In this document: piece after piece, positions 1 to 64,000 of the stretch
How the letters are laid out: the number at the start of each line of letters is the position of its first letter
Numbering within the stretch: the stretch's first letter is position 1
Assembly (NCBI GenBank): GCA_000756795.1
Contig: CCSI01000005.1
Coordinates: 1-64,000 of the forward strand
Direction: 5' to 3'
From: Qipengyuania vulgaris
Lineage (GTDB): Bacteria; Pseudomonadota; Alphaproteobacteria; Sphingomonadales; Sphingomonadaceae
DNA: 64,000 nucleotides
Program-made: the position numbers and the translations under genes
The notes under the pieces: generated by a model
What the model saw: the letters and a program-made list of their open reading frames with translations, nothing else
Told to the model about the DNA's origin: nothing
Database searches by the model: none

Positions 1-759
1 GCCCCAGCCGCCACCGCCCCAGCCGCCACCGCGACTTGAACCGTCGATGCCGCGGGCAATGGCCTTGCCGGCCTCCCACAGGATGATGTCGCGCGCAGTG
101 TCGCCCCAGGGGCCGCGCTTGTAGCGGCGCCTGCGTCCGCCGCCGCGCAGCATGGGCAGGATGAAGAAAAAGAAGATGAAGGCGAACCAGATGAGCCCGC
201 CAATGGGGAAGCCGCCTTCGCTGCTGCGATTGCGCTCTGCCGCCGCCTCAGCCTCGGCGATGGCTGCCGCTTCTGCCGGGTCCATGTCGAGCCGCTCGAT
301 CATCTGGTCGACCGCGCGGTCGATGCCGCCTGCAAAATCGCCCTCGCGAAACGCAGGACGCAAGGTGTTGCGCACGATGCGCCCGGCCGAGATATCGGTC
401 AGCGTGCCCTGGACCCCGCGCGCGGTGGAAATCCACATTTGACGGTCGTCGCGCGCTATGTAGAGCAGCACGCCCTGTTCGGTTTCCTCGCCCCCGATAC
501 CCCATGTTTCCGCCAGACCGCGCGAATAGGTTTGCGTGTCGTAGCCACCTGTCGTTGCTTCGGTCGCGACGACAATGGCCCGACCGGTCTCGCGGTTATA
601 GGTGGTGAGCTTTTCGACGAGGCGCGCTTCTTCGGCAGGCGGAATAAGCTCCGCCGCGTCATAAACAGGGCCATCAGGGCGCGCGGGATAATCCTGCGCC
701 GAGGCTGGCGATACGAGGGCCGCCAGCATCAGCGCCAGCATGGTGATGAAGCGTTTCAC
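1..759 (-). CDS. TPM-domain (YgcG-like) membrane protein, 3' end outside window
   Basis: Read on the minus strand from a GTG at 759 (an ATG seven codons in is an alternative); 253 codons are visible and no stop is reached before position 1. The first 21 residues form a signal peptide ending in ASA. A TPM-type domain follows (about 30-160, with a conserved stretch near GEETEQGVLLYIA), then a hydrophobic helix at about 187-204. An Arg-rich patch and a Gly/Trp/Ser-rich tail follow, typical of YgcG/TPM proteins anchored by a C-terminal helix. It lies 20 bases after lemA, and lemA-TPM pairs are a recurrent operon. The family is linked to envelope maintenance, but its biochemical role is unsettled. 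Confidence 0.85.
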   Translation of the reverse strand, partial: MKRFITMLALMLAALVSPASAQDYPARPDGPVYDAAELIPPAEEARLVEKLTTYNRETGRAIVVATEATTGGYDTQTYSRGLAETWGIGGEETEQGVLLYIARDDRQMWISTARGVQGTLTDISAGRIVRNTLRPAFREGDFAGGIDRAVDQMIERLDMDPAEAAAIAEAEAAAERNRSSEGGFPIGGLIWFAFIFFFFILPMLRGGGRRRRYKRGPWGDTARDIILWEAGKAIARGIDGSSRGGGWGGGGWG

Positions 760-779
760 GTGTGGTGAAACCTCTCTGC

Positions 780-1400
780 TCAGTTGGCTGCGCCGGTCGT
801 GTCCATGTCGCCGAAATCGACATCGGGAGCGGTTTCGGAGCCCGCTTCGGCCTGGAAGGTTTCCATCGGCTCTGCACCGTGGATGATGTTCGCGCCGATG
901 GTGTCGGGGAAGGTGCGGATGGTGGTGTTATAGTCGCGCACGGCCTCGTTATACTTGGTGCGCGCGTTGTCGATGCGGTTTTCCGTGCCTTCGAGCGCGA
1001 CCATCAGGTCGGCAAAACGTTGCTGGCTCTGGAGTTCGGGATATTTCTCCACGACCACCATCAGGCGGCTTAGCGCGCTGCCGAGATTGCCCTGCGCCTG
1101 CTCGAACTGGCGGAACTTCTCTGCATCGCCGAGGTCGTTTGCGTTGAGCGTGGTCTGCGTGGCTGAAGCGCGCGCCTGGATGACCTGCGTGAGGATTTGC
1201 TCTTCAGAAGAGGCAGCTGCGCGGACGCTCGACACGAGGTTGGGAATGAGGTCGGCACGGCGCTGGTAGGCGCTCTGAACATTGGCCCACTCGGCCTTGG
1301 CGGCCTCTTCCTTGGTGGGGACCGAGTTGATGCCGCAAGCCGACAGCGCGAGCGCGAATGCGCCGAGCAGGAAGGTGCGGATGGCGAAAATACGGTTCAT
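780..1400 (-). CDS. lemA: LemA family lipoprotein
   Basis: The 206-residue protein opens with a lipoprotein signal whose lipobox LSAC puts the modified Cys at residue 22. It then shows the LemA pattern: the conserved QRRADLIPNLV segment near residue 47, long amphipathic helices rich in Q/A, and the RFADLMVALEGTENRID stretch typical of the family. LemA proteins are membrane-attached helical-bundle proteins of unclear function, often encoded with TPM-domain partners as here. The C-terminal 30 residues are acidic and likely disordered. The start is the only ATG placing the signal peptide at the N terminus. Confidence 0.93.
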   Translation of the reverse strand: MNRIFAIRTFLLGAFALALSACGINSVPTKEEAAKAEWANVQSAYQRRADLIPNLVSSVRAAASSEEQILTQVIQARASATQTTLNANDLGDAEKFRQFEQAQGNLGSALSRLMVVVEKYPELQSQQRFADLMVALEGTENRIDNARTKYNEAVRDYNTTIRTFPDTIGANIIHGAEPMETFQAEAGSETAPDVDFGDMDTTGAAN

Positions 1401-1446
1401 GTTGGCGTTCCCCTTTGAAGCAGCCAGAATTCGAAACTGTCTTATC

Positions 1447-1474
1447 GAGATAGCACGCCGCGCCCGTCATTCAA
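1447..1474 (-). promoter_or_regulatory. Putative sigma-70 promoter of lemA-TPM operon
   Basis: On the minus strand, TTGAAT (1474-1469) is followed after 16 bases by TATCTC (1452-1447). This lies about 50 bases upstream of the lemA start and is the best promoter-like pair in the lemA/mscL divergent gap. Inferred from sequence only. Confidence 0.35.
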
Positions 1475-1551
1475 GCGAAGCGGGGTTGAGGGCGCACAAT
1501 TGTCGTGCCACTAACGCGGCAGGGACAACAGGGCCAGTGGAGGGACTAAGC

Positions 1552-2019
1552 GTGCTCAAGGATTTCAAGGCTTTCATCGCCAAGGGTAACGTCATGGATT
1601 TGGCGGTCGCCGTCATTATCGGCGCAGCTTTCGGGGCCATCGTCAAATCGCTGACCGACGAGATTATCATGCCGGTGATTGGCGCGATTTTCGGCGGGGC
1701 GGATTTCAGCCGCTATTTCATCCTTTTGGACACGCCCGAGGGATATGATGGCCCGCTCGACGATTACGCCACGCTGCAGGAGGCGGGCGCCGCGATGATC
1801 GGTTACGGCAGCTTTATCACCGCCGTCATCAATTTCCTCATCCTGGCATTCATCGTCTTCCTGCTGGTGCGCTACGCCAAGAAAGTGATGGCCGAGTTCG
1901 AGGAAAAGGAAGAGGCAGCACCCTCGGGCCCGACCGAGCTCGATATCCTTAAGGAAATTCGCGACGAGTTGCGCGCCGCGCGCCCGGACTATGCGCCTGA
2001 AGAAGGCCCGATGGGGTAA
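1552..2019 (+). CDS. mscL: Large-conductance mechanosensitive channel MscL
   Basis: The protein has 155 residues beginning LKDFKAFIAKGNVMDLAVAV, the signature N terminus of MscL. The start is the GTG at 1552, preceded by GGAGGG at 1539-1544 with ideal spacing; the longer open frame upstream has no ribosome site and would spoil the N terminus. TM1 spans about 15-40 with the Gly/Ala-rich gate helix. A periplasmic loop (about 47-85) follows, then TM2 (about 88-107) and a charged cytoplasmic helix ending in LDILKEIRDELR. The channel opens under membrane tension to release solutes on hypo-osmotic shock. The monocistronic gene diverges from lemA. Confidence 0.97.
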   Translation: MLKDFKAFIAKGNVMDLAVAVIIGAAFGAIVKSLTDEIIMPVIGAIFGGADFSRYFILLDTPEGYDGPLDDYATLQEAGAAMIGYGSFITAVINFLILAFIVFLLVRYAKKVMAEFEEKEEAAPSGPTELDILKEIRDELRAARPDYAPEEGPMG

Positions 2020-2029
2020 TATTTGTTGC

Positions 2030-2099
2030 GTGCGGGTCGGACCTCCGTCCGACCCTTGCGGCTGGTGCCGCAAGTAAAGCGCGGAGGCGCTTTCCGCAC
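2030..2099. repeat. Cloverleaf-like palindromic element (three tetraloop hairpins inside an outer stem)
   Basis: Three perfect hairpins stand in tandem: stem 2034-2042/2047-2055 (9 bp, loop CTCC), stem 2056-2062/2067-2073 (7 bp, loop TGGT) and stem 2076-2082/2087-2093 (7 bp, loop GGAG). They are enclosed by an outer pairing GTGC(GG) 2030-2035 with (CC)GCAC 2094-2099. A further CCGAC/GTCGG hairpin follows at 2100-2115. Loops one and three are complementary. The element lies between mscL and tmRNA, has no coding content, and lacks the U-run of a normal terminator. Confidence 0.8.
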
Positions 2100-2121
2100 C
2101 CGACAGACAGGTCGGATACAC

Positions 2122-2149
2122 TTCACATTAAGCGATTGATCGCTATATG
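2122..2149 (+). promoter_or_regulatory. Putative promoter of the tmRNA gene
   Basis: TTCACA (2122-2127), a 16-base spacer containing the inverted repeat AGCGAT/ATCGCT, and TATATG (2144-2149) lie just upstream of the first tmRNA helix. Transcription would begin near 2156. This is pattern-based inference. Confidence 0.4.
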
Positions 2150-2155
2150 GGACCT

Positions 2156-2500
2156 GCCGGTGCGAGCCGGATATGGCGATAAATTGCGCCGTGTAATAGG
2201 TACAACGGACCCGGGGGCAGTACCCGGCGGCTCCACCATAACCCGCGGAATTTGCGCGGTTTTTGACGGGGCCGAACTAGGATCGACGTGTGCTGAAAGA
2301 CGGTGTTTTCGTCCGGGCTGAGTAACCCGTAAAACTGTTCACAACACACAAGTGCCAACGATAACGAAGCACTCGCTCTCGCAGCGTAATTTGACGGCCT
2401 AACGGCCTGAATTTACAAAGCTAAAGCGCGGTTGGACCCACCGGGCAACAGAAGCGGATTCCGGGGCTCCGGGGGTAGCTAGCAACAGAAACCCCCACCT
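2156..2500 (+). ncRNA. ssrA: Transfer-messenger RNA, circularly permuted two-piece form
   Basis: tmRNA rescues stalled ribosomes and tags nascent peptides for proteolysis. The acceptor half comes first. It has a T-arm CCGGG/CCCGG (2211-2215/2223-2227) with the atypical loop GGCAGTA, an acceptor strand CGGCTCC (2228-2234), discriminator A and an encoded CCA (2236-2238). A 29-base spacer follows (2239-2267). The coding half starts with GGGGCCG (2268-2274), which pairs with the acceptor strand over 7 bp and creates a G3-U70 wobble, the alanine identity element. The resume codon GCC is at 2354 and the tag reads ANDNEALALAA with stop TAA at 2387-2389. Downstream hairpins include GGCC/GGCC and CGGT/ACCG. 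The outer ends are approximate. Confidence 0.93.
2471..2496. terminator. Possible terminator hairpin between tmRNA and the convergent lipoprotein gene
   Basis: GGGGG (2471-2475) pairs with CCCCC (2492-2496) around a 16-base loop. It sits at the 3' edge of the tmRNA and just beyond the stop of the convergent gene. No long T-run follows, so it may instead be a tmRNA helix. Confidence 0.3.
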
Positions 2501-2513
2501 TCTTCGCGGGAAC

Positions 2514-2900
2514 TTACGGACAGCGAGCGAAGCCAGTGGCTTCGGGCTTGCCAGAAGTGAAGAGCCGATCGCCGTCCGGCGATAGGCGAAGATATTCTAC
2601 CGGCAATATGTCCGCGTCCGGTTTGGGTGCATAGCTTACCGACAGCACATTGCCGGCCCGTCGCACTGTCTCGACATCGTAAGTGTTCTCGAAGTAACCG
2701 ACGTATTCAGCCTCTACAAAGATGCGCTGGTCGAGATCGTCTCCATCATGTCCGCAAAACTCGGTGTCGAGCGTCCACTCACCCCAAAATTCAGCAGGAA
2801 TGGTGGGAGATACCTGTGGGGTCGGGGCGGCAACGCATCCGCCGAGCGCCACTGATATGATGAGCAACGAAAGGCCGTTCTTTGACATGACGTGTCGCAT
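2514..2900 (-). CDS. Hypothetical lipoprotein (128 aa)
   Basis: I do not recognise the family. The start is the ATG at 2900, eight bases after GGGAGG; the longer frame upstream lacks such a site. Residues 8-21 are hydrophobic and end in ALGGC (Cys22), a lipobox, so the product should be anchored in the envelope. The mature part is small and acidic with two further Cys (in TEFCGHD and at the FARCP C terminus) that could form a disulfide, and a predicted beta-rich pattern (FWGEWTLD, EYVGYFENTYDV). Base composition is somewhat A/T-richer than the neighbours. Confidence 0.7.
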   Translation of the reverse strand: MRHVMSKNGLSLLIISVALGGCVAAPTPQVSPTIPAEFWGEWTLDTEFCGHDGDDLDQRIFVEAEYVGYFENTYDVETVRRAGNVLSVSYAPKPDADILPVEYLRLSPDGDRLFTSGKPEATGFARCP

Positions 2901-2946
2901 CACATGAACCTCCCGCAAATTCAATGCGAGCCGGTTCAATTTCAAC

Positions 2947-3198
2947 TTATGACGAAGGAGGTTCCGTCTCGCTAGCAGCCTTCGCCTCACGCTCATACCG
3001 GATAGCATCCAGTATCTTCGCGCCGCCGAGCATCACTGCGCCGCCCGTGGCAGCCATCAGGAGATAACCCGGCCAACCGGGATATTGCTGCGTGTAGTCC
3101 ACTCCGCGGGTCATGGCGCCAAGGGCGAGGGCGTAGATGATCAGATACGCTTCCCAGCGCGTCTTGATCACGAACAGCCTTTTCACCTTGGTCCACAT
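2947..3198 (-). CDS. Small membrane protein, unknown function
   Basis: The 83-residue protein has a basic N terminus (MWTKVKRLFVIKTRWEA), a first hydrophobic helix at about residues 18-33 and a second at about 43-60 (WPGYLLMAATGGAVMLGGAKIL), then a charged tail. The pattern is that of a two-helix inner-membrane protein with both ends cytoplasmic. It precedes the lipoprotein gene on the same strand with a 46-base gap and may be co-transcribed. No function can be assigned. Confidence 0.7.
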   Translation of the reverse strand: MWTKVKRLFVIKTRWEAYLIIYALALGAMTRGVDYTQQYPGWPGYLLMAATGGAVMLGGAKILDAIRYEREAKAASETEPPSS

Positions 3199-3345
3199 GG
3201 GTGGCGCTATGCTCCTGTTTCTTAACCTCTACTCATGCAACGGGCGTGCCAGAGACACGTTCCTGCCGAGTCGCGTGGTTAATACAGGGCCGAGTGTAAA
3301 ACTGCCCGACGCGGAGTCGAGGCGGTTAACCCTTGGGCACCGGTT

Positions 3346-4596
3346 TTAGGCGAGGGTGTCCAAGGATAGGACACCCAGCAGCGCCTCGCGCGCCTCGATG
3401 ACGCGATTGGCCAACGCATCGCTGCCGAGGTCCTGCGGGTCGATGGTTTTGGGCCACATTTCGGCGACGACGGCCTCGATGCGGTCGGCCTTGGCCTCGT
3501 CGAGCATGAAGCGCTGGTCGACTGTGGCGGGGTCCGCAACGACGCGCAGGCGAAGGCAGGCGGGGCCGCCGCCATTGGCCATTGACTGCTTCACATCGAC
3601 GGGGATGACCTTGCGGATGGGGCCGTTGCTGGCGAGCATGCTTTCGCACCAGGCCCAGACGCTTGCGCTTTCCTGGCATTCACTCGGTACCACCAGCGCC
3701 ATTTCGCCGCTCGGGAGGGTGAGAAGCTGGGCGTTGAAGAGATAGGTGCTGATAGCCTCTTCAAGGCTGACCGCGCTTTCGGGCACTTCGACCACTTCCA
3801 GCGCAGGGAAGGCCTCGCGGATGGCTTCGTAGGCACCCTGCTGGTCGGCAAAGGCGCGTTCGTGGGTGAAGAGCACGCGCTCGTTCGCCACGGAGACCAC
3901 GTCATTGTGGAACGCGCCCGCCTCGATGGCTTCGGGGTTCTGTTCGATGAAGACACATTTGGCCGGGTCGAGGCCGTGGAGGCGAGCGATGGCGCGGCTG
4001 GCCTGCTCGTGCTGACGCGCGGGGAACTTCCCGCCCTGCTTGCCCCAGACGAAAACCTCGACACCTGCCGAGCCGTGGCCTTCGCAAAAGCGCATGTGAT
4101 TGGCTGCGCCCTCGTCTCCGAAAGCGGGAAGGACGGCATCGTGGACGGTGAAATGCTGCTCGTCGCCGAAAGCAATGGCGAGCTGCGCCTGCGTGTCCTG
4201 CCATTCCTGCGCGCGGTGCGGCATGGTCACGAGGTTGGCAGGGGTGAGGTGGCAGCGTCCGTCTGCCGTATCGGGCGCGGGGCTGACCGTGGCGGCATTG
4301 GCGGTCCACATGCTCGAGGCCGACCATGCGGCGGCGAGCAGCTGGCGCGGGGCGGTCTCGTCGATGGCAAGGCCGCGGATGAGGTCGCCATTGGGTCGGG
4401 GCAGCGGCAGGAGGAAACCCTGCGCAAGGCCCAGCGCCATGTTCGAACGCATCTTGGCAAGACCCTGCAAGGCCGCCGCGCGCGGATAGGAGGTGTCTCC
4501 CTTGTGGCTTGCACTGGCGATATTGCCGAGGCTGAGGCCGGCGTAATTGTGGCTGGGTCCGACGATGCCGTCGAAATTGATTTCTACGAGGCTCAT
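3346..4596 (-). CDS. astB: N-succinylarginine dihydrolase AstB
   Basis: The 416-residue protein starts MSLVEINFDGIVGPSHNYAG, the AstB N-terminal signature. It hydrolyses N2-succinylarginine to N2-succinylornithine, ammonia and CO2, the second step of the arginine succinyltransferase pathway. The guanidino-hydrolase triad is visible: Glu162 in DEGAANH, His230 in AFHNDV and Cys347 in NGGGPACLRLR. Its ATG overlaps the stop of astA as ATGA, indicating translational coupling. The open frame extends upstream, but the extension lies inside astA. Slightly shorter than the enterobacterial enzyme. No astC or astD lies nearby. Confidence 0.96.
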   Translation of the reverse strand: MSLVEINFDGIVGPSHNYAGLSLGNIASASHKGDTSYPRAAALQGLAKMRSNMALGLAQGFLLPLPRPNGDLIRGLAIDETAPRQLLAAAWSASSMWTANAATVSPAPDTADGRCHLTPANLVTMPHRAQEWQDTQAQLAIAFGDEQHFTVHDAVLPAFGDEGAANHMRFCEGHGSAGVEVFVWGKQGGKFPARQHEQASRAIARLHGLDPAKCVFIEQNPEAIEAGAFHNDVVSVANERVLFTHERAFADQQGAYEAIREAFPALEVVEVPESAVSLEEAISTYLFNAQLLTLPSGEMALVVPSECQESASVWAWCESMLASNGPIRKVIPVDVKQSMANGGGPACLRLRVVADPATVDQRFMLDEAKADRIEAVVAEMWPKTIDPQDLGSDALANRVIEAREALLGVLSLDTLA

Positions 4597-5609
4597 CGTG
4601 CCACGCTCCAGACCGTATCGCCCACGCCGACTTCGAGCGCCTTGGCGCAAATCTTGTCGATGCAGACCGTGCCGTCCTCGGCAAATTCGCGCATGCCGTA
4701 GGCGGATTTGAAGTCGCCCAATTCTCCCGTCGCCACCAGCGCGCGTTCGCCGATGTCGAGGTCGGTCGCGCTGATCTTGGCGGGCCTCGCTTCCTTGACG
4801 CTTTTCACATTGTCGGTGCGTGCAGTCATCGAGGGGCCGCCGTCGAAAATGTCGACATAGCCTTCATAGGCAAAACCCTCGTTTTCGAGCATGCGCATGG
4901 CCGCGCGGCCGCTGGGGTGCGGCACGCCGATAACCTTGCGCGCTTCCTCGCTCAGCATTTCGACATAGACCGGGTGCTTGGGCATCAGGTCGGCGATGAA
5001 CTGGTTGCCGTTGGTAGCGTTGAAATAGTCGGCTTCCTGGAAGGTCATGCCGAAGAAGCGGCCCGCGACACCGTCCCAGAAAGGGGAGCCGCCGCGGTCG
5101 TCGATGACACCGCGCAGTTCGGCAAGGATGCGGTCGGCAAAGCGCGCGCGGTGCATCGCGATGAAGAGATAGCGACTGCGCGCAAGCAGCAGGCCATGTC
5201 CCCCCGCACGTTCGCCCGGGTGGAGGAATAGCCCGCCGACTTCGGACGAACCTTCGAGGTCCGTCACAAGGCTCAGCAATTCGGCGCGCACGGTGCGGTC
5301 GAGTTCCTGGCTGTGCTGCGTCAGCGTATTGAGGCGATAGCTGTAGAAAGGCCACTGCTGCCCGACCTGGCTGAACAGCTGGCAGGTGCCGCGGACCTGC
5401 CCGGTCTCGGTGTTCTCCAGCACGAGGGTAAACTGGTCATCGCCCAGCTCGTCGTCGGTGCGCGAGAATGCCTCGTCGGCGCGTTCGAGCTTCTTGGTCA
5501 GCGCGGCTTTGTCGGCGGGCAGGTTGGTGAACCCGCCGCCCGTCAGCTTGGCCATTTCATAGAGGTGTTCGAGGTCGTCGATATGCGCGGCGCGCAGGCG
5601 GAAGCTCAC
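4593..5609 (-). CDS. astA: Arginine N-succinyltransferase AstA
   Basis: A GNAT-fold enzyme of 338 residues that transfers succinyl from succinyl-CoA to arginine, the first step of arginine catabolism by the AST route. Family hallmarks are the N-terminal FRLRAAHIDDLEHLYEMA, the TGGGFTNLP segment and the region GLFLHPGERAGGHGLLLARSRYLF that binds CoA. The start is a GTG at 5609 overlapping the stop of the upstream M20 gene (GTGA), and its stop overlaps astB. The three genes therefore read as one coupled operon. It is a single-subunit AstA rather than the split AruF/AruG form. Confidence 0.96.
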   Translation of the reverse strand: MSFRLRAAHIDDLEHLYEMAKLTGGGFTNLPADKAALTKKLERADEAFSRTDDELGDDQFTLVLENTETGQVRGTCQLFSQVGQQWPFYSYRLNTLTQHSQELDRTVRAELLSLVTDLEGSSEVGGLFLHPGERAGGHGLLLARSRYLFIAMHRARFADRILAELRGVIDDRGGSPFWDGVAGRFFGMTFQEADYFNATNGNQFIADLMPKHPVYVEMLSEEARKVIGVPHPSGRAAMRMLENEGFAYEGYVDIFDGGPSMTARTDNVKSVKEARPAKISATDLDIGERALVATGELGDFKSAYGMREFAEDGTVCIDKICAKALEVGVGDTVWSVAR

Positions 5610-6814
5610 AAATGGTCTCCGGTGGATAGCTTCGAGAGGACCAGCGCGCTCAGGGCAGCGCGTTCCCGCAGCGAAGGGACAATCATGAATTCGTCAGGTG
5701 AATGGATGGCCCCGCCGCGCACGCCCATGGTGTCGACAACGGGTACGCCGGTGGCAGCGATGTTGTTGCCGTCGCATACGCCACCGGTGCTCTTCCAGCC
5801 GATGCTTTGGCCAAGTTCTGCGCCGCATGCCTTGACGAGGTCGAACAGGCGCTGGGCCTTATCATCGACCGGCTTGGGCGGACGGGTGACGCCGCCGTGG
5901 CGGTGGATACCGACCTCGTGCTCGGCCTCGATGAGCCGCAGGATGGCGTCGAGTTCGCCGTCGAAGCGGTTCATGGCATCGGTCGATTTGGGGCGGATGT
6001 TGAAGCGCAGGATGGCAAGATCGGGCACGACATTGTTGGCCGCCCCGCCTTCAATTTTTGCTGGGTTCACCGTGATGTCTTCGGCCTCAAGCGCCTTGAT
6101 GCGCAGGACGAGGTCGGAGGCTGCGACGATGGCGTTGCGGCCCTCGTGCGGGTTGCGGCCTGCATGCGCGCTGCGCCCCGTTATGGTGATGGAGTAATTG
6201 CCCGTACCGCCGCGCGCATGGGCGAGCGTGCCGTCGGGCAGGGCGCTGGGTTCGTAGGTCAGCGCAGCGTATTTCCCGCGCGCCAGTTCCTCGATGAGGC
6301 CGCGGCTGGCGAGGCTGCCGGTCTCCTCGTCCGAATTGATCATCACGTCATATCCGACGCGGTCCGAGCCTTCGATGGTCTCGAAGGTCTTGAGCGTGTG
6401 GAGGATGATGTTGAGGCCGCCCTTCATGTCGGCGGTGCCGGGGCCGTTGATGGTCTCGTCGTCGAGCCATTTCACCTCCTGGAAGGGGTGGTCGGCGGGG
6501 AAAACGGTGTCCATGTGGCCGGTCAGCACGAAGCGGCGCTCTGCCCCCGGACGGACACGCAGGACCATGTGCTGGCCATGCGGCTTCTCGAATTCATGGC
6601 CCTCGGCGGAAATCGCGGTGACCTTGGCCGGCTCGACCAGCTCGACATCGCCGGGGAGGGCTGAGAAGGCATCGGCGAGCACGCATGCCATCTTGGCCAG
6701 CCCTTCGATATTCGCCGTGCCGGTGTTGATGGCGGCCCAGTCCTGCACCTCGCGCAGCATCGTGTCCGCGTCGATGGCGTCGAGGAGGGCCTGTGCATTC
6801 GTATCCGGTTTCAT
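5606..6814 (-). CDS. M20-family metallohydrolase in the ast operon
   Basis: A 402-residue zinc hydrolase of the M20 (carboxypeptidase G2/ArgE/DapE) family. Metal ligands are visible at His100 (LTGHMD), Asp129 (GPGTADMKGG), Glu163-Glu164 (DEETGS), a Glu in YEPS and a His in GGAIHSPDE. The dimerisation domain lies between about 190 and 300. The start is the ATG at 6814, eight bases after AAGGA; nine upstream codons in frame lack such a site. It is the first gene of the operon and overlaps astA by 4 bases. From context it may remove succinate from a succinylated intermediate, as AstE (an M14 enzyme) does elsewhere; this is inference. Confidence 0.85.
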   Translation of the reverse strand: MKPDTNAQALLDAIDADTMLREVQDWAAINTGTANIEGLAKMACVLADAFSALPGDVELVEPAKVTAISAEGHEFEKPHGQHMVLRVRPGAERRFVLTGHMDTVFPADHPFQEVKWLDDETINGPGTADMKGGLNIILHTLKTFETIEGSDRVGYDVMINSDEETGSLASRGLIEELARGKYAALTYEPSALPDGTLAHARGGTGNYSITITGRSAHAGRNPHEGRNAIVAASDLVLRIKALEAEDITVNPAKIEGGAANNVVPDLAILRFNIRPKSTDAMNRFDGELDAILRLIEAEHEVGIHRHGGVTRPPKPVDDKAQRLFDLVKACGAELGQSIGWKSTGGVCDGNNIAATGVPVVDTMGVRGGAIHSPDEFMIVPSLRERAALSALVLSKLSTGDHL

Positions 6815-6859
6815 CGGTAACGTCCTTAACCGTGCGGGCAATCAAGTCCACCCCACCGC

Positions 6860-6888
6860 TTGCAATCGTCAACCGCTCTCGCCATAGC
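6860..6888 (+). promoter_or_regulatory. Weak promoter candidate for malate synthase
   Basis: TTGCAA (6860-6865), a 17-base spacer and CATAGC (6883-6888) lie upstream of glcB in the divergent gap with the M20-ast operon. The match to the -10 consensus is poor. Confidence 0.25.
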
Positions 6889-6920
6889 AGGCTCACTCCT
6901 CCCCGGGTCCACATCGTTGA

Positions 6921-6932
6921 GTGTCTAGACAC
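6921..6932. promoter_or_regulatory. Perfect 12-bp palindrome, putative operator upstream of glcB
   Basis: GTGTCTAGACAC is fully self-complementary. It ends 14 bases before the glcB start and just upstream of its AGAGGAG ribosome site. A bound repressor would block transcription or early elongation. The regulator is unknown; GntR or LysR-type control of glyoxylate genes is common, but nothing here identifies it. Confidence 0.4.
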
Positions 6933-6946
6933 GCCAGAGGAGTTCC

Positions 6947-9043
6947 ATGAGCAATTACGTGACGCGCGCCGGTATCGAGGTCGACCGGGAGCTTGCCACA
7001 TTCGTCGAGGGTGACGTTCTGCCCCCGCTGGGCAAGGAGGCGGAAGCTTTCTGGCAGGGCTTCGCCGCGCTGCTGGGCGAGTTCGCCCCGCGCAATGCTG
7101 CGCTGCTGCAAAGGCGCGAGGATTTGCAGGCGAGAATCGATGGCTGGCACATTGAGCGCAAGGGGCAGCCGCATGATGCGGGTGCCTATCGCAGCTTTCT
7201 CGAAGACATCGGATATCTCGTCCCCGAGCCGGGCGAGTTCACCATCGGCACCGAGAACGTCGACCCCGAGATTGCCACCATGGCGGGGCCGCAGCTGGTC
7301 GTCCCCATCCTCAATGCGCGCTTCCTGCTGAACGCGGCCAATGCGCGCTGGGGCAGCCTTTACGACGCTTTCTACGGCACCGACGCGCTCGACGCGCCGC
7401 CCGCAAGGCCGGGTGGGTACGACGAGGCACGCGGCGCGGCAGTGATAGCCGAGGGCCGCAAATTCCTCGACGAGACCTTGCCGCTGGTGGACCAGAGCTG
7501 GACCGATATTGCCGGCGAGAACGACTTGAAGCTGAAGGACGGGAGCCAGTGGGTCGGGCGCACCGAAAAAGGGCTGCTGTTCCGCAACAACGGCCTCCAC
7601 ATCGAAGTGCAGTTCGACCGCGAGAGCGCCATCGGAAAGACCGACAAGGCGGGCATTTCGGACATCGTGCTCGAAGCCGCTCTGACCACGATTGCCGATT
7701 GCGAGGATTCGGTGGCGGCGGTCGATGCCGAGGACAAGCTCACCGCCTATCGCAACTGGCTAGGCATCATCCGCGGCGATTTGTCGGAGAGTTTCGAGAA
7801 GGGTGGGACGACACTCACCCGCGAACTGGCGGGCGATGTCACTTACAAGAGTGCTGACGGTACGGAGCATGCGCTCCCCGGCCGCAGCCTGATGTTCGTG
7901 CGCAATGTGGGCCACCTCATGACCAATCCGGCCATGCTGTGGGATGGCAAGGAGATACCCGAGGGCATTCTCGACGCGGTAATGACCAGCGCCATCTCGG
8001 CGCAGGACGTCGCCGGGCTGGGTAAATACGGCAACAGCAAGAAGGGCAGCATCTATATCGTGAAGCCCAAGATGCACGGGCCGGAGGAATGCGCATTCAC
8101 CAACGACCTTTTCGATGCGGTCGAGGATTTGCTGGGCCTGCCGCGCCACACCATCAAGGTCGGCGTGATGGACGAGGAGCGTCGCACCTCGGCAAACCTT
8201 GCCGCCTGCATCCATGCGGTGAAGGACCGTATCGTCTTTATCAACACCGGCTTCCTCGACCGCACGGGCGACGAAATCCATACCTCGATGCAAGCCGGTC
8301 CGATGATGCGCAAGGGCGAGATGAAGGGCAGCGCATGGCTGAAAGCCTATGAGGCTCGCAATGTCGGCATCGGCCTCGCGCATGGCCTTTCGGGCCGCGC
8401 ACAGATCGGCAAGGGCATGTGGGCCGCGCCCGACCTCATGGGCCAGATGATGCTGGAGAAAATCGGGCACCTTCGCGCCGGGGCCAACACGGCATGGGTG
8501 CCGAGCCCGACCGCGGCGACGCTCCACGCTATTCACTACCACCGCGAGGACGTGTTCGAAATCCAGCAAGGGCTGGGCGATGCGGCGAAGCTCGACGAAC
8601 TCCTCACCATCCCGCTAGCTGAGGGCACGAATTGGTCCGAGGATGAAATCCGCGAGGAGCTCGACAACAACTGCCAGGGCCTGCTCGGTTACGTGGTGCG
8701 CTGGGTCGACCAGGGCGTCGGCTGTTCCAAGGTGCCAGACATCAACGACGTCGGCCTGATGGAAGACCGTGCGACGCTGCGCATCTCCAGCCAGCACATC
8801 GCCAACTGGCTGCTCCACGGGGTTATCTCGGAGGCACAGGTACTCGATTCGCTCAGTCGGATGGCAGCCAAGGTGGACGAGCAGAACGCTGGCGACCCCT
8901 TCTACGAGCCTTTGCTTGAAAATCCCGACGGTGCGGCGTTCAGCGCGGCCAAGGACCTGATTTTCAAGGGTGTCGAGCAGCCCAGCGGCTATACCGAGCC
9001 GCTGCTGCACCAGTGGCGCCTCGCGAAGAAGGCAAGATGCTGA
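6947..9043 (+). CDS. glcB: Malate synthase G
   Basis: The 698-residue single-chain enzyme condenses glyoxylate with acetyl-CoA to malate, closing the glyoxylate bypass. Its length and the GlcB-specific beta-rich insert distinguish it from malate synthase A. Conserved blocks include [16 protein letters not shown], the segment [21 protein letters not shown], the Arg/Glu-rich catalytic region GIMDEER-like ([14 protein letters not shown]) and [21 protein letters not shown]. The ATG at 6947 follows AGAGGAG. The gene is monocistronic and divergent from the ast operon. It would support growth on acetate or fatty acids; isocitrate lyase is not in this window. Confidence 0.98.
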
Positions 9044-9116
9044 AAGCGCCATCAAGCATATGGTAAAGCTTTGCGGCTAGGACTGCCTCTCAATACGAAT
9101 TGAAAGGTCGCCCGGC

Positions 9117-9668
9117 TTGTCCGCCGAAGTTCACCAGAAACGCAGAGAAGAACGCGTCGACTTGCACGTGCGCGCGAGTGTGCACTCGCAGCCGGGTGCC
9201 GGAGTCGTGCGCCTGTGCAACATGTCGCCCATCGGGGCGCTCATAGAAGGCGAGACGCTACCGCTGGTGGGCTACGAGGTCGAACTGCGGCGCGGCGCGC
9301 TGTCGGTGCCAGGAAAGATTGTCTGGCGCAGCGGCGAGCAGGCGGGTGTATCCTTCAGCCAGCGCACCGTGGTCGAGGACTGGTTCCCCGATGCCGAGGC
9401 ACAGCAATCGGTAGACAATGCCTTCCGGCGTATCATGGACGAGATGAGCGAGCGCGGGCCGGTCCGCGAAAGCAATGCGCCGCTGCACAACAGCTACATC
9501 ACCGCCGACGACATGCACCGCGTGGCAGGCTCGCTCGACGATTTGGCGGACAACCTTGCTGACGACCCTGAACTGATCATGCGCCTGTCGGAAGAATTGC
9601 AGACGCTCGACATCGCCGCGCAATTGCTGCGCAAGCTCGCCCAGCAGGAACGTGCGCGGCTGGGTTAG
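9117..9668 (+). CDS. PilZ-domain protein
   Basis: The 183-residue protein has an N-terminal PilZ domain: the RREERVDL arginine box near residue 9, then the NMSPIGALIEG motif (D/NxSxxG) near 39, the two elements that bind cyclic di-GMP. The C-terminal half is helical and Glu/Leu-rich (DLADNLADDPELIMRLSEELQTLDIAAQLLRKL). The start is a TTG at 9117 preceded by AAAGG about 9 bases away; no ATG precedes the PilZ arginines. It probably relays c-di-GMP levels to an unidentified partner. It ends 4 bases into the convergent rsmA. Confidence 0.85.
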   Translation: MSAEVHQKRREERVDLHVRASVHSQPGAGVVRLCNMSPIGALIEGETLPLVGYEVELRRGALSVPGKIVWRSGEQAGVSFSQRTVVEDWFPDAEAQQSVDNAFRRIMDEMSERGPVRESNAPLHNSYITADDMHRVAGSLDDLADNLADDPELIMRLSEELQTLDIAAQLLRKLAQQERARLG

Positions 9669-10486
9669 CTGAGCGCGCGGGCCAGCGCGACGAAATCGGA
9701 GACTTCCAGCGTTTCAGCGCGGCGTTGCGGGTCGATGCCGATGCTTTCCAGCGCCTCGACCGCGCCGGGTATGCCCTTCAGGCTCTGGCGGAGCATCTTG
9801 CGGCGCTGGCCGAAGGCGGCCTCGGTCACGCGTTCAAGGACCTTGGCCGACACGCCTTCGGGCATGGCCGCCGGTTCGACATGGACGATGGCGCTCATGA
9901 CCTTGGGCGGCGGCGTGAAGGCACTGCGGTGGACTTTCATCGCGAGCTTCGCCAACCCCCGCCACTGGGCGAGAACGGCGAGGCGTCCATAGGCGGACAC
10001 GCCCGGCTTGGCGACGATGCGCTGGGCGACTTCCTGCTGGAACATCAGCGTCAGCGAAGTCCAGAGCGGCGGCCACTGTTCGCCGCCCATCCAGCGCGTG
10101 AACAGAGCGGTGCCTACATTGTAGGGCAGGTTGGAGAGGATGGCGTAAGGCTCGCCGCCCATGATTTCGTCATGACTGAGCTTGAGCGCATCGCCCTGGA
10201 TGACTTCGAGCTTGCCGGGGAAGGCTTCGCCCAGTTCGGCCAGCGCGGGAAGGCAGCGCTGGTCCATTTCGATGGCGGTGACCTGTGCGCCGGCGCGCAA
10301 GAGGGCGCGGGTCAGACCACCCGGACCGGGCCCGATTTCGAGCACGCGGCGGCCTTCGAGACTGCCGGGCAGCGCCGCGATGCGGTCGAGCAATTGTTCG
10401 TCGAAGAGGAAGTTCTGGCCCAGCGCCTTGCTGGCCGAGAGGCAATGGCGGGCGATGACTTCGCGCAAAGGGGGCAGGTCAGCCAT
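9665..10486 (-). CDS. rsmA: 16S rRNA (adenine1518-N6/1519-N6)-dimethyltransferase
   Basis: The 273-residue KsgA/RsmA enzyme dimethylates A1518 and A1519 in helix 45 during late 30S assembly. The start ATG at 10486 gives MADLPPLREVIARH. The AdoMet-binding motif EIGPGPGGLT and the catalytic NLPYNVGT motif (N-L-P-Y) are clear, followed by the small C-terminal helical domain (EAAFGQRRKMLRQSL). It overlaps the pdxA stop by 8 bases and is the last gene of lptD-surA-pdxA-rsmA, an order also known in Enterobacteria. Confidence 0.97.
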   Translation of the reverse strand: MADLPPLREVIARHCLSASKALGQNFLFDEQLLDRIAALPGSLEGRRVLEIGPGPGGLTRALLRAGAQVTAIEMDQRCLPALAELGEAFPGKLEVIQGDALKLSHDEIMGGEPYAILSNLPYNVGTALFTRWMGGEQWPPLWTSLTLMFQQEVAQRIVAKPGVSAYGRLAVLAQWRGLAKLAMKVHRSAFTPPPKVMSAIVHVEPAAMPEGVSAKVLERVTEAAFGQRRKMLRQSLKGIPGAVEALESIGIDPQRRAETLEVSDFVALARALS

Positions 10487-11492
10487 CCGCCGCGCGCCGC
10501 GCCGCCATCTCTCCGGCCATGCGCAGGGCAGCAATCATCGCGCCAGCATCAGCCTTGCCCTTGCCCGCGATGTCGAAGGCGGTGCCGTGGTCGGGACTGG
10601 TGCGGACAATCGGCAGGCCGAGCGTGACATTGACGCCTTCGTCGAAATCGAGCGTCTTGAGCGGAATGAGCGCCTGGTCGTGATACATCGCCAGCGCGAC
10701 GTCGTATTTCTTGCGAGCGCGCGGTGTGAACAATGCATCGCCCGGATGCGGGCCGGTGATATCGAGCCCTTCGGCTTCAAGCTGGTCGACCGCAGGGGTG
10801 ATGACCCGCTGTTCCTCATCTCCGAACCGTCCGTTCTCTCCTGCGTGGGGGTTGAGGCCGCAGACCGCGATGCGCGGGCGGGCAATGCCGAAGTCGCGCT
10901 TGAGCGCCTCGTTCACGATGCGCGCGCGGTGCAGGATGAGGTCCTTGGTCAGCCTCCCCGACACCTCTTCCAGCGCGCAATGCACGGTCAGCGGCACGGC
11001 GCGCAGCGATGGGCCGGCGAGCATCATCACCGCGTCCTCGCGCTCTTTCCCGCAGGCATCGGCAAGGAATTCGGTCTGACCCGGCTGGGTGAAGCCGACC
11101 ATCGCAAGGTCGGTCTTGGAGATGGGCGCAGTCACCAGCGCGGCGGCTTCGCCGAGAGCTGTACGGCCCGCGCCGTCGACCAGCGAATGCAAGGCAAGAT
11201 GCGCGCCCGACTGGTCTGGCTGGCCGGGTGTATAAGCCGCATCATCGCTTCCGAGCACGGGGATGGCGGTCTTGAAGACCTCCATCGCCTGTTCGGGAGA
11301 AGCGATGCGCTCAATCTCGACGTGCAATCCGCGTGCCTTCGCAGCATCGGCAAGCACTTGTGCCCCGCCGACCACGAAGAAGGCCGGCAGTTTCTCGATA
11401 TCCCGGTCTATCCAGGACTGGGTGATGATTTCGGGCCCGATTCCCGCCGGATCGCCCAGCGATACCGCGAGGGGGCGAGAGAGCGCGCTCAA
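10479..11492 (-). CDS. pdxA: 4-hydroxythreonine-4-phosphate dehydrogenase PdxA
   Basis: The 337-residue enzyme oxidises 4-phosphohydroxy-L-threonine in deoxyxylulose-dependent vitamin B6 synthesis. Signatures are VSLGDPAGIGPEI at the N terminus, the substrate segment VTAPISK, the metal-site HPGD-like run ITGPHPGDALF, MYHDQALIPLK and TSPDHGTAFDIAGKG. The start is TTG at 11492, embedded in the surA stop as TTGA, so translation is coupled to surA. The stop lies 8 bases inside rsmA. Confidence 0.97.
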   Translation of the reverse strand: MSALSRPLAVSLGDPAGIGPEIITQSWIDRDIEKLPAFFVVGGAQVLADAAKARGLHVEIERIASPEQAMEVFKTAIPVLGSDDAAYTPGQPDQSGAHLALHSLVDGAGRTALGEAAALVTAPISKTDLAMVGFTQPGQTEFLADACGKEREDAVMMLAGPSLRAVPLTVHCALEEVSGRLTKDLILHRARIVNEALKRDFGIARPRIAVCGLNPHAGENGRFGDEEQRVITPAVDQLEAEGLDITGPHPGDALFTPRARKKYDVALAMYHDQALIPLKTLDFDEGVNVTLGLPIVRTSPDHGTAFDIAGKGKADAGAMIAALRMAGEMAARRAADG

Positions 11493-12832
11493 TTGTATTC
11501 GATGTAGGCGTCGTTACGCAGGTCGCGCAGGTAACGCTGGGCTGCCTTGGCGATACGTTCGTCTTCGATCTGTGCCATGACCTCATCGAAGCTCGGTCCG
11601 CCGGTCACTTCCGGATCGTCGCGGCCGCAGAGCATCAACACGCGCACGCCTTCCTCGACACCGCCGAAGGGAGGGGTGGCTTCGCCGACTTGAAGGTTCA
11701 ACATGACGTTCTGCAGCTGCTCGGGCAGGGCACGAGCGCGAATGGAGTCGTTGTTCACGACGCTGGCATCGAGCGAGGCTGCGATTTCGTCGGCACTGCC
11801 GCAACCGCGCATGCCCTTTACACCTTCGATGAAGGTCTGGAGCTTGGCCTGGTTGGCTTCCTGCGATGCAGAAGGATCGAAGGTGATCTGGATCTGCTTG
11901 AGGCTGAGCATGGCATCGCGCGGGTCGGCCATCAGCACCTGGCGCTTGTCGCGAAGGTAGACGATCCAGTAACCGCCCGGGATCTTGATCGGACCCACGA
12001 GCTGGCCAGCGGTCATGCCCGAAACCACGGTTTCGAGCTGCGCGTCCTTGAGCTGGGGCAAGTGCAGCCAGCCGAGGTCACCGCCGACGGCTGCCGTCGA
12101 GGCTTCGGAGAACTGGCGGGCATAGGCAACGAAGCTGCCGCCCTGCTGGAGCTGCTCGACAATCTTCTTGGCGTTGGCTTCGACCGCGGCCTGGTTTTCC
12201 TGGTTGGCCGAGAGATAGATTTCCCAGATCCAGTATTCGTCCGTGCCCTTCGATTCGTTCAACCGGCGCATCACTTCGTTGACCTCTTCGGCAGAGACAT
12301 TGACGAAGTAGGCGACCTTCTGCCGCAGCAGGCGCTGCCAGGCGAGTTCGCCGCGGATCTGGCGCTTGAGCGAGGCTTCGGAGGAACCGATCGACTGAAG
12401 CTGGTTCTTCATGTCCTCGGGCAGCTGGCCGTTCTGCGCCGCGACGCGGGCGTAGGTCTGGTTCACCTCGGCATCGGAAATGACGATTTCGTCGGCTTCG
12501 GCGGCCTGGATCTGCAAGGTCTCGTCGATGAGATTGCGCAGGACCTGGGCGCGCACACGCTGCATTTCCTCGGGCGAAATTTCGCGCTCATTCGCATTTA
12601 CCAGCAGGGCCACGCGCTGATCGAGGTCGGTACCGGTGATGACATAGCCGTTCACCACCGCCGTCGCGCGGCGGACGTTCGAATCGGGATTGGCCAGCAT
12701 GGTCGGCTGGTCGGGCAGGCCGAGCGGGTTCGCTTCGACCGGAGCACCTTGCGCGTTGAGGGCAGGGGCAGCGGCGGAAAGGCCGATGGCAGCGGTGAGA
12801 CCAAGCAGTTTCGATGCGATATGTGCGTTCAC
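11489..12832 (-). CDS. surA: Periplasmic chaperone/peptidyl-prolyl isomerase SurA
   Basis: The 447-residue protein has a signal peptide cleaved near residue 27 (ALNAQG). The SurA N-terminal chaperone domain follows (about 55-200, including the GYVITGTDLDQRVALL motif), then one parvulin domain (about 205-310, GGSFVAYARQFSEA...GGDLGWL). The C-terminal part contains LKQIQITF. It escorts beta-barrel proteins such as LptD, encoded just upstream, to the BAM machinery. Genes are co-oriented with a 128-base gap holding a hairpin. Confidence 0.95.
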   Translation of the reverse strand: MNAHIASKLLGLTAAIGLSAAAPALNAQGAPVEANPLGLPDQPTMLANPDSNVRRATAVVNGYVITGTDLDQRVALLVNANEREISPEEMQRVRAQVLRNLIDETLQIQAAEADEIVISDAEVNQTYARVAAQNGQLPEDMKNQLQSIGSSEASLKRQIRGELAWQRLLRQKVAYFVNVSAEEVNEVMRRLNESKGTDEYWIWEIYLSANQENQAAVEANAKKIVEQLQQGGSFVAYARQFSEASTAAVGGDLGWLHLPQLKDAQLETVVSGMTAGQLVGPIKIPGGYWIVYLRDKRQVLMADPRDAMLSLKQIQITFDPSASQEANQAKLQTFIEGVKGMRGCGSADEIAASLDASVVNNDSIRARALPEQLQNVMLNLQVGEATPPFGGVEEGVRVLMLCGRDDPEVTGGPSFDEVMAQIEDERIAKAAQRYLRDLRNDAYIEYN

Positions 12833-12929
12833 GCGTATAAATTCCCAAGCGGCGCCTGTTTGCGCCAGGATGAGCCCGGCTGTGCCTTATCGAGGCTTAA
12901 CCGTAGCTGATTGCGGCGCGGCGGATAGC

Positions 12930-12953
12930 GTGTTTGGCACGCTCTGCCAACAC
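12930..12953 (-). other. Hairpin in the lptD-surA gap
   Basis: TTGGCA (12934-12939) pairs with TGCCAA (12945-12950) around CGCTC. The stem extends by GTG/CAC across a one-base bulge. It begins directly after the lptD stop on the transcript, without a T-run, so attenuation or mRNA processing is more likely than full termination. Confidence 0.45.
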
Positions 12954-12960
12954 GTGCCCC

Positions 12961-15321
12961 TCAACGAAAGCCCAGATTCTTCAGGCTGAAATAGAGCTGG
13001 AAGGTATCGCCCCTGCGCGCGTCGCCTGCCGACACGTAGTCGCGCCGCCATGTTGCGCCCAGTTCGAGGCAATCGTCCTGATAAGCAACGCCGAGGCGGG
13101 TGCGGATCGGCTGGAAGCCGTCGCTCGACAAGGTCGGGTCTTCCTCGCGATCGGTCAGGTTGAAGACGCCCGAACCGAAGACCGACCAATAATTCGCAAA
13201 GGCGACGCGCACGGCAGCGCGCAGTTCCTCGCGGTCCTGCAAATCCTCCACCGTGTCGATGTCACGATTGAGGCGCAGGTAGCCGACCTCGGCATAAGTC
13301 CGGCTGGTACCGATGGTCGCGTCGAATTCGTTGCGGCGGATCGCAAGATTGTCCTTGTCGAGCCGGTAGCGGTGCGCGAGCTTGAGGAAATCGCGATAGC
13401 GCACCTCGGTTCGCCCGACGAAATCGCTTACCTTCTCGGACAGACCGGTACCGTCGGGAAGAATTTCGCGGTCATTGTCGAGGCGATAGGACTGGCCCAG
13501 AGTGGTGAACACCTCCAGCCCGGGACGACGCAGCTTCCAGTCGAAGCCGTAGGTCACGCGGGCACCATCCTCGATACGGTCGTAGCCGGGGAAGCGGTTG
13601 AGCGCGAAAAGGTTGGAATCTTCCAGATCGACGGCGCGCGCATCCTCGTTAGGGATGGCGAGGTTCTTGATGTCGGGTGTGACCACGAATTGCACGCGCG
13701 GGGTGAAGACCTGCTCGCCGCCAAACAATTCGCCGACAAATGGCCATTCGACATCGACCGCGCCTAGCGCCACGCCGCGCGTCTCCCAGCCCTCGTTCCC
13801 GCGATAGGAGGGGGTCGGGTTCAGCAGATTGCCGTCAGAATGGTAGACATCGCCGCGTACGAGCCCGGTGAGGGTGAACACCTGTCCCATGCCGGTGATG
13901 CGCTTCTTGCTCCACTGGGCCTTGGCAAAGGCCCGCTCGGTTTCCTGACCCAGCTTGCGGATGATGGCGAGGCTGTTGAGCTGCAATTCGAGCTGTCCGC
14001 CCGCAATGGGGTCGGTCAGCCGCTTGCGATAATCGAGCACCGGCAGGGCAATCGGGACACGCTCCTGCTCCTGGTTGAGGCGCAGGGTCTGGGTCGCCCA
14101 GCCGGCGAGCGAGAAATAGCTGTCGGCGTCGATACGCTCGAGATTGACGGTCGAACGCAGCCGGTCGTCGCGGCTGATGTCGTAGCGGCGCAGGAAGGTC
14201 TTGTCGCTGACCACGCGCACCGATCCGGTGAGGCTCCAATTGGGATTAAACTGGAACTTGCCGTTGGCAAAAATATAGCCGCGCGGGTCCGCCTCGGAGG
14301 TGTTGGTAAGGCCAGTGAAATCCGAAATGCGGCGGCTGTGGGTGGCATAACCGGTAATCTGGTAAGCACCCTTGTCGGTCAGTTGCCGCCACTGGGCCGA
14401 GACCATCGGCGTGGTCTTGGAAAACAGATAGGCTGAAAGGGTGAGGTCCTTGTTATCGGCCATGCGCAGGTAATAGCTGCCCGAGACCTCGACGCCGTTG
14501 CTTTCCGAAATACGGATGTCGGGAACGAGGAAGCCCGACACGCCGCCATCGTCGGTGCGCACCGAAAGGCCGGGCAGCGGGATGAGCCGCGCGCCGAACA
14601 GTTCGAGGTATGCGCCCTTGAATTTCACCTTCGCTTCGGAAGGGTCATAGGTCACGCGATCGGCGGTGATGCGCCAGCTCGGATCCTTGTCGCAGCCGTC
14701 GGGCGTGGTCACCGCGCAGGCGCTGTATGCGGCCTCTTCGAGCAGGATGGTGCCGTCGCTTTCGCGCACGCCCTTGTTCGCCGCCAGCCTGCCGCCTGCG
14801 CGCAGGGCGAGGAGCAAATCCTCCATCGCGCCTGCTTCGAATTCGTCGGTCAGCTCGACCTGCTCGGTGTAGAGCTGGTTGCCGTTTTCATCGACGAAGC
14901 GGACATTGCCGCTGGCAAGGATGACCCCGGTGCGCTGGCTCCAGCTGACCGAATCGGCGCGGAGCGAGCGGTCGCCCGATTGCAGGACGACATTGCCTTC
15001 CGCCGTGGTGACATCGGCATCGGAATCGTAGCTCAGAACATCGGCTGCAAAGGAAATCTGGCGTTCGCCCGCTTCGTTGAACTCGGGCAGGGCTGGCGGC
15101 AGGTCACCCTCGGCCACGATGACGACTGGCTCTTCGATACCCTCGGGAGGCGGCGGCAAATCGCTCGGGTCTTCGCCTTCGGGCTGCTCGACAGTGCCGG
15201 CACCGGTCGCCGCGCCATCCTGCGCAAAAGCGGGAGCGGATGCCATGAGGGCGATTGCGGCGCTCGCAGTCCCCAGCAGGTGCACGGCATCATGTGAGGT
15301 TTTGGACGCGTCCCGGAGCAT
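12961..15321 (-). CDS. lptD: LPS-assembly outer-membrane protein LptD
   Basis: The 786-residue protein starts at the ATG at 15321 and has a signal peptide cleaved near Ala33 (PAFAQDG). A Pro/Glu-rich linker precedes the periplasmic OstA/LptA-like jellyroll (about 95-300, SYDSDADVTTAEGNVVLQSGD). The C-terminal beta-barrel (LptD_C) ends in the aromatic YFSLKNLGFR. With LptE it inserts lipopolysaccharide into the outer leaflet. Longer in-frame starts exist upstream but would enter the divergent pepA. First gene of the lptD-surA-pdxA-rsmA operon. Confidence 0.95.
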   Translation of the reverse strand: MLRDASKTSHDAVHLLGTASAAIALMASAPAFAQDGAATGAGTVEQPEGEDPSDLPPPPEGIEEPVVIVAEGDLPPALPEFNEAGERQISFAADVLSYDSDADVTTAEGNVVLQSGDRSLRADSVSWSQRTGVILASGNVRFVDENGNQLYTEQVELTDEFEAGAMEDLLLALRAGGRLAANKGVRESDGTILLEEAAYSACAVTTPDGCDKDPSWRITADRVTYDPSEAKVKFKGAYLELFGARLIPLPGLSVRTDDGGVSGFLVPDIRISESNGVEVSGSYYLRMADNKDLTLSAYLFSKTTPMVSAQWRQLTDKGAYQITGYATHSRRISDFTGLTNTSEADPRGYIFANGKFQFNPNWSLTGSVRVVSDKTFLRRYDISRDDRLRSTVNLERIDADSYFSLAGWATQTLRLNQEQERVPIALPVLDYRKRLTDPIAGGQLELQLNSLAIIRKLGQETERAFAKAQWSKKRITGMGQVFTLTGLVRGDVYHSDGNLLNPTPSYRGNEGWETRGVALGAVDVEWPFVGELFGGEQVFTPRVQFVVTPDIKNLAIPNEDARAVDLEDSNLFALNRFPGYDRIEDGARVTYGFDWKLRRPGLEVFTTLGQSYRLDNDREILPDGTGLSEKVSDFVGRTEVRYRDFLKLAHRYRLDKDNLAIRRNEFDATIGTSRTYAEVGYLRLNRDIDTVEDLQDREELRAAVRVAFANYWSVFGSGVFNLTDREEDPTLSSDGFQPIRTRLGVAYQDDCLELGATWRRDYVSAGDARRGDTFQLYFSLKNLGFR

Positions 15322-15421
15322 GGCTTGCCTATCGCACCGGCCACGCCTAATCGCAATCGCGTTCATCCGGGCTGCCCACGATTTGGGCTGTGGCCCGTCA
15401 ATAGAGAATTCGGGAGAATCC

Positions 15422-16879
15422 ATGAAAATCCAGTTCAGCCAGTCCCGTCCGCAAGGCGCGCGCCTCATTGCGCATGTGGTCGACCAGGGCAAGCTTCCTT
15501 CCGCTACCAATGCCGCGATGCGCGCCGGGGCAGAGGCCGCACGCTTCAAGGGCAACCCGGGCCAGACCTTCGACGGTTTCGTGGAAGAGGGCGGCGAAGT
15601 GGCCCGTCTCGCGATTGCAGGTGCTGGCGACAAAAACTCCGAAGCGCGCCTTGCGAACCTCGAAAAGGCGGGCGCGGCGCTGACCGGCAAATTCCAGTCG
15701 ACCGGCGACAAGGACATGGTGCTCGACCTTTCGGAGAGCGGCCTTTCGGCACAGGAGGCGGCGCATGTTCTGCTCGGCCTGCGCCTGCGCAACTGGCGTT
15801 ATGACATCTATCGCACCAAGCTGAAGGATGAACAGAAGGTCACGCTCGAGAGCGTCACCGTCGTCGGCGCGCCCGAGGGCATCGAAGCCGCATGGGCCGA
15901 TGCCGAGGCGCTGGCAGAGGGCGTGGAATTCACCCGCGAACTCGTCACCGAGCCTGCCAACATCATCTATCCCGAAAGCTTCGTCGAGCGCTGCAAGGAG
16001 CGTTTCGAGGGTACGGGTGCGGAACTCATCGTCCTCGATGAGGATGAGATGACCAAGCTCGGCATGGGCTCTCTGCTCGGCGTCGGACAGGGTTCGGAAC
16101 GTGAATCGCGCATCCTCGCCATCCGCTGGAACGGCGGCGGCAGTGAAGCCCCGACCGCATTCGTCGGCAAGGGCGTGACTTTCGATACCGGCGGCATCTC
16201 CATCAAGCCCGGACCCGGCATGGAAGACATGAAGTGGGACATGGGCGGCGCAGGCGCGGTTGCGGGCGGCATGCTCGCGCTGGTGAAGCGCAAGGCCAAG
16301 GCAAACGTGGTCGGCGTGATGGGCCTTGTAGAAAACATGCCCGACGGCAATGCGCAGCGTCCGGGCGACGTGGTCACGAGCATGAACGGCCAGACCATCG
16401 AAATCCTCAATACCGATGCCGAAGGCCGCCTCGTGCTGGCCGATGCGCTGCATTGGACCCAGCAGGAATTCCAGCCTTCGCGCGTGGTCGATTTCGCCAC
16501 GCTCACCGGTGCCATCATCATCTCGCTCGGCCATGAATATGCCGGCCTGTTTTCGAACAACGACCAGCTTTCGAAGGACCTTGCCGAGGCTGGCGAGGCC
16601 GTGGGCGACAAGGTCTGGCGCATGCCGCTGGGCAAGGCCTACGACAAGCTCATCGACAGCCCCATTGCCGACATGAAGAACATCGGCGGCAAGGGCGCAG
16701 GCTCGATCACGGCGGCCCAGTTCCTCCAGCGCTTCATCGCCGACGATACGCCCTGGGCGCATATCGACATCGCCGGCATGGCGTGGTCGGACAAGCCCGG
16801 CCGCACCTGGGGCAAGGGAGCGACCGGCTACGGCGTGCGCCTCATCGACCGCCTCGTGTCCGACACGGCGGAAGGTTGA
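15422..16879 (+). CDS. pepA: Leucyl aminopeptidase (M17)
   Basis: The 485-residue cytosolic aminopeptidase has the small N-terminal domain to about residue 160, then the catalytic domain. The metal-binding Lys/Asp lie in GKGVTFDTGGISIKP, the DMGGAGAV segment follows, and the family signature NTDAEGRLVLADAL contains the catalytic carboxylates. The start is the ATG at 15422 after GGGAG; the open frame runs further upstream only through antisense sequence of lptD. It hydrolyses N-terminal Leu and other residues with two divalent metals. It diverges from lptD and is followed by the DUF2256-holC pair. Confidence 0.95.
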   Translation: MKIQFSQSRPQGARLIAHVVDQGKLPSATNAAMRAGAEAARFKGNPGQTFDGFVEEGGEVARLAIAGAGDKNSEARLANLEKAGAALTGKFQSTGDKDMVLDLSESGLSAQEAAHVLLGLRLRNWRYDIYRTKLKDEQKVTLESVTVVGAPEGIEAAWADAEALAEGVEFTRELVTEPANIIYPESFVERCKERFEGTGAELIVLDEDEMTKLGMGSLLGVGQGSERESRILAIRWNGGGSEAPTAFVGKGVTFDTGGISIKPGPGMEDMKWDMGGAGAVAGGMLALVKRKAKANVVGVMGLVENMPDGNAQRPGDVVTSMNGQTIEILNTDAEGRLVLADALHWTQQEFQPSRVVDFATLTGAIIISLGHEYAGLFSNNDQLSKDLAEAGEAVGDKVWRMPLGKAYDKLIDSPIADMKNIGGKGAGSITAAQFLQRFIADDTPWAHIDIAGMAWSDKPGRTWGKGATGYGVRLIDRLVSDTAEG

Positions 16880-16894
16880 GGCGACTGAAGCATC

Positions 16895-17053
16895 ATGGCG
16901 AGGATGAGGCGCAAGGCGGACCTTCCGACGAAGGTTTGCGCAACTTGCGGCCTCAACTTCGCCTGGCGCAAGAAATGGGCGCGCGATTGGGACAATGTGC
17001 GCTATTGCTCAGAGCGGTGCAGGCGGAATAAGTCTGCCGAACGGAGCGAGTAG
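16895..17053 (+). CDS. DUF2256 zinc-ribbon mini-protein (52 aa)
   Basis: Translates as a basic 52-residue protein with CATCG near residue 15 and CSERC near residue 38, i.e. a CxxC-x19-CxxxC-type zinc ribbon with the family core [22 protein letters not shown]2256 genes often neighbour photolyase-related genes; here a FeS photolyase lies about 27 kb away. The stop TAG abuts the GGGAGAG ribosome site of holC, so the two genes are probably coupled. Function unknown. Confidence 0.85.
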
Positions 17054-17065
17054 GGAGAGCCTCCA

Positions 17066-17506
17066 ATCCGCGTCGACTTCTACCAGCTGAGCAAAGACCC
17101 GGTCGATGTGACCGTGGCGAAACTCGCTCGCAAGGTCCTGCAGGCGGGTGAGCGGCTGGTGGTGGTCGCCGCCGACGAAGGACTGCGCGAGCATGTTTCC
17201 AAGACCCTGTGGGAGCAGGGCGGGGGAAGCTTCCTTGCCCATGGCCCCGCCGATGGTCCGCACGCAGCGCGCCAGCCCATCCTCATTGCAGAGAGCTGTG
17301 CTGCGCCCAACGAAGCCCGCATGGCCATCCTCGCCGACGGGCAGTGGCGCGAGGAAGCCTCCGCGTTCGACCGCACCATGCTGCTGTTCGACGCTGATGC
17401 AACTGAAGCCGCACGGGGCCTCTGGCGCGAACTTGCCGCGCGAGATGACATCGACAATCGCATCTTCAAGCAGCCCCCCGAAGGCGGCTGGCGCGAGGGT
17501 CGTTGA
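17066..17506 (+). CDS. holC: DNA polymerase III chi subunit, apparent ATC start
   Basis: HolC links the clamp-loader complex to SSB. The 146-residue reading begins with the HolC-typical RVDFYQLSKDPVDVTVAKLARKVL and continues with the Rossmann-like DnaQ-free fold (ERLVVVAADEG, FLAHG, PILIAES, MLLFDAD). Between the in-frame TAG of the preceding gene (17051-17053) and this conserved N terminus there is no ATG, GTG or TTG. The codon six bases after GGGAGAG (17053-17059) is ATC at 17066. The next usable starts are a CTG at 17087 and a GTG at 17108, the latter deleting the first beta strand. I therefore place the start at ATC. Confidence 0.85.
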   Translation: MRVDFYQLSKDPVDVTVAKLARKVLQAGERLVVVAADEGLREHVSKTLWEQGGGSFLAHGPADGPHAARQPILIAESCAAPNEARMAILADGQWREEASAFDRTMLLFDADATEAARGLWRELAARDDIDNRIFKQPPEGGWREGR

Positions 17507-17547
17507 ATTCCCTAGGAACTTGAACAGGTTTCGCCCGTCGATTGGGC

Positions 17548-18066
17548 ATGAGATTTACGCTTTCCCTGTTCCTGATACCCGCCCTCGCTCTCACCGCCTG
17601 CAAGAAGGTGGATGACGAGGCCGAAGCTGATTCCGCTGAGGAGATGGGCGAACCCATCGGTTCCTATGACATCGATCCTGAAAGCGGCGAAGTAAGCGCT
17701 ACCCATACCGACGCGGCTGGCGTGACTACGACGATGCGCGCGGGCGAGAAGGTGGAAGCGCGCTTCCCCGATCCTTTCACCGCCTATCCGGGTGCGGACA
17801 TCACGAACACCACGCGCGTCGAGCAGGGCGAGGGTGCCTTCGTGACGGTCGAATTCACGACCGAGGACACGCGTGACGAAGTGGTGAAGTTCTACCGCGA
17901 GCAGGCCAGCAAGGCCGGCATCGAACCCGACATTGAAGTCTCGGGCGGCGCGACCACCACGCTCGGCGGCGAAAGTCGCGACAACGAAATGCGCTTTGCT
18001 CTGCAGGTCACCCGCGTTTCAGCCCTAACCGAGGGCCAACTCACCGTCGCACGGGGGTTCGACTAA
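17548..18066 (+). CDS. Hypothetical lipoprotein (172 aa)
   Basis: The protein opens with a lipoprotein signal and lipobox LTAC (Cys18), followed by an acidic linker. The rest of the sequence predicts a two-layer alpha/beta domain with the motif EDTRDEVVKFYREQASKAG, reminiscent of proteins that resemble the sodium-calcium or DUF-type periplasmic domains, but I cannot name a family. The start could be the TTG at 17542 or ATG at 17548; the ATG is chosen for the signal peptide. It lies between holC and ndk, with separate 41- and 86-base gaps. Confidence 0.7.
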   Translation: MRFTLSLFLIPALALTACKKVDDEAEADSAEEMGEPIGSYDIDPESGEVSATHTDAAGVTTTMRAGEKVEARFPDPFTAYPGADITNTTRVEQGEGAFVTVEFTTEDTRDEVVKFYREQASKAGIEPDIEVSGGATTTLGGESRDNEMRFALQVTRVSALTEGQLTVARGFD

Positions 18067-18152
18067 TTCTTGCCCCGCCGCCTCCTTGGCGCTAGGGGCG
18101 CGCGCGAGAACTCTCTCCCCCTAAAAAAGACACTTCGCAAGGAACACATATC

Positions 18153-18575
18153 ATGGCGGTTACCCGCACCTTTTCGATCATCAAGCCCGATGCCACCCGC
18201 CGCAACCTGACCGGCGCCGTCACCAAGATGCTCGAAGACGCCGGCCTGCGCGTCGTCGCTTCGAAGCGCATCCACATGACCCGCGAACAGGCCGAAGGCT
18301 TCTACGCGGTCCACAAGGAACGCCCCTTCTTCGGTGAACTGGTCGACTTCATGATCTCGGGTCCGGTCGTCGTGCAGGTTCTCGAAGGTGAGAACGCCGT
18401 GAAGGCAAACCGCGACGTGATGGGCGCCACCAACCCGGCAGACGCCGACGAAGGCACCATCCGCAAGACCTATGCCGAAAGCATCGAAGCAAACTCGGTC
18501 CACGGTTCGGACAGCGACGAGAACGCCAAGATCGAAATCGATTTCTTCTTCAACGAAGACGAAATCGTCGGCTGA
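18153..18575 (+). CDS. ndk: Nucleoside diphosphate kinase
   Basis: The 140-residue enzyme balances nucleoside triphosphates by a phospho-His intermediate. The N terminus [16 protein letters not shown] is canonical. The usual active-site motif NxxHGSD is present as NSVHGSDS near residue 117 with its catalytic His. The Kpn-loop and the substrate Arg/Lys ([17 protein letters not shown]) are conserved. The ribosome site AAGGA precedes ATG 18153. It appears monocistronic. Confidence 0.98.
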
Positions 18576-18657
18576 TTCGGCCGGATGCGCGTCTGAATTC
18601 GCGCTCCAATCAATGTGTTAGGTGACGGGCGCATTTCCTGCTAGGATTGCGCCCGTC

Positions 18658-19080
18658 ATGCTTTCGGGAATCTTCTTTCCTCGCAGCACTCGCAAGAAGC
18701 GGGAGCGCTGCATTCGCGATTTTGTCGCCGATGTTAATGCCGGGCGCCTCGACCGTATGGCGCAATTCCTTACAGAGGATTTCGAATACGTCGACGTGAG
18801 CGGTAACCGGACCGTGTCGCGCAGCGAATTTTTGAGCATGGACACGGAATTTCGTAGAGCCACGGGCGATCCGCAAATCACGATCGGGTCCATTGTTCAT
18901 CATGACGACGAGGTTCTCGTCAAAGGACACATGGGCACCGGCATCAAGGAGGTTCGTGGCGAGACCTTCTGGCGGATATTCTTCGACGCCGATCGTATGT
19001 GCAGGGCGGAAGTGACCCGCGCCGAAGGTCAACTTACGATGCCCGTCTTTGCCGCCCGCGCAAGGGCAATGCGCGCATGA
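18658..19080 (+). CDS. SnoaL/NTF2-like protein, tandem copy 1
   Basis: The 140-residue protein has the look of a cone-shaped NTF2-like fold: an N-terminal helix (RERCIRDFVADVNAGRLDRMAQFLTEDFEYVDVSG), a middle SRSEFLSMD helix, and beta strands with the motif IVHHDDEVLVKG near residue 79. The ATG at 18658 follows AGGA; an upstream in-frame ATG at 18622 has no ribosome site. It resembles the next gene over its whole length, including the HHDDEVLV motif, so the pair arose by duplication. Members of this fold bind small ligands or act as isomerases; the substrate is not predictable. Confidence 0.7.
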   Translation: MLSGIFFPRSTRKKRERCIRDFVADVNAGRLDRMAQFLTEDFEYVDVSGNRTVSRSEFLSMDTEFRRATGDPQITIGSIVHHDDEVLVKGHMGTGIKEVRGETFWRIFFDADRMCRAEVTRAEGQLTMPVFAARARAMRA

Positions 19081-19124
19081 AGGCCGCTTTCTGGCCTATC
19101 CCCTTTCGCGTAACACCCTTCCTG

Positions 19125-19145
19125 GTTTCTTTCTCGCAAAGAAAC
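19125..19145. other. Perfect hairpin between the two SnoaL-like genes
   Basis: GTTTCTTT (19125-19132) pairs with AAAGAAAC (19138-19145) around CTCGC. A smaller AGGCC/GGCCT stem lies at 19081-19097, immediately after the first stop codon. No T-run follows, so function is uncertain. Confidence 0.45.
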
Positions 19146-19182
19146 ATATGAGTTAGCGGCTGCCACCGACCTTTGTTAAATC

Positions 19183-19572
19183 GTGCTCCTGATGGTTTTT
19201 GGGTCACTTATTCCGAGGCCGCGGGGAAAGCGGGAAAAGGCGGTGCGAGACCTCGCGGCGGCCCTTAACTCGCTGGATTACGACAAAGCGGGTTCACTGC
19301 TTTCCGACCACATCATTGTTTTCAACGTCCGCGGGGGACGCACGGAAGGGCGCGAAGCCTTTATTGCGAAAGACCGTGCCTTTCGCGAACCGGCCCGTGC
19401 CTTCGTCGAACTCGACGAGATCATTCATCATGATGATGAGGTGCTGGTGCGCGGTCGTCTCGACAGCCCCGTGCCCGAAGTGGGTGGGCCAACCATGTGG
19501 CGCGTAGGTTTCGATGGCCCGCTGATTTCCGAAATTGAAATCACGCGCAGTCGAAAGGACAGCGGCGTCTAA
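19183..19572 (+). CDS. SnoaL/NTF2-like protein, tandem copy 2
   Basis: A protein of up to 129 residues homologous to the preceding gene: KREKAVRDLAAALNSLDYDKAGSLLSDHIIVFNVRGG parallels the first helix of copy 1, and IIHHDDEVLVRG matches its IVHHDDEVLVKG. The GTG at 19183 or the ATG at 19192 may start it; neither has a strong ribosome site. The stop overlaps the convergent sulfotransferase stop. Divergence between the copies is large, so duplication is old or the two were acquired together. Function unknown. Confidence 0.65.
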   Translation: MLLMVFGSLIPRPRGKREKAVRDLAAALNSLDYDKAGSLLSDHIIVFNVRGGRTEGREAFIAKDRAFREPARAFVELDEIIHHDDEVLVRGRLDSPVPEVGGPTMWRVGFDGPLISEIEITRSRKDSGV

Positions 19573-20756
19573 TTCGCGAATGCCTCGAGCTGCGCCTTGT
19601 GTTGCGTGTGCGCTGCTTCCTGAGACCCGGCCAGCTCTTCCGCCATTTTCGACCGTGCCCCGGCGGTAAAGTCCAGACCGAGAGTGGCATATGTGTCTGC
19701 CATACAGGCTTGCCAATTCGCATTGAGTTTCTCGAAACGCACGGTGGCAACGGGCCCGGTAAAAGTCGCGAGCGCTTCGGCCATTCGTGTCTCTCTCAAC
19801 GCGATTTTTCGGCGCCATTCTGATTCGAGGTCTGCAACATCGTGCGTGCCGCCCTGGAATGCCATCTGGCTGGCGACCATCGACACGCTACTGGCGAGGA
19901 CATCTTCGTGGTCACGCTGGCAATGAATGATACGCGCATCGGGGAATTGCGCGAGCAGGGCGGGCAGGTCCTCGGCGAATTGCGGACATTTGAGCACGCG
20001 CGGACGCTTTGCATTGCCGTGAAATGCTGCGTCGGTGCGCAAGATGCGTGCGAACTCGCGATAGACAGGCGAAGCGTCGCGCGGTTCGCTGAATTCCAAG
20101 AACGAGGCAATGCACCACTGCGCTTCGAATGCAGCAGGCGAAAGGGCGGCGGCGAGCCATCCGATTTCCTCATCCGTCCGCGTCGCGCCGAAGGGGTGCG
20201 TCGTATCGAGCCAAGGGTTGAGGCGCCGGGCAAGGAAGAGGGCCGCGCGCGTTTTCAAGGGACGCACATCTGGGCGTGAGGGCACCGGGTCGTGACTGTC
20301 GCAAAATCGCGTGCCGCAAAATTGCGGATCGGCCGCCAGAAGGCGCTGCACTCGCGTCGTTCCGCTCCGCATCTGGCCGAGTACGATGATGGGCGGGGCA
20401 ATCGAGGTTTCTGCCATCTCGGGCTTTTCGCGCCATAAGCGCCCTAGGGCATGGCGGGTGCGAATGGCACCCTTCAACTGTCCATAGGCCATGGTGTGGC
20501 CGAGCGCGTTAAGACCGGCATCTTGGAGCGAGGCGCAAAGTTTTTCCAGCCGCAGCCGGAAGTCTGCAACGTCTTCCTCGCTGCGAACAGAGATCTCGTC
20601 TTCGCGAGAATAGCCCTTCGATCCTAGGCGCCAGAGATATTCGGGTTCCAGCGGCGGCTGGTCGTCCCAGCCACGCTCCCAAATCAGGGCGATCATGCGG
20701 TTGGCCCGTTCGGCAAGCTTCGAACGGGTGAAAGGGTGCGGGCGGGGCGGGGTCAC
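19569..20756 (-). CDS. Sulfotransferase-family protein
   Basis: The 395-residue protein carries the PAPS-binding 5'-phosphosulfate loop PPIIVLGQMRSGTTRVQRLLAADP (GxxRSGTT) near residue 125. A second motif, FPDARIIHCQRDHEDVLASSVSM near residue 275, resembles the 3'-phosphate site. An N-terminal helical region precedes the fold, as in the bacterial sulfotransferase_3 group found in sphingomonads. The acceptor is unknown. The start is a GTG at 20756 overlapping the stop of the small membrane gene (GTGA). The order purM-purN-membrane protein-sulfotransferase suggests one transcript. Confidence 0.85.
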   Translation of the reverse strand: MTPPRPHPFTRSKLAERANRMIALIWERGWDDQPPLEPEYLWRLGSKGYSREDEISVRSEEDVADFRLRLEKLCASLQDAGLNALGHTMAYGQLKGAIRTRHALGRLWREKPEMAETSIAPPIIVLGQMRSGTTRVQRLLAADPQFCGTRFCDSHDPVPSRPDVRPLKTRAALFLARRLNPWLDTTHPFGATRTDEEIGWLAAALSPAAFEAQWCIASFLEFSEPRDASPVYREFARILRTDAAFHGNAKRPRVLKCPQFAEDLPALLAQFPDARIIHCQRDHEDVLASSVSMVASQMAFQGGTHDVADLESEWRRKIALRETRMAEALATFTGPVATVRFEKLNANWQACMADTYATLGLDFTAGARSKMAEELAGSQEAAHTQHKAQLEAFAN

Positions 20757-20962
20757 CTCTTCCCGTCTTTCCAGCGCGCGTAGAGCGTTTCTGCCAGTTT
20801 GCGCAGCAGGTGCGCGCCGATGAGCACGCCAGCCGTCACCAGCACCGCGTCGAGCATGTCGACTTCTTCGGTCTGCCAGCTCTGGTCATCGTCGAAGGCA
20901 ATCATGGCGAGCGCGATGATGGCGATCAGGAAGAAGAGGTAGGGTGTGATGCGGCCTCTCAT
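20753..20962 (-). CDS. Small two-helix membrane protein (69 aa)
   Basis: Two hydrophobic segments (about 6-23 and 38-55) flank an acidic stretch (DDDQSWQTEEVD) that would face the periplasm. The N and C termini are basic. Its ATG shares one base with the purN stop and its own stop overlaps the sulfotransferase GTG start, so it is embedded in a coupled run of genes. No recognised family. Confidence 0.7.
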   Translation of the reverse strand: MRGRITPYLFFLIAIIALAMIAFDDDQSWQTEEVDMLDAVLVTAGVLIGAHLLRKLAETLYARWKDGKR

Positions 20963-21927
20963 CAGAACTGCTCCGCTGCGTCGATGAGCTTGGTGGCGCT
21001 CTTTGGAGCGACGCTGCGCCAGCTACGTTCGAGCCAGTCGGCGACGTGGTCCCAATCGAGCCCTGGCCGGTTGAGAATGACGCCAATCCAGCCGCTTGCG
21101 CCGTAATAGGCGGGTTTGAAATAGGCCTGTGGCTGCGCTTCGACGAGGTCGAGCAATTCGTCCATGCTGCCGGTCTTCACCAGCACCGCGATATGTTCGC
21201 TTCCGTGGTGCTGGTCGTTGAAATAGGCGAAATACTTGCCCGATTTCTCGCTGCCCGCACGCCAGCCGGGTGACCCATGGCTCTCGCGTTCGTGGGTTTG
21301 GGGCAGGGCGAGGGCAAGCTCGCGTACCTTGTCGAGCAGGAATTGCGGGTCGTTCTCGCGCCCGAGATAATCGTTCAGCACGCGCGGGTAGAGCTGGTGC
21401 TCGGCGAAACGGATACGTTCGGCGAGGCTATCGGCAGTCTCGCCTTCGCGGATGGCGACGCGCATTTGCCCGAGCACTTCGCCCGCGTCGAGTTCTGGCG
21501 TCACGAGATGGACCGAGACGCCGCCGTGGCTGTCGCCCGCGTCGATGGCACGCTGGTGCGTGTCGAGGCCGGGATATCTCGGCAGGAGCGAGGGATGGAT
21601 GTTGAGCATCCGGCCCTCCCAGCGCTTGGCAAACTCGTCGGTCAGGATGCGCATGTACCCCGCCAAGACGATGTATTCCGCCCCCGCCCCGCGCGCTGCC
21701 TGCTCCATCGCTGCGTCGTGTTCGGCGCGCTGCATGCCCTTGTGCGAGAGGGCGAAGGTGTCGATGCCCTCGGCGGCGGCCAGCGTCAGTCCCTCGGCTT
21801 TTGGATCGTTGGCGGCGACGAGCACCACCTCGTAAGCGGCTTCGGGCAATTTCGCGGCATAGAGCAGCGCGGCCATGTTGCTGCCGCGCCCGGAAATGAA
21901 GATCGCGACCTTCGACTTCTCAGCCAA
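20962..21927 (-). CDS. purN: Phosphoribosylglycinamide formyltransferase fused to a YjbR/MmcQ-like domain
   Basis: Residues 1 to about 200 are PurN. The phosphate loop ISGRGSNM, the folate-site [11 protein letters not shown], the catalytic Asn-His of [23 protein letters not shown] and the Asp in VTPELDAG are all present, transferring formyl from 10-formyl-THF to GAR. From about 204 to the end a second domain follows with the MmcQ/YjbR (CyaY-like) pattern: [59 protein letters not shown] and the C-terminal [18 protein letters not shown]. Typical PurN has about 200 residues. The start is a TTG at 21927 overlapping the purM stop by 8 bases. Confidence 0.93.
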
Positions 21928-23017
21928 GGTGGACCGCCTCCCAGTCGTCCTTGGCGGACCACGTGCCTCGCGAGCCGCGCACGGTGCAGCCCTTGTCGCC
22001 TTCCACGATGCGGCCGACGGCGAGGACCTGCTCGCCTGCGTCTTCGAGACGGCTGCGGACCAATTCGACCTTGGAAGGGGCGACTGCCAGCACCATGCCG
22101 ACGCCGCAATTGAAGGTGCGAGCCATTTCGCCAGGTTCGATATTTCCTTGAGCTTGCAGGAAAGCCATCAGGCCCGGCTGGTCCCAGCCATCCGCCTCGA
22201 CTTCGGCATGCGCGCCTTCGGGCAGCACGCGCGGGATATTCTCGAGCAGGCCCCCCCCGGTAATATGCGCCATAGCGTCGATGAGGCCGTCGCGCACCAG
22301 CGGCAGGAGCGTTTTCACATATATGCGCGTCGGCTCGAGCAGTGTTTCGATAAGCAGCCGGTCCTGGTCGAACAGGGCTGGGCGGTCGAGCTTCCAACCC
22401 TTGTCCTCGGCAAGGCGGCGGACGAGCGAGAAGCCGTTCGAATGCACACCCGAACTGGCAAGACCCAGCAGGATGTGACCGGGCGCAACGCGCTCGCCGG
22501 TCAGCTGTTCGCCGCGCTCGACTGCGCCGACGCAGAAGCCGGCAAGGTCGTAATCGCCCGCCGCATACATGCCCGGCATTTCCGCCGTCTCGCCGCCGAT
22601 AAGCGCGCATCCGGCCTGTTTGCAGCCATTGGCGATGCCTGCGATGACGCGCTCGGCAACGCCGTTCTCCAGCTTGCCGGTGGCGAAATAGTCGAGGAAG
22701 AAGAGCGGCTCTGCGCCCTGCACGATAAGGTCATTCACGCACATGGCAACGAGGTCGATGCCGACCGTGTCGTGGCGGTCCGTATCAATGGCGAGCTTCA
22801 GCTTCGTGCCGACACCATCATTGCCAGCGACCAGCAGCGGGTCCATGTATCCTGCCGCCTTGGGGTCGAAAAATCCGCCGAAGCCGCCGATTTCGCCGTC
22901 CGCTCCGGGGCGCATGGTGGCTTTGACGAGAGGTCCGATGGCTTTCACCAGCCGGTTACCCGCGTCGATGGAAACTCCGGCCTGTTCGTAGGTGTAGGAA
23001 GGCGTGTCGCTGCTCAT
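21920..23017 (-). CDS. purM: Phosphoribosylformylglycinamidine cyclo-ligase
   Basis: The 365-residue AIR synthetase closes the imidazole ring in purine synthesis using ATP. Signatures are [15 protein letters not shown], the GGFGGFFD segment, [22 protein letters not shown], the [11 protein letters not shown] block and the [14 protein letters not shown] motif. The ATG at 23017 follows a weak GAAAGGCGC site. It leads the purM-purN operon and diverges from the DUF2066 gene, an order that recurs in alphaproteobacteria. Confidence 0.97.
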
Positions 23018-23109
23018 GGCATGCGCCTTTCGCGCATATCGCAGCGAATTTCCAGCATTCCTGCTTGGATTTCCCGAATGCTTTGGGCAAAAGGCGCGGC
23101 AGACACCCC

Positions 23110-24381
23110 ATGGGCACGCAAATTTCTCAACCCGGCCGCAAACGACTGGCCCTCATTGCCACCGGCATCGCCCTTGCAGGCGGAGCGGGATGGCTGGCGC
23201 AGGCGCAGGTCGGCGGCGAGCGCGGCATCGCTGCCGTGGCCGCATCGCGCGACATCCAGGTCTCCGATATCGAGGTCGATGTCAGCGCCGAAAGCGGCGT
23301 GAAGGCCCGCGAAGAGGCTTGGCGCGAGGCGCAGGTAAAGGCGTGGGAAAAGCTCGACGGGCCGAACCTGCCCGAATCGCGTATCGCGGGGCTGGTTTCG
23401 GCCATCGTCATCGAGCGCGAGCGGCTTGGCCCCAAACGCTATGTCGCCACGCTGGGCGTTATTTTCGACCGCCAGCGCGCAGCCGCCTTCCTCGGCGAAG
23501 AAGGCCGCGCAGCGCGCAGCGCTCCGATGCTGGTCCTGCCCGTGACCATCTCCGGCGGCACGCAGCTTATGTATGAACAGCGCAACCCGTGGCAGCGCGC
23601 ATGGGCGGAATTCCAGGCTGGCCAGAGCCGCGTGAACTATGTCCGCCCGCAGGGTTCGGGCGGTGAATCGTTGCTGCTGACCTATGGCCAGACCACCCGC
23701 CGTAGCCGCGTGTGGTGGAGTAATATCCTCGACGAATTCGGCGCGGCCGACGTGCTCGTTCCGATTGCGAACCTGCGCTACACCTATCCCGGCGGGCCTA
23801 TCGAAGGCACCTTCACCGCGCGCCACGGACCGGACAACGAATTTCTCGACACCTTCACCATGACCGCGGAAAGCCCCGAAGAGCTTCCCGCGATGCTCGC
23901 GCGCGCAGTGCGCCGCTTTGATGCGACTTTTCAGGTTGCGCTGGGCAGCGGTGTCATCAAGCCCGACCCCACGCTCAACATCAAGCAGGGCGACCTCAAT
24001 CCGGCGATCCAAAGACTGGTCGACCTCGGCCGTGCCCTGCGCCGCCAGGACGAGGCGCAGGAAGCCGCGGCAGCCGAGCCTACCGAGGCCAGCGGCGGCG
24101 CCATCAGCTCCGCGCCCATAAACCGCCCGCCGCCCGAAGGCTCGGTCGCGCTCTACACGGTGCAGTTCGCCTCGCCCGATGCAGCGGCCTTCGGTGCCAT
24201 TCTCGCCGATGTACGCGGCACGAACGGCGTACGCTCGACAGGCGTCCGCTCGACAGCGATTGGCGGGACTTCGGTGATGACCGTCAGCTATGCAGGCTCC
24301 ATCGGCCAGCTTGCCGATGCGCTGCGCGCCAAGGGCTTCACCGTACAGCAGACCTCGACAGCGCTCGTTATCAGCCGCTAA
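23110..24381 (+). CDS. DUF2066-type exported protein
   Basis: The 423-residue protein has an uncleaved or cleaved N-terminal hydrophobic segment (residues 12-31) and a core resembling COG3249/DUF2066: [40 protein letters not shown] and [16 protein letters not shown] Pro/Ala-rich linker (about 320-350) precedes a C-terminal beta-alpha domain ([23 protein letters not shown]...[12 protein letters not shown]). The start ATG at 23110 is the one nearest the signal. It sits between purM (divergent) and hdaA, the usual alphaproteobacterial arrangement. The family's role is unknown; the protein probably faces the periplasm. Confidence 0.75.
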
Positions 24382-24403
24382 TCACCCTGGTCGAACTGCC
24401 GAT

Positions 24404-25015
24404 ATGACGCAGATTGCGCTTCCTCTTGACCATGCTGGGCCGCAGGGACCCGCAAGTATCGTTATCGGCGATGCGAATATGCGCGTGGCCGAGGCGCTGG
24501 CGGCCACGCAGGACTGGCCCTTCGGCTGCGCCATCCTCGCCGGGCCGCCGCGCTCGGGCAAATCGCTGTTTGCGCGCTGGTTCGGCTCGCACACGGGCGG
24601 CGGGGCTATCGACGATGCCGACAGCAAGGATGAGACCGAGATATTCCACGCGTGGAACCGCGCACGCGAAGACGGCTACCCGCTGCTGCTGACCGTCGGG
24701 GCCGAGGGCTGGGATATCGAATTGCCCGATTTACGCAGCCGGATGGGCGCCGCGCTTCAGCTCGAAATCGGCGCGCCGGACGACGACATGGCGGCGGAAT
24801 TGATGCTCAGCCACGCCGCGCAGCGCGGCCTTGCGTTGGGCGAGGGGGCTCCCGCCTACCTCATCCCGCGCATGGAGCGCAGCCATGCCGCGATCGAACG
24901 GATTGTCGCCGAAATCGACCGCCTCAGCCTTGAACGGATGGCTCCGGCCACCATGTCCATCTGGCGCGACGCGCTCGAGGCGGTTCAAGGCCCCGAGCAG
25001 GCGCGCTTGCTTTGA
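24404..25015 (+). CDS. hdaA: DnaA-related replication regulator HdaA
   Basis: The 203-residue protein is a shortened AAA+ relative of DnaA without the DNA-binding domain. The N-terminal QIALPLD is the clamp-binding motif that docks Hda on the sliding clamp. Walker A is GPPRSGKSLFARWF near residue 44, and the arginine/sensor region includes APAYLIPRMERSHAAIERIV. Together with the loaded clamp, Hda triggers hydrolysis of DnaA-bound ATP, preventing re-initiation. The ATG at 24404 is the only start giving the QLPL-like motif at the N terminus; the longer frame reads from the upstream gene. It lies 22 bases after the DUF2066 stop. Confidence 0.9.
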   Translation: MTQIALPLDHAGPQGPASIVIGDANMRVAEALAATQDWPFGCAILAGPPRSGKSLFARWFGSHTGGGAIDDADSKDETEIFHAWNRAREDGYPLLLTVGAEGWDIELPDLRSRMGAALQLEIGAPDDDMAAELMLSHAAQRGLALGEGAPAYLIPRMERSHAAIERIVAEIDRLSLERMAPATMSIWRDALEAVQGPEQARLL

Positions 25016-25042
25016 ACTGCGACAAGTGAGAGAATCGGGCCC

Positions 25043-25744
25043 ATGCTGGAAGGACTGATAGCCTATCTGGACTCGATCAAGGCACGCGACCCCGCGCCGC
25101 GCAGCCGCTGGGAAGTGCTGCTTTATCCCGGCGTCTGGGCGCTGGCCTATCACCGCGTGGCGCACTGGCTGTTCGAAGCGGACCTCTTTTTCCTCGCCCG
25201 GCTGGTCAATCACTGGAGCCGGATGGTGACCGGTATCGACATCCATCCGGGTGCGAAAATCGGCAAGAACTTCTTCATTGACCACGGCTTCACCGTCATC
25301 GGCGAAACCGCGCAGATCGGTGACAATGTCACCATCTACCAATGCGTGACGCTGGGCGGGACCAATCCGACCAACGGCGTGGGCGGGAAGCGCCATCCCA
25401 CCATCGAAGACGAGGTCATCATCGGCTCGGGCGCGCAGGTCATCGGCCCCATCACCGTCGGGCGCCGCGCTCGTATTGGCGCGAATGCGGTGGTAACAGA
25501 CGAAGTGCCCGAAGGCGCGACGATGATCGGCCTCAAGGCCCGCAGCACCCTGGTTCCGGCGGAAGAATGGATGAAGGAATTCATGCCCTACGGCACGCCG
25601 TGCGACGACCCGTGCGAAAGCGCGCGCGAGGTCGGCCGCGATTGTGTCGAGAAGCTGGAAACCGAATTGAAGGCGCTTCGCAGCGAACTCGATGAGCTGC
25701 GCGCCGAACGTGAACCGCAGCAACGCAGCGGTACCGCCGACTGA
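25043..25744 (+). CDS. cysE: Serine O-acetyltransferase
   Basis: The 233-residue enzyme is the short EpsC/CysE form. An N-terminal helical segment ([31 protein letters not shown]) precedes the left-handed beta-helix with hexapeptide repeats ([31 protein letters not shown]). The catalytic His and Asp lie in FIDHG and [13 protein letters not shown]. It makes O-acetylserine from acetyl-CoA and serine for cysteine synthesis. A C-terminal coiled stretch ([33 protein letters not shown]) extends beyond the core. Its stop overlaps the DUF2794 start by one base. Confidence 0.95.
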
Positions 25745-26097
25745 TGGTCACCCACGGCGGCGTCAATGTCGTAGCTTTCCCGGGCCGCAAGCCCAACCAG
25801 GTCGGGTTCTCCCGCGAGGAATTGACCAAGATACTCGATGTCTATGGCCGGATGGTCGCGGCCGGACAATGGCGCGACTATGCGATGGATTTCACCAAGG
25901 ACACCGCCACCTTCGCCGCCTTCGTGCGCCATGCCGAACGGCCGCAGGCGCGGCTCGAGAAACGCCCGTCACTACGCAGCAAGCAGGGCATGTGGACGCT
26001 ATTCGGCGAACACGGTCAGATCCTCAAGCGCGGGCATGAACTCGCCGGTGTGATGGCGCCGATCGAGCGGCGCTTGCTCAAGGCAGTCGAGGACTGA
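25744..26097 (+). CDS. DUF2794 protein
   Basis: The 117-residue protein matches the alphaproteobacterial DUF2794 pattern: FSREELTKILDVYGRMVAAGQWRDYAMDFTKDTATFAAFVRHAERPQARLEKRP. The first base of its ATG is the last base of the cysE TGA, so the genes are coupled. No catalytic motif is visible and the biological role is unknown. Confidence 0.85.
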   Translation: MVTHGGVNVVAFPGRKPNQVGFSREELTKILDVYGRMVAAGQWRDYAMDFTKDTATFAAFVRHAERPQARLEKRPSLRSKQGMWTLFGEHGQILKRGHELAGVMAPIERRLLKAVED

Positions 26098-26103
26098 CAC
26101 GAA

Positions 26104-26134
26104 AAAGGGGCCCGCCGTGCTGGCGAGCCCCTTT
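26104..26134. terminator. Bidirectional terminator between DUF2794 and the membrane-protein gene
   Basis: AAAGGGGC (26104-26111) pairs with GCCCCTTT (26127-26134), with an inner CGCC/GGCG stem and loop GTGCT. A-rich and T-rich flanks make it work on both strands between the convergent genes. Confidence 0.85.
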
Positions 26135-26152
26135 CCCTCGGTGGTCCGATTG

Positions 26153-27214
26153 TCAGGCGGTGGCGGGAAGCCGTGCCTGCATGTCTCCAGGAAGCCCCTT
26201 CACCACGCTGCGGCGGATGGGCGTCCACAGCGCGCTCAGCGTCAGCAGGGCAGAGCCGATGACCAGCGCGGTCAGCGCGAAGTTCAGCTCGACCGCGCCG
26301 AATTCGCGGAACAGGAAGGTCAGCGCAATCAGCACATAGGCGAGGGCCGAGACCAGCAGCGCACGGCGGTCAACGGCCAGTGCCACGAGGCCGAACACGA
26401 TGTAGACTGCAAGCACGCCAATGGCTGCCCCGACACCGATATTGTCGCCGTCGATAACGCCCATGAGGGCGAAAATAGGGTGGGCGATCATCGGCGCTGC
26501 GAGAAGGTGCAGCCAGAAGGCCACGTCGCTACGGCGCGTTTCGCGGCGCGGGTCGCTCATGTCCCAGCGCATGGCGAAGGCAAAGATGACGAGACCGGCC
26601 ACGAAAACGAGGCTGAGGATGATGGTCTCCATATTCGGGTTCTTGGGACCGATGGCCGCCACGATGAGCGCGATGACCGTCCCGGCAATCGCCGCCGTTC
26701 CGGCAGCAATCGTGATGGGGACCATGAAGCGGCGCCAGTGCAGCCATGCCGCGCCGGCAGTCAGCAGGCCGGAGAGCGCAAGCAGCAGCACGCCGACCGT
26801 ATCGGCAGGTGAATTGGTGCCGTCGAAGGTCGCGACGATCAGGCCGACGAAAGTCATGAAAGTGCCGCCCACGAAGGCCAGCAGCAGAATGATGCTCGGC
26901 AGCGCCATGCGCTTCTTGGCGGTGAAGAATTCGGCCAGCATCCATGCCGTGCCCGCGACCAGCGCGGCGCTGACGGGCGAGGGGCCGTTGTTGTTGCTCC
27001 AGATGGCATCGCCGATGGCCGCCATCGCCATCAGCAGGATAACCGCCCCGATGCTGACGAAGATGTCGTTGAAACCGGTGATAAGGCGGAAATGCTCCGC
27101 ATCGGCGGGCACCGCGTCGCGCGAGGCGGCGACATGGGCGCGCAGGGCATTGGCGGCATCGGAGGTGATTGCCCCCGCCGCGACTGCCGAATTCAGGTCT
27201 TCCTGGCTGTACAT
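26153..27214 (-). CDS. Polytopic membrane protein, DUF2157-like
   Basis: The 353-residue protein starts at ATG 27214, eight bases after GGGGAG; the ATG two codons earlier sits too close to the ribosome site. A cytoplasmic N-terminal segment (YSQEDLNSAVAAGAITSDAANALRAHVA) resembles the short domain preceding DUF2157 membrane regions. About ten hydrophobic helices follow from residue 50 onward. A single charged loop (RWDMSDPRRETRRSDV) divides two halves. No transport or catalytic motif is apparent. Confidence 0.8.
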   Translation of the reverse strand: MYSQEDLNSAVAAGAITSDAANALRAHVAASRDAVPADAEHFRLITGFNDIFVSIGAVILLMAMAAIGDAIWSNNNGPSPVSAALVAGTAWMLAEFFTAKKRMALPSIILLLAFVGGTFMTFVGLIVATFDGTNSPADTVGVLLLALSGLLTAGAAWLHWRRFMVPITIAAGTAAIAGTVIALIVAAIGPKNPNMETIILSLVFVAGLVIFAFAMRWDMSDPRRETRRSDVAFWLHLLAAPMIAHPIFALMGVIDGDNIGVGAAIGVLAVYIVFGLVALAVDRRALLVSALAYVLIALTFLFREFGAVELNFALTALVIGSALLTLSALWTPIRRSVVKGLPGDMQARLPATA

Positions 27215-27244
27215 CGCCATTTCTCCCCATTGATGGATGGGCGA

Positions 27245-27273
27245 GACATAGACCTAGTGTATTAATACGTCAA
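27245..27273 (-). promoter_or_regulatory. Promoter of the DUF2157-like membrane gene
   Basis: On the minus strand TTGACG (27273-27268), a 17-base spacer and TATGTC (27250-27245) lie 31 bases upstream of the start codon. The spacer is unusually A/T-rich. A good sigma-70-like match. Confidence 0.55.
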
Positions 27274-27292
27274 TACGGCCCGAGCGCGCAAG

Positions 27293-27330
27293 AAAAAGCC
27301 CCGGCTCGGCAATGCGAACAGGGGCTTTTT
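27293..27330 (-). terminator. Intrinsic terminator after the SDR gene
   Basis: AAAAAGCCCC (27293-27302) pairs perfectly with GGGGCTTTTT (27321-27330), leaving an 18-base loop. It lies 16 bases after the SDR stop. On the minus-strand transcript the hairpin ends in a U-run. Confidence 0.85.
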
Positions 27331-27345
27331 AAAATGCTGCCGAAA

Positions 27346-28275
27346 TCAGCCGCGTGCGCTGCTCGGGCCGGTGCCCGTGACCTTCTGCATAGCGGTGAGG
27401 ATGGCGCCCGACTGTTCCGAACCCGACTGCGGAGCCTTGAGGTTTGAGAACTCGGAAATCTTGTCCCAATTGGCGGCGAAGCCTTCGACAGTACGCTCGC
27501 CATCGGGCAGCCAGACGGCGTCGTTCATGACCGTCCATGCCGAGTGGAAGCCGCCTGCACCCGCGCCCACGATGGCGTTGGTCGGCGCATCTTCGCTGAC
27601 GAGGAAAAGCGCGGCCGGGACCACGTTCACGGGGTCGAAAAGCTTGAAGGCTTCTTCGGGGAAGAGGTCTTCGGTCATGCGCGTGCCCGCAACGGGCGAC
27701 AGCGTGTTGACCTTGATGCCGTATTTCGCGCCTTCGAGCTGCAGGGTCTTGGTGAGGCCTGCGAGGCCGAGCTTGGCTGCGCCGTAGTTCGCCTGGCCGA
27801 AGTTGCCGAACAGGCCGGTCGAGGAAGCGGTCATCAGGATGCGGCCATAGGCCTGCTCGCGCATGGTTTCCCACACGGCCTTGCTGACGTTGGCCGAGCC
27901 GTTGAGGTGCACATCGACGACGAATTCGAAGTCGTCCATGGTCATCTTGGCGAAGGTCTTGTCGCGCAGCACGCCAGCGTTGTTGATGACGATGTGCACG
28001 CCGCCGAACTTCTGCTTGGCGTCGGCGACCATCTTTTCCATCTGCTCGTATTCGGTGACGCTGCCGCCATTCGACATGGCTTCGCCGCCCATCTTCTCGA
28101 TTTCCTCGACGACCTGGAGGGCCATGTCGGAGTGACCGGTGCCATCGCGCGCACCGCCGAGGTCGTTGACGACGACCTTCGCGCCGCGGCGGGCGAGTTC
28201 GAGCGCATATTCGCGGCCCAGGCCCCCGCCTGCACCGGTGACGATGGCTACCTTGTCCTTGAAGTCGATGGTCAT
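27346..28275 (-). CDS. SDR-family 3-hydroxyacyl-CoA dehydrogenase-like oxidoreductase
   Basis: The 309-residue protein is a short-chain dehydrogenase resembling the (3R)-hydroxyacyl-CoA dehydrogenase domain of peroxisomal multifunctional enzyme type 2. The NAD-binding TGAGGGLG motif is at 13-20, and the NDLGG turn supports that subgroup. [11 protein letters not shown] (98-108) and the catalytic Ser151/152-Tyr164-Lys168 set ([18 protein letters not shown]) are present. The C-terminal extension beyond about 260 is longer than in minimal SDRs. It probably acts in fatty-acid beta-oxidation. A terminator closes the unit; the gene stands alone. Confidence 0.88.
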
Positions 28276-28405
28276 GTGGGGGCTCCTGCTCTTGGTTGTT
28301 TGTCGTTTACGTAAAGGTCAATTGCGCCAGCGGACTGCCACTTTCCCTTCGCACATGCAACAGGGGGCGCGGCGAAGCGCGATGCCGTAGGGTCAGGATG
28401 CGCGC

Positions 28406-29089
28406 CTAGAGGCGAAGAAGGGCAGGAATCAGCCCTTCCAGCGAATCAATCGCTGCGTCGGCGCCAAGTTCCTCCGCCGTGCCGTCGCAATAGCCATAGC
28501 ACGCCGAAACTGCAGGGACGCCCGCCGCGCGGGCTGCTTTCATGTCGTAACTGCTGTCGCCGATGAAGACGGTGCGCCCGCCGCCGCCCAGTTCGCGCGC
28601 CTTGAGAATGGGATCGGGCGCGGGCTTGGCGATATGCTTTCCGTCGGGCCCCTTGCCGAGGCTGTCGCCGCCGATGACGAAGGCGAAGCGGTCGACAAGG
28701 CCAAGCTCGCCGAGGATACCACGCGCGAACTGTTCGAACTTGTTGGTCACCACGCCAACGGTCACTCCCAGCGCGGCCAGTTCGTCCAGAACCTCCACCG
28801 CATGGGGGTAAGGCCTTGTATGAACCGCGTAATTCTCGCCGTAATAGGTGAGCATCGCCTTGTAGAGCTTGCGGAATTCCTCATGCGCCAACCCGCCTTG
28901 GGCATCCACCGCTTGCTTCAACATGATTTTCGCCCCGCCGCCAATGAGGTCGGTTGCGCTTTCGATGGGGACCGTCGCGAAACCGCCCAGCGCCAGCGCG
29001 TGGTTGACTGCCGTGCCGAGGTCGCGGTGCGTTTCGAGGAGAGTGCCATCGAGGTCGAAGGCGACGATATCGAAGGGAAAATCAGCCAT
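28406..29089 (-). CDS. gph: HAD-family phosphoglycolate phosphatase
   Basis: The 227-residue hydrolase has the HAD nucleophile motif FDLDGTLLE at residues 11-19. Motif II is in VGVVTNKF, the Lys lies in the KPAPDPILKARELG block and motif III is FIGDSSYDMKAARAAG. The cap domain is the helical C1 type. The start is the ATG at 29089, inside a much longer open frame that runs antisense through glmU. The family removes 2-phosphoglycolate, for example after DNA repair, but related sugar-phosphate phosphatases cannot be excluded. It diverges from glmU. Confidence 0.88.
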   Translation of the reverse strand: MADFPFDIVAFDLDGTLLETHRDLGTAVNHALALGGFATVPIESATDLIGGGAKIMLKQAVDAQGGLAHEEFRKLYKAMLTYYGENYAVHTRPYPHAVEVLDELAALGVTVGVVTNKFEQFARGILGELGLVDRFAFVIGGDSLGKGPDGKHIAKPAPDPILKARELGGGGRTVFIGDSSYDMKAARAAGVPAVSACYGYCDGTAEELGADAAIDSLEGLIPALLRL

Positions 29090-29150
29090 TGGGCTCGAAC
29101 TGCAGGATGGTTCTTCAAACTGCAAGCGATTGGTGGCATGGCCCCTTTCC

Positions 29151-30515
29151 ATGAACAAAAGCAGAGATTTCGCCGTCGTCATTCTCGCAGCCGGCAAGGG
29201 GTCGCGCCTCAAGAGCGGGATGCACAAGGTGCTCCACAACATCGCCGGGCGCCCGATCATCGAGCATTTGATGGCGCAGGTCGCCATCGTCCAGCCGGCG
29301 AAGACCATCGTCATCGTGGGCGACGAGCGGCAGCAGGTCATCGACCAGGTGTCCGACCGCGCAACCTGCGTGGTGCAGGAACCGCAGCTCGGCACGGGCC
29401 ATGCGGTGGCGCAGGCGAAGGAAGCGCTCGAGGGCTTCGATGGCGATGTCATCATGCTGCTGGGCGATGCGCCCTTCATCACCGCCGTGACGATGATTGA
29501 AATGCTCGAGCGTCTGCGCGCGGCCGACGAACCTGCCGTGGTGGTGCTCGGCTTCGAGCCGGACGATGCGCTGCAATATGGCCGCGTCATCACCCATGCC
29601 GACATGACCATCGAGAAAATGGTCGAATTCAAGGACGCCAACGAGGCCGAACGCGCCACGCGCCTGTGCAATTCGGGCCTGATGGCGGCCAAGAGCGGTG
29701 ACCTGTTCGACTTGCTCCAGCGCGTCGACAACAACAATGCGCAGGGTGAGTATTACCTGCCCGACATCGTCAATGTGGCGGTAGCCGACGGGCGCACCTG
29801 TGCTGCCGTGGTGGCCGAGAAGCCCGAGGAAGTCCTCGGCATCAATTCGCGCAAGGAACTCGCCGCGGCAGAGCGCCAGTGGCAGGAACTGCGCCGCGAG
29901 GAAGCGTTGGAGAATGGTGTCACACTGAAGGCGCCCGACACGGTGTTCTTCAGTTATGACACCGAGCTCGCGACCGATGTGACCATCGAGCCCAATGTCG
30001 TCTTCGGCCCCGGCGTGAAGGTCGAACGCGGCGCGCGCATCCGCGCTTTCAGCCATCTTGAGGGCGCGCATGTCGGCGAGGATTGCGAAGTCGGACCCTA
30101 TGCCCGCCTGCGTCCCGGCGCGGTGATGGAAAAGACCAGCAAGGTCGGCAATTTCGTCGAAATGAAGAAAGCCGTGCTGGGCGAGGGCGCCAAGGCCAAC
30201 CACCTTACGTATCTCGGCGATGCCACGGTGGGGGCTGGCGCGAATATCGGCGCAGGCACCATCACCTGCAATTACGACGGCTATTTCAAGCACCAAACCA
30301 AGATTGGCGAGCGTGCCTTCATCGGCTCCAACAGCGCGCTGATTGCACCGGTCGAAATAGGCGCCGATGCGATTGTCGCAGCCGGTAGCGCGGTCAGCCG
30401 CGATGTCGCGGCAGGCGAACTGCGCATGGTCCGCGCCGAGCAGATGGTTAAGCCGGGCTGGGCTGACCGCTTCCATGACACGATGAAAAAGAAGAAGGCG
30501 GCGGAGAAGAAGTGA
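29151..30515 (+). CDS. glmU: Bifunctional GlmU: UDP-GlcNAc pyrophosphorylase / glucosamine-1-phosphate acetyltransferase
   Basis: The 454-residue enzyme supplies UDP-GlcNAc for peptidoglycan and LPS. The N-terminal nucleotidyltransferase carries LAAGKGSRLKSGMHKVLH, LGTGHAV and LLGDAPF. The C-terminal left-handed beta-helix is the acetyltransferase, with YARLRPG, KVGNFVEMKKA, the catalytic His in KANHLTYLGDA and GTITCNYDGYFKHQT. The start ATG at 29151 gives MNKSRDFAVVILAAGKG. Its stop overlaps the GTG of the following small gene. Confidence 0.98.
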   Translation: MNKSRDFAVVILAAGKGSRLKSGMHKVLHNIAGRPIIEHLMAQVAIVQPAKTIVIVGDERQQVIDQVSDRATCVVQEPQLGTGHAVAQAKEALEGFDGDVIMLLGDAPFITAVTMIEMLERLRAADEPAVVVLGFEPDDALQYGRVITHADMTIEKMVEFKDANEAERATRLCNSGLMAAKSGDLFDLLQRVDNNNAQGEYYLPDIVNVAVADGRTCAAVVAEKPEEVLGINSRKELAAAERQWQELRREEALENGVTLKAPDTVFFSYDTELATDVTIEPNVVFGPGVKVERGARIRAFSHLEGAHVGEDCEVGPYARLRPGAVMEKTSKVGNFVEMKKAVLGEGAKANHLTYLGDATVGAGANIGAGTITCNYDGYFKHQTKIGERAFIGSNSALIAPVEIGADAIVAAGSAVSRDVAAGELRMVRAEQMVKPGWADRFHDTMKKKKAAEKK

Positions 30516-30784
30516 CGGAGGAGGCCTGCTGGCTATGCGAGCGCCCGCTTGGGCGGCGCGTCCAGCAGCATCATCCGGTGCCCAAATCCAAGAAGGGGCG
30601 CGAGACGGTTCCCGTCCATCCCATCTGCCACAAGACCGTGTACAAGGTTTTTACCAATGCGGAACTGGCGCGGTTCGGGGATGATCGGGCGCGGCTGATC
30701 GAGAACGAGGAGCTGGCGAAATTCCTGCGCTGGATTGCGGACAAGCCGCCCGATTTCAACGCCCCCGTTCGCCGCAGCCGATAG
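30512..30784 (+). CDS. HNH-like zinc mini-protein (90 aa)
   Basis: A 90-residue protein with CWLCER at residue 6, a paired HH in QQHHPVPKSKKGR near residue 20, and HPICHKTVYKVF near 36. This CxxC...HH...HxxC layout resembles the HNH/beta-beta-alpha-metal fold. It starts with a GTG overlapping the glmU TGA (GTGA), so it is co-translated with glmU. Whether it retains nuclease activity is uncertain; it lacks the usual downstream restriction or phage context. Confidence 0.7.
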   Translation: MTEEACWLCERPLGRRVQQHHPVPKSKKGRETVPVHPICHKTVYKVFTNAELARFGDDRARLIENEELAKFLRWIADKPPDFNAPVRRSR

Positions 30785-30786
30785 CA

Positions 30787-30814
30787 AAAGGGCGGCCCGC
30801 GCGGACCGCCCTTT
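30787..30814. terminator. Bidirectional terminator between HNH-like gene and S9 peptidase
   Basis: AAAGGGCGG (30787-30795) pairs with CCGCCCTTT (30806-30814) around a 10-base loop, with A and T flanks. It separates two convergent genes. Confidence 0.85.
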
Positions 30815-30835
30815 CGTCTGGCAAAGAGAACGCGC

Positions 30836-32968
30836 TTACTCGCTCTCGTTGTCGTCCATCAGGCGCTGCATCAGGTAAACCATCTGAAGGGCCTGCAGCT
30901 TGGCGCGCTGTTCGTTGTCGACACCGCCCGAGTGGCCGCCCGTCATGTCCTCGTAATACCAGTAATCCTGGCCGAGTTCCTTGAGCTTGGCCGCAGCCTT
31001 GCGGGCATGGGCCGGGTGGGTGCGGTCGTCGGCGGTCGAGGCCCAGAGGAAGGGGGCGGGGTAGTCCACGCCCTCGACAATCTTCTGGTAGGGCGAATAG
31101 CCCTCGATCCAAGCACGCTGTTCGGGGATGCGCGGGTCGCCATATTCGCCGATCCAAGAAGCGCCGCGACCGATCAGGTGATAGCGCAGCATGTCGAACA
31201 GCGGGATGGCGACGATGGCCGCATCGAAGGCCTCGGGAGCCTGCGTGAAGGCAGTGCCGACCAGCAGGCCGCCTTGACTGCCGCCCTGGATGCCGAGCTG
31301 GCCCGGATTGGTGATGCCGCGCGCGACCGCGTCCTTGCCGACTGCGATGAAGTCGTCCCAAGTGCGCTGCTTGTTCTCGCGAATGGCGCTCTGGTGCCAG
31401 CCCGGGCCGAATTCGCCGCCGCCGCGCAGGTTGGCGAGGATGAAGGCGCCGCCTTTCTCGATCCACATCTTGCCGGTCAGCGAGCGGTAGCTCGGCAGCT
31501 GCGAGACCTGGAAGCCGCCATAGCCATAGAGCAGGGTCGGCGTGGTGCCGTCCATTTCCATGCCCTTGGGCTTCACAAGGAAATAGGGGATTTTCGCGCC
31601 GTCGGGGCTGGTCGCCTCGAACTGTTCGACTTCCATGCCCGTGCTGTCGAAATAGCTCGGCGAGGTCTTGAGCACCTGCGGGTCGCCGCTCCCGTCCGAA
31701 TACCACAGCGTGCTGGGCGTTAGGAAATCGGTCGAGGTAAACATGATTTCGTCGGTTTCGGACGAGGTGGTCTGGACGCTCAATGTCGCATTGTCGGGCA
31801 GCGTGACTTCACGCTGGACCCACTCGCCGTCCTCGAAATCGATTTTCACGACCTTGCCGACGACATTGTCGAGGATGGCCATGTAGGCGCTGTTGGCGGT
31901 CGCACCGCCGCCGCGCTTGGTCTGGCGTTCGGCGGGTGCCCAGACGAGGGTCTTCTTCGCGCCATTGGGGTCGCGCTTGAACTCCTCGAGGTCGATGGCA
32001 ATCAGCGAGTCCGCCGGGAAGGTCTGGCCTTGCGTTTCCCAGTCGACATCGGTCGACATGGTGATGTGCCCATCGACGATGCCGCCGAAATTGGCCTTCT
32101 TCGGCATGTCGAGTTCGAGCCACTCGCCATCGTGCCAGACGTAGTTGATGCTTTCGTGGAAGCTGATGGCGCGGAAGGCGGTGCGGCCGTGAACCACGCC
32201 CTTGTTGTCGCGGATGAGGCCTGCGCCCGCCCAAACATCGCTCGCCTTACCACGAAACAGCTCGGTCGCTTCGGAAAGCGGCGTGCCGCGCTTCCAGACG
32301 CGGGTGGTGAAGGGGTACTCACTTTCGGTAATGGTGCCGCCGCCGAAGTCGCGGCTGACCAGCAGCGTGTCCTCATCGAGCCACTGGACGCCGCCCTGGC
32401 TCTTTTCCTCGATCACAAAGCCGCCTTCCACGAATTGCTTCGTGGTCATGTCGAATTCGCGCAGGATGGTGGCATCCTCGCCTCCGTCGGAGAGCGCAAT
32501 CATGCACAGGCGCTGGTCGGGCGGAAGGCAGGAGCTGCCCTTGTAGACCCATTCCTTGCCTTCGGCAGCGGCGAGCGCGTCGACATCGAGGATGGTTTCC
32601 CAGACCGGGTTGTCGGTCTTGTAGCTGTCCAGCGTGGTGCGGCGCAGGATGCCCTTGGGGTTCTGCTTGTCCTGCCAGAAATTGTAGAGCCCGTCTTTGC
32701 GGATGGAGACATAGGGGACGCGGTCCTCGGCATCGAGGATGGCCAGCGCCTCGGCGGTCAGCTCGTCGAAACGGGGATCTTGCGCCATATGCGCCATGGT
32801 GCGGTTATTTTCCGCCCGCACCCAGTCGAGCGCTTCGTCACTGCGCGCCTCTTCAAGCCAGATGAAGGGGTCTTCGTCAGGGCCGGGAACGCCGTCCTGT
32901 GCAGTTGCCATAGTCGTCATGCCCAATGCCAGAGCAGCGCCGAGCGCCGCAGTCGATACCAATTTCAT
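30836..32968 (-). CDS. Prolyl oligopeptidase family (S9) serine peptidase, exported
   Basis: The 710-residue protein has a cleavable signal peptide (MKLVSTAALGAALALGMTTMATAQDG, cut near residue 23). A beta-propeller domain (about 60-430) precedes an alpha/beta-hydrolase domain. The catalytic Ser lies in GGSQGGLLVG, Asp in TADDRTHPAHARK and His in MTGGHSGG, giving the full triad. The GGFQVSQLPSYRSLTGKMWIEKGG block is typical of S9A peptidases. It cleaves short peptides after proline in the periplasm. The ATG at 32968 is chosen for the signal peptide. Confidence 0.92.
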   Translation of the reverse strand: MKLVSTAALGAALALGMTTMATAQDGVPGPDEDPFIWLEEARSDEALDWVRAENNRTMAHMAQDPRFDELTAEALAILDAEDRVPYVSIRKDGLYNFWQDKQNPKGILRRTTLDSYKTDNPVWETILDVDALAAAEGKEWVYKGSSCLPPDQRLCMIALSDGGEDATILREFDMTTKQFVEGGFVIEEKSQGGVQWLDEDTLLVSRDFGGGTITESEYPFTTRVWKRGTPLSEATELFRGKASDVWAGAGLIRDNKGVVHGRTAFRAISFHESINYVWHDGEWLELDMPKKANFGGIVDGHITMSTDVDWETQGQTFPADSLIAIDLEEFKRDPNGAKKTLVWAPAERQTKRGGGATANSAYMAILDNVVGKVVKIDFEDGEWVQREVTLPDNATLSVQTTSSETDEIMFTSTDFLTPSTLWYSDGSGDPQVLKTSPSYFDSTGMEVEQFEATSPDGAKIPYFLVKPKGMEMDGTTPTLLYGYGGFQVSQLPSYRSLTGKMWIEKGGAFILANLRGGGEFGPGWHQSAIRENKQRTWDDFIAVGKDAVARGITNPGQLGIQGGSQGGLLVGTAFTQAPEAFDAAIVAIPLFDMLRYHLIGRGASWIGEYGDPRIPEQRAWIEGYSPYQKIVEGVDYPAPFLWASTADDRTHPAHARKAAAKLKELGQDYWYYEDMTGGHSGGVDNEQRAKLQALQMVYLMQRLMDDNESE

Positions 32969-33069
32969 CAGATTGCAGTCCCTTGTCCCAAAACTGGTGC
33001 AGTGTTGCGGGCAGGCAAGAGAAGGGCAAGGGCGTTCGACCACCTTATCAAGCAGTTGGTCGAACGAAA

Positions 33070-33095
33070 AAGGGCGACCCCGCGGGGCCGCCCTT
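33070..33095 (-). terminator. Terminator of the F1 ATP synthase operon
   Basis: AAGGGCG (33070-33076) pairs with CGCCCTT (33089-33095), with an inner CCCC/GGGG stem. On the minus-strand transcript it is followed by a U-run. It lies 27 bases after the atpC stop. Confidence 0.85.
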
Positions 33096-33121
33096 GTTCA
33101 ATCAATTGTGCGAGGGGTTAT

Positions 33122-33379
33122 TCAGCCTTCGACGTGTTCCGCGAGGACCGTCAGACCATTTTCGCCGACTTCGGCGAAACCGCCGCGGACTTCGATGGTC
33201 TCGGGCGCGCCGCCTTCGGTCTTGTAGACCTGGACTTCGCCGTCGCGGATGGTCGACATGAAGGGCGCATGGCCCTCCAGCACGCCGAATTCGCCTTCCG
33301 CACCGGGGACGACGACCATGTGGACGTCTTCGGAACGGACCAGCTTGGCCGGCGTGACGAGTTCGAAGTGGAGGGCCAT
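33122..33379 (-). CDS. atpC: F1 ATP synthase epsilon subunit
   Basis: The 85-residue epsilon subunit consists of the N-terminal beta-sandwich only: [49 protein letters not shown]. The C-terminal helical domain that inhibits ATPase activity in E. coli is absent, as in several alphaproteobacteria. The ATG at 33379 lies 4 bases after atpD. It couples the central stalk to rotation. Confidence 0.95.
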
Positions 33380-33383
33380 TGTC

Positions 33384-35223
<1,840 letters not shown>

Positions 35224-35236
35224 GTGTGGTCGTCCT

Positions 35237-36109
35237 TTAGAGAGCTTCTGCACCGGCGATGATTTCAATCAGCTCGGTGGTAATGGCGGCCTGGCGGCTG
35301 CGGTTGTACTGGATGGTCAGCTTGTTGATGAGGTCGCCTGCATTGCGCGTAGCGTTGTCCATCGCGGTCATCGAGGCACCCTGTTCGGAAGCCTCGCGTT
35401 CCAGCAGCGAACCGAAGACCTGGGTCTTCACATAGCGCGGCAGCAAATCTTCGAGGATTTCCTCTTCGCCCGGCTCGTATTCGACGACTGCATCACCACC
35501 GGTGGCATCGCCTTCGGGGGCGGGCACGGGAATAAGCTGGTCGACGGTCGGGTCCTGCGCGAGGGCCGACTTGAAGACGGGATAGATGAGGTGGGCGACA
35601 TCGAATTCGCCCTTCTCGAAACGCTCGATCAGATCGTCGGCAATCTGCTCTGCCTCTTCGAAGCCCGGGTTGCGGACTTCGGAGGTGTCGAAGTGCTTTT
35701 CGATGCGGTCGGCATAGTCGCGCTTGATGGGCGCACGGCCCTTCTTGCCGACGAGGTAGAAGGATACGTCCTTGCCCTCGGCGATCAGCGACTTCGCCTT
35801 GGCCTTGGCAGCCTTGACGATGTTGGCGTTAAGACCGCCGCACAGGCCCTTGTCGGTGTTGACGACCACCAGCAGGTGGCGCTTTTCCGATCCGGTGCCC
35901 GCGAGCAGCTTCGGCGCGCTGTCGCCGCTCACCTTGCTGGCAAGGCTGGCCATCACGCCCGACAGCCGCTCGGCATAGGGGCGTGCGGCTTCGGCAGCGG
36001 CCTGCGCACGGCGCAGCTTGGCCGCAGCGACCATCTGCTTGGCCTTGGTGATCTTCTGGGTCGACTTGACCGAGTTGATCCGGCCCTTGAGTTCCTTGAG
36101 TGAAGCCAC
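35237..36109 (-). CDS. atpG: F1 ATP synthase gamma subunit
   Basis: The 290-residue rotor subunit begins [35 protein letters not shown] and ends in the paired coiled helix with [50 protein letters not shown]. Both ends form the coiled-coil shaft. An insertion-like acidic stretch (about 190-215, [22 protein letters not shown]) lies in the Rossmann part. The GTG at 36109, eight bases after GGAGG, is the start; upstream residues in the open frame fall in the repeat element. Confidence 0.96.
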
Positions 36110-36134
36110 TCCGTGGTCCTCCGTTTCCCTTGTT

Positions 36135-36204
36135 GTCATTCCCGCGGAAGCGGGAACCCATGTCCGAACTTTGGTCCCTGGGTCCCCGCTTTCGCGGGGA
36201 TGAC
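36135..36204. repeat. Palindromic repeat element between atpG and atpA
   Basis: A 70-bp compound inverted repeat. Outer arms GTCATTCCCGC (36135-36145) and GCGGGGATGAC (36194-36204) mirror each other with one mismatch. Nested inside are the hairpin TTCCCGC/GCGGGAA (36139-36145/36150-36156, loop GGAA), ACCCA/TGGGT (36156-36160/36179-36183) and CCCCGC/GCGGGG (36184-36189/36194-36199, loop TTTC). It lies in the transcribed gap between two operon genes. Elements with these stems are scattered in many proteobacterial genomes; this placement is from memory, not from this window. Confidence 0.8.
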
Positions 36205-36234
36205 GAGGGTGGGGTTGATTACAATCCTAACGAA

Positions 36235-37776
<1,542 letters not shown>

Positions 37777-38331
37777 TTAAGCCTTCATGGCCTGGGAGAG
37801 CGAATTGAGACGGGTGCGGATCGAGCCATCAATGCGCTTCGATCCGATGGTGACGACGAGGCCGCCGAGCAAATCGGGGTCGACCTTCGTGGAAAGTTTG
37901 ACAGTACGGCCTTCGCGGGCCGTCAGCTTGGCCTTGAGGTCGGCGAGCTGCGCGTCGGTCAGCGCGTGGGCGCTGGTGACTTCGGCTGCGACTTCGCCGC
38001 GCTGGGCAGCGGCAATCGCGCGGAAGGCGCGGATGATACCGGACAGCTGGCCCAGCCGGCGGTTCTGCGCCAGCGTGCCGAGGAAGTTCTGCGTCAGATC
38101 CGACAGGCCCATGATGGCCGAAACGCCCCACAGGGCCTTTTCGGCCTGGGCGCGGGTGACGCGCGGGTTGGTGGTGAGCATTTTGAGCTCGGGCGATTCG
38201 GCCAGACCAGCTTCGAGCTTGTCCATGTCCGATTCGACCGCGGTCACGGTCCCTGCCTCGCTGGCAAGATCGAACAGGGCCGAAGCGTAACGTCCAGCAA
38301 GGCTAGCCTTGATACCGGCGGAAATTTCCAC
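37777..38331 (-). CDS. atpH: F1 ATP synthase delta subunit
   Basis: The 184-residue OSCP-like subunit connects F1 to the peripheral stalk. The N-terminal bundle begins with [20 protein letters not shown]; the C-terminal signature [43 protein letters not shown] is complete. The start is GTG at 38331; additional upstream in-frame codons lack a ribosome site. It is the first gene of the F1 operon atpH-A-G-lipoprotein-D-C, and the Fo genes are encoded elsewhere, as usual in alphaproteobacteria. Confidence 0.96.
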
Positions 38332-38499
38332 GCGTCTCTCGTCCTCTAGGGTCGGAAAAAAATTCTTTGCGGCCACGCCGTGTAGCAAGCGAAAATGAGT
38401 CGCTCCGGCAAGGTTGGCGCGCGCCTAGCAAAGCCCTCTCGGCAAGGCAACCCGAGTCAGGCGCACAAACATGGACTCTCGGACAAGGTGACGTAGAAT

Positions 38500-38516
38500 G
38501 GTCTCAAATCGAGACC
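38500..38516 (+). other. Hairpin in the leader of the TauD-like gene
   Basis: GGTCTC (38500-38505) and GAGACC (38511-38516) are perfect inverted repeats around AAATC. They end 9 bases before the GAGAGGAG ribosome site. It could be a dimeric-regulator operator or a leader stem. Confidence 0.45.
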
Positions 38517-38537
38517 TGTTGCGAGAGGAGAGGCGCG

Positions 38538-39365
38538 ATGGAGACCAAACCGATGGCCCCGAATTGCGGGGTCGAAATCACATGCGTTTCGCTGGCCGAG
38601 GCGGAGGGCAAAAGTCTCGATGCCATTCGTGACCTTATATATAGGCACGGCGTTGCGGTGTTCCGCGACCAGTCCTTCAGTCCCGAAGAGCACATCGCCT
38701 TCGCGCGGCGCTGGGGCGGCATCGACATCAACAATTATTTCCCGCTGACCGACGAGCATCCCGAAATTGCCGTTGTTCGTAAAACCAAGGACCAGACGAC
38801 CAATATCGGCGGGGGGTGGCATACCGACCATTCCTATGACCAGGTCCCGGCGATGGGCTCCATACTCGTCGCGCGCACGCTGCCTCCGTCAGGCGGTGAC
38901 ACGCTGTGGGCGCACATGGGCGCGGCGTATGACAGCCTGTCCGATGAGATGAAGGACCGGCTCGAAGGGATGGAAGCCTTTCACACCGCCGACCATATCT
39001 ATTCGCCTGAAGGTGCCTATGCGAAAACCGACCAAGGCGCTGCTCTGCGCGGACAGGATTTGAAGACTGGCGCAACCCACCCTGTCGTCATCCGTCACCC
39101 GCAAACGGGGCAGAAGCTGCTTTACGTCAATCCGGGCTTCACCATGCATTTCACCGGCATGACCCGCGAGGAAAGCCTGCCGCTGCTGAAAGACCTTTTC
39201 GCCCACGCGATGAAGCCCGAGCACCAGTGCCGCGTCGAATGGGCTCCCGGCACGGTCGCCATCTGGGACAATCGCACGACCTGGCACTACGCTATGAACG
39301 ACTATCAGGGCTACGCCCGCGAAATGCACCGCATTACTCTGACCGGCGAGGCGCTGGCGGCTTGA
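38538..39365 (+). CDS. TauD/TfdA-family Fe(II)/2-oxoglutarate dioxygenase
   Basis: The 275-residue enzyme carries the iron facial triad His95-Asp97 (WHTDHSYD) and His250 (TTWHYAMND), with the 2-oxoglutarate-binding Arg265 in EMHRITL. The N-terminal RHGVAVFRDQSFSPEEHIAFARRWG and the VNPGFTMHFTGM region are typical of the taurine/alkylsulfate dioxygenase group. ATG 38538 follows GAGAGGAG. No sulfonate transporter or desulfurisation genes adjoin it, so the substrate is open. It diverges from the atp operon and converges with the protease gene. Confidence 0.9.
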   Translation: METKPMAPNCGVEITCVSLAEAEGKSLDAIRDLIYRHGVAVFRDQSFSPEEHIAFARRWGGIDINNYFPLTDEHPEIAVVRKTKDQTTNIGGGWHTDHSYDQVPAMGSILVARTLPPSGGDTLWAHMGAAYDSLSDEMKDRLEGMEAFHTADHIYSPEGAYAKTDQGAALRGQDLKTGATHPVVIRHPQTGQKLLYVNPGFTMHFTGMTREESLPLLKDLFAHAMKPEHQCRVEWAPGTVAIWDNRTTWHYAMNDYQGYAREMHRITLTGEALAA

Positions 39366-39377
39366 ATTAGTCTGAAG

Positions 39378-40949
39378 TCAGGTGGTCGGCTCGCACTGGT
39401 AGACCAGCCGTTCGTTCGGGTCCTTGGGAAGCTGGCTCAGCACTTCGCCCTGCAAGTCGCCCAGCCTGCTGGCCGCATTGTCGGCCCCGCAGGTTGGGGC
39501 AGTGTACTTGCTGCGGGCCTCGCGTGCCTCGCCCATGGCGTTGCGGGGAAGCAGGTAGCGTTCCGAACGGAAGATGCGGCGGTCTGGGTCGAAGCTGTTG
39601 ACCGACACGGCGTCTTCCGAATTCGGCACGAACACGCGCGACCAGATGCCCGAGGCGTAGCCATATTGCGTGCGCTCGTTGACGCAGCCTTCCGCGGTCC
39701 ACTCGAACTCGATATCGGGCGCTTCGGCGCTGGTGATGCGGCTTCGCTCGGGCAAGAGGCGACAGGTGAGCTTTGCATCGCCTTGTGTGCCGGTGGCAGA
39801 AGTGTCGCCCCCATTCGTGGTCCCGTCTTCGCCCTGCATGGCGCCAGCCACTCGGCGGTCGATTTCGTCGAGGCCGGGACGGGTGAGGAAGGCGATCAGC
39901 GCAACCACCACGAAGAATCCGGCAATGCCGAAGGCGATATTGATCTTGCGGCGGTTGAGTTCGGCATCCTCGGCCTCTGGATCGAAGCGCTCATGGCGGC
40001 TCCACGCCCAGAGCCCTATGCCGAAGGCGGCGAGCAGCAAAACGAAAGCCAACGCCATGCGGTCCTCGCGGTCCTTGGAGACCCCTAGCTGCGCCTCGAG
40101 CAGCGCCCGTTCGCGTTTGGCGCGGGTTTCCTCGGCGCGCTGGGCGAGGTCGCGCAGTGCCTCCATCTGTTCGCGCTCGAGCCGGTCCCGCTCTGCATCG
40201 TCGAGGTCGGCCAAGCTGCGGCACTCATTGCTATTGATCTTTGGCTCGACGTCGTTGGCGCGCAGGAACGGGACAAGTTCGCGGTTCGATACGGCGAAGA
40301 AGAATTCCGCATCGCCGCCTTCATTGTCCGCGCCGAAGCTGTTCACGCCGACGACGCGGCCGCAACTGTCAACCAGCGGGCCGCCCGAATTACCGCGCGC
40401 GATGGGTGCGGTGTGGAGGATGGTGTCAAAGCTACGGCTGGGACGTTCGCCCGAAACAAAGCCCGGGCTCTTTACCGGCGACATCGACTTGAAGATGTCG
40501 GACAGGTCGAGGCCCTGCGCGCGGTCGACATTCATGGGATAGCCCACGCTGACAACGCGCGCGTCGTTCGCCATCGACCTACCGGCTAAAGCTAAGGGAG
40601 GCAGGCGCAGGCTGCCAGTCAGACGAACCAGCGCCAGGTCGATGCGCGAATTGACCGCCACCAGCTGGCCATAGACGGCATCGCCGCCGCCGCTCGGCAC
40701 GATGCCGATGCGCAAATCCGGGTCGCCCATCGCATCTCGCACCACATGGGCGTTGGTGACGATGAGGTCCTGTGTGACCGCGAAACCGGTGCCATGGCTG
40801 ACGGGGAAAATTTCATCGTCGTCATTGCCGATGATGACCACGCGCACCACGCCGCGCGCTGCCGCGTCGATATCGGCAGGGTCGGCCTGCGCAACCGCAG
40901 GGGCCAGGAGCGCGAGGAGCGCGGCGAAAATCGAGAATAAACGTCCCAT
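39378..40949 (-). CDS. Membrane-tethered trypsin-like serine protease with C-terminal periplasmic domain
   Basis: The 523-residue protein starts at ATG 40949 after GGGAGG. A signal peptide (cut near residue 20, AVAQA) precedes a trypsin-like domain with the triad His68 (TNAHVV), Asp104 (SRIDLALVRL) and Ser188 (GNSGGPLV). A charged coiled-coil region (about 245-297, Arg/Glu-rich) leads to two hydrophobic helices (about 298-316 and 337-356) flanking a short cytoplasmic loop. The final 165 residues contain four Cys (TCRLLP, EGCVN, PTCGADN, YQCEPTT) and likely form a disulfide-stabilised domain. Domain order differs from DegP, which has PDZ domains. The substrate is unknown. Confidence 0.85.
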   Translation of the reverse strand: MGRLFSIFAALLALLAPAVAQADPADIDAAARGVVRVVIIGNDDDEIFPVSHGTGFAVTQDLIVTNAHVVRDAMGDPDLRIGIVPSGGGDAVYGQLVAVNSRIDLALVRLTGSLRLPPLALAGRSMANDARVVSVGYPMNVDRAQGLDLSDIFKSMSPVKSPGFVSGERPSRSFDTILHTAPIARGNSGGPLVDSCGRVVGVNSFGADNEGGDAEFFFAVSNRELVPFLRANDVEPKINSNECRSLADLDDAERDRLEREQMEALRDLAQRAEETRAKRERALLEAQLGVSKDREDRMALAFVLLLAAFGIGLWAWSRHERFDPEAEDAELNRRKINIAFGIAGFFVVVALIAFLTRPGLDEIDRRVAGAMQGEDGTTNGGDTSATGTQGDAKLTCRLLPERSRITSAEAPDIEFEWTAEGCVNERTQYGYASGIWSRVFVPNSEDAVSVNSFDPDRRIFRSERYLLPRNAMGEAREARSKYTAPTCGADNAASRLGDLQGEVLSQLPKDPNERLVYQCEPTT

Positions 40950-41014
40950 CCGCGCCTCCCTTAGCGTTTGCGCGACATTGACCGCAAGCTTCGGGATGCG
41001 GGCAAATGTGGCTT

Positions 41015-41042
41015 TTGCAATCATGCTGCTAGGCGATAGAGG
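41015..41042 (+). promoter_or_regulatory. Possible ada promoter
   Basis: TTGCAA (41015-41020), 16-base spacer, TAGAGG (41037-41042), ending 10 bases before the ada ATG. A leader this short leaves little room, so confidence is low. Confidence 0.25.
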
Positions 41043-41052
41043 TTGAAAGACG

Positions 41053-42093
41053 ATGACCACCAAGCAGCACCTTACCGACGACGACCGCTGGCGCATCGCG
41101 CTGGCGAAGGACCGCCGCTTCGACGGGGTCTTCGTGACGGGGGTGCATTCGACCGGTATCTATTGCCGCCCGTCGTGCCCGGCGCGCGCGCCGAAACGCG
41201 AGAATGTGCGCTTCTATGCGACGTGCGAGGCGGCGGAGGCGGCAGGGCTGCGCGCCTGCAAGCGTTGCGCGCCCGACCAGCAGAGCCGCGAGGAGGGGGC
41301 CGTCATGGCGGCGCTGAAGCTCTTGCGCGGGGCGGAAGGGACGGTTTCGCTCGAGCGGCTGGGACGGTTGACCGATTATTCGCCGACCCATTTCCAGCGC
41401 ATCTTCACCCGTGCCGTGGGCCTTTCGCCCGCCGCCTACCAGCGCGCCCTGCGCCGCGAGCGCGCGGAGCAGGCGCTCGGCGAGGGGGGCAGCGTGACCG
41501 ATGCTATCTACGAGGCAGGCTATGGCGCACCATCGCGCTTTTACGAAGACAGGAAAGACAGCGGCATGAGCGCCAGCGACTGGAACGACGGCGGCAAGGG
41601 CCAGACGGTGCACTGGGCCGTTATCGAGACGACGCTGGGCGACATGCTGGTCGCAGCGACGGACAAGGGCGTGTGCTGCCTCTCCTTCAATGAGGGCGAG
41701 GATGAACTGCGCGCCCGTTTCCCCAAGGCCGAACTGGTCGAAGCTGGCGAGGATTTCAGAGAATTGTTCGCGCAGGTCACCACAGCCGTCGAAAACCCCG
41801 CCACCGCCACAAGCGCCGACATCCCGCTCGACGTGAAGGGTACGGCCTTCCAGCAGCGGTGCTGGGAAGCCTTGCGCGAAATCCCAGCAGGCGAGACGCG
41901 CAGCTACGGCGAACAGGCTGCGATGCTCGGCAACCCGAAGGCCAGCCGCGCGGTGGGCAGCGCGAACGGCGCGAACAACATCGCCGTCCTCATCCCCTGC
42001 CACCGTGTGATTGCCGCCGATGGCGGGCTGGGCGGCTATGCCTACGGGACCGAGATCAAGGCGGAACTTCTCCGCCGTGAGCGCGGCGACTGA
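41053..42093 (+). CDS. ada: Ada: methyl-phosphotriester-sensing regulator / O6-methylguanine-DNA methyltransferase
   Basis: The 346-residue protein joins three parts. The N-terminal zinc domain has Cys38 and Cys42 (YCRPSCPAR) and Cys69/Cys72 (ACKRCAPD); Cys38 accepts methyl from phosphotriesters. An AraC-type helix-turn-helix follows (about 85-175, SLERLGRLTDYSPTHFQRIFTRAVGLSPAAY). The C-terminal methyltransferase carries the active Cys316 in IPCHRVIA. In E. coli the methylated form activates its own gene and alkA; similar self-activation is likely but no Ada box was identified. It precedes the convergent dehydrogenase. Confidence 0.95.
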   Translation: MTTKQHLTDDDRWRIALAKDRRFDGVFVTGVHSTGIYCRPSCPARAPKRENVRFYATCEAAEAAGLRACKRCAPDQQSREEGAVMAALKLLRGAEGTVSLERLGRLTDYSPTHFQRIFTRAVGLSPAAYQRALRRERAEQALGEGGSVTDAIYEAGYGAPSRFYEDRKDSGMSASDWNDGGKGQTVHWAVIETTLGDMLVAATDKGVCCLSFNEGEDELRARFPKAELVEAGEDFRELFAQVTTAVENPATATSADIPLDVKGTAFQQRCWEALREIPAGETRSYGEQAAMLGNPKASRAVGSANGANNIAVLIPCHRVIAADGGLGGYAYGTEIKAELLRRERGD

Positions 42094-42099
42094 CCTGAA

Positions 42100-43479
42100 C
42101 TATTCCGCGCCGACGAAAATCGCCTTGGCGTTGACGAATTCCTTCATGCCGAAGCCGCCGTGTTCGCGGCCATAGCCGGAATCCTTCACGCCGCCGAAGG
42201 GCATCGCCGGGTCGGCCACGCCATAGGTATTGATGTAGACCATGCCGGTATCGAAGTGCTTCGATGCCAGCTCGATGGCGCGGTCGGTATCGCGGCACAA
42301 AATACCGCCACCAAGGCCGTAGCGGCTGTCGTTGGCGAGGCGCATGGCGTCCTCGTCGTCCTTGGCACGGATGACGCTGGCGACGGGTCCGAAGAGTTCA
42401 TCGTCATAGGCGGGCTGGCCGGGGGCCACATCGGTGAGGACTGTCGCGGGATACCACGCGCCCTCCTCGTCCGGCACCTGTCCGCCGCAGGCGATCTTCG
42501 CGCCCTTCTCGACCGACTTTTCCACCTGTTCCTGAAGGTCGTCGCGAAGGTCGGAAGAGGACATCGGACCCATGCCGCTATCCTCGTCGGTCGGGTCGCC
42601 GAGCTTCACGCCCTCGAAGCGGGCGACATATTTTTCGACGAACTCGTCATAGACCTTGTCGGTCACGATGAAGCGCTTGCCGTTGATGCAGGTCTGGCCG
42701 TTATTGTAGAGGCGGGCCTGAGCACAAACCTTTACCGCCACATCGAGATCGGCATCTTCGAGCACGAGATAGGCATCGTTTGAACCCAGCTCCATAACGG
42801 TCTTCTTGATGACGGCCGCAGCCTTCTGGGCCACGTGACGGCCCGCACCATCCGAGCCGGTCAGCGTGACACCGCGTACCTTGTCATGCTCGATGATGGC
42901 GTCCGACGTGTCGTGGTCGATGACCAGAACGGTGAAGAGGTTCTCGGGCAGGCCGCCTTCCTTGAAGATTTTCTCGATGAGGAGGCCGCTGCCGGTGCAG
43001 AGCGAGGAATGCTTCAGCAGCACGCCATTGCCCGCCATCAGGCTGGCGATCGCATAGCGGATGACCTGATAGGCGGGGAAATTCCACGGCTGGATGCCAT
43101 AGACAACGCCGATGGGCGAATAAGTGACGATGCCGCGCCCGGCATTGCTAGGATCGCGCTTCTCGTCGGCCAGCGCATCGGGGCCGGTGGCGGCGGTATA
43201 GTCGCAAATGCCTGCGCAAAGCTCGACCTCGTCGCGGCTGTCGCCGATGAGCTTGCCGACCTCGCGGGTCATTAGCTGGGCGAGCTCTTCCTTGTTGTCG
43301 CGCAGCGCCTTGCCGATGCTCCTGATGACGCCGGCGCGGTCTTCGAGGCTCTGCAGCTTCCACTTGGTGAAGGCCTCGTGACAGGCATCGACCTTTGCCG
43401 CAGCTTCGTCGCCGGAAAGCATTTCATAGGTTTCGATATTTTCGCCGGTCGCGGGATTGACGGTGGTGATGGTGGACAT
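42100..43479 (-). CDS. NAD(P)-dependent aldehyde dehydrogenase, succinate-semialdehyde type
   Basis: The 459-residue enzyme has the ALDH fold with catalytic Glu in VMELGSNDAYLV and Cys in NNGQTCINGKRFIV, plus the NAD-site segment GIQPWNFPAYQVIR. The short N terminus and SSADH-like block FDTGMVYINTYGVADPAMPFGGVKDSGYGREHGGFGMKEFVN match the compact succinate-semialdehyde dehydrogenase group. It would oxidise an aldehyde such as succinate semialdehyde to the acid. The true substrate is not fixed. ATG at 43479. Confidence 0.88.
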   Translation of the reverse strand: MSTITTVNPATGENIETYEMLSGDEAAAKVDACHEAFTKWKLQSLEDRAGVIRSIGKALRDNKEELAQLMTREVGKLIGDSRDEVELCAGICDYTAATGPDALADEKRDPSNAGRGIVTYSPIGVVYGIQPWNFPAYQVIRYAIASLMAGNGVLLKHSSLCTGSGLLIEKIFKEGGLPENLFTVLVIDHDTSDAIIEHDKVRGVTLTGSDGAGRHVAQKAAAVIKKTVMELGSNDAYLVLEDADLDVAVKVCAQARLYNNGQTCINGKRFIVTDKVYDEFVEKYVARFEGVKLGDPTDEDSGMGPMSSSDLRDDLQEQVEKSVEKGAKIACGGQVPDEEGAWYPATVLTDVAPGQPAYDDELFGPVASVIRAKDDEDAMRLANDSRYGLGGGILCRDTDRAIELASKHFDTGMVYINTYGVADPAMPFGGVKDSGYGREHGGFGMKEFVNAKAIFVGAE

Positions 43480-43515
43480 AGCTGCGCCTCTTTCAATTGG
43501 TGTTCACTCAAAGAA

Positions 43516-43539
43516 GACGCGAGGCGGGGGATGCGTTCC
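43516..43539 (-). promoter_or_regulatory. EcfG-like promoter candidate upstream of the aldehyde dehydrogenase
   Basis: On the minus strand GGAAC (43539-43535) is followed after 15 bases by CGTC (43519-43516). Alphaproteobacterial general-stress promoters have GGAAC and a CGTT -10. The match is imperfect but the position, 37 bases before the start codon, is suitable. Confidence 0.3.
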
Positions 43540-43587
43540 TAATTGAAACTGGAACGCGGGGCATGCTGCGACGGAGCGCGGCAAGTG

Positions 43588-45159
43588 TCAGTCGGAGCGT
43601 GCCCAGCCGGAGGAAGCAGGTTCAAGCGTGTCGAGAAACGCCTCTGCGCTGTCGAGGTATTCCTGCCGTCGTTCCTCGTCCATCCGGTCCCATGTCGAAT
43701 AGATGCGGCCGATGCGTGGGTTCTTTTCCAGCCGCTCGCGGTGGCGGTCCATGAAGTGCCAGTAGAGCGGGTTGAAGGGGCAGGCGCCTTCTCCGGTCTT
43801 CTTGTTCGGTGAATATTTGCAGCCCGAGCAGTAATTGCTCATCTTGTTGATGTAGTTTCCGCTCGCCGCATAGGGTTTGGAGGCAAGCTTGCCGCCGTCG
43901 GCGTAGAGGATCATCGCGGCGACATTGGGCAGTTCGACCCATTCATAGGCATCGGCGTAGACGACGAGGTACCAGTCCTGCACCTCGCGCGGGTTCAACC
44001 CTGTCAGCAGCGCGAAATTCCCGAGCACCATAAGCCGCTGGATGTGGTGCGCATGGGCATTGTCGCGGGTCGAGCGGATGCAGTCGGCGAGGCAGGCCAT
44101 GTCGGTCTCGCCGGTCCAGTAGAATTCGGGCAGGCCGCGCTGGGCATTGAGCGCATTGGCCTTCTGGAGGTGCGGCATCTGGTGCCAGTAGAACCCGCGC
44201 ACATATTCGCGCCAGCCGATGATCTGGCGGATGAAGCCCTCGACCGAATTGAGCGGCGCCTTGCCGTCCTTGTAAGCCTTCTCGGCGCGCTGGCAGAGTT
44301 CGAGCGGGTCGAGCAGGCCGAGATTGATGCTGGTCGAGAGCATGGAATGGAACAGGTCGTCCTCGCCCGCGACCATGGCGTCCTGAAAGGGGCCGAAGCA
44401 TTCGATGCGCTCTGCAAAGAAGGCATCTGCGGCTTCCTCTGCTTCTTCGCGGGTGACGGGCCAGCCGAAGGTTTCGAGGCTGCCGAAATGGTCGCCGAAC
44501 CGTTCTTCCACGAGGTCGATGCATTCCTGTGTGGTGACATCGGGTTCGAACTTTGGACGCTCGGGTGCTGACAGGCCGTCCTTGGGCGGCTTGCGGTTCT
44601 TGCTGTCGTAATTCCACTCCCCGCCTTCGGGCTTGTCGCCGTCCATCAGGAGGCCGGTCTTACGCCGCATTTCGCGATAGAAGTACTCCATCCGCAATTC
44701 CTTGCGGTCCTCGGCCCATTCGTCGAACTCGGCCTGGGTGCAGATGAAGCGGTCGTCGCGCAGGATTTCGACTTCGCAGGCGAACTTGTCGGCCCACTGG
44801 TGCATATCCTCGCGCACGCGCCATTCTCCTGCCTCGACCACGCTGACCAGCCGCGGCGAATGCTCCTCGATTGCGCGCGCCACTTCGCCGGTAAAACTGC
44901 CTGCGTTACCCTCGGCATCGAGCCTGACGTAATTGACCGTCCAGCCCGCACCGCGCAGTTCCTCGGCGAAGTGCCGCATGGCCGAGAAGATGAGGGCAAT
45001 CTTCTGCTTGTGGTGTTTGACGTAGGTCGCCTCGTCCCAGACCTCCATCATCAGGATGACGGTATCGTCCTTCGTCCGCCCGCGCAGGCTGGCGAGATTA
45101 CGTGTCAGCTGGTCGCCGAGGATGGGGACGAGGACAGGAGAATCGGAAGGGCCGGACAT
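43588..45159 (-). CDS. phrB: Iron-sulfur (6-4) photolyase / cryptochrome-like protein (FeS-BCP group)
   Basis: The 523-residue protein is a photolyase-related flavoprotein of the bacterial (6-4) type exemplified by Agrobacterium PhrB. The N-terminal antenna domain begins VLVPILGDQLTRNLASLRG. Cys356, Cys444, Cys447 and Cys460 reproduce the spacing of the four [4Fe-4S] ligands (88, 3 and 13 residues apart), the last three in YCSGCKYSPNKKTGEGACPFNP. The FAD/DNA-binding helical domain includes GWREYVRGFYWHQMP and HHIQRLMVLGNFALLTGL. It probably reverts UV-induced (6-4) photoproducts in light. The gene stands alone between the dehydrogenase and the HExxH protein. Confidence 0.92.
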   Translation of the reverse strand: MSGPSDSPVLVPILGDQLTRNLASLRGRTKDDTVILMMEVWDEATYVKHHKQKIALIFSAMRHFAEELRGAGWTVNYVRLDAEGNAGSFTGEVARAIEEHSPRLVSVVEAGEWRVREDMHQWADKFACEVEILRDDRFICTQAEFDEWAEDRKELRMEYFYREMRRKTGLLMDGDKPEGGEWNYDSKNRKPPKDGLSAPERPKFEPDVTTQECIDLVEERFGDHFGSLETFGWPVTREEAEEAADAFFAERIECFGPFQDAMVAGEDDLFHSMLSTSINLGLLDPLELCQRAEKAYKDGKAPLNSVEGFIRQIIGWREYVRGFYWHQMPHLQKANALNAQRGLPEFYWTGETDMACLADCIRSTRDNAHAHHIQRLMVLGNFALLTGLNPREVQDWYLVVYADAYEWVELPNVAAMILYADGGKLASKPYAASGNYINKMSNYCSGCKYSPNKKTGEGACPFNPLYWHFMDRHRERLEKNPRIGRIYSTWDRMDEERRQEYLDSAEAFLDTLEPASSGWARSD

Positions 45160-45213
45160 TGCTTGTCACAATGCCCGGCCCTGCCAAATGTGCCTTGGAT
45201 GCGAAAGAAGGCG

Positions 45214-46824
45214 TTAGACTTCTTCTTCCTCTTCCTCGCCGCAGCCTTCGAATTCGTCTTCTTCCTCGTCTTCATCCTTGTCCTCGTCGGCGCGCGGATG
45301 TTCGGGCATGAGACGCTCGAGCAGCGGGGCGGTCTCGCCTTCCTCGGCCTGCTCCAGTTCGGAACTGATGCAGCGGGCGAACTGGGAGCCGCTGGCCTGC
45401 TGGATCAGCGGGCTGAGAAGCGCACTGGTGATGTCGACACGGTCCTGCTTGAGGAACATATGCGCGAGGGCGACGCGGATTCCCGGGTCGAAGGGCGCGA
45501 ATTCGTAAGCGCTTTCAAGAGCGGCCTCTGCGCCCGAATCCACTTCATCGCCCGACAGCAGGAAGGTCAGGTAATAGTGATAAAGCGGGATCGGATGATC
45601 CTGCTCGAGCTGGTTTGCGGCCACGAAAAGCTTGCGGGCTTCGGCCATTTTCTCCGGATTGTCGTAAGCCTGCATGAAGGCCACATTGCCCTGCTGGATG
45701 AGCGCATCGCTCGACTTGGGGTCGAGAGCCTGCACCTTCTTCGCCAGCGCATCTGCTTCGGCATAGTTCTTGTTGTCAAACTCGACTTCGGCAGCAGCCA
45801 TGAGGACAGGGATGCTGTCGGGATATTGCGCAGCAAGCTTGCGCGCCTTCGGCAACTGCTTTGCCGCGGCTTTTTCGTCGACACCAACCTTGGACTCAAT
45901 CATCAGGTCGATGACCGCTTCCTCGTCAGCACCCAGGCGGCGGATGTCCACCTTCGGAGGCTCGGTATTGATGTAGCGCCCGCGCATGATGAGCGCTGCA
46001 CTGCGGCGATACTCGTTCAGCTCCTTCTCGAGCTGGTCGAGGTCGCCAAACGCCTGTTTGGCGGCTTCCAGACGCTCGGTGCCGGTCGCGAGCAGGCGGA
46101 CATATTCCGTGATCTGCGGGCGACGCTCGGGCGTGAAGTTGAGGTAGCTGGAAAGCAGCCAGCCGTGACCATAGACGCGGGCGACATTGTAACCGCCATT
46201 GGTGCGCGTCGGGGCCATCATCGCCTCGACATCGACGTCCAGCGCCATGATGCCGATGCTGCGCCAGGTCGGCACGTCGCCGACCACGAACTCATCGCCA
46301 TCTGCTTCGACGGTCGAGAAGATTTCAGCGAAACCTTCGCGATACCACGCGGGGTAGGGCGCGTTGCGGTGCTGGAACATGAAATAGTGGACGTACTCGT
46401 GGTAGAGCACGGCTTTCGGCTCGAGGCCAAGGCCTTCGCGGCGGCGAAGGTTGCTGCGCGCACGGCGCTTGTTGGCTTCACGCGGCACGAATGCGTAGCT
46501 GCCCGATGCGCGCGGGATGAAGAAGCCGCCGATGCCGCTGCCCGGTTCGCCGGCGAGGGTGGCCATGTCTTTGGTCTCGCCATAGCGAAAAACGGTAACC
46601 TTGGCAGAATCGGGCAGGTAGTCGCCATCGGCCCCGACACCACTCACGATGCGAAGCACCTCGTCGAGACGCTCGAGGTCGCGCGCGAATTCCTCTGTGT
46701 CCTTCTTGTCGTCTTCCGAATAGATGACGAAGTGTTCTGTCTCGGCAACGTACCAGTCGGCCGCCATTGCAGGCGAAGCGACGAGCGCCGCAGCCGCGGC
46801 AAGTAATCCTGAAATTTTGAACAT
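45214..46824 (-). CDS. Exported HExxH metalloprotease-like protein with TPR-like helices and acidic tail
   Basis: The 536-residue protein has a signal peptide (cut near residue 21, AMAADW). Around residue 140 KAVLYHEYVHYFMFQHRNAPYPAWYREGFAEIFS shows the zincin signature HExxH (His142, His146) with Glu167 as probable third ligand, as in peptidase MA-like/gluzincin proteins. From about 300 to 500 helical repeats resemble TPRs (VLMAAAEVEFDNKNYAEADALAKKVQALDPKSSDALIQQGNVAF). The last 30 residues are almost all Asp/Glu. ATG 46824 starts it; 89 bases separate it from priA's stop. Substrate unknown. Confidence 0.75.
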   Translation of the reverse strand: MFKISGLLAAAAALVASPAMAADWYVAETEHFVIYSEDDKKDTEEFARDLERLDEVLRIVSGVGADGDYLPDSAKVTVFRYGETKDMATLAGEPGSGIGGFFIPRASGSYAFVPREANKRRARSNLRRREGLGLEPKAVLYHEYVHYFMFQHRNAPYPAWYREGFAEIFSTVEADGDEFVVGDVPTWRSIGIMALDVDVEAMMAPTRTNGGYNVARVYGHGWLLSSYLNFTPERRPQITEYVRLLATGTERLEAAKQAFGDLDQLEKELNEYRRSAALIMRGRYINTEPPKVDIRRLGADEEAVIDLMIESKVGVDEKAAAKQLPKARKLAAQYPDSIPVLMAAAEVEFDNKNYAEADALAKKVQALDPKSSDALIQQGNVAFMQAYDNPEKMAEARKLFVAANQLEQDHPIPLYHYYLTFLLSGDEVDSGAEAALESAYEFAPFDPGIRVALAHMFLKQDRVDITSALLSPLIQQASGSQFARCISSELEQAEEGETAPLLERLMPEHPRADEDKDEDEEEDEFEGCGEEEEEEV

Positions 46825-46913
46825 GGTGCAGACCCCAATTGTCACGAAGTGGCCACTTGGCGGCCACATTCCGAATCCCCTATGAGCCGACGATACAAAA
46901 ACCGGGGGCAGAA

Positions 46914-49091
46914 TCAAACAAAGCTGTAGGGGTCGACGTCGATTGCCACGCGCACGCCGGGCGGGTGGTCGATTTGGCCTAGCCAGCGGCGGATGACGTC
47001 CTGTAGCTGGACGCTACGGCGCGCGTTCATCAGCAGGCGGTAGCGGTAGCGACCGCGCAGCTGGGCCATGGGGGCGGGAGCGGGGCCGAGGATCATGCAG
47101 TCGGCAACGTCTGGGCGTGTATCGCCGATCCGGCGCGCAGCCTCGCGCGCTTCGGCCTCGTCTTCGGATGACACGATGATCGAGGCCCAGCGACCGAAGG
47201 GCGGGGCGCCGGCATCGCGGCGCATCTCGGTTTCGGCAGTGTAGAAAGCGTCGCGGTTTCCGGCGGCGAGCGCGGCGATGACGCTCGCCTCGGGATGGCG
47301 TGTCTGGATCAGCACCTCGCCCGGTTTCGCGCCGCGTCCGGCACGGCCTGCGACCTGCGCGACCTGCTGGTAGGTGCGCTCGCCTGCGCGCAGGTCCCCG
47401 CCTTCGAGGCCGAGATCGGCGTCGACCACGCCGACCAGCGTCAATTCGGGGAAGTGAAAGCCCTTGGTGACGAGCTGCGTACCGACGATCACGTCGATCT
47501 CGCCCGCATCGACCATGGCAATGAATTCAGCAGCGCGGCCAGGCGAATTGAGCGTGTCCGAGGTCGCCACGAAAACGCGCGCTTCGGGCAGGCGCTCGGC
47601 CACTTCGTCGGCGATCCGCTCGACGCCGGGACCGCAGGCTACGAGGCAATCAGGTTCGCCGCATTCCTGGCAGGCGGCGGGGCTCGGCGCTTCGTGCCCG
47701 CAGTGGTGGCAGGCGAGGCGGCGGGTGAAGCGGTGCTCGACCAGCCAGGCGCTGCAATTGGGGCACTGGTAGCGGAAACCGCAGTTGCGGCAGAGCGTCA
47801 GCGGCGCATAGCCGCGGCGGTTTAGGAAGAGCAGCGACTGTTCGCCGCGCTCCAGCCTCTCGGCAATTCCGTCGACCAGCCGCTGGGCGAGCCACATGCC
47901 GTGCGGCGGCTTCTCCTCCTTGAGATCGATCGTGTCGATATCGGGCAATTGCGCACCGCCGAAGCGGCTGGGCAGGTCGACCTTCGAATAGATCCCGCTC
48001 TCGGCCATCTGCAGGCTCTCGAGTGCGGGCGTGGCGCTGGCGAGGATGATGGGAAAGCCTTCGAAATGCGCCCGCATCACGGCGACATCGCGCGCGTTGT
48101 AGCGCACGCCGTCCTCTTGCTTGAAACTGGTCTCATGCGCTTCATCGACGACGATGAGGCCGAGCTTGGCGAAGGGCAGGAACAGCGCCGAACGTGCGCC
48201 CACCACCACTTGCGCTGTCCCGCTCGCCACCGCGCGCCACGCGCGGCGACGTTCGGTCGATTTGAGCGAGGAGTGCCACAGCACGGGCTTGGTCCCGAAG
48301 CGCTCCTCGAAGCGGTGGAGGAAGTTCTCGGTCAGCGCGATTTCGGGGAGGAGCACCAGCACTTGCCGCCCCATCCTGAGCGCCTCGGCGACGGGTTCGA
48401 AATAGGTCTCGGTCTTGCCCGAGCCGGTCACCCCGTCGAGCAGGAAGGGCGCGAATTTCGCGTCCCGGACTGCGGCAGAGAAGATGTCGGAAGCTTCGCG
48501 CTGCTGTTCGCTCAACTCGACTTGCGCGAAATCTGGACGTGCCTCGTCATAGGGCCGGTCGCAATCGACCTCGACCGGTTCGAGCACGCCGTGATTCACC
48601 AGCCCGCGCAAAACGCCATCCGACACTCCGGCGATGCCTGCCAGTTCGCGAATGGTCGCCTGTTCTCCCTCCAGCGCCTCCATCGCCGCCAGCCGCTGCG
48701 GTGTCATGCGTTCGGGCATCCCGCCGGTGAGGCGATATTCGGTGATGCTCGCGGGGCCCTTGAGCGCGCCGCCCGAGGATAGCGCCATCCGGGCCACGCT
48801 GGCGAGCGAGGCGACGTAATAGTCGGCGGTCCATTCGATGAGGCGGCGCAGCGGCGCAGGCAGGGGCGGTATCGGGTACAAGCCCCTGAGGGGGCGAAGT
48901 TTCTCCGCCGGAACGTCTGTGCCGGGCAGCCGTTCAGCCTCCCAGACGATACCGATGACGGTGCGCGGGCCAAGCGGGCATTCGACCACCTGGCCCAGCT
49001 CGACCGCCATGCCGTCCGGCACTTTGTAATCCAGCGGGCCGAGCGCGGCATTGAGGACGAGGCAGCGGACACGGTTCATCTGGCGGCTCAT
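46914..49091 (-). CDS. priA: Primosomal replication-restart helicase PriA
   Basis: The 725-residue helicase has an N-terminal 3'-DNA-binding domain (CLVLNAALGPLDYKVPDGMAVELGQVVECPLG), Walker A DGVTGSGKTETY, the DEAH box VVDEAHETSF, and the cysteine-rich zinc region (CRNCGFRYQCPNCSAWL, CHHCGHEAPSPAACQECGEPDC). It reloads the replisome on stalled forks. It diverges from the DUF4197 gene, from which it is separated by only 54 bases. Confidence 0.97.
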   Translation of the reverse strand: MSRQMNRVRCLVLNAALGPLDYKVPDGMAVELGQVVECPLGPRTVIGIVWEAERLPGTDVPAEKLRPLRGLYPIPPLPAPLRRLIEWTADYYVASLASVARMALSSGGALKGPASITEYRLTGGMPERMTPQRLAAMEALEGEQATIRELAGIAGVSDGVLRGLVNHGVLEPVEVDCDRPYDEARPDFAQVELSEQQREASDIFSAAVRDAKFAPFLLDGVTGSGKTETYFEPVAEALRMGRQVLVLLPEIALTENFLHRFEERFGTKPVLWHSSLKSTERRRAWRAVASGTAQVVVGARSALFLPFAKLGLIVVDEAHETSFKQEDGVRYNARDVAVMRAHFEGFPIILASATPALESLQMAESGIYSKVDLPSRFGGAQLPDIDTIDLKEEKPPHGMWLAQRLVDGIAERLERGEQSLLFLNRRGYAPLTLCRNCGFRYQCPNCSAWLVEHRFTRRLACHHCGHEAPSPAACQECGEPDCLVACGPGVERIADEVAERLPEARVFVATSDTLNSPGRAAEFIAMVDAGEIDVIVGTQLVTKGFHFPELTLVGVVDADLGLEGGDLRAGERTYQQVAQVAGRAGRGAKPGEVLIQTRHPEASVIAALAAGNRDAFYTAETEMRRDAGAPPFGRWASIIVSSEDEAEAREAARRIGDTRPDVADCMILGPAPAPMAQLRGRYRYRLLMNARRSVQLQDVIRRWLGQIDHPPGVRVAIDVDPYSFV

Positions 49092-49145
49092 ATGGAGCGG
49101 CTACCCATGACGAAACAAGGGTGGGACTTTGTGAGGAGTACAATA

Positions 49146-49841
49146 ATGACCGATATTCTCGTGAAACCCACCGGCCGCAGGGCTTTCCTCGGCGGAATAG
49201 GCCTTGGCGGCGCAGGCCTTGCCTTGTCGGGGTGCGCCGGCATCCCCGGCTTCAGCATGGTCGATGCCGTCCAGCGCATCCTGTTCCTTTCCAGCGACCG
49301 CGCCTTTTCGCGCATGCTCAACGCAGGCGGTTTCTGGGACCAACAAGTGGCAACGCTTGGCCTCAACAACCTGCTCGGCACGCGCGGCGATATCCTCTCC
49401 AGCATTCTCACCTCGGCCATCTTCAAGAACCGGTTGCAGGATGCGATGGCCGACGTGGCCTACGAAGGCGCTGAACGCGCTGCTCCGCTAGTGACAGAAG
49501 CCGTGCGCACCATCGGCATCCGCAACGCCATCGATCTCGTCAACGGCGGGCCAACTGCGGCAACTGCCTTCCTGCGGGCCTCGATGGGCACCTCGCTGGT
49601 CGAAGCGATGGTCCCCGAACTCGGCGATGCGATGCGCGTGGCGAGCGACCCGCTGGTCGGCCAGCTTGTTTCCGCGCTGACGGGCGTGAACTTCACCAAT
49701 GCCACCACCCGCTTCGCGACCAATCTCGACGACACCATCTGGCGCGAAATCGGCGTGGAAGAAGCTGCCATCCGCCGCGACCCGCAATCCACCCGCGACC
49801 CGCTCATCATCGGCGTGTTCGGAGCCGGTTCGCGTCTCTGA
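49146..49841 (+). CDS. DUF4197 lipoprotein with Tat-like signal
   Basis: The 231-residue protein begins with KPTGRRAFLGGIGLGGAGLALSGC: a twin-Arg motif (Arg11-Arg12) followed by a hydrophobic run and a lipobox Cys30, so a Tat-exported lipoprotein is likely. The rest is the all-helical DUF4197 domain (FLSSDRAFSRMLNAGGFWDQQVATLGLNN...GVNFTNATTRFATNLDDTIWREIGVEEAAIRRDP). ATG 49146 follows GAGGAG. Function unknown. The next gene starts 22 bases later. Confidence 0.85.
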   Translation: MTDILVKPTGRRAFLGGIGLGGAGLALSGCAGIPGFSMVDAVQRILFLSSDRAFSRMLNAGGFWDQQVATLGLNNLLGTRGDILSSILTSAIFKNRLQDAMADVAYEGAERAAPLVTEAVRTIGIRNAIDLVNGGPTAATAFLRASMGTSLVEAMVPELGDAMRVASDPLVGQLVSALTGVNFTNATTRFATNLDDTIWREIGVEEAAIRRDPQSTRDPLIIGVFGAGSRL

Positions 49842-49863
49842 CGAAAACTGGCATGGTCGGGCG

Positions 49864-50679
49864 ATGAGATTCGCAGTCCCTTCGCTCGCCATGCTCCTCG
49901 CCGCCTGCACCAGCGTGCCGACTGCATCGCCAGCCGAGCGCGAATATGGCGTGCAGCTCTACCACCTGCGCGAACAAATGGCCGCTGACCCGCTGGGCAC
50001 GCTCCGGCAGGTGCAGAAGGCGGGTTTCGATAGCGTCGAATATGTCGGCACCTATTCGGTACCGCAGGAGCGTCTCTGCGAAGAAACGCGCCGCCTCGGC
50101 CTCGATGTGGCAGCCGTCCATGCCGATTGGCGACAATTGCGCGACGACCCTGCAGCCGCAGTCGTATCGGCCAAGGCGGCCTGCGCCGATACCATCATTC
50201 TCGCCTGGATACCGCCTGAAGAGCGGCAGACGCTGGCCCAATGGCGCGAATGGATTGGCTTTCTCAACATTGCCGCACGCGAGGCAAAAGCGCAGGGTCT
50301 CGCTTTTGCCTATCACCCGCATGACTTCGAGTTCATCGCCGTCGATGGCGTACGACCCATCGACCTGATGCTGGCCGGATTCGACCCGCTGATTGCCTTT
50401 GAACTCGACACATACTGGGCGCAGAAAGGCGGGCAGGATCCGCTCGAATTCCTGCGCGAGAACGAGGGCCGCATCACGCACCTTCACCTGAAAGACTATG
50501 CCGCAGACGGGAGCATGGCCGATGTCGGCAGCGGCACGCTGGACTTCGTCGACATCCTCGCCGAGGCGCGCCGACAGGGTATTCGCCACTACCTCGTCGA
50601 GCGTGACGACGCGCCCGATGTGTGGGAGAGCCTCGCCAACAGCCTTGACTCGCTGCGCGCCATGCCCTTGCAGCGATAG
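49864..50679 (+). CDS. TIM-barrel sugar-phosphate isomerase/AP-endonuclease-2-like lipoprotein
   Basis: The 271-residue protein carries a lipobox (LLAACTS, Cys15). The remainder is a xylose-isomerase-like TIM barrel: [37 protein letters not shown] at the N terminus, [20 protein letters not shown] and THLHLKDY supply the usual metal-site His, Asp and Glu. An exported member of this normally cytoplasmic fold could act on periplasmic sugars. The start ATG at 49864 is chosen for the signal. Confidence 0.8.
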
Positions 50680-50711
50680 CGAACATCCATCCCCTGCCGG
50701 AGCGCATCCAC

Positions 50712-51368
50712 ATGAAATTCTTCGTCGACACCGCAGACATCGCTGACATCAAGGAAATGGCCGACACCGGCCTCCTCGACGGCGTGACCACCAACCCCTC
50801 GCTGATCGCCAAGTCGGGCCGTGACTTCATGGAAGTGACCAAGGAAATCTGCGGTATCGTCGATGGCCCGGTCAGCGCCGAAGTCGTCGCTCTCGATCAC
50901 GAGACGATGATGAAGGAAGCCGAGACCCTGCGGAAGATCGCGGATAATGTCTGCATCAAGGTCCCGCTCACGATCGACGGCCTCAAGACCTGCAAGAAGC
51001 TGACCAGCGACGGCACGATGGTCAACGTCACCTTGTGCTTCTCGGCCAACCAGGCGCTCCTCGCAGCCAAGGCTGGCGCGACCTTCGTTTCCCCCTTCGT
51101 CGGCCGTCATGACGACAATGGCTTCAACGGCATGGACCTCATCCGCGATATCCGCACGATTTACGACAAATATCCCGGCTTCACGACCGAGATCCTCGTC
51201 GCCTCCATCCGCAATCCGGTACACGTGCTCGAAAGCGCGCGCATCGGCGCCGATGTCGCCACCATGCCGCCCGCGGTCATCAAGGGCCTCTTCAAACACT
51301 TCCTGACCGACAAGGGCATCGAAGGCTTCACCAAGGATTGGGAAAAGACTGGCCAGTCGATACTTTAA
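50712..51368 (+). CDS. fsa: Small transaldolase / fructose-6-phosphate aldolase
   Basis: The 218-residue enzyme is the short transaldolase (TalC/FSA) class. [33 protein letters not shown] is diagnostic, and the Schiff-base Lys83 is in [34 protein letters not shown] forms the barrel core. Whether it acts as transaldolase or fructose-6-phosphate aldolase cannot be settled from sequence alone; transaldolase in the pentose-phosphate pathway is the more common role. A separate ATG at 50712. Confidence 0.9.
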
Positions 51369-51374
51369 GAGTGT

Positions 51375-51443
51375 GTCCCAGCGAAGGCTGGGACCTCGTT
51401 CGGCCTCGCGCCACACCGCATGAGACCCCAGCCTCCGCTGGGG
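51375..51443. repeat. Two-hairpin palindromic repeat between fsa and cobT
   Basis: GTCCCAGC (51375-51382) pairs with GCTGGGAC (51387-51394) around GAAG, and CCCCAGC (51426-51432) with GCTGGGG (51437-51443) around CTCC. The two hairpins are related to each other (CCCAGC/GCTGGG core) and lie 31 bases apart. Both loops are four bases. The unit resembles the 36135 and 2030 elements in plan, not sequence. Confidence 0.75.
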
Positions 51444-51455
51444 ATCAGGAGATAG

Positions 51456-53282
51456 ATGAGCGACCAGACTCCCCTCGACCTGTTCAAGCAGGCCCTGACC
51501 GGCACGGCCCGCGCTATCGCGCGCGAGCCGGAGGTCGAGGTTGCGTGGAGCGCGGACAGTCCGGCCCAGTCGGGCAAGAACTTCCGCGTCCCGCTGCCCG
51601 GCCGCAACTTGCCGCCCGACCAGGCGCGGGAAGCTCGTGGCTTTGCCGACAGTTTCGCGCTCAAGCTGCGTCACCATAACGAAGCGATGCACGCCAAGGG
51701 TGCACCGCCCGAACCCATCGCGCGTGCTTGTTACGACGCCATCGAGCGGGTGCGCTACGAGGCGGTGGGTTCGACCCGCTATTCGGGCATGCGCGACAAT
51801 CTCGATGCGGCGGTCGAATTGCGTACTGCCACAGACCCCATCGGGCGGGCGGAAACCGCCAAGGATGTGCCGCTACCCACCGCGCTTTCGCTCATGCTGC
51901 GCGAGGCGTTGACCGGCGAGCCCATCCCCGATCGCGCCAAGCCCGGCGTCGACATGGTGCGCGAGGAAATCAGCTCGCGCATCGGCACCGACATGGAAGA
52001 CCTCGCGGGCGCGCTCGATGACCAGCGCGCCTTCCAGGACCTCACGCTCGACATGCTGCGGCATCTCGAACTCACCCTGCCCGACACGCCCGAGGACGAG
52101 GGCAAGGAAGACGGCGAGGACGAGGAAGGCGATACGCCCGAAGACGACCAGGACACTGACGAGGAAGACGAGGGCGACGCGCAGCCGCAGGAAAGCGATG
52201 CTCGCGGCGAAGTCGTCGACGGCGAGGCCGATGGCGATGCCGAACAGGAGGTCGAGGGCGAGCAGGAAATGTCCGATGGCGATCCTTCGGACGAGGATGG
52301 CGAGGGCATGCAGCCCGTCCGTCCGAACCGCCCGTGGACCGACCTGCCCGAAGAGTTCAACTACAAGGCCTATACCGACAAGTTCGACGAGGTGATCGAA
52401 GCGCCCGAGCTTTGCGATAGCGAAGAGCTCGACCGGCTGCGCGCTTATCTCGACAGCCAGCTTGCCGGGCTTCAGGGCGTGGTGACGCGGCTTGCCAACC
52501 GCCTCCAGCGCCGCCTGATGGCGCAGCAGAACCGCAGCTGGGATTTCGACCAGGAAGAAGGGCTGCTGGATGCCGCGCGCCTCACCCGCGTGGTCGTCAG
52601 CCCCGGCCACGCACTCTCCTACAAGATCGAGCGCGATACCGAGTTCAAGGACACGGTCGTCACCCTGCTGATCGACAATTCGGGCTCTATGCGCGGGCGG
52701 CCGATCAGCATTGCCGCGATCAGCGCCGACATCATGGCGCGCACGCTCGAACGCTGCGGTGTGAAGACCGAAATTTTGGGCTTCACCACACGCGCGTGGA
52801 AAGGCGGGCAGAGTCGCGAGGCATGGCTTGCCGATGGCCGCCCCGCCGATCCGGGCCGCCTCAACGATCTGCGCCACATCATCTACAAGAAGGCCGACGA
52901 ACCATGGCGCCGCGCGCGCCGCAATCTCGGCCTGATGATGCGCGAAGGTCTGCTGAAGGAAAACATCGACGGCGAAGCGCTCCTCTGGGCGCATACCCGC
53001 CTGCTCGCCCGCCCCGAAGACCGCCGCATCCTGCTCGTGATTTCGGACGGCGCGCCAGTTGACGACAGCACTCTAAGCGTGAACCAGGCGGGCTATCTCG
53101 AAGGGCACCTGCGCAAGGTGATCGAATGGATCGAGAAGCAAAGCCCCGTCCAGCTCGCCGCCATCGGCATCGGCCATGACGTGACCCGCTACTACAAGCG
53201 CTCGGTGACGATTATGGACGTGGAACAGCTCGGCGGCACGATTATTGAGCAGCTTGCGGGATTGTTCGAGGTGGAGGGATAG
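51456..53282 (+). CDS. cobT: Cobaltochelatase subunit CobT
   Basis: The 608-residue protein is the large MIDAS-containing subunit of the aerobic cobaltochelatase. The N-terminal CobT domain (about 1-215) leads to a very acidic linker (about 210-290, Asp/Glu-rich). The VWA domain follows with the MIDAS motif DNSGSM at about residue 407, and [13 protein letters not shown] near 530. With the AAA+ CobS it drives cobalt insertion into hydrogenobyrinic acid diamide by CobN. Neither cobS nor cobN is in the window. ATG 51456. The next gene begins directly after the stop. Confidence 0.95.
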
Positions 53283-53456
53283 ATGGACTGGGTAATGTTA
53301 ATCGTGGCGCTTCCGATATTCATCCTGTCGGTACGCAAGGTCTTGGAGCCTGCCCCCGCTCCAATGACGCCGCCAACCGCGAAACTGCCCCGTTGGGTGG
53401 GATACGTTGGTGTTGTCATCGGACTGGTCATGATTGGCCAAGCAGTGATGCGATGA
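53283..53456 (+). CDS. 57-residue small membrane protein
   Basis: Begins at the base following the cobT stop and ends with TGA at 53454-53456 overlapping the nitroreductase ATG. Two hydrophobic helices (MDWVMLIVALPIFILSV and VGYVGVVIGLVMIGQAVM) are separated by a Pro-rich loop. Short and without a known family, but the tight coupling on both sides supports expression. Confidence 0.65.
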   Translation: MDWVMLIVALPIFILSVRKVLEPAPAPMTPPTAKLPRWVGYVGVVIGLVMIGQAVMR

Positions 53457-54124
53457 CCCCCACCGAAGCCGTCCAGTCCCGCCGCTCCGTCCGCGCCTTC
53501 ACCGACCAGCCGGTCGATCGCGAAACGCTCACCCGCGTGCTCGAAAAGGCGCAGCGTTCGCCTTCGGGCGGGAATGTCCAGCCGTGGAATGCCGTCATCC
53601 TCACCGGCGAGCCGATGCAGGCGCTGTTCGACCGGGTGGCGCAGGAATTTCCCAAGGGGCGCGAGGCGCTGAAGCCCGAATACGATATCTATCCCAAGGG
53701 CCTCGACGGCGCCTACGAGGAGCGCCGCTTCGGCGTGGGCGAGGACATGTACGCCTCGCTCGGCATCACGCGCGAGGACAAGGCCAAGCGCCTCATGTGG
53801 TTCGCCAACAACTTCCGCGCCTTCGGGGCTCCGGTGCTGATGCTGGTCCACACGCCCAAATACATGGGCCCGCCGCAGTGGAGCGATATCGGCATGTGGC
53901 TTCAGACCATCATGCTGCTGCTGCGCGAGGAAGGGCTCGACTCTTGCGCGCAGGAAGCCTGGGCCGCCTACAGCCCGCAGGTGCGCGAGATGGTCGATAT
54001 TCCCGAGGACCACATCTTCTTCTGCGGCATGGCCATCGGCTACCGCGACCCGGATGCGCCGGTGAACAACTTCGACGTGAAACGCGCCAGCCTCGACGAA
54101 TCAGTGCGCTGGGAGGGTTGGTGA
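53453..54124 (+). CDS. Nitroreductase-family FMN oxidoreductase
   Basis: The 223-residue protein has the nitroreductase fold: SRRSVRAFTDQPVDRETLTRVLEKAQRSPSGGNVQPWNAVILTG is the N-terminal FMN-binding arm, and the C-terminal GMAIGYRDPDAPVNNFDVKRASLDESVRW closes the cofactor site. It would reduce nitro compounds, quinones or enones with NAD(P)H. ATG 53453 overlaps the preceding stop as ATGA, so the three genes cobT-small membrane-nitroreductase are coupled. Confidence 0.9.
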   Translation: MTPTEAVQSRRSVRAFTDQPVDRETLTRVLEKAQRSPSGGNVQPWNAVILTGEPMQALFDRVAQEFPKGREALKPEYDIYPKGLDGAYEERRFGVGEDMYASLGITREDKAKRLMWFANNFRAFGAPVLMLVHTPKYMGPPQWSDIGMWLQTIMLLLREEGLDSCAQEAWAAYSPQVREMVDIPEDHIFFCGMAIGYRDPDAPVNNFDVKRASLDESVRWEGW

Positions 54125-54138
54125 GGCCTAGGGCTGGC

Positions 54139-54214
54139 CTTCGACAGGCTCAGGCCGAACGGGTCCGGCACTAAGAGGCAATAACAACATCCGTTCGCGC
54201 TGAGCTTGTCGAAG
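54139..54214. repeat. 24-bp inverted repeat pair upstream of cysS
   Basis: The arm at 54139-54162 (starting CTTCGACAGGCTCAG) and the arm at 54191-54214 are inverted copies with 3 mismatches in 24 positions, separated by 28 bases. The unit lies between the nitroreductase stop and cysS and could fold into a long hairpin. The CTTCGACAAGCTCAG core is a widely dispersed proteobacterial repeat, a statement from memory. Confidence 0.8.
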
Positions 54215-54240
54215 CGCAGCCACCAACCTATGCGCCATCC

Positions 54241-55689
54241 ATGACCGAATTGCCGCTCAAGCTGTTCAACTCGCTCACCCGCGAGATCGAGACCTTCACC
54301 CCCGTCCACCCGGGCGAGGCGCGTGTCTACACTTGCGGTCCGACGGTCTACAACTACCCTCACATCGGCAATATGCGCGCCTATGTCTTTGCCGACATTC
54401 TGGGGCGTACGCTGAGCTGGAAGGGCTACGACCTCACCCACGTCATCAACATCACCGACGTCGGCCACCTGACCGACGATGCGGATGCGGGCGAGGACAA
54501 GATGGAAAAGATGGCCGCGGAGAAGGCGCAGTCGATCTGGGACATCGCGAAGCACTATACGGAGGCCTATTGGGCCGATGTGAAGGCATTGAACATCCGC
54601 CAGCCGGCCAAGTGGTCGGTCGCCACCGATTACATCGACGAAATGATCGAGTTCGCAAAAGGCATCGCCGACAAGCACTGCTACGAGCTCGAAAGTGGGC
54701 TCTACTTCGACGTCTCGACTATCCAGGATTACGGCAAGCTGGCCCGCGCGGTCACCGAGGAAGGCGAGGGCCGCATCGACACGGTCGAGGGCAAGCGCAA
54801 CGCCGCCGACTTCGCGATCTGGCGCAAGACGCCGGAAGGCGAGAAGCGCCAAATGGAATGGGATTCGCCTTGGGGGAAGGGCGCTCCGGGCTGGCATCTC
54901 GAATGCTCGGTCATGGGCGGCAAGCTGCTCGGCTTTCCTTTCGACATCCACACCGGCGGGATCGACCACCGCGAGATCCACCACCCCAACGAGATCGCCC
55001 AGAACCAGGCGCATTGCTGCACCAACGGCCTCGACGTGGCCGAAAACAGCGGGGCGCGCATCTGGATGCACAACAACTTCCTCGTCGAGCGCAGCGGCAA
55101 GATGAGCAAGAGCGCGGGCGAGTTCCTCCGCCTGCAGCTGCTGATCGACAAAGGCTATCACCCGCTCGCCTACCGCATGATGTGCCTGCAGGCGCATTAT
55201 CGCAGCGAGCTGGAATTCAGCTGGGACGGCCTTCAGGCGGCACTTACCCGCCTGAAGCGCATCCTCATGGCGGTCGAGCGGTTGAAGGACGAGGTGGCAG
55301 GCGATCCCTCGCACCAGAAGTTCGCGCCCATGCGCGAGAAGTTCGACACGGCAATCTCGGATGATCTCAACACGCCGATCGCGCTGGTCGCGCTCGAAGA
55401 GGCGCTAGCGGTGAAGAAGGTCGATGGCGGCGTGAAACGCGCGGTGATCGAGGAGATGGACCGCGTCCTCGGCCTCGACCTCTTCGGCCTCAGCCGCGAG
55501 GACCTGCGCATCCGGCCGAGGACCGCCGAGATCAGCGATGCCGAGATCGAAGCCGAGCTCATCCGCCGCAAGGAAGCGCGTATCGCCAAGGATTTCGCCA
55601 CCAGCGATGCCATCCGCGAAAGCCTCGCCGCCATGGGCGTAGAGGTGATGGACGGCGATCCGCTCGGCTGGGAGTGGAAGCTCGGCTGA
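54241..55689 (+). CDS. cysS: Cysteinyl-tRNA synthetase
   Basis: The 482-residue class I synthetase shows the HIGH-type motif (YNYPHIGNMRAY), KMSKS (SGKMSKSAGEFLRL), the zinc Cys (CGPTVYN and HLECSVMG) and HHPNEIAQNQAHCC. It charges tRNA-Cys. The C-terminal helical domain ends in VEVMDGDPLGWEWKLG. The ATG at 54241 immediately follows the inverted-repeat element. Downstream the D-2-hydroxyacid dehydrogenase starts 40 bases later. Confidence 0.98.
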   Translation: MTELPLKLFNSLTREIETFTPVHPGEARVYTCGPTVYNYPHIGNMRAYVFADILGRTLSWKGYDLTHVINITDVGHLTDDADAGEDKMEKMAAEKAQSIWDIAKHYTEAYWADVKALNIRQPAKWSVATDYIDEMIEFAKGIADKHCYELESGLYFDVSTIQDYGKLARAVTEEGEGRIDTVEGKRNAADFAIWRKTPEGEKRQMEWDSPWGKGAPGWHLECSVMGGKLLGFPFDIHTGGIDHREIHHPNEIAQNQAHCCTNGLDVAENSGARIWMHNNFLVERSGKMSKSAGEFLRLQLLIDKGYHPLAYRMMCLQAHYRSELEFSWDGLQAALTRLKRILMAVERLKDEVAGDPSHQKFAPMREKFDTAISDDLNTPIALVALEEALAVKKVDGGVKRAVIEEMDRVLGLDLFGLSREDLRIRPRTAEISDAEIEAELIRRKEARIAKDFATSDAIRESLAAMGVEVMDGDPLGWEWKLG

Positions 55690-55729
55690 GTTGCGGTTAG
55701 GGGTGTCTACCAAGAGGAGACGCCCCCGC

Positions 55730-56668
55730 ATGACCAAAGCCGTAATGTCCGCCCTGATCCGCCCGCTGGTGGAGCCGCGCCTGCCAGACTGGGTAGAGCC
55801 CATGTGGTTCATGACCAAGGAGCAGGCGCTGGAAATGGCTCCCGAGGCCGAGATCGGCTGGTTCGACCTCAACGAGAAGGAGCCGATGATCGAGATCGCG
55901 CATGCCGCGGCCAATCTCAAATGGCTGAACTCGATCTACGCGGGTCTCGATTTCCTGCCGCTCGACGTGCTGCAAGAGCGCGGCGTTACCGTGACCAATG
56001 GCGTGGGCATCAACGCGATCACCATTGCCGAATATGTCGTCATGCTGATGCTTGCCCATGCCAAGGGCTATCGCGAGGTGGTGCGGGCGCAGGAGCGCAG
56101 GGAATGGCTGCTCGATAGTCCGGGCAAGCGTGAACTGGCCGGAGAGCGCGTGCTGCTCCTCGGCCTCGGCGCCATCGGGAGCCTCATCAAGACGCGGCTC
56201 GAGGCTTTCGACATGAAGGTCATCCCGGTGCGTCGTTCAGGCGGGGAGGGTGCGCTTCGGCCCGGGGAATGGCGCGAGAAGCTGGGCGAGTTCGACTGGG
56301 TCATCCTCGCCGTGCCCTCGACAGACGAGACCCGCCACATGATCGGCGAAATCGAGCTTGCCGCCATGCGCCCGAACGCCGTGCTGGTGAATATCGCGCG
56401 CGGCGACGTGGTGAAGCAGGAAGACCTTGTCGCGGCACTTGAAGCGAAGAAAATCGAGGCCGCGCTGCTCGATGTCACCGATCCCGAGCCACTGCCCGAG
56501 GGCCATCCGCTGTGGAGCCTCGATAATGCGCAGGTCACCATGCACCTCTCGGGCCGCGCGCAGACCAAAATGTTCCAGCGCTCGGCCGACCGGTTCATCG
56601 ACAATCTCGAACGCTGGAACAGGGGTGAGCCGGTGAGCCCGAAGATGGACCTCGCCGCGGGCTATTAG
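55730..56668 (+). CDS. D-2-hydroxyacid dehydrogenase
   Basis: The 312-residue oxidoreductase has the NAD-binding motif LLLGLGAIGSLIKTRLEAF, the Arg of NIARGDVV, the Glu of TDPEPLPEGHPLW and the catalytic His in VTMHLSGRA. The order matches the D-isomer-specific 2-hydroxyacid dehydrogenase superfamily (glyoxylate/hydroxypyruvate reductase-like). The substrate is uncertain. ATG 55730, eight bases after an AGGAGA site (GAGGAGACGCC). The convergent small gene begins at its stop. Confidence 0.88.
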   Translation: MTKAVMSALIRPLVEPRLPDWVEPMWFMTKEQALEMAPEAEIGWFDLNEKEPMIEIAHAAANLKWLNSIYAGLDFLPLDVLQERGVTVTNGVGINAITIAEYVVMLMLAHAKGYREVVRAQERREWLLDSPGKRELAGERVLLLGLGAIGSLIKTRLEAFDMKVIPVRRSGGEGALRPGEWREKLGEFDWVILAVPSTDETRHMIGEIELAAMRPNAVLVNIARGDVVKQEDLVAALEAKKIEAALLDVTDPEPLPEGHPLWSLDNAQVTMHLSGRAQTKMFQRSADRFIDNLERWNRGEPVSPKMDLAAGY

Positions 56669-57022
56669 TCAGGCATCCTCGAGCAGCAGCAGGTCGCACT
56701 GCACGACCAGCCGCGGGCTGGGCGACAGGCGATGTTCGACTTCGACGATACCGGCATCGGCGACCAGTTGGCCGGGGATGGCGAATTCGTGCTCGGGCAG
56801 GGCGGCGACGAAACGCTCGCCTGCCTCCACCGCCTCCTCGCCCGCGAACAGCAGCGCGACGCTGTGGCGCGTCCCGGCGAAGGTGATACTGGCCCAGGCC
56901 TTCTCGCTGTGCGTGATGACCTGCCCTTGATGCTCGGATAGCACCATCAGCGCGGTGCGCAGCTTGTCACCGGCAGAGCGGCGTGCGCGGGGCGGGCGAG
57001 GGGGCTTACCTTCACTGGACAT
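56669..57022 (-). CDS. Small conserved protein of unknown function (117 aa)
   Basis: Starts at ATG 57022, six bases after AGGAGG. The N terminus is basic and disordered (SSEGKPPRPPRARRS). The remainder predicts an alpha/beta sandwich with the run HSVALLFAGEEAVEAGERFVAALPEHEFAIPGQLVADAGIVEVEHRLSPSPRLVVQCDLLLLEDA. I do not recognise the family. It overlaps the next upstream gene by 11 bases, and the pair faces the S24 regulator, so co-regulation is likely. Confidence 0.65.
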   Translation of the reverse strand: MSSEGKPPRPPRARRSAGDKLRTALMVLSEHQGQVITHSEKAWASITFAGTRHSVALLFAGEEAVEAGERFVAALPEHEFAIPGQLVADAGIVEVEHRLSPSPRLVVQCDLLLLEDA

Positions 57023-57224
57023 GGACAACCTCCTGGCTGGCGTCGGTGCGCGCGGCTTCGAAGCCCGACATGAACCCGCGGATGCGCGCCTCGGTCTGGC
57101 TGCGCGGTTCGCGGCCCATGCGCAGGTCGAGCACGAAGCGCGGGTCGTGCGCGGCGAGGCGGCCGAATTTCGTGGGCGGCATATCGTGTGCCCGCAGGAA
57201 TTTCTCGATGGAACGGATTAGCAT
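57012..57224 (-). CDS. Small helical DNA-binding-like protein (70 aa)
   Basis: The most plausible start is ATG 57224, six bases after GGGAGC; an ATG at 57239 is an alternative. The 70 residues read LIRSIEKFLRAHDMPPTKFGRLAAHDPRFVLDLRMGREPRSQTEARIRGFMSGFE, a pattern of three to four helices with a helix-turn-helix-like middle (PTKFGRLAAHDPRFVLDLRMGR) and conserved Arg residues. It probably binds DNA, but no target is known. It is the first gene of the pair divergent from the S24 regulator. Confidence 0.6.
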   Translation of the reverse strand: MLIRSIEKFLRAHDMPPTKFGRLAAHDPRFVLDLRMGREPRSQTEARIRGFMSGFEAARTDASQEVVHVQ

Positions 57225-57294
57225 TTCGGTGCTCCCCATGGCTTGGTCCGATTGGCGAATCGTTCGCCGTGTTCCTGATTCGTTCCACTCCAAA

Positions 57295-57329
57295 TCCTAC
57301 TTGTCTAGGAAAAATCCTATGCTATAGGA
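57295..57329. promoter_or_regulatory. Two tandem operators overlapping the S24-regulator promoter
   Basis: Operator 1 TCCTA-N6-TAGGA (57295-57299/57306-57310) and operator 2 TCCTAT-N3-ATAGGA (57315-57320/57324-57329) share the half-site TCCTA and are 20 bp apart, i.e. on the same DNA face. They overlap a promoter TTGTCT (57301-57306), 16-base spacer, TATAGG (57323-57328) reading into the S24 gene. This is the layout of an autoregulated repressor. Confidence 0.6.
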
Positions 57330-57402
57330 AATTTCTTGCATGGGTCCCAATTCGCTACCGGTTCTTGGCGTGGCGATGGGCGGGCCGAGGAAGGATTGAG
57401 GC

Positions 57403-58041
57403 ATGGCAGACATGAGCCCCGAGCGCGCAAGACTGGTCGAATTGACCGAGCAGGCACGCACGAGCCTCGCTTCGCTTTCTTCCATGTTGGGACGTAATCC
57501 CAGCTATTTGCAGCAATTCGTTCGCAAGGGCAGTCCGCGCAAGCTGGAGGAGGCCGACCGGCGCCGACTGGCGGAGTTCTTCGGCGTGGAAGAAGTGGAG
57601 TTGGGTGCCGACCCCGATGTTCGACCGCTGCGCGAATCAGGTGACTTTATAGAAGTCCCACGCCTCGCATTGGACGCTTCTGCTGGCCCGGGGGCCTTTT
57701 CGGCGGAGGAAATATCCTTCGACGCCTTCCGTTTCTCGCGCCGCTGGCTGCGCGAGATGGGACTGGAGGGCGCAGACCTCACCGCCATCCGTGTCGAGGG
57801 CGACAGCATGGAGCCGACCCTGCGCAGCGGCGACGAGATTTTCGTCGACCGCCACAAACGCAGCGGCGAGGGCATCCACGTCGTTCGCATCGGCGACGCG
57901 CTCCACGTAAAGCAGGTGCAGGCGAGCGCGCCGGGCCGCATCACCCTCATCAGCGCGAACGATGCCTACGCCCCAATCGAACTTGCGCGCGAGGAGGTGG
58001 AGGTCATCGGTCGCGTGGTGTGGAAGGGCGGGCGGCTTTGA
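57403..58041 (+). CDS. S24/LexA-fold transcriptional regulator with N-terminal helix-turn-helix
   Basis: The 212-residue protein has an N-terminal domain (about 1-65, SLASLSSMLGRNPSYLQQFVRKGSPRKLEEADRRRLAEFFGV) of the XRE/HTH type. The C-terminal S24 domain follows, with catalytic Ser135 in VEGDSMEP and Lys170 in ALHVKQV. The linker contains DASAGPGA (Ala94-Gly95), a cleavage-site-like dipeptide as in LexA and C2 repressors. Autocleavage could relieve repression under stress. ATG 57403. It is followed by a separate lipoprotein gene. Confidence 0.85.
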   Translation: MADMSPERARLVELTEQARTSLASLSSMLGRNPSYLQQFVRKGSPRKLEEADRRRLAEFFGVEEVELGADPDVRPLRESGDFIEVPRLALDASAGPGAFSAEEISFDAFRFSRRWLREMGLEGADLTAIRVEGDSMEPTLRSGDEIFVDRHKRSGEGIHVVRIGDALHVKQVQASAPGRITLISANDAYAPIELAREEVEVIGRVVWKGGRL

Positions 58042-58056
58042 GCCCTTTCCCGCTTA

Positions 58057-58081
58057 GGAACAATCGCTTGTCGCACCCGTA
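58057..58081 (+). promoter_or_regulatory. EcfG-type general-stress promoter candidate
   Basis: GGAAC (58057-58061), 16-base spacer, CGTA (58078-58081); the consensus is GGAAC and CGTT. It lies 56 bases upstream of the small lipoprotein ATG. Confidence 0.45.
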
Positions 58082-58136
58082 TCTCTTCCAACACCCCGAA
58101 TGAGAACGGACATGTGGGGACCAGAGGAGAGAATAC

Positions 58137-58466
58137 ATGCGTAAAGTCCTTATCCCCGCCGCGCTCGCCGGAACCGTCCTGCTCGGCGGCTGTGCCAGTT
58201 ATGGCGATGGCGGCCTGCTCGGCGGCATCCTGGGCGGCGGCAACAATTATGGCTACGATGCGCGCGGCGATTTCGAGCGCGCTGCCGTCGATGCCTGCGG
58301 CCGCGAAGCCTCGCGCTTCGGGCGGGTGAATGTCGAGCGCGTCGACCAGCAGGGGCTTGATTATGTCTACGTCTATGGACGCATCGACACCCGTGATTAT
58401 GATCGAGACGAATTCACATGTGTCTTCCGGGAGGACGGACGCATCGTGGACTTCCAGACGCGGTAA
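58137..58466 (+). CDS. Small glycine-rich lipoprotein (109 aa)
   Basis: Signal with lipobox LLGGC (Cys19), then a Gly-rich spacer (GGLLGGILGGG). The C-terminal half is a small alpha/beta domain with two Cys (VDACGREAS and FTCVFRE) and the motif FERAAVDACGREASRFGRVNVERV, often seen in stress-induced or 17 kDa surface-antigen-like lipoproteins, but I cannot name a family. ATG 58137. An EcfG-like promoter lies upstream. Confidence 0.75.
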   Translation: MRKVLIPAALAGTVLLGGCASYGDGGLLGGILGGGNNYGYDARGDFERAAVDACGREASRFGRVNVERVDQQGLDYVYVYGRIDTRDYDRDEFTCVFREDGRIVDFQTR

Positions 58467-58574
58467 TTGAGAAACTGAAAATCAGGAGCGGCTCGGAGAA
58501 ATCCGGGTTGCTCTTTTTGCGTGTCCGTGAGGAGCAAACTTGCCAAGCGCCATATCCCTCTCCACGTAAGCGCC

Positions 58575-59243
58575 ATGACCGACAAGCCTACACAGCCTCC
58601 GATGAAAGCCGGCATTGTGCCGGTGACCCCGCTCCAGCAGAATTGCTCGCTGGTGTGGTGCACTGCCACCAATAAGGGCGCGCTCATCGACCCGGGCGGG
58701 GACCTCGACAAGCTGAAGGCCGCCGTGAAGCAGACCGGGGTGGAACTTGAGAAAATCCTCATTACCCACGGCCATATCGATCATTGCGGCGAGGCGGGCA
58801 TCCTCGCCAAGGAACTGGGCCTGCGCATCGAAGGCCCGCACGAGGCTGACCGCTTCTGGATCAGCCGTCTCGACGAGGATGGTGCGCGCTACGGCGTGAA
58901 CGGACAGGTGTTCGAGCCAGACCGCTGGCTGGAAGACGGCGACACTGTGACGGTGGGGGAATTGACGCTCGAGGTCATCCATTGCCCCGGCCACACGCCC
59001 GGCCACGTGGTGTTCTTCCACCGCCCGAGCAAGTTTGCCGTGGTCGGCGATGTGCTGTTCCAGGGCAGCATCGGGCGCACCGATTTCCCTATGGGCAACC
59101 ACCAGGACCTCATCGACGCGATAACGCAGAAGCTCTGGCCGCTGGGAGACGACGTGACCTTCATCCCCGGCCACGGCCCGACCAGCACTTTCGGCCAGGA
59201 GCGCAAGACCAACGCCTTCGTCAGCGACGCGGCGTTGGCCTAG
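58575..59243 (+). CDS. Metallo-beta-lactamase-fold hydrolase, glyoxalase II-like
   Basis: The 222-residue protein shows the MBL metal motif THGHIDHCG near residue 73, the second His site in PGHTPGHVVFF, and the Asp in VVGDVLFQGSIGRTDFP. The C-terminal PGHGPTSTFGQERKTNAF is conserved. This is the YcbL-like type II glyoxalase group, which hydrolyses S-D-lactoylglutathione or related thioesters. ATG 58575 is chosen; the upstream ORF start lacks a ribosome site. Monocistronic. Confidence 0.88.
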   Translation: MTDKPTQPPMKAGIVPVTPLQQNCSLVWCTATNKGALIDPGGDLDKLKAAVKQTGVELEKILITHGHIDHCGEAGILAKELGLRIEGPHEADRFWISRLDEDGARYGVNGQVFEPDRWLEDGDTVTVGELTLEVIHCPGHTPGHVVFFHRPSKFAVVGDVLFQGSIGRTDFPMGNHQDLIDAITQKLWPLGDDVTFIPGHGPTSTFGQERKTNAFVSDAALA

Positions 59244-59512
59244 GCTACTTCGTCAATTTCAAAAGCGCAGTAGTTAAGAGTACGGTCCAAAAGCGGATTC
59301 TCTACCAACGACCGGAAAGCTGAGATCACGGGGCACCGGTAGAATTTCGAGCTCTACGCTTGAACACCTTCCCGAGGGGTAATGCGATGCGGTGCATCGG
59401 CATATCATCTGCGAACAGCAAATTTTAACCTGCGGGCGTCGGAAAACCCATTGTCTCGGTAGGATTTTTCTCGCAGTTGCGAGCATCTGACACCCTAAAA
59501 CGAGAACAAGTC
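59244..59512. other. Non-coding gap before the amidohydrolase
   Basis: The 269 bases hold a small GATGC/GCATC stem (around 59392-59404). I see no clear promoter, terminator or RNA. The stretch is A/T-richer than its left neighbour. Confidence 0.4.
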
Positions 59513-60787
59513 ATGACTTCGCTGGCTCGCGCATTTGCCCTCTTTTTTTTCGCTTTGCCCCTGTGGGCTATTCCTTCCTCTGCATCAGGCGAAGGAGCTA
59601 GGGACGGACCGAATTTGAAGCTCGAAGGCGGAAAATGGTTCGATGGGGAATCATTTATTGACGCCGAGTGGTATGTGGTGGGCGGACGCTTGACGGGCCA
59701 GGAACCCGAGAAGGTCGATGCAACCGTACATCTCGACGGCAAGTTCATCCTTCCGCCTCTAGCCGACGCCCACAATCACGATGCGCAGAATATCTGGTCG
59801 GCTTCCCGCTCGATTGACAAGAACCTGAGCGCGGGCGTTTTCTATTCGGCGCAGATGTGTGCCAATCCGGCAAAGGTATCGGAGTTTAAGGGCCTGCTTG
59901 GTCGACCGAACACTCTCGATGTGACCTTTACCGGAGCCTGCATCTCGTCGTCAGACGGCCATCCTCTAGGGCTCGCCATGAGGGACCAGCCGGATGTTAC
60001 GCCCGAAACGCTGCGTGAAGGGTGGACCGTGGTCGACACGCTTGAAGATATCGAACGGGTTTGGCCGGGCATCGCGGAGGGTCGCCCGGATCTCATCAAG
60101 TTGATCCTTGTCAACTCCGAGCACTACGAAAAGAACCGCCACGATACGGCGATGTTCGGTTTCAACGGCCTCGACCCAAGCCTCATCGCGCCCCTCGTTG
60201 AACGCGCCCATCGCGATGGAATTCGTGTTGTAGTGCACACCGATAGTGCCGCCGATTTCGAAGTCGCAGTTTCGGCGGGAGCGGACATCATCGGTCATCT
60301 TCCAGGTTATCGCTTCGCCCGAAATATGGAACCGGCTGACTATCGGATTTCGGATGCCACAATCGCAGAGGCAGCGAAGCGGGATACGACTGTCATGACG
60401 ACGACGGGCGTAGCGCGCTATTACTTGCAGGCAAAACCGGAACACACCGATGTGCTTCAATCGATACAAATTGATAATCTCCGGCGCTTGTATGATGCCG
60501 GGGCCCAGCTTGTCATAGGAAGTGACCAGTTCGCCGGAACGGCGGTGGACGAGATCCTGTATCTTCACACCTTGGGTGTCGTTCCGAACACCGAACTGAT
60601 CAACATGGCCGTGACCGACACTCCAAAGCTGCTTTTTCCTGAACGAGAGATCGGTCGCTTTGAAGAGGGCGCAGAGGCGAGCCTGATTGCCTACAGTGCC
60701 AACCCTCTTACCGACTTGACGACCCTGCGCTCTCCGTCACTTATCATGAAGCAGGGCAACCTATTGAATATCGGCATCTCCGAGTAG
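59513..60787 (+). CDS. Exported amidohydrolase-family protein
   Basis: The 424-residue protein begins with a signal peptide (cut near residue 24). An amidohydrolase barrel follows: HxH at His87/His89 (LADAHNHDAQN), KLILVNSEH with the usual Lys, HTDSAADFEVAVSAGADIIGHLP and GSDQF, which give the metal-ligand set. Such exported members include imidazolonepropionase-like and dipeptidase-like enzymes; the substrate is unknown. Compared with neighbours it is visibly A/T-richer and uses more TTT, GAA, ATT and TAT codons, suggesting horizontal transfer. Confidence 0.8.
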   Translation: MTSLARAFALFFFALPLWAIPSSASGEGARDGPNLKLEGGKWFDGESFIDAEWYVVGGRLTGQEPEKVDATVHLDGKFILPPLADAHNHDAQNIWSASRSIDKNLSAGVFYSAQMCANPAKVSEFKGLLGRPNTLDVTFTGACISSSDGHPLGLAMRDQPDVTPETLREGWTVVDTLEDIERVWPGIAEGRPDLIKLILVNSEHYEKNRHDTAMFGFNGLDPSLIAPLVERAHRDGIRVVVHTDSAADFEVAVSAGADIIGHLPGYRFARNMEPADYRISDATIAEAAKRDTTVMTTTGVARYYLQAKPEHTDVLQSIQIDNLRRLYDAGAQLVIGSDQFAGTAVDEILYLHTLGVVPNTELINMAVTDTPKLLFPEREIGRFEEGAEASLIAYSANPLTDLTTLRSPSLIMKQGNLLNIGISE

Positions 60788-60904
60788 GGTTAGCCCGCGC
60801 GGCTCATGTCCGCTAACCACCCTTTCGCAGACGTTCCGTCACCATTTTCGAACGCCGGAGCCGGATGATCGATTTCGTCAATCCGGCCTCGCGCGTCCCG
60901 AGCG

Positions 60905-61306
60905 TCAGAGAACGCCAAGCGTAATCAGCACCGCGGCAATGGCGAGGCCGAGGAGGGTCAGCATGGTAATGATGACGCCGATCGAGCGTCCCTTGCCGAG
61001 CGCGCCTCCGTCCATCCCGAGACCGTGGGCGATACGTCCGAGCATGTAGATGGCCACAACCCACGCCAGCCACGGCTCGCCCTTGCCGGACAGTTCGATG
61101 GCCGCGACCAGCACGAGGAAAAAGGCGGTATTCTCGACGAAGTTGAGCTGCGCGCGCATGCGGGCGGTCAAGGGGCCGCCTGCACCGTCGTCGCCGATCG
61201 AAACCTTGTGCTTGAGGCGCATCTGTCCAACGCGAATGGACAACCAGAGATTGATGATAGCGGCTGCAGCTGCAGCGGTCAGTGTGACCGGCAGGATGAT
61301 ACCCAT
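60905..61306 (-). CDS. MAPEG-family membrane protein
   Basis: The 133-residue protein has four hydrophobic segments. The conserved MAPEG stretch RMRAQLNFVENTAFFLVLVAAIELSG carries the Asn and Glu typical of the eicosanoid/glutathione-metabolism membrane proteins. Bacterial members may have glutathione transferase-like activity; evidence is limited. ATG 61306. No operon partner. Confidence 0.85.
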   Translation of the reverse strand: MGIILPVTLTAAAAAAIINLWLSIRVGQMRLKHKVSIGDDGAGGPLTARMRAQLNFVENTAFFLVLVAAIELSGKGEPWLAWVVAIYMLGRIAHGLGMDGGALGKGRSIGVIITMLTLLGLAIAAVLITLGVL

Positions 61307-61399
61307 GTGAAGCTCTCCCGTTTGCGTACCCGTTGCGTGGAGGCTAGGGCGCAGGGCAAGGAGCGGCAATCGGCTCAAGCGGATTATCCTCCGCTTCGC

Positions 61400-61427
61400 T
61401 TGCATCGCGCTGAAAATTCGCTATAGC
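61400..61427 (+). promoter_or_regulatory. Promoter of the rpmF-plsX-fabH operon
   Basis: TTGCAT (61400-61405), 16-base spacer, TATAGC (61422-61427) precede rpmF by about 120 bases. It is the best promoter-like pair in the 240-base divergent gap. Confidence 0.5.
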
Positions 61428-61546
61428 GCGCGCCTTCACCGTCACGGTCGGGAATTTAGCTGCCACCGCGCTCTTGTGCGATGTCGGACGTTCCCCTAGG
61501 GCGGCCACCGAAATTGACTGAAATTGTTTGAGGAACAGGTGCCGAG

Positions 61547-61729
61547 ATGGCCGTCCCCAAGAGAAAAGTATCGCCCCACCGTCGCGGCAACCGTCGTGCA
61601 CATGATTCGCTCAAGGTCGAAGCTCATCACGAGTGCTCGAACTGTGGCGAACTGAAGCGTCCGCACAATCTGTGCCCGCACTGCGGTTACTACAACGGCC
61701 GCGAAGTGCTCGCGCCCGAAGGTCTCTAA
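61547..61729 (+). CDS. rpmF: 50S ribosomal protein L32
   Basis: The 60-residue ribosomal protein begins [21 protein letters not shown] and has the zinc Cys pairs [25 protein letters not shown] 61547 follows GAGGAA. It leads the rpmF-plsX-fabH lipid-synthesis operon; the usual upstream yceD-type gene is not adjacent here. Confidence 0.98.
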
Positions 61730-61757
61730 GACTTAACCGCTTGATTCGGAGAGTGTC

Positions 61758-62795
61758 ATGAGTTTGCCGCGTATCGCCATTGATGCGATGGGCGGGGACG
61801 AAGGCGTTCGCACGATGATCGAAGGCGCCGCGCTCGCGCGTCGGCGCCACGATCGGTTCAAGTTCCTGCTGGTCGGCGACGAGACGCGCATCAGGGCGGC
61901 TCTCGAAGATCATCCGCACATGGCCGAAGCCAGCGAAATCCTCCATTGCGAGGATGTGGTCGCTGGCGACGAGAAGCCGTCGCGCGCGCTGCGCCGAGCC
62001 AAGACCACCAGCATGGGCCTCGCGGTCGATGCGGTGAAGCGCGGCGAGGCGGGCGCTGCCGTGTCGGCCGGCAACACCGGCGCGCTGATGGCGATGAGCA
62101 AGCTCGCGCTGCGCACCATGCCCGGCCTCGACCGGCCTGCTCTGGCGGCGCTGCTGCCGACACTCGGCGATAACGACGTCATCATGCTCGACCTCGGTGC
62201 GAACCGCGAATGCGATGCGCGCAATCTCGTGCAGTTTGCCGTCATGGGCGCGGCCTATTCGCGCATCGTGACCGGCAACGAACGCCCGCGCGTGCGCCTG
62301 CTCAATATTGGTACCGAGGAGACCAAGGGCACCGAGGATATCCAGGCTGCCGCCGACCGGCTGCGTGCCGCCGATGGCCTTGCCATGCAGTTCGAAGGCT
62401 ATGTCGAGGCCGACAAGATCAATCGCGGCGAATGCGATGTGGTCGTGTGCGACGGCTTCTCCGGCAATATCGCGCTGAAAGCCATCGAAGGTGCGGCGCG
62501 TTTCGTGACCGACCTGCTCAAGCGGGCCTTTTCGTCCTCCTTCCGTTCGAAAGTGGGATTCCTCGTTTCGCGCCCGGCGACCGAGCTGCTGAAGCACCAC
62601 CTCGACCCCAACAACCATAACGGCGCGGTCTTTCTTGGCCTCAATGGCGTGGTCGTGAAGAGCCATGGCAGCGCCAATGCCAAGGGCGTCGCCAACGCGG
62701 TTGAAGTGGCAGCACGCCTGCTGGAAGACGACATCACCAATCGCATCGCCAAGGACTTGGGCGCTATCGACACCGAAAGCCTGGGCGCCAAATGA
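61758..62795 (+). CDS. plsX: Phosphate acyltransferase PlsX
   Basis: The 345-residue enzyme makes acyl-phosphate from acyl-ACP for phospholipid synthesis. Signatures are [11 protein letters not shown] at the N terminus, [50 protein letters not shown] and the C-terminal [23 protein letters not shown] 61758 lies 28 bases after rpmF. Its stop overlaps fabH ATG (ATGA). Confidence 0.98.
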
Positions 62796-63757
62796 TTCGT
62801 GCGGTCATCACGGGCAGCGGCAGCGCGCTTCCGATAGACTGCGTCACCAACGCCGACCTCGAGGCCCGCGTCGACACGACCGACGAATGGATTGTCGAGC
62901 GTACCGGTATCCACCAGCGCTATATCGCGGGTGAGGGTGAAACCACTTCCAGCCTCGCGACCGAAGCCGCGCGGAAGGCACTCGATGACGCAGGCGTGGA
63001 CGCTGCAGATATCGGTCTTATCATCCTCGCGACCGCAACCCCCGACCATACTTTCCCGGCCACTGCCACGCAGGTCCAGCAGGCGCTCGGCTGTCGCGGC
63101 GGCGTGGCGTTCGACGTTCAGGCCGTCTGTTCGGGCTTCCTCTATGCCCTCGGCACGGCAGATTCGCTTCTGCGCACGGGCATGGCAAAGAAAGCGCTGG
63201 TGATCGGCGCAGAGACCTTCAGCCGCATCCTCGACTGGGAGGACCGCACCACCTGCGTGCTCTTCGGCGATGGTGCAGGCGCGGTTGTGCTCGAAGCGCA
63301 GGACGTGGCCGAAGATGGCCCCGGCATCCTCGCCACCAGGCTGCATGCCGACGGCGAGCACAAGGACTTGCTCTATGTCGACGGCGGTCCCTCGACCACG
63401 GGTGAGGTCGGCAAGCTGCGCATGAAAGGCCGCGAGGTTTTCCGCCATGCAGTGGTGAACCTTGCCGATGTGCTTGGCGAAGTGCTCGAGGACGCATCGG
63501 TCGCGGCGGAAGATATCGACTGGGTCGTGCCGCACCAGGCGAACGCTCGAATCCTCGACGCGACCGCGCGCAAGCTCGGGCTTCCGGCGGAGAAAGTGGT
63601 GGTCACGGTGGACCAGCACGCCAACACCTCGGCAGCCTCGGTCCCGCTGGCCTTCGATGTCGCGCGCAAGGACGGGCGCATCAAGCAGGGCGACCTCGTG
63701 ATGTTCGAAGCCATGGGCGGTGGCTTTACCTGGGGTGCCAGCCTCGCGCGGCTATAA
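62792..63757 (+). CDS. fabH: 3-oxoacyl-ACP synthase III
   Basis: The 321-residue initiating ketoacyl-ACP synthase condenses acyl-CoA with malonyl-ACP. The Cys-His-Asn triad is Cys113 ([12 protein letters not shown]), His248 ([10 protein letters not shown]) and Asn278 ([12 protein letters not shown]). It overlaps plsX by 4 bases and starts fatty-acid synthesis. Confidence 0.98.
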
Positions 63758-63785
63758 CTTTTGATAGAAAAGTAGCGCTGCTCCA

Positions 63786-63814
63786 TTGCGGGAATCGGCC
63801 AAATACAGTAGGTT
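63786..63814 (+). promoter_or_regulatory. Putative promoter of ihfA
   Basis: TTGCGG (63786-63791), 17-base spacer, TAGGTT (63809-63814) lie 46 bases before the ihfA ATG, so ihfA may be transcribed separately from fabH. Confidence 0.4.
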
Positions 63815-63860
63815 GTGAAAATCGCTGGAACCCAGGGTCGCGTCTGGGGAAGGATATAAA

Positions 63861-64000
63861 ATGGATATGATGCGCAGCGTGGGCACGCTGACCCGCGCGG
63901 ACCTCGCCGAAACAATCAACCGCAAGATGGGGCTGAGCCGCTCCGAATCGCTCGACCTCGTCGAAGAAATCCTCGCCAAGATGTGCGATGCGCTCGCTCG
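63861..64000 (+). CDS. ihfA: Integration host factor alpha subunit, 5' part
   Basis: The 46 visible codons read [47 protein letters not shown], the N-terminal helical arm of an HU/IHF-family protein. The [12 protein letters not shown] start and the position after fabH match IHF-alpha; the window cuts it at 64000. ATG 63861 is preceded by AAGGATA. IHF bends DNA at specific sites for replication, recombination and transcription. Confidence 0.85.

Follow-up and report, generated by a model that had tools for sequence, protein, structure and literature searches.

What is a 70-base sequence that can fold as a closed cloverleaf doing between mscL and the tmRNA gene of Qipengyuania vulgaris? The window, the whole stretch of 64,000 nucleotides that was analysed, holds this fold at 2030-2099, and an earlier, sequence-only reading had suggested that it could be a mobile palindromic unit, an RNA-processing signal or a regulatory RNA. 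Comparison with other genomes identifies the stretch as a shortened copy of a scattered, non-coding intergenic repeat of Sphingomonadales. We put at roughly two in three the probability that this repeat is a non-autonomous, dispersed element that works in a REPIN-like way and is built with two unlike side arms.

A cloverleaf within a larger conserved element

The fold lies where the sequence-only reading placed it. An outer stem of GTGCGG (2030-2035) with CCGCAC (2094-2099) encloses three hairpins that can be read directly from the sequence: 2034-2042 with 2047-2055 around the loop CTCC (2043-2046), 2055-2062 with 2067-2074 around TGGT (2063-2066), and 2076-2082 with 2087-2093 around GGAG (2083-2086). 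G2034 and G2035 are common to the outer stem and the first hairpin, and C2055 to the first and second hairpins, so that the listed pairs cannot all form simultaneously. As RNA, 2030-2099 reaches a minimum free energy of -45.6 kcal/mol (z -5.90), and none of 200 shuffles folded equally well.

The clover is real, but the conserved element is larger than the 70 bases first described. Covariance model R1, which matches on both strands, together with dispersed homologues, places the short form at 2022..2107, with no strand assigned. On the forward strand it consists of a left terminal conserved stretch, TTTGTTGCGTGC (2022..2033, from the consensus of 120 ends); side arm 1 (2034..2055), of stem type beta by arm typing, GGGTCGGAC, with the loop CTCC; a middle hairpin (2055..2074) with the loop TGGT, shortened to 8 bp from the stem of about 40 bp in full copies; side arm 2 (2074..2095), of stem type gamma, reading inward as GGAAAGCGC, with the loop GGAG; and a right terminal conserved stretch, GCACCCGACAGA (2096..2107), the inverted counterpart of the left end by the end consensus and R1. 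The R1 match to 2022-2107 has an E value of 4.8e-21, which is not independent because the window copy is among the model's training sequences. The independent evidence for a repeat is the dispersed copies found by BLAST, which predate any model.

Full copies are about 155 bp long and combine TTTGTTGSGTGC ends, two side arms and a long middle hairpin. Both ends share TTTGTTGSGTGC and a 9-bp hairpin, inverted relative to each other, and terminal inverted repeats are present, with TYTTTGTTGSGTGC as the consensus of both ends. In alignment A1 (57 condensed elements, three of the 60 having been dropped by length), the clover with loop pairing has 84.7% of cells paired, against 70.7% when shuffled, and a covariation score of 0.407 against 0.155, which none of 500 shuffles attained; neither the pairs with two-sided change (28 versus 26.5) nor the further pair types (72 versus 76.2) exceeded the shuffles. 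The rival fold, a single long hairpin, is 64.2% paired against 70.5% when shuffled, and all 500 shuffles were at least as good. Pairing reaches 93.8% and 95.5% in the two side-arm helices, where 14 of 18 pairs show two-sided change. It is poorer in the outer helix (74.0%) and at the foot of the middle hairpin (73.2%), and 44 of the 57 elements leave one outer position, S, without a partner.

Compensatory change in the stems, which the sequence-only reading had proposed to look for, appears in this covariation and also between orthologues. Across 24 orthologous comparisons, not all of them independent, 48 of 432 arm pairs had changed: 16 are fully compensatory and 8 are wobble pairs, but 24 are broken, which indicates that copies also decay. 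In palindromes, compensatory change can also arise without selection on the fold, through template switching or conversion between copies.

Dispersal across the order

When 2000-2480 was used as a query against 60 same-genus genomes, the tmRNA side was conserved, mostly from about 2114 or 2119 onward, and the 2020-2105 part matched scattered places elsewhere. The scattered matches were repeated with 2018-2108 as the query in 16 of the 60 genomes. The genome-wide covariance-model search named in the sequence-only reading did find copies: R1 matches occur in 24 of the 60 same-genus genomes and in 41 of 396 genomes of the order, all 41 in one family and spread over 11 of 84 genera, with 11 candidates scored per genome in the order search and up to 77 in the genus search. 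As many as 49 matches per genome were recorded in the genus search, both strands counted. A full-copy query matched 36 of the 60 genomes at E<=1e-10; this is not a count of whole elements, as at most 14 candidates were scored per genome and some matches lie in the middle hairpin alone (for example the best ones in G003, G014 and G030). Scanning with a pattern for one arm type gave 74 stretches, from Novosphingobium, Qipengyuania, Erythrobacter, one Sphingomonas and one Proteobacteria MAG.

Copies at unrelated sites are up to 93.7% identical between genomes and 91.7% within one, which indicates spread from common sources. Two contigs of 274 and 291 kb, read whole, hold three loci each. The window's genome has this copy and a second between rpsL and rpsG, and further holds a solitary gamma arm and middle-hairpin-type sequence. 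Phages gave no match to the query L042:1387-1554; three plasmid records were matched by the query L246:1500-1670, with coverage of at most 60% and chiefly in the middle hairpin. Short forms of about 75-90 nt recur (L327, L328, L331, L338, L339, L344 and others), with differently truncated middle hairpins, and some are apparently common to more than one genome.

The two side arms differ in type

The main discovery of the analysis is a rule of different arms. Arm stems in the genus fall into three types, alpha, beta and gamma, assigned by our own nearest-consensus rule. The 60 non-redundant elements, cluster representatives of 80 distinct sequences (93 raw) at loci picked by BLAST with two queries, comprise 22 beta-gamma, 19 alpha-gamma and 19 alpha-beta pairs and no pair of like arms, against a shuffled mean of 19.7 alike (0 of 20,000 shuffles as low); fixed-length detection loses copies with indels. 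A test that uses no types found at least 6 of 8 stem bases alike in 1 of 75 elements, against 14.6 in within-genome shuffles (0/20,000). In a small further set of 16 clusters, some of which look spurious, at least 7 of 9 bases were alike in none against an expected 1.7, short of significance, since 2,804 of 20,000 shuffles were equally low. Among 24 Novosphingobium-type alpha-arm stretches, taken from 23 of the 74 pattern-scan loci, 17 have a downstream hairpin of 7-13 bp, one or more of them perhaps by chance, and none has an alpha stem there.

Calculated energies favour the clover in 51 of 57 (RNA) and 53 of 57 (DNA) condensed elements given an artificial tip loop, and in 0 of 114 hypothetical same-arm elements. 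These models suggest that different arm types favour the clover fold over a single long hairpin.

Alternatively, the arm differences may merely reflect the loss of long perfect palindromes from genomes or assemblies, with the clover itself functionless. An element with two like arms would form a near-perfect palindrome of about 150 bp, which may drop out of short-read assemblies, and shortened and single-hairpin forms do exist. Avoidance alone, however, would not need each side arm to keep its own 9-bp stem, at the levels of pairing and two-sided change given above, and a middle hairpin of about 40 bp is tolerated. We consider this explanation unlikely.

In 41 of 60 elements the S base (A1 columns 8 and 75; ends TTTGTTG[S]GTGC) reads C at one end but G at the opposite one, which leaves the outer stem with a mismatch that recurs. 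Of 38 alpha arms, 30 have G there.

Arm change at shared sites and placement beside genes

Different arms occur at the same chromosomal sites. At 20 multi-species sites with both flanks alike, all of them covering loci already known to carry an element, 17 have two or more arm configurations; of the pairs of copies at the 20 sites, 71 differ in their arms, 20 have them swapped and 35 agree. The site between mscL and tmRNA is one such case, where G047 and G050 have their arms in opposite order and G052 keeps a single hairpin. Arm change at fixed sites would be expected from exchange or conversion among copies and also from repeated insertion at preferred sites. Arm changes at sites common to species can be read as a record of exchange between repeats.

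The elements are also placed in a particular way. With overlaps of up to 60 nt allowed and a home-made gene caller, 59 of 60 are clear of called ORFs, and of 51 non-divergent copies 39 have an end no more than 10 nt from the 3' end of a called gene. For co-directional gaps the figure is 26 of 38, against 10.0 under uniform placement (0/20,000), and 10 of the 38 come as close (10 nt or less) to the 5' end of the other gene.

Such placement would suit a host 3'-end element, that is, a transcript stabiliser, RNase site or terminator substitute selected at each gene, with mobility long past. The occupation of 20 sites in at least two species, the short simple hairpin that relatives carry instead in the mscL-tmRNA gap and the structured elements between rpsL and rpsG in several genera all point the same way. 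Against this, 36 of the 60 genus genomes have no model match (strict filters lose weak ones) and the arms differ at the same site. The S base has no consistent orientation to transcription (C,G in 12 and G,C in 12 of 38), and the window copy has no terminator-like T-run. We regard selection at each gene as improbable.

An intrinsic terminator was considered and rejected, as none was called within the element, whose leading end is rich in T and whose trailing end is rich in A, the reverse of what a terminator would have; the sequence-only reading had been right to see no terminator here.

In the rpsL-rpsG gap, several genera have large structured elements (L346, L241, L243, L354, L360, L371, L372 and L376), many with a like right half that ends in a hairpin and GCACTCCGAAGGAG beside the rpsG start. 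They may represent a control element of the str operon that has been domesticated. In G022, which matches the window's genome best, the two genes are separated by no more than a short gap.

Mobility, mechanism and relation to known repeats

Of the three possibilities first suggested, the mobile palindromic unit fits best, given that copies are dispersed, intergenic and present at many unrelated sites. Direct traces of insertion did not turn up, however: at offsets of -6 to 11, matches of at least 4 nt that could mark a target-site duplication occur in never more than 1 of 60 elements, and no clean empty site was found at G050/G046, mscL-tmRNA or rpsL-rpsG. RAYT as a general mobiliser was rejected, because its domain (Y1_Tnp) scores above the cut-off in only 5 of 60 genus genomes. 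Among copy-rich genomes, G046, G047, G052, G025 and G033 have no Y1_Tnp, and G050 has one, which scores 43.9 bits against about 140 for the strongest.

The two side-arm hairpins may be the sites that an enzyme supplied in trans recognises on folded single-stranded DNA or, alternatively, those bound by a protein on the transcript. Unlike arms would stop the strand from collapsing into one long hairpin, thereby keeping the clover and avoiding a near-perfect palindrome of about 150 bp. Recombination between copies would exchange arms and invert elements, and same-arm products would be lost. The window copy would itself make up the untranslated 3' end of mscL, ahead of a putative tmRNA promoter, and may at most act as a barrier at the 3' end of the mscL RNA. 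A bolder version of this scheme has a self-spreading element locked into the clover by an obligatory different-arms rule, its arms exchanged as cassettes at fixed chromosomal sites and served by a hairpin-recognising enzyme other than RAYT. We offer this version tentatively and would not expect it to hold in full.

In the part of PMC3116915 drawn on here, REPINs, the partners of RAYTs, are described as non-autonomous and extragenic, with two inverted hairpin-bearing units around a spacer. Our element is likewise non-autonomous and extragenic, with two inverted palindromic units and a spacer. Unlike a REPIN, which on our reading of the phrase 'GI, GII and GIII REPINs' in that part of the paper draws on one REP group, it has side arms that differ (0/60 alike). 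Further differences are the rarity of RAYT, the middle hairpin of about 40 bp and the total length of about 155 bp. It is an unusual variant of the REPIN/BIME kind of intergenic repeat, and we do not file it as a REPIN because two family features, a RAYT partner and like units, fail. The BIMEs of enterobacteria, with their Y and Z REP types, are intergenic mosaics of inverted, unlike palindromes. The present element differs from them in having three arm types in all three unlike pairings, TTTGTTGSGTGC ends and other hosts. The legend of Figure S11 of PMC3116915 sets a stable long hairpin against a 'clover' fold and expects the clover to be recognised; a natural family with unlike arms that favour the clover makes this contrast, as that legend words it, testable.

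MITEs such as Correia/NEMIS, RUP and ERIC are described in the portion of PMC2229807 used here as short, intergenic and bounded by terminal inverted repeats, with effects on RNA for NEMIS and ERIC. The element resembles DDE-type MITEs in its terminal inverted repeats and departs from them in its three-armed clover, its unlike side arms and the lack of a target-site duplication. Within the window and 18 loci, Rfam matches above the gathering threshold were confined to tmRNA, tRNA and RNase P, and a known Rfam family was accordingly rejected for the element, on which none passed that threshold. The best matches below it, microRNA families on the middle hairpin (E 9.9e-8, 47.7 of 84 bits), are taken as long-hairpin likeness. 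The literature searched contained no published description of the repeat family, and we do not claim its absence elsewhere in print.

Loops

The loop in the genus is mostly NTCC, inverted (GGAN) at the other end, and its conservation there is strong: of 120 ends, 119 have T as the second letter, 111 have C as the third and 115 have C as the fourth. Across the 24 orthologous comparisons, 9 of 192 loop letters differ; the stems have 67 changes in 864 letters, the middle hairpin 196 in 2,078 and the ends 79 in 576. Outside the genus the partner-arm loop is more variable, and a GGAN loop closes only 7 of the 17 downstream hairpins in the Novosphingobium-type stretches.

The loops CTCC and GGAG of the window copy are complementary, as had been noticed, because the same kind of loop sits in both arms, once in each orientation. 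All four loop positions could pair in 48 of 75 elements, G-U allowed. In simple shuffles, agreement at loop position 1 (49/60 versus 39.3, 0/20,000) and over the whole loop (37/60 versus 30.2, 56/20,000) is raised. The covariation at position 1 vanishes when shuffling is done within genomes (56/75 versus 54.1, 4,312/20,000; power is low where elements per genome are few), and agreement in the small further set is 7/16 versus 6.7. The idea that the loops are a pair selected to kiss gains no support from these comparisons. We read the loop as a recognition site first, and only possibly as a partner in a loop-loop kiss. A Shine-Dalgarno role, raised for GGAG and CTCC in the sequence-only reading, is weakened by the finding that the commonest loop is ATCC/GGAT rather than CTCC/GGAG.

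The tmRNA gap

The mscL gene lies at 1552..2019 on the forward strand (Pfam MscL, E 1.2e-43 over 1552-2016; the start codon is our reading), and the element starts 2 nt past its stop codon. Outside the element, a permuted alphaproteobacterial tmRNA follows on the same strand at 2118..2462 (Rfam alpha_tmRNA, 223.3 bits), placed by ARAGORN at 2143-2480. A conserved forward-strand block, CACTTCACATTAAGC...CTATATGGGA (2119..2152), is kept ahead of tmRNA in the compared tmRNA loci. We infer that it is the tmRNA promoter; a sigma-70 scan called no promoter at this block, and the Rfam tmRNA match starts within it.

A cis-acting RNA element of tmRNA, either a processing signal or a leader, with a functional kissing loop could be imagined from the stable fold, the complementary loops, the adjoining gene and the occurrence of elements in the same gap in G009, G047 and G050, with a single hairpin in G052. 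However, the element lies upstream of the putative promoter block, its arm order at this site varies between species and its loops showed no covariation in the within-genome shuffles. R1 matches the gap in only 5 of 32 tmRNA loci searched, with a sixth weak match, the loci coming from 32 of the 60 genomes (the 30 best tmRNA matches plus G047 and G052, added because BLAST hinted at an element there). With most copies near other genes and so few tmRNA loci matched, the link to tmRNA looks incidental; the suggestion of an RNA-processing signal was not borne out, and a processing or leader role was rejected on position and distribution. We consider a cis-acting tmRNA element very unlikely.

GGA in a hairpin loop is the CsrA motif, and one arm exposes it on either strand, but a CsrA/RsmA-type decoy RNA was rejected, with a negligible chance of being right, as CsrA (PF02599) matched one of the 60 genus genomes and none of the 57 of good quality.

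Relatives without the element (L010, L012, L014 and L022) have a short CCCCT...AGGGG hairpin in the mscL-tmRNA gap, possibly an ordinary mscL 3' end. A second instance next to a structural RNA gene is an R1 match in another genus (L232, 1072-1484), which adjoins the gene for RNase P RNA.

Among alphaproteobacterial repeats, the part of PMC2229807 cited here describes the CIR repeats of Caulobacter and Brucella as structured, intergenic and partly MITE-like, about 110 bp long, with two arms, a linker and GANTC at a terminal loop. The present element is likewise a structured intergenic repeat of alphaproteobacteria. It differs from the CIR repeats, as that part describes them, in its loops, mostly NTCC/GGAN, and in the place of GANTC, which is rare inside the elements (2 in 9,202 bases) and favours one fixed outer position. 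Of 120 ends, 22 have the motif starting at a distance of exactly 17 nt outward from the arm; its background frequency, taken from two contigs, is about 0.0012 per position. GANTC is the CcrM methylation motif, and its outer-flank occurrence is seen in several loci, for example L050, L113 and L128.
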